Assembly (NCBI GenBank): GCA_002706615.1
Contig: PALS01000029.1
Span: 1 to 14,918, forward strand
Source of the DNA: Methanobacteriota archaeon
GTDB lineage: Archaea; Thermoplasmatota; Poseidoniia; Poseidoniales; Poseidoniaceae
Length of the DNA stretch: 14,918 nt
Direction of reading: 5' to 3'
Shown piece after piece: positions 1 to 14,918 of this stretch. The notes below the pieces were generated by a model. It did no database searches, had not been told where the DNA came from, and worked only from the letters and a program-made list of their open reading frames with translations. The position numbers and the translations under genes are program-made. How positions within the stretch are numbered: the stretch's first letter is position 1; every line of letters starts with the position of its first letter.

Positions 1-377
1 AGGAAATTGAGGGTGATCACAGGGATAATTATTGCTGCACTATGGCCTAAAACAAGGGCAATAGCACTGTGTGTCCGATTTATTGGTTGAGAGAGTTTTA
101 ACTCCAAAACCCCAGTCATTCTATCGCGACTAATTCCATCAAAAGAGATCAAAACCGCTCCCATAGTTGCTGAAAATATAATGAATGCAGTCGAAGCATA
201 CATCACATCGTATGCCGAGTCGATTGTTAGTGATGCAGGGAGATTAGCCTTGGGGTCGGATAGTCCCCAAGTACTGAACAAAATGAATACAAATAACAAT
301 GGCCAAATCACCATCATACGTCCTGCCTTGAAGCGCTCTTTGAAAATCATCTTCGATAATTTGAGCATACTATTCAT
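1..377 (-). CDS. ABC-2 type transporter permease, partial (C-terminus off the left edge)
   Basis: I translated this by hand from the ATG at 377 on the minus strand. It stays open for 125 codons to the edge. The visible N-terminal part has a basic start (MNSMLKLSKMIFKERFKAG), a first membrane helix at about residues 22-37, an extracytoplasmic stretch, and a second hydrophobic segment at about 60-80. A cytoplasmic loop with SFDGISRDRMTGVLELKLS follows, then another helix. A GxxISxDRxxGxLExLLS-like loop after the second helix is typical of ABC-2 (NatB/CcmB-like) permeases. The start codon overlaps the stop of the upstream ATPase gene (ATGA), so the two are almost certainly co-transcribed and form one exporter. 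The substrate is unknown. It could also belong to a multi-permease efflux system whose other parts lie outside the window. Confidence 0.85.
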   Translation of the reverse strand, partial: MNSMLKLSKMIFKERFKAGRMMVIWPLLFVFILFSTWGLSDPKANLPASLTIDSAYDVMYASTAFIIFSATMGAVLISFDGISRDRMTGVLELKLSQPINRTHSAIALVLGHSAAIIIPVITLNF

Positions 378-1288
378 TCTTCTTCAACCTCCAGTCGTTT
401 GAATGGCAGCATGTCATTATTTGTTAATTCAAATCCGATTTCTTCAGGATTTATTCCGGTAGCAGCAGATATTAATTCAACCAAATCGATCGGTTTAGGA
501 GTTAGAGATTCAATTCCTTTGTCCTTGAATTTTTCCAGAGCCTCTTTCGGACTCATTCTAACTTGTTGGGACCAACCTTTTCCTGAAACCAATACATATC
601 CATCAAGACCAAGACTTTTTTCAACCGAATCTAGATTACCTTCAATCAATAACTGTCCTTGGTGTAGAAGAGCTACTCTGTCGATTAAATCAGTCATACC
701 AGCAACTTGATGTGAAGAAATAATTACTGAAACTCCTTTACCAGAGATTTCCTTTAACATAATGCAAAATGCTCTTTGTGCTAAAGGGTCAAGCCCATTT
801 AGTGGTTCATCCATTACTAGAACCTTAGGATTTCCAAGAAGAGCGCATGCCAAAGACAGCCTTTGACGCATACCTTGTGATAGATTATCAAGCGGAGTAT
901 CTGATTTTGTAGAGAGCCCTACAGTGGATAATAACTTGTCAATATTTTCATTTTCATCATGCATCTGTGCAAATAGTTTCAGTGTATTCTTGACGCTAAC
1001 CTTGCCTTCCCAGCGCACTTGCTCAGGCATATGCCCGATCATCCTTCGTCTTGATTCAGCACTACGGTTAATTTCTCCATCATTTTTGTAGATTCCAGAA
1101 ATAACCCGTAATAGAGTTGTTTTCCCCGCTCCATTAGCCCCAATAAGTCCCAAAATAGTCCCAGGTAATATATCTAAATCAATCGAATGAAGGCCAGCTC
1201 CATCTTTCATAGCCCATGGTTTCCATGAAGAATAATCTCGAATTCTGTGCCTGAAAGACACATTTGAAAGTCTCAGCACAGGTTCCAT
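374..1288 (-). CDS. ABC transporter ATP-binding protein (ABC-2 exporter ATPase)
   Basis: From the ATG at 1288 this gives 304 residues, a normal length for a drug/antibiotic-type exporter ATPase (CcmA/NatA class). Walker A GANGAGKT is at 50-57, the Q-loop Gln at about 90, the signature LSQGM at 136-140, Walker B VLVMDE at 156-161 and the switch His at 193. All are intact. The C-terminal ~90 residues (after the 'GQLLIEGNLDSV' segment) form the extra domain common in exporter ATPases. The frame stays open upstream to 1642, but that part has no ABC homology and covers the divergent gene, so I reject the longer form. An ATG at 1360 is a possible alternative, but the ABC fold begins at MEPVLRLSNVSF. 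The stop overlaps the permease start by four bases. Confidence 0.9.
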   Translation of the reverse strand: MEPVLRLSNVSFRHRIRDYSSWKPWAMKDGAGLHSIDLDILPGTILGLIGANGAGKTTLLRVISGIYKNDGEINRSAESRRRMIGHMPEQVRWEGKVSVKNTLKLFAQMHDENENIDKLLSTVGLSTKSDTPLDNLSQGMRQRLSLACALLGNPKVLVMDEPLNGLDPLAQRAFCIMLKEISGKGVSVIISSHQVAGMTDLIDRVALLHQGQLLIEGNLDSVEKSLGLDGYVLVSGKGWSQQVRMSPKEALEKFKDKGIESLTPKPIDLVELISAATGINPEEIGFELTNNDMLPFKRLEVEEE

Positions 1289-1358
1289 TGAGTCCGAGAT
1301 GTAGCGTCGACCTTTACAATGTGCCGCTAAACCATCTTCACAAGGGTTGAACTTATCC

Positions 1359-2189
1359 ATGTTATATCGAGGCGGGAATGTGCTCGGAGGTATATTGGCA
1401 TCGATTATTTTGCTAGGAGTTCTATACTCCTGCTTACGCTGGAAAGCGATCGATTTCGACAGAAATTGCATGATTGCGCTGTCGATATGTGTAGTTTTAC
1501 TTTGGATTATTCCTTGGGGTCTTTTTGTTATAGTACCATTAGTACTAGTAATCTCATTAATTAGTCCAGCAGCAAGAACCGAGTGGAACGACTTTAGAAA
1601 AAGGCGAATAATTACCTCTGTAATACTATTGTTAATACTCAACCTATCTGCTTTCTATCCTACTGCTATTCCGGAGGCTCCAGATGAATGGGGAGAGCCG
1701 ATTGCGGTCGAGAATCCATATGCGCCTAGTTGGCCTTCTAGTCAGCAATATACTTGGTATTATGATGAAGAACAAGCAGTGATTGGAATAGTCAATACTC
1801 GTACTCCACATACATTTTCATCAATTGGACAAACATCCTCTACATTAACTCTAGGAGTGATGCTAGGAATGCATGAGGAAAGATTGCGTCAATCTATTGA
1901 AATTATCAATGACCGAGTTCCAGGTTTCAGCATTGATCCAGAATCATTTACATTAAATGAAGTAGAATCTGAATCAACACACAATTATGGCAATAGCGAA
2001 CTTGAAATAAAAAGATTCGAGGTTAAACGAGATGGTTTTGATACACCGTTAGCCTCGGTTTTAGTAGTTGGATTTTCAAGCTCTGGTGGTGAGTTAACCT
2101 TACTTACAATCTCTAGGTCATTGCTTTCAAATCAAGACGATGTATTTGAAGAAAAAATAGTTTTACAATTCCTTGAACAAAAAGTTTAG
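1359..2189 (+). CDS. Membrane protein of unknown function, three N-terminal helices plus soluble domain
   Basis: About 276 residues. The N-terminal third holds three hydrophobic segments: about 7-25 (GNVLGGILASIILLGVLYS), 36-64 (a long LWIIPWGLFVIVP stretch) and about 80-100 (IITSVILLLILNLSAF). A ~170-residue soluble domain follows. It begins with a Pro/Trp-rich linker (EAPDEWGEPIAVENPYAPSW) and continues as mixed alpha/beta sequence with no motif I recognise. It runs divergently from the ABC exporter, with only about 70 bases between the two starts. The start is uncertain: ATG 1359 is preferred, TTG 1347 is in frame upstream, and a GTG at about 1380 lies close after a GGCGGG run. The stop codon lies inside a strong inverted repeat that is also the putative metal-regulator operator of the next operon. 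Confidence 0.75.
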   Translation: MLYRGGNVLGGILASIILLGVLYSCLRWKAIDFDRNCMIALSICVVLLWIIPWGLFVIVPLVLVISLISPAARTEWNDFRKRRIITSVILLLILNLSAFYPTAIPEAPDEWGEPIAVENPYAPSWPSSQQYTWYYDEEQAVIGIVNTRTPHTFSSIGQTSSTLTLGVMLGMHEERLRQSIEIINDRVPGFSIDPESFTLNEVESESTHNYGNSELEIKRFEVKRDGFDTPLASVLVVGFSSSGGELTLLTISRSLLSNQDDVFEEKIVLQFLEQKV

Positions 2190-2204
2190 GGTCGCCTAAA
2201 CTTT
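2181..2204. promoter_or_regulatory. Perfect inverted repeat, putative DtxR/SirR-type metal-regulator operator 1
   Basis: The left arm AAAGTTTAGG and right arm CCTAAACTTT are perfect reverse complements separated by the four bases GTCG. The core TTAGG-N4-CCTAA has the half-sites and spacing of DtxR/IdeR/SirR-family iron/manganese repressor operators (DtxR core TTAGG-TTAG-CCTAA). The centre lies 56 bases before the GTG of the transferrin-like gene. A weak TATA-like stretch (TTTATGTA, 2202-2209) overlaps the right arm, so a bound repressor would block TBP. The upstream gene's TAG lies in the left arm, so the element could also act as a 3' hairpin, although no T-run follows. The repeat is seen; its regulatory role is inferred. 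Confidence 0.6.
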
Positions 2205-2218
2205 ATGTAGGTCTTGCT

Positions 2219-2234
2219 TTTCGGGAGCCCTAAA
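2219..2234. promoter_or_regulatory. Second, imperfect copy of the same operator motif
   Basis: TTTCGG-GAGC-CCTAAA matches TTTAGG-N4-CCTAAA at 11 of 12 arm positions. Its centre is 34 bases downstream of the centre of the first repeat, about three helical turns, so two repressor dimers could sit on a similar face. It lies between the TATA-like stretch and the start codon, where the transcription start would be expected. Its CCCTAAAC arm could alternatively pair with GTTTAGGG of the first repeat if both were transcribed. Role inferred. Confidence 0.45.
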
Positions 2235-2238
2235 CCGA

Positions 2239-2245
2239 AGGTGAT
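2239..2245 (+). promoter_or_regulatory. Ribosome binding site of the transferrin-like gene
   Basis: AGGTGAT is a perfect seven-base match to the anti-Shine-Dalgarno of archaeal 16S rRNA. It ends three bases before the GTG at 2249. This settles the GTG as the start. The overlapping ATG at 2247 is followed at once by TGA in its own frame and is not used. Confidence 0.75.
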
Positions 2246-2248
2246 TAT

Positions 2249-4453
2249 GTGAATAACTTGAAACTAAAATCTATATTGATGATGCTATTAATGTGCTGTG
2301 CTGCTCTGGCAGGGTGCTTGGATAATGAAGAAGAATCTACTACTAGTGAAGTAGAGGAAAAATGTTCAGGAGATGAATTAAAAATCGCCTATGAAATCAA
2401 AGAAGATGCAGAAGAAATTGCTAATCCTCAACAGATTGCAGATTATCTCTGTGACAAATTAGGAATGGACGTTAGCCTATATGATGTAGGTAGTTCTAGT
2501 ATTGCAATGGAGGCTTTAAGATTTGGAAATGCAGATATTGCATTGAATATTGATGGAGGTCCTGCTTGGGTCGGATGGAATGCGTATAACCTTGATGTTA
2601 TGGCTGCAGATACTAAAGACGATGGTCGTGCGTTCTATGATGCGCATGCATGGGTGAAAAATGGCTCAGATATTGCAGAAGCACATCTTGACGGTGATGA
2701 TTCCACAGATCCATTCTCCTTATTGCAAGGTAAAACCTCATGCCACACTGGTTGGTTGAAATCAGCAGGTATGCTTATGCCAATGGGTTACTTAATCGGT
2801 AATGGATATGTTACTGTAAAAGGTGATATGAGCGATACAGAAACCCTTCGTACTACAATCAATGAATATTTTGATGGAAGCAAGAGTGGCGGTAATGCTG
2901 CTTCAATACCAGAAAGTGGTGCTCTCTACTCCGGATACAGTGGCGCCTTAGAATGCTTAAGTTCAGGTTATGGGGATGTAGCATTTGCAAAGGATTCCAC
3001 TCCTGGTTCTTATTGCAACAATGAAGTTGCTAGCGAAAACGAAGCATGGTGCCTTGAAATGAGCCAATATGTTGCTCTTCCGAAATTTGGTTCCTCTCCT
3101 AGCCATTCAGTAATGTACAATGACGATGTATTGGATGATGATAAGGAAGTATTAATTCGCGATGCACTTGTAGCAATGAAAGATGATGCAGATGGATTAG
3201 CGATTCTAAACAATGTTCTTGGAACAAGTGCAATGATTGCAACTGATGCAGATACTCACCTGGGAACTTACGGGGCTGCTCTAGAGAACATTCCTGGTAT
3301 TTCTAGCAAATACGGTAATGCTTTTTCTGATGGAACTGTTACAGGTGAACTGAAATCAACAATCAACATAGCATACTATCTTGCAGATGATTCCTCTGCT
3401 AATGCAAATGCACAAGGAATGGCGGATAGACTTGCATCAGATCTTGGTGTAAATGTAAATCTTTACGATGTTTCATCCGAGGGAATGATTATCCAAGCTC
3501 TAAGATTTGGTAATGCAGATATAGGTTTCATGGAAGGAGGTCCTGCATGGATTGGCTGGAAGGAATACGGACTTGCCACTCTAGCAGTTGAAACTACTAC
3601 AAGTTCTGGTGACACATATTACAATGCTTCTGCTTGGGTCTTGAATGGTTCAGATATCGCAAATGCTCATCTTGATGGTGACGATTCTACAGACCCATTT
3701 GCACTTCTTGAAGGTAAGACCTCCTGTCATACAGGATGGTTAAAATCCGCTGGTATGCTTATGCCAATGGGATACTTGATAGGAAATGGATATGTTAATC
3801 CAGTTGGTGATGCTTCAGATATAAATTCACTTAGATTAACTATAGATGCTCATTTCGATGGAAGTAATAGCGGTGGAAACGCAGCATCAATTCCTGATTC
3901 AGGTGCGCTATATTCCGGATACGGAGGAGCAGTTGAATGTCTAAGTACAGGATATGGAGATGTAGCATTTGCCAAAGGTGATGATTTTAGCACAGTCGCA
4001 AAATACTGTGATAATGATAATGCCTCTGATAATGAGGAATGGTGCTTAGAGATGGATCAATACGTACAATTGCCATCATTTGGTCAATCACCAAGCCATC
4101 CAGTAATGTATAATCCTGATTTATTAGATGTTTATACTAGGAATGCAATCCTCAATGCTATGCTAAGTTGGAGTGACGAGATGTGGGTCGAAAACTATTC
4201 AATGGGAGGAGACAGTTACACAGGATGCTACAATACTGTAACTCATCAAATTGCAGATATACCTGCAAATCAATGTGGTGGAGAAATAATTTCTTCAGTC
4301 ACCTCAAAGGGTTACAAGCTGAAAGCAGGAAATAGTCAAAACCATCTAGGTAGTTATTCCAATTTACTATCAGCGATTCCAGGACTATCCCAGTATTTCC
4401 ATTCAGATGACAAGTATGGAATTACGGGTGCGGAAAGTTCAGAATCGAATTGA
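2249..4453 (+). CDS. Bilobal transferrin-like lipoprotein (iron-binding component of ABC importer)
   Basis: 734 residues. Residues 1-23 form a lipoprotein signal with lipobox LAGC (Cys23), followed by an acidic linker. Two homologous lobes follow at about 41-365 and 366-734. Each carries transferrin signatures: CHTG-x3-SAG, Y-x-GY-x-GA-x2-CL-x5-GDVAFAK and SPSH. By eye alignment to human transferrin, lobe 1 has Asp102, Tyr130, Tyr230 and His286 for iron ligands Asp63, Tyr95, Tyr188 and His249. It also has Thr167 for anion-binding Thr120, Lys171 for Arg124, Cys165/Cys236 for the Cys118-Cys194 disulfide, and Cys256/Cys268 near Cys227-Cys241. Lobe 2 has Glu429, Tyr458, Tyr558, His617, Thr495, Lys499 and Cys493/Cys564. 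Transferrins and PhnD-type binding proteins share a periplasmic-binding fold, so a 'phosphonate-binding PhnD' label is likely elsewhere. The motifs favour carbonate-dependent ferric iron binding at the cell surface. Iron binding is inferred; family membership is strongly supported. Confidence 0.88.
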   Translation: MNNLKLKSILMMLLMCCAALAGCLDNEEESTTSEVEEKCSGDELKIAYEIKEDAEEIANPQQIADYLCDKLGMDVSLYDVGSSSIAMEALRFGNADIALNIDGGPAWVGWNAYNLDVMAADTKDDGRAFYDAHAWVKNGSDIAEAHLDGDDSTDPFSLLQGKTSCHTGWLKSAGMLMPMGYLIGNGYVTVKGDMSDTETLRTTINEYFDGSKSGGNAASIPESGALYSGYSGALECLSSGYGDVAFAKDSTPGSYCNNEVASENEAWCLEMSQYVALPKFGSSPSHSVMYNDDVLDDDKEVLIRDALVAMKDDADGLAILNNVLGTSAMIATDADTHLGTYGAALENIPGISSKYGNAFSDGTVTGELKSTINIAYYLADDSSANANAQGMADRLASDLGVNVNLYDVSSEGMIIQALRFGNADIGFMEGGPAWIGWKEYGLATLAVETTTSSGDTYYNASAWVLNGSDIANAHLDGDDSTDPFALLEGKTSCHTGWLKSAGMLMPMGYLIGNGYVNPVGDASDINSLRLTIDAHFDGSNSGGNAASIPDSGALYSGYGGAVECLSTGYGDVAFAKGDDFSTVAKYCDNDNASDNEEWCLEMDQYVQLPSFGQSPSHPVMYNPDLLDVYTRNAILNAMLSWSDEMWVENYSMGGDSYTGCYNTVTHQIADIPANQCGGEIISSVTSKGYKLKAGNSQNHLGSYSNLLSAIPGLSQYFHSDDKYGITGAESSESN

Positions 4454-4475
4454 AACTACCATCTAAATAATACCA

Positions 4476-4489
4476 TTCATCGGGATGAA
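4476..4489 (+). other. Intergenic inverted repeat between binding-protein and ATPase genes
   Basis: TTCATC and GATGAA flank two bases in the 50-base gap after the transferrin-like gene. Outer ACCAT (4472-4476) and ATGGT (4496-4500) can extend the fold, and would enclose the purine-rich stretch just before the ATPase start. In binding-protein operons such hairpins often let the binding protein be made in excess. That role is inferred. Confidence 0.3.
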
Positions 4490-4503
4490 CTGGGGATGGT
4501 TAC

Positions 4504-5217
4504 TTGCAAGATGTGAACAGCCCTTTGAATGATGAAAAAAAGGCTGATATTGGTACCAGTAAAATATTGAATCTAAAGAATCTTTCAATAGGATACAAAG
4601 AGCCATTGGTCTCCAAAATAAACAAGGAGATTATAGCTGGTGAATCTATTGCTATAGTGGGGCCCTCAGGTATTGGGAAAACCACACTTCTGCGAACGAT
4701 TGCTGGTTTAATAATCCCGGTTTCCGGAGAGATATCTCATACGATTCCTAAGAGGGGAGGAATCGGTTATATCCCCCAGAAATTAGGACTAATTCGCCAT
4801 TCAAGTGTTAGAAATAATATTGCTTTAGGAGCCAGAACAAGACGTTCAAGATGGTACCCAGCATTATTTCCATTAGATCGGTCTTTGAAAAATGATATTG
4901 AAGATGCAATGGAATCTTTGAACATCAAAGAATTAGCTGATGAACCTGTAAGGATTTTATCAGGTGGCCAACAACGAAGAGTCGCAATTGCTAGGACACT
5001 AATCCAAAGACCACAATTAATCTTGGCTGATGAATTCCTTGGAGAGTTGGATTCAGAGAATATCAAATCGATAGTTAAGGCTACAAAGAAAATCATTGAA
5101 GAAATAGGTGCTACCTTAATCATGGTAGAGCATAATGAAGAAAGAGCTCTTCAGATGGCTGATCGTATTTGGAGAATTAAAGGAAATGAATTAATTGAGG
5201 ATGGTGATTTCGATTAA
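4504..5217 (+). CDS. PhnC-family ABC importer ATPase
   Basis: 237 residues with a complete nucleotide-binding domain: Walker A GPSGIGKT at 53-60, Q-loop Gln92 (YIPQKLG), signature LSGGQQRR at 152-159, Walker B LILADE at 172-177 and switch His210. The segment between Q-loop and signature (LGARTRRSRWYPALFPLDR) matches the characteristic PhnC insert. This pairs it with the PhnE-like permease that follows rather than with FbpC-type iron importers. Its frame overlaps the permease start by about 17 bases. I chose TTG 4504, behind a GGGGATGG purine run; GTG 4513 is the alternative. It should power the importer fed by the transferrin-like lipoprotein, so iron is a better substrate guess than phosphonate. 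Function is known for the family; the substrate is inferred. Confidence 0.88.
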   Translation: MQDVNSPLNDEKKADIGTSKILNLKNLSIGYKEPLVSKINKEIIAGESIAIVGPSGIGKTTLLRTIAGLIIPVSGEISHTIPKRGGIGYIPQKLGLIRHSSVRNNIALGARTRRSRWYPALFPLDRSLKNDIEDAMESLNIKELADEPVRILSGGQQRRVAIARTLIQRPQLILADEFLGELDSENIKSIVKATKKIIEEIGATLIMVEHNEERALQMADRIWRIKGNELIEDGDFD

Positions 5218-6241
5218 CAAGAAATTATTTTTCACAGGTACAATTTTACTTGTTTTAACAATGGTTTTCTTGGATGATCTGGTTGAAGATTGGGGCCAAA
5301 TTGAAGATGCTCCTGAAAAACTACAGACATTTTTCTCAGAAGATCTGTGGCCTCCTGATTGGTCGGTTTTAGAAGCAGAGGTTTGGGTTGATGGTTCTCT
5401 GCATAAGCCAAATGGGGATATTTGTGATGAAAGTTTTGAACTGTTTTGTTCCAAGGCATGGACTGGAATGGTAGTCACATTAAAGATGGCCTTTATTGCA
5501 ACATTAATCGGTTTCATAATTTCAATACCACTTGCATCTATAGCAGCAAACAATCTAGCACCCTTGCCAATCAACTTGGCTGCTAGAATAATTTTGGCAG
5601 GTCTGAGAAGTTTGCCTAGTATTATCTGGGCACTTCTTTTTGCCATTGCTATAGGTTTTGGACCTTTACCTGGAATTTTAGCTATGACCCTTTACACAAT
5701 AGGATATCTAGGCAAACTTCAGTATGAATCTATGGAAGGTATCGCAAATTCTCCTCTAGAATCTGGTATGGCAATGGGATTGACACATTCTGAAAGGTTG
5801 TTTCATATCGTAATTCCTGAATCTAGTAATCATCTAATTAGTCAACTATTGTTCATGTTTGAATATAACGTTAGGCATGGGGCAGTTCTTGGATTAGTTG
5901 GAGCAGGTGGTATTGGTATGTATATCGACAATTACATCAATCCACCATTTGACTATGATCGAGCATTTGCGCTGTTAATAGTAGTCTTTGTAGTAGTAGT
6001 AGTTATAGATCTGATATCTATGTTTATTCGTTCTTTCGTTACCGAAGAAGGAGATGTCAAGAGGCCTAAATGGTGGACAATATTACTTCCCGCAGGCATG
6101 GCAATGGAATATTATAATCAAAAAGACGTCGAAGATGAAAGCGAGGCGGAAACAGAGGCCATCGAAGTTGATATTAACCCTCCATTGAGCCATCACGCCC
6201 AACAGGTCAAAAAACTCTCAAATTTGGAGGAATCTGAATGA
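5201..6241 (+). CDS. PhnE-family ABC importer permease with extra extracytoplasmic loop and acidic tail
   Basis: 346 residues from ATG 5201 (TTG 5195 and GTG 5204 are also possible). The first membrane helix is at about 9-25. A ~65-residue extracytoplasmic segment follows, with Cys75 and Cys83, then helices from about 90 onward (TLKMAFIATLIGFIISIP, LRSLPSIIWALLFAIAIGFG). The cytoplasmic EAA-type loop (ESMEGIANSPLESGMAMG) couples to the ATPase. NVRHGAVLGLVGAGGIG is the typical PhnE ending motif. The last ~65 residues form a hydrophilic acidic cytoplasmic tail not usual in PhnE. The loop with two cysteines is placed where it could contact the binding protein. The stop overlaps the next gene's ATG by four bases. 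Confidence 0.87.
   Translation: MVISINKKLFFTGTILLVLTMVFLDDLVEDWGQIEDAPEKLQTFFSEDLWPPDWSVLEAEVWVDGSLHKPNGDICDESFELFCSKAWTGMVVTLKMAFIATLIGFIISIPLASIAANNLAPLPINLAARIILAGLRSLPSIIWALLFAIAIGFGPLPGILAMTLYTIGYLGKLQYESMEGIANSPLESGMAMGLTHSERLFHIVIPESSNHLISQLLFMFEYNVRHGAVLGLVGAGGIGMYIDNYINPPFDYDRAFALLIVVFVVVVVIDLISMFIRSFVTEEGDVKRPKWWTILLPAGMAMEYYNQKDVEDESEAETEAIEVDINPPLSHHAQQVKKLSNLEESE
6226..6230 (+). promoter_or_regulatory. Ribosome binding site of the HmuY-like gene
   Basis: GGAGG lies seven bases before the ATG at 6238, inside the end of the permease gene. It fixes the start of the next gene and shows that the two are translated from the same transcript. Confidence 0.7.
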
Positions 6242-7173
6242 ATAGTATAATCAAGAAATTTAGCGCAGTATTTTTGGTAATGTGCCTAGCAGTTGCCGTA
6301 TACTGGACAGTAATGATGTATAATTATGAATCTGATTCGGGTACTGAAAATATATTTTCAAGTACCGATGTTCAATCATTCGTTTCGAATAATTCCAGTG
6401 ATAACTTATTTGATTTAGCATTTGAATCTGGAACTGATGATTTAGATTGGTCTCGTACTAAAATTACTCTTAGTAACGAAGGCAATGAGTTTCAGTGCAC
6501 CACAGGTGGGTTGATTTCTTTATCTGAAGGAAGTGGTAAAGTCAAGACCTCGCTTGCTGCAGATGGTATAACGTTCAACGCAGAGATTGATGCCGATTCA
6601 GATGATTTTGTTTATGTCAAGATCGGAGAAATGGAGCAATCTAATGAAAGTGATTACACAATTAGGTTTTCAAAAACAGATATTTTTCTGAGCCAAAATG
6701 TTGTAGGACTTTATTTAGACGAAGTCAATTTTAACACCTTAAATAATTCCAATATTGAAGGTCTAAATTATACAGAAAGTTCTGAAGAAAGATTAGATTG
6801 GTACGATTATGACCTCTCTGTGCATCGAGTGGAGGCCAAAGATAGAGTCTATGTAATTGATGATAATTCGACTAAATATAAAATTCAATTTTTGAATTAC
6901 TATAATTCAGATGACGAGCAAAGGCAAATTAGTTTAGTAATTTCTTGGATAGATGGAGAGCCATTTCAAGCATTAAATGATCCAGAAAAAACTCAGCCTT
7001 CACCATGTATATTGATAGATAACAATCCAGAAGAAAATTTGTGGAGAAGTAATGAGACAATCTCAGTACGAGAAAATAATATCGATATTTGTAATTCTAG
7101 CTGTGAATTAATTGTTATGATTTATTATGAAGGAGTCAAAGTAGAAGGTAAAAATTCAATCTTAATCAATTGA
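6238..7173 (+). CDS. Membrane-anchored extracytoplasmic protein, HmuY-like
   Basis: 311 residues. A short basic N-terminus and one hydrophobic helix (about 8-27) anchor it; no lipobox is visible. The rest is acidic, Asn/Ser-rich and predicted extracytoplasmic. Residues about 188-240 (WYDYD...H...DRVYVIDD...KYKIQFLNYYNSDD) resemble the C-terminal part of HmuY-family haem-binding proteins, whose pattern is WYxYx..H.....vyvi.t.dg.Y.Kl...sYY. Residues 57-90 (DLAFESGTDDLDW...FQC) may be a separate beta-domain. Cysteines at 87, 257, 285 and 289 could form disulfides. As the last gene of the transferrin-like importer operon, it may be an accessory iron or haem receptor. The HmuY assignment is a pattern match from memory and is moderate to weak; the gene itself is secure. 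Confidence 0.6.
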   Translation: MNSIIKKFSAVFLVMCLAVAVYWTVMMYNYESDSGTENIFSSTDVQSFVSNNSSDNLFDLAFESGTDDLDWSRTKITLSNEGNEFQCTTGGLISLSEGSGKVKTSLAADGITFNAEIDADSDDFVYVKIGEMEQSNESDYTIRFSKTDIFLSQNVVGLYLDEVNFNTLNNSNIEGLNYTESSEERLDWYDYDLSVHRVEAKDRVYVIDDNSTKYKIQFLNYYNSDDEQRQISLVISWIDGEPFQALNDPEKTQPSPCILIDNNPEENLWRSNETISVRENNIDICNSSCELIVMIYYEGVKVEGKNSILIN

Positions 7174-7175
7174 TT
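7164..7175. other. 12-base perfect palindrome holding both stop codons of a convergent gene pair
   Basis: AATCAATTGATT is its own reverse complement. The plus-strand gene ends at TGA 7171-7173 and the minus-strand gene ends at the TGA read at 7168-7166. The two genes therefore overlap by eight bases and stop symmetrically. No separate terminator fits between them. Confidence 0.8.
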
Positions 7176-7495
7176 TTATGTCTAATTTTGGCAATAAATC
7201 GGTATCCTAGGTCTCTAATTGGTAGAGGGATAATCCATACAAATGGGAACATCCAGCGCCAATTCCACTTCATGTATAGTAAGCAGCGAATAGCAGCCGC
7301 AGAGCGAATATACGGCTTTCCATTTCGAATCAATACAACCGAATCTTCTGTGATCTCATGTTTTTCTAGTAGGGCAATGCCTTCCTCGCTTTGTAATTCT
7401 GAAAGAGTCAAAGGACCACTAAGACGCTTGGTCAAAAAGTAACCACTCCGTGAGCATAGAGCGCACAATCCGTCCAGAAGAAGAATGTCTTGCAT
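7166..7495 (-). CDS. DCC (DUF393/YuxK) family thiol-disulfide oxidoreductase-like protein
   Basis: 109 residues from ATG 7495. It has the family hallmarks in order: ILLLDGLCALC near the N-terminus (CxxC at Cys11 and Cys14, here DGLCALC where DGxCxLC is usual), SVVLIRNGKPYIRSAAAIRCL in the middle, and the Pro-containing PLPIRDLGYRFIAKIRHK end. Length is normal for the family. The exact substrate of DCC proteins is not established; the CxxC suggests thiol redox chemistry. The start lies one base after the stop of the small upstream gene, so translation is probably coupled. A longer in-frame start at 7525 would overlap that gene and is less likely. The C-terminal stop lies in the convergent palindrome. 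Confidence 0.85.
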   Translation of the reverse strand: MQDILLLDGLCALCSRSGYFLTKRLSGPLTLSELQSEEGIALLEKHEITEDSVVLIRNGKPYIRSAAAIRCLLYMKWNWRWMFPFVWIIPLPIRDLGYRFIAKIRHKIN

Positions 7496-7496
7496 A

Positions 7497-7712
7497 TTAC
7501 TCAGCAGCAATGTGTACATTGCCATCTTCGTAGTAAATTTGGATTCGATTTGGCAATTTTTTTGTCAATGATGCTACGCCTTCGTAAATCTTCTCTTCCT
7601 TGCATTTGAATGATTTAGCTGCAGTTTTACTAGACCATGCGACTTCTTCGAAATCAGACTTACAAAGCCATGCAAAAAGTCGAGCCTCAAACTCGGTTAG
7701 TTCTTCTGCCAT
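7497..7712 (-). CDS. Small winged-helix-like protein of unknown function
   Basis: 71 residues from ATG 7712, chosen because GGGAGG lies three bases upstream on the minus strand; the longer frame from 7736 lacks such a site. Predicted layout: helix 1 (EFEARLFAWLCK), helix 2 (WSSKTAAKSF), helix 3 (KEEKIYEGVASLTKKL), then two strands (RIQIYYEDGNVHIAAE). This resembles a minimal winged helix. Two cysteines are present but no clear metal site. It sits between gpsA and the DCC gene on the same strand. It could be a DNA-binding regulator or a protein-interaction domain. I do not recognise a specific family. Confidence 0.7.
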   Translation of the reverse strand: MAEELTEFEARLFAWLCKSDFEEVAWSSKTAAKSFKCKEEKIYEGVASLTKKLPNRIQIYYEDGNVHIAAE

Positions 7713-7715
7713 GAA

Positions 7716-7721
7716 CCTCCC
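7716..7721 (-). promoter_or_regulatory. Ribosome binding site of the small winged-helix-like gene
   Basis: GGGAGG on the minus strand, three bases before the ATG at 7712. It decides the start against the longer in-frame start at 7736. Confidence 0.65.
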
Positions 7722-7749
7722 ATGAAGGACCAGCACATCAAGGTGACCA

Positions 7750-8748
7750 TTAGGAAAGGGCTACCATTCTTCTACAACATTCCTCTGCATCGATATAGGT
7801 ATCAAGCAATGTGTTTAGTGCAATTACAAAGGGTACGTCGATGGATAAATCTTCAGCACGGTCCCTAAACATCCTCGCCGCACGAACCCCTTCAGCAACC
7901 ATTACCATCTCTTCCAACGCTTCATCTAAAGTAAGACCGCTACCCAATTTTTCTCCCATTCGGCGGTTTCTTCCGTGAGGAGATGTTGCGGTTACGTAAA
8001 GGTCGCCAAGACCTGCAGGGCCGAATGCAACCTCTGCTCTTGCCCCTAATTGGGGTAGAAGTAAGCATCCTTCCCTAAATCCAGCATTGAAAATAGCAGC
8101 TTTGAGATTATCTCCTCCTAAACTACCAGTTTTTTTGAGCCCATCAACCAAGCCACATGCTAATGCGACTACATTCTTGAAAGCGCCCCATAATTCAGCA
8201 CCCTCCGGATCTGATGCTGGATGAAGAATGAATGTTGGTGTCGTTAGAGTACTTGCCAATCTTTTGGCTACTGATACATCTTCGCTAGCAACAAGGGCAG
8301 TGGTCATAACTCCTGCAGCAGCTTCTGGGGCAATTGTAGGCCCGGTCAGTACTGCGAGTGGATTATGCATGTTGTTATCATTCAACATTTGTAGAATTAC
8401 TTGACTAATCAACCTCTTACCTGGGGCTAAGCCCTTTGCTAGGTCTAACAATACATGGCCTGGCCTAATATGCGGTAATATTTCCTCTACAACATCTAGT
8501 ATGACAGAAGAAGGTAAGGCTAGTACTACAATCTCAGAACCTTCTAGCGTTTCTTCAATATGCATACTGGCATCTAATCCTTCAAGTGAAAATCCAGGTA
8601 GGTACTTGTGATTCATACCTTCCATCGTAATAGATTCGTAAACCTCTTGCTCGATAGTCCATCCTTTGACGTTGTGTCCATCCAGTGCCCAAAGACGAGC
8701 AATTGCACTTCCCCAGTTGCCTAATCCAAGTACAGCAATGTGAGCCAT
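7750..8748 (-). CDS. gpsA: NAD(P)-dependent glycerol-3-phosphate dehydrogenase, bacterial type
   Basis: 332 residues from ATG 8748, the usual GpsA length. It reduces dihydroxyacetone phosphate to sn-glycerol-3-phosphate, or runs in reverse, in the cytoplasm. The Rossmann motif GLGNWGSA is at 8-15. VLTGPTIAPEAAAG matches the GPxxAxE segment. ELWGAFKNVVALACG holds the catalytic Lys, and GLGDLYVTATSPHGRNRRMG is the conserved substrate-binding segment. A longer frame from a TTG at 8793 adds 15 residues upstream of the Rossmann strand and is not favoured. In an archaeon this enzyme makes the bacterial enantiomer of glycerol phosphate, so it matters for lipid or glycerol metabolism. It lies downstream of the endonuclease IV-like gene on the same strand with a hairpin between them, so it may have its own promoter. 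Confidence 0.93.
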   Translation of the reverse strand: MAHIAVLGLGNWGSAIARLWALDGHNVKGWTIEQEVYESITMEGMNHKYLPGFSLEGLDASMHIEETLEGSEIVVLALPSSVILDVVEEILPHIRPGHVLLDLAKGLAPGKRLISQVILQMLNDNNMHNPLAVLTGPTIAPEAAAGVMTTALVASEDVSVAKRLASTLTTPTFILHPASDPEGAELWGAFKNVVALACGLVDGLKKTGSLGGDNLKAAIFNAGFREGCLLLPQLGARAEVAFGPAGLGDLYVTATSPHGRNRRMGEKLGSGLTLDEALEEMVMVAEGVRAARMFRDRAEDLSIDVPFVIALNTLLDTYIDAEECCRRMVALS

Positions 8749-8823
8749 ATATGGCGGTGGTTTAGCATCTACCTTTAGAGGAATCGCTGCCAATAACGGG
8801 AATCAATGCGATTTGAAACAAGA

Positions 8824-8852
8824 TTGAACACTTCAAGATACAATTTGTTCAA
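8824..8852 (-). terminator. Inverted repeat across the stop codon of the endonuclease IV-like gene
   Basis: TTGAACA (8824-8830) and TGTTCAA (8846-8852) are perfect reverse complements around a 15-base loop. The TGA of the minus-strand gene (8851-8849) lies within one arm. It could be a transcript 3' end structure. There is no long T-run after it, so terminator function is uncertain. Confidence 0.4.
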
Positions 8853-10069
8853 AACAAATCATCATCATCTTCTTCAGTTACGAAAAGGTCGTCATTGTCT
8901 GATTCCTCTTTCTTTTTGTTCGCGGCTTTTTTCTTCGATTTAGCCGGCTTGGCCTTTTCCTTAGTTGTAGTTTCGTCTTTAGCAGGTTCAGCCTCTTCTT
9001 TAGTAGGTTCAGCCTCTTCCTTTACAGGAGCCGCCTTTTCATCAGGATGAGGAGCAAGTGCATCTTTTGCACGTGCAGCAGCCACTTGAGCTTCTCGAGC
9101 AGCCATTTCTTCAGGTGAGATATTAGCCTGAGCAGCAAGAGTCCTACGACGGTCTTCTCGAGCCTTTCGTTCAAGTTGCTTATGCCTCGAACGCTCGATA
9201 TTTTGCATCATATACATTGCATCATGTTCCAGTAAAGGAGAATCAGAAATAAGTGTAATATCAAGCCAAGACCCATCTTCAATGATAAATTCTCCAAGAG
9301 GTTCGAAATTTAAATCTGATTTTTTGATTTGAGTGTAGTGCATTGCATTACCCATTCGGTGTTCAACTCCAGAGAAATGACAGTAAAACTCCTTAGTGCC
9401 GATAGTCTCTCTAACTTGATCAAATAATTCCCCGTAGTCTTCAGAAGTTCGAAGCCTACCGTGACCTCTAGCATGTATGTGGGCTAGATTCAGCACAGGA
9501 ATAGTTCCTTCAACATGATTTACCACCTCCAATACTTCCTCTAGGCTGCCCCATAATTCTTGTCTACCGCTTGTTTCAACTCCTATTAGAGGAGCTGGTT
9601 GTTCTTTTAGCCAAGGGAATACCGGGTATAGGTCATCATCATCATTCCAAATTTCATTGATTCTTTCAACAATTCCTTTGAACACGCTGGCGACCTGTTC
9701 GTTAGCAGCTTGGCCACGGCCAGTTTCCCCATAGTGTCCGGTGTGGAGGGTAATATGACGTGCATTGATAGTCTTCGCAGCTTGTAGTGCTGCCTCAGTT
9801 TTCGCCAGACTTCTATTTCTCTCCATTCTATTTCCTAAAAATTCAGAATAATAGGGTCCATGAATATTCATTTCAAAGTCTGTTTTGTGAGCCAAAACTC
9901 CGGCCTGCCAGTATTGCTCAAAGTGTTGAGGGGCGACCATGCGCACGGTTTGGACCTCCATCGTCTCCAATCCAAGAGAGATGATATCATCCATTCCTTC
10001 GACTATAGTACGGCCTTTACAAGAGAGTGGAACACCCGCTGGTCCTAGTTTCACTGGCATAACATCCAT
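8849..10069 (-). CDS. nfo: Endonuclease IV-like (AP endonuclease family 2) TIM-barrel protein with charged C-terminal tail
   Basis: 406 residues, or 403 from ATG 10060, whose start better matches the archaeal family (KLGPAGVPLSCKGRT). The barrel spans about 5-295 and carries HGPYY (His70), ITLHTGHY (His109), GVETSG (Glu165), NLAHIHARGHG (His197), HFSGVEH (His231) and DSPLLEHDA. These match the zinc-site segments of archaeal endonuclease IV relatives, which repair abasic sites. Two ligand positions differ: Asn194 stands where DxxH is normal, and Asp276 where the family has ESP. Activity may therefore be altered. The last ~110 residues are a Lys/Glu/Ala-rich low-complexity tail that ends in acidic sequence with two DDLF motifs. 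It is divergent from ribB. Family is secure; nuclease activity is inferred. Confidence 0.85.
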   Translation of the reverse strand: MDVMPVKLGPAGVPLSCKGRTIVEGMDDIISLGLETMEVQTVRMVAPQHFEQYWQAGVLAHKTDFEMNIHGPYYSEFLGNRMERNRSLAKTEAALQAAKTINARHITLHTGHYGETGRGQAANEQVASVFKGIVERINEIWNDDDDLYPVFPWLKEQPAPLIGVETSGRQELWGSLEEVLEVVNHVEGTIPVLNLAHIHARGHGRLRTSEDYGELFDQVRETIGTKEFYCHFSGVEHRMGNAMHYTQIKKSDLNFEPLGEFIIEDGSWLDITLISDSPLLEHDAMYMMQNIERSRHKQLERKAREDRRRTLAAQANISPEEMAAREAQVAAARAKDALAPHPDEKAAPVKEEAEPTKEEAEPAKDETTTKEKAKPAKSKKKAANKKKEESDNDDLFVTEEDDDDLF

Positions 10070-10076
10070 CCCCGCA

Positions 10077-10135
10077 GGTCCACCCCAAAGGGTGCCCTAT
10101 GTTAACCCCTTTCCGTAAAATGGATGTTTTGGACC
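10077..10135. promoter_or_regulatory. Nested inverted repeats in the divergent region before ribB
   Basis: The 116-base gap between the endonuclease IV-like gene and ribB holds two nested repeats. GGTCCA (10077-10082) pairs with TGGACC (10130-10135), and AAAGGG (10087-10092) pairs with CCCTTT (10107-10112). This could be an operator for a riboflavin-responsive regulator (RbkR-type in euryarchaea) or a leader fold. It does not match the FMN riboswitch. A G-rich run (10143-10155) follows. Function inferred only. Confidence 0.3.
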
Positions 10136-10185
10136 TAAATTCGGGGGTGGGTGGGTTCATGAGATAGGAACCTTCCGCCCGACTC

Positions 10186-10884
10186 ATGGAGCCACATGTG
10201 GAGGCGGCGATAGTTGCCTTTAGACAGGGAAAACCAGTATGCCTCTTCGATGCTGAAAACCGAGAAGGTGAAACCGACCTACTGTTTCCAGCACAATTTG
10301 CTTCACCTGCTACTATGAGGCAATTAAGATTTGATTGTGGCGGACTTTTATTCCTGGCAATAGGTCACGAAGTAGGTGAAAGATTCGCTCTACCTTATCT
10401 GCAAGATCTCCACACAGAAGACGTATTGATGTCAAAGTATCCAGTTCTTCATTCACTTCAAACAAATGACTTACAGTATGATTCCCGTAGTGCTTTTACC
10501 CTCTCAATAAATCATCGTGATACATTTACTGGTATTACAGACCGTGACCGAGCACTTACTACACGTAGGTTTGCGGAATTATTTGCAGAAGTTGAAAATT
10601 CAGGAGAAGATGCCATCTTAGCTCTTGGCAAAGAGTTCCGTACTCCAGGACATATTCCTGTTTGTCGAGAATCTAAAGGAGGTCTTTCGGTTAGGCAAGG
10701 TCATACCGAATTGGCGGTCGGCTTAGCAAAATTATCAGGTCTTTCTCCAATTGTAATAGGCGCTGAAATGTTACAGCCTGACGGTGATTTAGCATTATCA
10801 GTTGCGGATGCAAGAATTTGGGCTAATGAGAGAGGGATTCCTTTCCTTACCGGAGAGGAATTGATTAATGCCCTAGGAATCTAA
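10186..10884 (+). CDS. ribB: 3,4-dihydroxy-2-butanone 4-phosphate synthase
   Basis: 232 residues, the stand-alone archaeal length. It converts ribulose 5-phosphate to 3,4-dihydroxy-2-butanone 4-phosphate plus formate, one of the two substrates for lumazine synthase. The signature acidic loop DAENREGETD is at 22-31. DSRSAFTLSINHRDTFTGIT-type substrate contacts are at about 99-118, TPGH at 153-156, and HTE at 173-175 with the following LAKLSGLSP helix. All expected catalytic and metal residues appear present. It opens a run of riboflavin/FAD genes (ribB, ribL, ribE, ribH), with a 36-base gap before ribL. GTP cyclohydrolase and pyrimidine reductase/deaminase genes are not in the window. Confidence 0.95.
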   Translation: MEPHVEAAIVAFRQGKPVCLFDAENREGETDLLFPAQFASPATMRQLRFDCGGLLFLAIGHEVGERFALPYLQDLHTEDVLMSKYPVLHSLQTNDLQYDSRSAFTLSINHRDTFTGITDRDRALTTRRFAELFAEVENSGEDAILALGKEFRTPGHIPVCRESKGGLSVRQGHTELAVGLAKLSGLSPIVIGAEMLQPDGDLALSVADARIWANERGIPFLTGEELINALGI

Positions 10885-10920
10885 GAATAAGGACTACTCA
10901 GCAAGAACGGGGGAGAATAC

Positions 10921-11373
10921 ATGGTGCGAGTTTTGGCAGTCGGTGTTTTTGACCTCCTTCACGCAGGACACCTTCACTACCTAGAGCAAGCAAAATCTTT
11001 GGGTGACCATTTGGTTGTGGTCGTGGCTCATGATGATACAGTTCGCAAACGCAAGCATGAACCCGTGACAGGACAAGAACTCCGCTGTAGAATGGTTGCA
11101 GGATTGAAACCAGTAGATGAGTCACTTATTGGCAATCCTCCAGATGTTCCAATCTTTGACATTTTGCCTGTGATCAAACCTGATATAATCGCTTTAGGAT
11201 ACGACCAAGAGCATGCTGAAGAAAGGATTCGTGCTGCACTAAATGAAAGGGAAATGGGTCACATCGAAGTTACTAGAGTGGAAGGCCTTTCTGATGATTT
11301 AGATGGAACAAGAAAAATAATTGCTCGTATTTTGCAATTATCTACAGGTCCAAAAGAGGATGGTGAGCTCTGA
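10921..11373 (+). CDS. ribL: FAD synthetase, archaeal RibL type (FMN adenylyltransferase)
   Basis: 150 residues. It is a single nucleotidyltransferase domain that transfers AMP from ATP to FMN, giving FAD. GVFDLLHAGHLHYLEQA carries the HxGH motif (His14-His17) near the N-terminus. VTGQELRCRMVAGLKPVDE and the IIALGYDQ strand follow, all typical of the glycerol-3-phosphate cytidylyltransferase-like RibL family found in archaea. A purine-rich GGGGGAGA precedes the ATG. The stop shares a base with the ribE start (TGATG), so translation is coupled. Position in a riboflavin operon favours FAD synthesis over a lipid-head-group cytidylyltransferase. Confidence 0.9.
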   Translation: MVRVLAVGVFDLLHAGHLHYLEQAKSLGDHLVVVVAHDDTVRKRKHEPVTGQELRCRMVAGLKPVDESLIGNPPDVPIFDILPVIKPDIIALGYDQEHAEERIRAALNEREMGHIEVTRVEGLSDDLDGTRKIIARILQLSTGPKEDGEL

Positions 11374-11978
11374 TGTTTACAGGTATTGTCGCAGGTATGG
11401 GCCGAGTTGAAAGTATTGAAGGTGATGAATTAGTACGCCTAGTAATCAATTTTTCAACAGTTCCAACCGAGGGATTAGAAATCGGTGCAAGCGTTTCAGT
11501 TAATGGAGTCTGTCTGACTGCAGTAGAAATTATAGGAAGTACGGTTGCATTCGATGTTATCTCTGAAACACTCAATCTAACCACGCTTGGAACATTAGCA
11601 GAAGGAAATTGGGTAAATCTCGAGCGCGCTTTGAAGGTAGGAGATGAAATTGGAGGACATTTACTATCGGGACATATTATGGGGACTGGAGAAATAATTG
11701 TTAGAGAAGAAACCGATGAAAATACGGATTTAGTCATAGATTGTCCAGCAGATATCATGCGTTTTATTCAGCCCAAAGGATATATCGCAATAGATGGAAT
11801 TTCATTAACCGTAGGCAGGGTAGAAGAAAACACATTTTCATTGCATATTATTCCAGAAACATTGCGTTTGACAACTCTTGGAGTGAAAGGATTGGGTAGC
11901 GATGTTAACTTAGAGGTCGATTCGATGACTCAAACTATTGTGGCCACAGTAGAACGAATGATGGAGGGTAAAGTATGA
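11373..11978 (+). CDS. ribE: Riboflavin synthase, bacterial/eukaryotic two-domain (alpha) type
   Basis: 201 residues with two lumazine-binding domains in tandem (about 1-97 and 98-195). It begins MFTGIV, as the family requires. VSVNGVCLTAV occurs in domain 1 and its counterpart IAIDGISLTVG in domain 2, and GGHLLSGHIMGTG lies between them. It dismutates two 6,7-dimethyl-8-ribityllumazines to riboflavin. Most archaea use an unrelated lumazine-synthase-like RibC, so this trimeric-type enzyme suggests acquisition from bacteria. It overlaps ribL by one base and ribH by four (ATGA), with GGAGG just before ribH. Confidence 0.95.
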   Translation: MFTGIVAGMGRVESIEGDELVRLVINFSTVPTEGLEIGASVSVNGVCLTAVEIIGSTVAFDVISETLNLTTLGTLAEGNWVNLERALKVGDEIGGHLLSGHIMGTGEIIVREETDENTDLVIDCPADIMRFIQPKGYIAIDGISLTVGRVEENTFSLHIIPETLRLTTLGVKGLGSDVNLEVDSMTQTIVATVERMMEGKV

Positions 11979-12373
11979 GTAAAATAGCAATAGTCTGTGG
12001 TAGTTTTCATAAAAACGAAGTAGAAAAAATGTTAGCATGGGCCCATGAAGAAGCTGAAAATTATGGCCTAGAAATCATTGAAACAGTTTGGGTGCCTGGT
12101 GCAATGGAGGTTCCATTAGCATTGGATAGAATGCTTGAGAGAGAAGATATCATTGGTGCAGCATGTTTAGGAATTATCGAGAAAGGTAGTACTCAACACG
12201 GTCTTGCAATGGGCCAGGCAGTAATCAAGTCGATTATCGAGTTACAACTAGTTCACGAAAAACCAGTTGGATTAGGGATAATTGGACCAGGTGCTGAACC
12301 TCAACACATTGAACCACGCTTAGAGCCTCATGCTAGAGCTGCAGTCGCAGCAATTTCAACTATGCTTGAATGA
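11975..12373 (+). CDS. ribH: 6,7-dimethyl-8-ribityllumazine synthase
   Basis: 132 residues, slightly short like archaeal members. It condenses the pyrimidine and the RibB product into the lumazine used by ribE. VPGAMEVPLAL is the substrate-binding loop. GIIEKGSTQHGLAMGQAVIKSIIE holds the conserved segment with the His general acid, and KPVGLGIIGPGAEPQHIEPRLEPHARAAVAA matches the archaeal RibH C-terminus (GISGPG...R...AV) rather than RibC. It is translationally coupled to ribE. A stem-loop covers its stop codon, suggesting that the core riboflavin unit ends or is attenuated here. Confidence 0.93.
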   Translation: MSKIAIVCGSFHKNEVEKMLAWAHEEAENYGLEIIETVWVPGAMEVPLALDRMLEREDIIGAACLGIIEKGSTQHGLAMGQAVIKSIIELQLVHEKPVGLGIIGPGAEPQHIEPRLEPHARAAVAAISTMLE

Positions 12374-12386
12374 ATCTTCATTCGAG
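12365..12386 (+). terminator. Stem-loop across the ribH stop codon
   Basis: CTTGAATGAA can pair with TTCATTCGAG around two bases. GAATGAA/TTCATTC is perfect, extended by one wobble and two further pairs. The TGA (12371-12373) lies in the left arm. It may end or attenuate the riboflavin transcript before the small membrane protein gene, which starts nine bases later. Terminator role inferred. Confidence 0.45.
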
Positions 12387-12394
12387 GTTTCAAT

Positions 12395-12640
12395 ATGACC
12401 GAGTCGAAATTTAAGCAATTGTTTGAGAATCCAGTCTTTCGAGGTTTTGTTGCTTTCTCAATATTCAGAGCATTCTATGGCGCTGGTATCTTAGTAGCGA
12501 CTTACTTTCTATCTACTTCAGCAGAAGCTCCTTGGCCAGTATCGGTTGGTTTTCTTCTCATTTCGATGATATTTTCTAGATGGTTGTTTAAAAAAATAAA
12601 AACCAGAAATCAAACAGAAGAAGAAATTTATTCTGATTGA
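12395..12640 (+). CDS. Small two-helix membrane protein of unknown function
   Basis: 81 residues. A charged N-terminus (MTESKFKQLFENP) precedes two hydrophobic segments, about 15-39 (GFVAFSIFRAFYGAGILVATYFL) and about 48-64 (VSVGFLLISMIFSRWLF), then a basic-then-acidic tail (KKIKTRNQTEEEIYSD). The two-helix hairpin with both ends probably cytoplasmic is visible, but no family comes to mind. The start follows a GAGG-containing stretch. It lies directly behind ribH and may be co-transcribed with it, although a stem-loop separates them. A riboflavin-related role, such as transport, would be a guess from position only. Confidence 0.75.
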   Translation: MTESKFKQLFENPVFRGFVAFSIFRAFYGAGILVATYFLSTSAEAPWPVSVGFLLISMIFSRWLFKKIKTRNQTEEEIYSD

Positions 12641-12644
12641 ATAA
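12628..12644 (+). terminator. Short stem-loop across the stop codon of the small membrane protein gene
   Basis: TTATTC (12628-12633) and GAATAA (12639-12644) are perfect complements around TGATT. The stop TGA begins in the loop. It lies in the 17-base convergent gap. A second short repeat (TTTAG 12649-12653 with CTAAA 12663-12667) covers the stop of the opposing gene. Confidence 0.35.
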
Positions 12645-12657
12645 GCGGTTTAGGAAA

Positions 12658-13200
12658 TTATGCTAAAGTGGCATTATCTAACACTTCATCATCGCTTTGT
12701 TCTTTTTCCTTTTTGAGAATATACCACCAAAAGACTCCTAAGATCACAACTTGAGGCCAAAAGAACCACCAATTACTCCAGCTAACACCGTCGATCATGA
12801 AATCGGAAAATGGATGAAGGAATGGTGTTGGAAAGAAATCAATAGTATGGCCTGGTATGTCTAAGAAAATATGGAAAAGCCAAGGAATCACAAAAACCCA
12901 AGCCATGTTCTTAGGATTTTCATGCCCTCTTCTTTGAAGAATATAGTAGGCGGCCCCAAATAGGACTAATACCATGAAAAATGAATGGGTCCACTGGTAG
13001 ATTTCCCATGCAATCGGAAGGTCGCTAGTGACGCTTTCATCAGTAATTCTTGTTCTTTCAACGCCTTGCATCATTGCGATTAGAGAAGCGGGTACGAAAG
13101 CGAGTAAATCTGGTAAAACTCCCATCGGGCCTGATATCTTCCAAGAGATCTTTCCTCGAGTTAGCGCCATACTCCAGAGCCAATGAGAGAATATATCCAT
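12658..13200 (-). CDS. Integral membrane protein, YdjM/DUF457 metal-dependent hydrolase-like
   Basis: 180 residues from ATG 13200 (MDIFSHWLWSMALTRG). An in-frame start at 13233 would add 11 residues that do not resemble the family. DIFSHWLWS at the start, GPMGVLPDLLAFVP, WTHSFFMVLVLFG and WLFHIFLDIPGH give spaced His/Asp pairs inside or next to membrane helices, as in the YdjM/DUF457 family of predicted metal-dependent membrane hydrolases. Four helices are likely, at about 38-54, 77-97, 108-130 and 148-168, with an acidic C-terminal tail. Substrate is unknown, possibly lipid-related. It is divergent from trxB and convergent with the small membrane protein gene. Confidence 0.75.
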   Translation of the reverse strand: MDIFSHWLWSMALTRGKISWKISGPMGVLPDLLAFVPASLIAMMQGVERTRITDESVTSDLPIAWEIYQWTHSFFMVLVLFGAAYYILQRRGHENPKNMAWVFVIPWLFHIFLDIPGHTIDFFPTPFLHPFSDFMIDGVSWSNWWFFWPQVVILGVFWWYILKKEKEQSDDEVLDNATLA

Positions 13201-13244
13201 ATCGCGCCCCAAACAGACTCGATTCATATGCATAACGAACGTTT

Positions 13245-13257
13245 GATTTACTAAATC
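13245..13257. promoter_or_regulatory. Palindrome in the divergent promoter region before trxB
   Basis: GATTTA-C-TAAATC is a perfect inverted repeat about 40-55 bases before the trxB start. The AT-rich stretch could serve as a TATA element or an operator shared with the divergent membrane protein gene. The repeat is seen; the role is inferred. Confidence 0.3.
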
Positions 13258-13288
13258 TGTAGAAAATGTTCAAGGATGTCTCTTCTAT

Positions 13289-13293
13289 GGAGG
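13289..13293 (+). promoter_or_regulatory. Ribosome binding site of trxB
   Basis: GGAGG four bases before the ATG at 13298; it fixes the start. Confidence 0.7.
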
Positions 13294-13297
13294 CCTC

Positions 13298-14230
13298 ATG
13301 AGCGACGCCGTACGCAATGTAATCATAATCGGAAGTGGACCTGCAGGATACACTGCAGGCCTGTATAATGCAAGGGCTATGTTGGACCCGTTGATGTTTG
13401 CAGGATACATGTCTGGTGGTCAATTGATGTTAACATCAGATATCGAAAACTTCCCCGGCTATCCAGAAGGAATCGCTGGTCCTGAGATGATGATGCAATT
13501 AAGAGAACAAGCCGAAAGATTTGGTTTGGAAGTGCAAGATAAGAATGTAGAGAGAATCGATGCTTCAACCCGCCCATTCAAAGTCTGGGTAGAGGGGGAG
13601 GAGTTCCAATCTCATACCTTGATTATCTGTACTGGCGCAGAAGCGATTTGGCTCGGTGCAGAAGGAGAAGATGAGCAGAAGGGTAGAGGTATTTCCACTT
13701 GTGCAACATGCGACGGGGCTTTCTTTAGAGACCAAGAAATCATGGTAATCGGTGGTGGAGATTCAGCGATGGAAGAAGCAACCTTCTTGACACGATTTGC
13801 CTCAAAGGTAACCGTTGTACACAGAAGAGATACTTTCCGTGCATCAAAGGTAATGTATGACCGTGCTGCCGCTCATCCTAAAATCGAAATTAAAACATTT
13901 AGACAAGTGACTAAGTGGTTATCTGATGAAAGTGGACTTACAGGTGCTCTTCTCGAAGACCCCCGTGACGGTTCCACAGAAGAATTAGCAGTAACTGGTG
14001 CATTTATTGCAATAGGTCACAAGCCGATAACAGCCTTCCTTGAAAATCAAATAGAAACCGATGAAGAAGGATACATAGTGCCCAAAGGATTCTCTATGAC
14101 AAGTGTTCCAGGAATATTTGCTGCTGGCGATGTGGTTGATACCAGATACAGGCAAGCAATCACTGCTGCTGGAATGGGCTGCGCAGCCGCTATCGATGCT
14201 GAACGTTGGCTTGAAGAAAATCTTCATTGA
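13298..14230 (+). CDS. trxB: Thioredoxin reductase (FAD- and NADPH-dependent)
   Basis: 310 residues, standard low-molecular-weight TrxB. The N-terminal FAD-binding motif is GSGPAGYTA. The redox-active site CATC sits in ISTCATCDGAFF at about 133-144. NADPH-binding GGGDSA follows, then HRRDTFRASK, whose Arg pair binds the 2'-phosphate, and finally the second FAD segment VPGIFAAGDVVD. It reduces thioredoxin in the cytoplasm. The next gene starts nine bases after the stop, so the two probably share a transcript. A short stem-loop (14212-14226) sits just before the stop. Confidence 0.96.
   Translation: MSDAVRNVIIIGSGPAGYTAGLYNARAMLDPLMFAGYMSGGQLMLTSDIENFPGYPEGIAGPEMMMQLREQAERFGLEVQDKNVERIDASTRPFKVWVEGEEFQSHTLIICTGAEAIWLGAEGEDEQKGRGISTCATCDGAFFRDQEIMVIGGGDSAMEEATFLTRFASKVTVVHRRDTFRASKVMYDRAAAHPKIEIKTFRQVTKWLSDESGLTGALLEDPRDGSTEELAVTGAFIAIGHKPITAFLENQIETDEEGYIVPKGFSMTSVPGIFAAGDVVDTRYRQAITAAGMGCAAAIDAERWLEENLH
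14212..14226 (+). other. Short stem-loop at the trxB 3' end
   Basis: TGAAGA and TCTTCA pair around AAA, one base before the TGA. It is short enough to be chance. It is listed because similar structures sit at other gene ends in the window. Confidence 0.2.
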
Positions 14231-14239
14231 GGCTATTTC

Positions 14240-14918
14240 ATGGTCGATCTAGAACGTCATGCGCGCCATGTTATGCTGCCACAAGTTGGTGCTGAAGGCG
14301 TTAAGAGGTTGAATCAGTCAAGCGTTGCTTGTATTGGAGCTGGCGGACTTGGCTGTCCAGTAATGCAGTATCTAGCAGCAGCAGGTATTGGTAAAATTAC
14401 TATAATTGATGATGATTTAGTGGATATCACAAATCTTCAACGACAAATATTACATCGCTCACAAGACATTGGTATTCCAAAAGTCGATTCTGCTAAAAGA
14501 TTCATCAATGAACTCGACCCATCTGTTGAAGTTATCACTCACCAGGTTAGATTATCATCGCAAAATGCATCACAACTACTCAAAGGACACGATGTAGTAG
14601 TTGATGGAACAGATAATATTCCTTCACGCTATTTGATCAATGATACATGTAGAGATTTAGGAATTCCATGGGTATATGCCTCGATTTATAGATTTGAAGG
14701 GCAGGTCTCAGTATTCAATTTTAATAATGGCCCAGACTATCGAGACCTATTCAGTGAAGCGCCTCCAGATGAATTGGTTCCTTCGTGTTCAGAGGCAGGA
14801 GTTCTTGGTGTTCTTCCTGGAATGGTTGGTAGTATCCAAGCTAGTGAAGCGATAAAAGTGATACTTGGGATTGGAGAAACCCTTAGTGGACGTCTATTGA
14901 TTATAGATGCTCTTTCCA
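14240..14918 (+). CDS. moeB: MoeB/MoeZ/ThiF (E1-like) sulfur-carrier adenylyltransferase, partial at right edge
   Basis: I translated it by hand from ATG 14240; it is open for 226 codons to the edge. It begins LERHARHVMLPQVG, as MoeB/HesA/ThiF proteins do. GAGGLG is the nucleotide-binding motif. DDDLVDITNLQRQILH is the ATP-contact segment, followed by VVDGTDN. VPSCSEAGVLGVLPG holds the probable catalytic Cys, and SGRLLIIDALS matches the MoeZ-type ending of the E1 domain. It adenylates the C-terminus of a ubiquitin-like sulfur carrier (MoaD/ThiS/SAMP) for molybdopterin, thiamine or tRNA thiolation. The zinc CxxC of classic MoeB reads as DYRD here, as in MoeZ-like enzymes, so only part of the zinc site could be present. 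A C-terminal rhodanese domain may lie beyond the window. Confidence 0.9.
   Translation, partial: MVDLERHARHVMLPQVGAEGVKRLNQSSVACIGAGGLGCPVMQYLAAAGIGKITIIDDDLVDITNLQRQILHRSQDIGIPKVDSAKRFINELDPSVEVITHQVRLSSQNASQLLKGHDVVVDGTDNIPSRYLINDTCRDLGIPWVYASIYRFEGQVSVFNFNNGPDYRDLFSEAPPDELVPSCSEAGVLGVLPGMVGSIQASEAIKVILGIGETLSGRLLIIDALS

Follow-up and report, generated by a model that had tools for sequence, protein, structure and literature searches.

The animal transferrins (serum transferrin, lactoferrin, ovotransferrin and melanotransferrin) are two-lobed proteins that have in common with the archaeal protein considered here the four iron ligands, Thr120 and the positions of Cys118 and Cys194, whereas the archaeal protein is a predicted lipoprotein encoded beside ABC transporter genes, carries Lys in place of Arg124 and likely owes its two lobes to a duplication of its own. 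The diatom phytotransferrin ISIP2a is close in its proposed mode of action, as carbonate-dependent capture of Fe(III) at a marine cell surface is proposed for both, though the two are likened by description and not by sequence; according to passages of a review, ISIP2a is endocytosed in diatoms, whereas the archaeal iron would enter through an ABC importer. The PhnD, PtxB and HtxB proteins (PF12974) share the fold and the type of partner gene, PhnC and PhnE, but PhnD and PtxB proteins used as controls are without three of the four ligands and both cysteines, and the archaeal protein misses the PhnD cut-offs. The job that we propose for the archaeal protein is also that of the FbpA-type bacterial ferric binding proteins ('bacterial transferrins'), which bind Fe(III) on behalf of an ABC importer; their iron binding was gained separately and uses adjacent tyrosines. 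Finally, Fea1 and the FEA1-related lipoproteins belong to a different family, and the palindrome found at the present locus lies beside their genes at two related loci, L042 and L048.

The locus lies in a window of 14,918 nucleotides, a piece of contig 37 of a draft genome (1.89 Mb, completeness 81.8%) whose close named kin are 'Candidatus Poseidoniales', Poseidoniaceae and Thalassarchaeaceae, that is, the Marine Group II (MGII) archaea. Its coding features are as follows.

2249..4453, plus strand: two-lobed transferrin homologue, predicted lipoprotein (PF00405, PF12974, solved relatives)
2306..2317, plus strand: lipobox LAGC, residues 20-23 (sequence; G22 and C23 kept in homologues)
2369..3298, plus strand: lobe 1, about residues 41-350, with D102, Y130, T167, K171, Y230, H286 and C165/C236
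3359..4429, plus strand: lobe 2, about residues 371-727, with E429, Y458, T495, K499, Y558, H617 and C493/C564
4504..5217, plus strand: ABC transporter ATPase, PhnC-like (PF00005, 103.5 bits)
5195..6241, plus strand: ABC transporter permease, PhnE-like (TIGR01097, PF00528)
6238..7173, plus strand: protein with an N-terminal helix and a predicted HmuY-like domain

The first frame starts with GTG and encodes 734 residues. A preliminary description made from the letters alone had recognized transferrin core motifs in both halves of this protein, and a direct reading of the translation bears this out: SCHTG-x-x-K-SAG occurs at C165 and again at C493, YSGYSGALECL is matched by YSGYGGAVECL, GDVAFAK occurs twice, and PSH motifs in both lobes supply H286 and H617. 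The positions of the Cys118-Cys194 disulfide are likewise filled in each lobe, by C165/C236 and C493/C564, the bonds themselves being predicted. The further proposal of a surface lipoprotein holds insofar as the LAGC lipobox ending at C23 is present; lipidation and a location outside the archaeal membrane are predictions. All 44 aligned homologues have G22 and C23, and a strict lipobox pattern falls within the first 40 residues of 69 of 120 homologues among the matches listed, a shortfall that we think is partly due to uncertain start positions.

Assignment of the protein to a family required that transferrins be weighed against phosphonate-binding proteins. The transferrin profile PF00405 matches the whole 734-aa protein with 104.2 bits (E = 1e-29; cut-off 20.3), in a near tie with the 94.8 bits of the phosphonate-binding profile PF12974, and lobe by lobe the transferrin profile is slightly ahead (55.7 and 40.8 bits versus 52.7 and 40.6). 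Thus the profile search, set beforehand as a refuting test, found no non-transferrin family scoring clearly higher for this protein; in three archaeal relatives from outside MGII, PF12974 scores above PF00405. Both narrower phosphonate profiles are missed, the PhnD equivalog TIGR03431 at 35.6 bits against a cut-off of 261.1 and TIGR01098 at 70.8 bits against 112.05. Among proteins of solved structure, the best matches in sequence are lactoferrins, ovotransferrins, serotransferrins and melanotransferrin, and the best 60 of 92 solved relatives at E <= 1 all belong to the transferrin family, inhibitor of carbonic anhydrase included. A profile built from 14 archaeal single-lobed relatives reaches melanotransferrin with an E value of 6.2e-55, and the best 60 of its 111 matches are transferrins, saxiphilins and inhibitor of carbonic anhydrase. 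The identification as an archaeal bilobal transferrin is therefore upheld by the 104.2-bit match, the ligands described below and the solved relatives. The predicted model (pLDDT 79.2, pTM 0.73) also takes the transferrin fold, in that the best 50 Foldseek rows are all transferrin-family structures (top E 2.4e-27), while the placement of the modelled lobes relative to each other is unmatched (whole-chain rmsd 10-21). On a second look at the structures, each modelled lobe is tied between transferrin and the PhnD-type proteins HtxB and PtxB, so that fold alone does not decide between the families and was dropped for this purpose; what separates them is the residue test.

The iron-ligand positions were read off alignments to lactoferrin and ovotransferrin and correspond to Asp63, Tyr95, Tyr188 and His249 in serum transferrin numbering. 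In lobe 1 all four are filled by identical residues (D102, Y130, Y230 and H286), and in lobe 2 three are identical (Y458, Y558 and H617) and one is a conservative exchange, E429 standing in place of Asp63; both statements of the preliminary description are confirmed here by alignment to lactoferrin. At the anion site Thr120 is kept (T167 and T495), and Arg124 is replaced by Lys (K171 and K499), a conservative yet different residue. These features are nearly constant among the two-lobed homologues, for which we compared 121 rows, made up of the window protein and the 120 listed of 647 homologous proteins at E <= 1e-3 (one of the 120 being the window's own protein). The lobe 1 ligands are Asp in 121 rows, Tyr in 121 and 121, and His in 119; those of lobe 2 are Asp in 90 or Glu in 31, Tyr in 121 and 121, and His in 120 with one gap. 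Both cysteine position pairs are complete in 121 of 121 rows each, and Lys occupies the Arg124 position in 120 of 121 and 121 of 121 rows for the two lobes, so that only the lobe 2 Asp varies much. A set of single-lobe-length proteins (97 proteins shorter than 420 aa, from the 120 listed of 530 matches, with 23 longer ones set aside) gives the same picture, with Asp63 in 94, Tyr95 in 97, Thr120 in 97, Tyr188 in 96, His249 in 97 and both cysteines in 97. Among 66 genes from whole genomes (92 lobes), ten second lobes have Glu for Asp. The other departures from a full set of four ligands are three two-lobed paralogues (L079, L080 and L098), L066, which is single-lobed and lacks Tyr188, the single copy L022 and a truncated lobe in L060. 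Lys stands nearly throughout at the Arg124 position in all three sets. The controls differ sharply: in Escherichia coli PhnD, Agrobacterium PtxB, Loktanella PhnD and Thiothrix PhnD only Tyr95 of the four ligands is kept and both cysteines are absent, and the Loktanella protein alone has the His119-Thr120 pair. The ovotransferrin lobes compared carry the full ligand set, with Arg, and the C-lobe of melanotransferrin has Ser at Asp63. Proteins of Labrenzia and Marinovum were dropped as clean PhnD controls, and replaced by the four just named, because they too have Tyr95, Tyr188 and His249.

The tie to an ABC importer, also claimed at the outset, is borne out. Only 50 bp separate the 734-aa frame from the ATPase gene, which overlaps the permease gene, which in turn overlaps the fourth gene. 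The permease scores above the TIGR01097 cut-off (222.8 bits against 216.7), and the ATPase falls below that of the PhnC profile TIGR02315 (133 bits against 266). Of the 47 named loci whose contig leaves 2.5 kb of room, 46 have an ATPase and a permease gene directly downstream of the transferrin gene and one has them upstream, an adjacency that holds across relatives of several groups. There are also copies with intact ligands and no ABC genes beside them (L040, L042 and L048), and in L079 and L080 ligands are missing from the two-lobed copy next to the ABC genes but present in a separate copy. For the fourth protein, a HmuY fold is predicted, the fold comparison supporting the assignment, and the Pfam HmuY profile PF14064 gives 17.0 bits against a cut-off of 27. 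Its N-terminal helix is likely a membrane anchor, and the protein is possibly an accessory to iron capture.

The upstream region of the transferrin gene contains three further elements.

2186..2199, no strand assigned: palindrome box 1, TTAGGGTCGCCTAA, an exact match to TTAGGNNNNCCTAA and a likely operator
2202..2209, plus strand: putative TATA-like element TTTATGTA between the boxes
2220..2233, no strand assigned: palindrome box 2, TTCGGGAGCCCTAA, with one mismatch, 34 bp from box 1

Exact matches to TTAGGNNNNCCTAA are expected 0.03 times in the window, and one is observed. The two boxes flank the TATA-like stretch, which recurs after box 1 in the consensus of 56 aligned relatives. Of 66 related genes, 58 have an exact TTAGG-N4-CCTAA no more than 300 bp ahead of the lipobox, compared with 0 in a backwards control; when up to one mismatch is allowed, a box precedes 62 of the 66 (control 4), and 51 of them have two or more such sites. 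This count covers the 66 genes with a recognized lipobox, with 21 others left out. The four genes without a box are three ligand-less paralogues (L079, L080 and L048) and L075, a Thermoplasmatota locus that has a DtxR-family gene directly upstream in place of the box. In L079 and L080 one box separates the gene that lacks the ligands from that of the ATPase, and another precedes the intact copy that stands apart; boxes also precede transferrin copies with no ABC partner in the stretch examined. The single-contig relative G002 (2.1 Mb) has two exact boxes, and each precedes its transferrin gene. The window's genome also has two, one of them box 1; the other, on contig C49, sits inside a reading frame, presumably that of a transhydrogenase subunit, and was taken as chance. 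Because the backwards control occurs at 6 and 5 places in these two genomes against 2 and 2 for the box, there is no genome-wide enrichment of the pattern; what marks it out is its position.

The half-sites of known DtxR sites are TTAGG and CCTAA with nine bases between them, as given in excerpts of one report (PMC524172), and those of the window's boxes are the same but with a spacing of four in place of nine. We infer that a DtxR-family protein binds the boxes. A DtxR-family gene scores over the cut-off in 40 of 40 genomes of the order and in 12 of 14 control genomes, and an annotated one lies directly upstream of the relative in Natronococcus. As a general neighbour the DtxR gene was discarded, since by similarity to the L075 gene it recurred at only one of 64 named loci, L131, which is the same stretch as L075. 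The exact box is absent from Natronococcus, L131 and L113; L113 has one with a mismatch, and the L131 contig starts at the DtxR gene, its promoter lying beyond the contig end. Boxes are also found at the 5' ends of Fea1-family genes in L048 and L042, whose proteins match PF07692 with 70.5 and 70.0 bits; the L048 protein additionally scores 350.6 bits against a cut-off of 250 as an FEA1-related lipoprotein (NF038033). Fea1 proteins carry the name 'low-iron-inducible'. Neither PF07692 nor NF038033 was found among the window proteins scanned.

The transferrin gene is widespread in this order. In genome samples drawn evenly from larger groups, PF00405 was found in 234 of 292 genomes of the order (20 of 22 genera). 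At the level of the phylum 113 of 389 genomes have it, six of these lying outside the order (three in the same class, three elsewhere); profile searches found it in none of 14 control genomes. Relatives elsewhere are a Woesearchaeota record (L112) and an unannotated match on a Natronococcus plasmid that is split over two reading frames. The C-P lyase component PhnJ was found in none of 96 genomes of the order, with a positive E. coli control, and PhnX over its cut-off in none of 60, a count without a positive control, the 14 control genomes likewise falling short of it. Judged by these two enzymes, phosphonate feeding in these archaea is unlikely. Among other iron systems, FeoB_C was found in none of 60 genomes and FecCD over its cut-off in seven of 60, but SBP_bac_6 (PF13343), a group that may include FbpA-like proteins, in 32 of 60. 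The transferrin system is therefore likely a main iron route, and it may not be the only one.

The origin of the two lobes was considered in a tree of 48 rows. In it a single starred group (100/100) unites the transferrin lobes of archaea and eukaryotes and excludes PhnD and the Labrenzia-type proteins, with a program warning about long branches at that point. The first and second lobes of the archaeal two-lobed proteins form a starred set of 20 rows that contains no eukaryotic lobe. The three-lobed protein P0028 has a further copy of lobe 1. Forcing the archaeal first lobes, together with the second of P0028, into a clade with the eukaryotic N-lobes is rejected (p 9.85e-06), which indicates that the two-lobed state likely arose independently of the animal duplication. 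Single-lobed relatives at the same chromosomal place suggest, further, that the duplication occurred within these archaea. The tree itself places the eukaryotic transferrins inside the archaeal ones, an arrangement that we do not adopt given the long branches and given that the test does not reject a single clade of all archaeal rows (p 0.37).

Taken together, the ligands kept in both lobes and the adjacent importer genes make ferric iron capture outside the cell likely. With considerable confidence, on grounds of sequence, we propose that the protein binds one Fe(III) with carbonate per lobe and feeds the downstream ABC importer, and the operon is likely a transferrin-fed Fe(III) ABC importer that is annotated as phosphonate transport. 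In the proposed mechanism, the lipoprotein would sit outside the archaeal membrane, and the cleft of each lobe would shut on Fe(III), with an Asp (or Glu), a His and a pair of Tyr as its ligands, the two lobes thereby offering two capture sites per anchored protein. Carbonate would dock at the start of the CHT-x-x-x-K helix, where PhnD-type proteins bind the phosphonate group. Released iron would be taken in by the PhnC/PhnE-like pair, with possible help from the HmuY-like-domain protein, perhaps by taking iron or heme. A metal-sensing DtxR-type repressor seated on the two boxes around the TATA-like element would turn transcription off when iron is plentiful.

Other readings of the locus were weighed against this proposal. 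The protein could be a duplicated PhnD, that is, the phosphonate, phosphite or phosphate binder of an ordinary PhnCDE importer whose transferrin-like letters reflect common descent only. The 94.8 bits for PF12974, the permease score above the PhnE cut-off and the equal fit of each modelled lobe to HtxB and PtxB all agree with such a protein, and passages of an MGII survey (PMC6336850) count phosphonate transport as core. Nevertheless, TIGR03431 and TIGR01098 are both missed, the PhnD and PtxB controls are without Asp63, Tyr188, His249 and both cysteines, PhnJ was not found in the 96 genomes searched nor PhnX over its cut-off (with no positive control) in 60, and the box, the two DtxR neighbours and the co-occurrence with Fea1 point to a metal. 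A plain PhnD is rejected on the missed cut-offs and the residue controls, and we consider the duplicated form quite unlikely.

It is also conceivable that the protein is a surface store or concentrator of ferric iron, a role proposed for Fea1 in part of a review (PMC7676907), and that the ABC genes import something else or take up ferric complexes directly. The ligand-intact copies that have their own boxes and no adjacent ABC genes (L040, L042 and L048) are in keeping with this, as is the division in L079 and L080 between an ABC-linked copy stripped of ligands and a separate intact one. We nevertheless judge this very unlikely, as an ATPase and permease downstream in 46 of 47 named loci are the normal sign of a binding protein paired with its importer. 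The cargo, in turn, might be another hard metal or anion-metal pair, such as Mn(III), Al(III) or Fe(III)-citrate, in place of Fe(III)-carbonate. Manganese sensors occur among the relatives of DtxR, in Labrenzia distant relatives have MntR as a neighbour, and the exchange of Arg for Lys alters the anion site; however, the boxes co-occur with Fea1, with its low-iron name, and Asp-Tyr-Tyr-His together with Thr120 is the set with which transferrins hold Fe(III)-carbonate, so that we regard a different cargo as extremely improbable.

Capture of Fe(III)-carbonate by a transferrin thus remains our preferred reading, and its novelty is best stated in parts. Public databases already carry both Pfam domains on these proteins, and homologues bear automatic names such as 'PhnD/SsuA/transferrin family substrate-binding protein' and 'melanoma-associated antigen p97'. 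The initial impression that a two-lobed, lipobox-anchored transferrin tied to an ABC importer is undescribed in prokaryotes therefore stands for papers, as none on an MGII or archaeal transferrin was found in the open-licence literature, mostly screened by title and term, and does not extend to the sequences, which were domain-labelled beforehand. Where matches to the word in listed papers were followed up, they proved to be 'transferring' in three cases and host transferrin in one. As to how MGII archaea obtain iron in iron-poor surface water, of the two papers on them considered in passages, one mentions iron in iron-sulfur proteins only and the second has no mention of it. As far as our searches show, the new points are the count of ligands across homologues, the constancy of the ABC partners, the box, the partner with a HmuY-like domain and the probable separate duplication of the lobes.

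With moderate confidence, we propose that the most abundant archaea of the surface ocean feed on iron by means of a true transferrin, a lipid-anchored trap of one to three lobes that needs carbonate to hold Fe(III), docks on an ABC importer of the PhnCE type, is controlled by an iron-sensing repressor and has HmuY-fold and Fea1 partners. It would be a surviving link from phosphonate-binding proteins to animal and algal transferrins, and what is called 'phosphonate transport' in MGII would for the most part be this iron system under a wrong name. If this is true, transferrin-style iron capture would be a means of microbial feeding and not only an animal and algal trait, the missing step between PhnD-type proteins and eukaryotic transferrins would be supplied, and the two-lobed transferrin would have evolved twice. 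The 'phosphonate transport' label in MGII genomes would be corrected, and iron uptake by these archaea may hinge on carbonate, and so on ocean acidification, as it does in diatoms.

The number of lobes and the state of the iron ligands vary among the relatives of the two-lobed transferrin homologue. A three-lobed version, P0028 (1156 aa), retains the four ligands (Asp63, Tyr95, Tyr188 and His249, transferrin numbering) complete in each of its three lobes, of which lobes 1 and 2 are sisters. The ligands are lost in the two-lobed paralogues of L079, L080 and L048 (L098), which are not preceded by the palindromic TTAGG-N4-CCTAA box, the likely operator; in L079 and L080 the paralogue lies at the ABC locus. 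A separate single-lobed copy keeps its ligands and has the box.

The same box is common to transferrin genes and genes for Fea1-family (low-iron-inducible) proteins at two loci:

L048, 9929 and 9948-11228: Fea1-family gene with box
L042, 3266 and 1963-3405: Fea1-family gene with box

At both, a divergent gene adjoins the Fea1-family gene and box, and its product of ~680 residues gave no convincing family match.

Other features of the window:

374-2189: minus-strand ABC ATPase gene, overlapping with a 280-aa ORF
7166-7525, minus strand: DCC1-like thiol-disulfide oxidoreductase gene, adjoining the operon
10186-12373: run of genes for riboflavin synthesis (DHBP synthase, cytidylyltransferase-like protein, lumazine-binding protein, lumazine synthase)

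The first pair also lies upstream of the operon in L035-L039, L046 and L051, and a homologue of the oxidoreductase occupies the equivalent position in one relative, L038.

The two-lobed operon is also present on a contig labelled Flavobacteriaceae bacterium NAT90 (L154), which is probably a wrongly binned MGII contig. A transferrin-like locus is carried by a plasmid of Natronococcus occultus SP4:

L175, 4195-7591: DtxR-family regulator, transferrin-like gene, ATPase and phnE, in that order

The transferrin-like gene here is split over two frames and is missing from the gene table. Close to this locus is a gene for iron-sulfur cluster repair.

Marine alphaproteobacteria encode 'PhnD' proteins (L176, 19-4814; L177, L178, L179, L180, L181) whose genes are in one operon with that for cytochrome c peroxidase, joined in L176 by mntR. 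These proteins have Tyr95, Tyr188 and His249 in common with the transferrins, but lack Asp63, the CHT motif and the Cys118/Cys194 pair. Proteins of this type possibly form a further branch of metal-binding proteins, placed between PhnD and transferrin.
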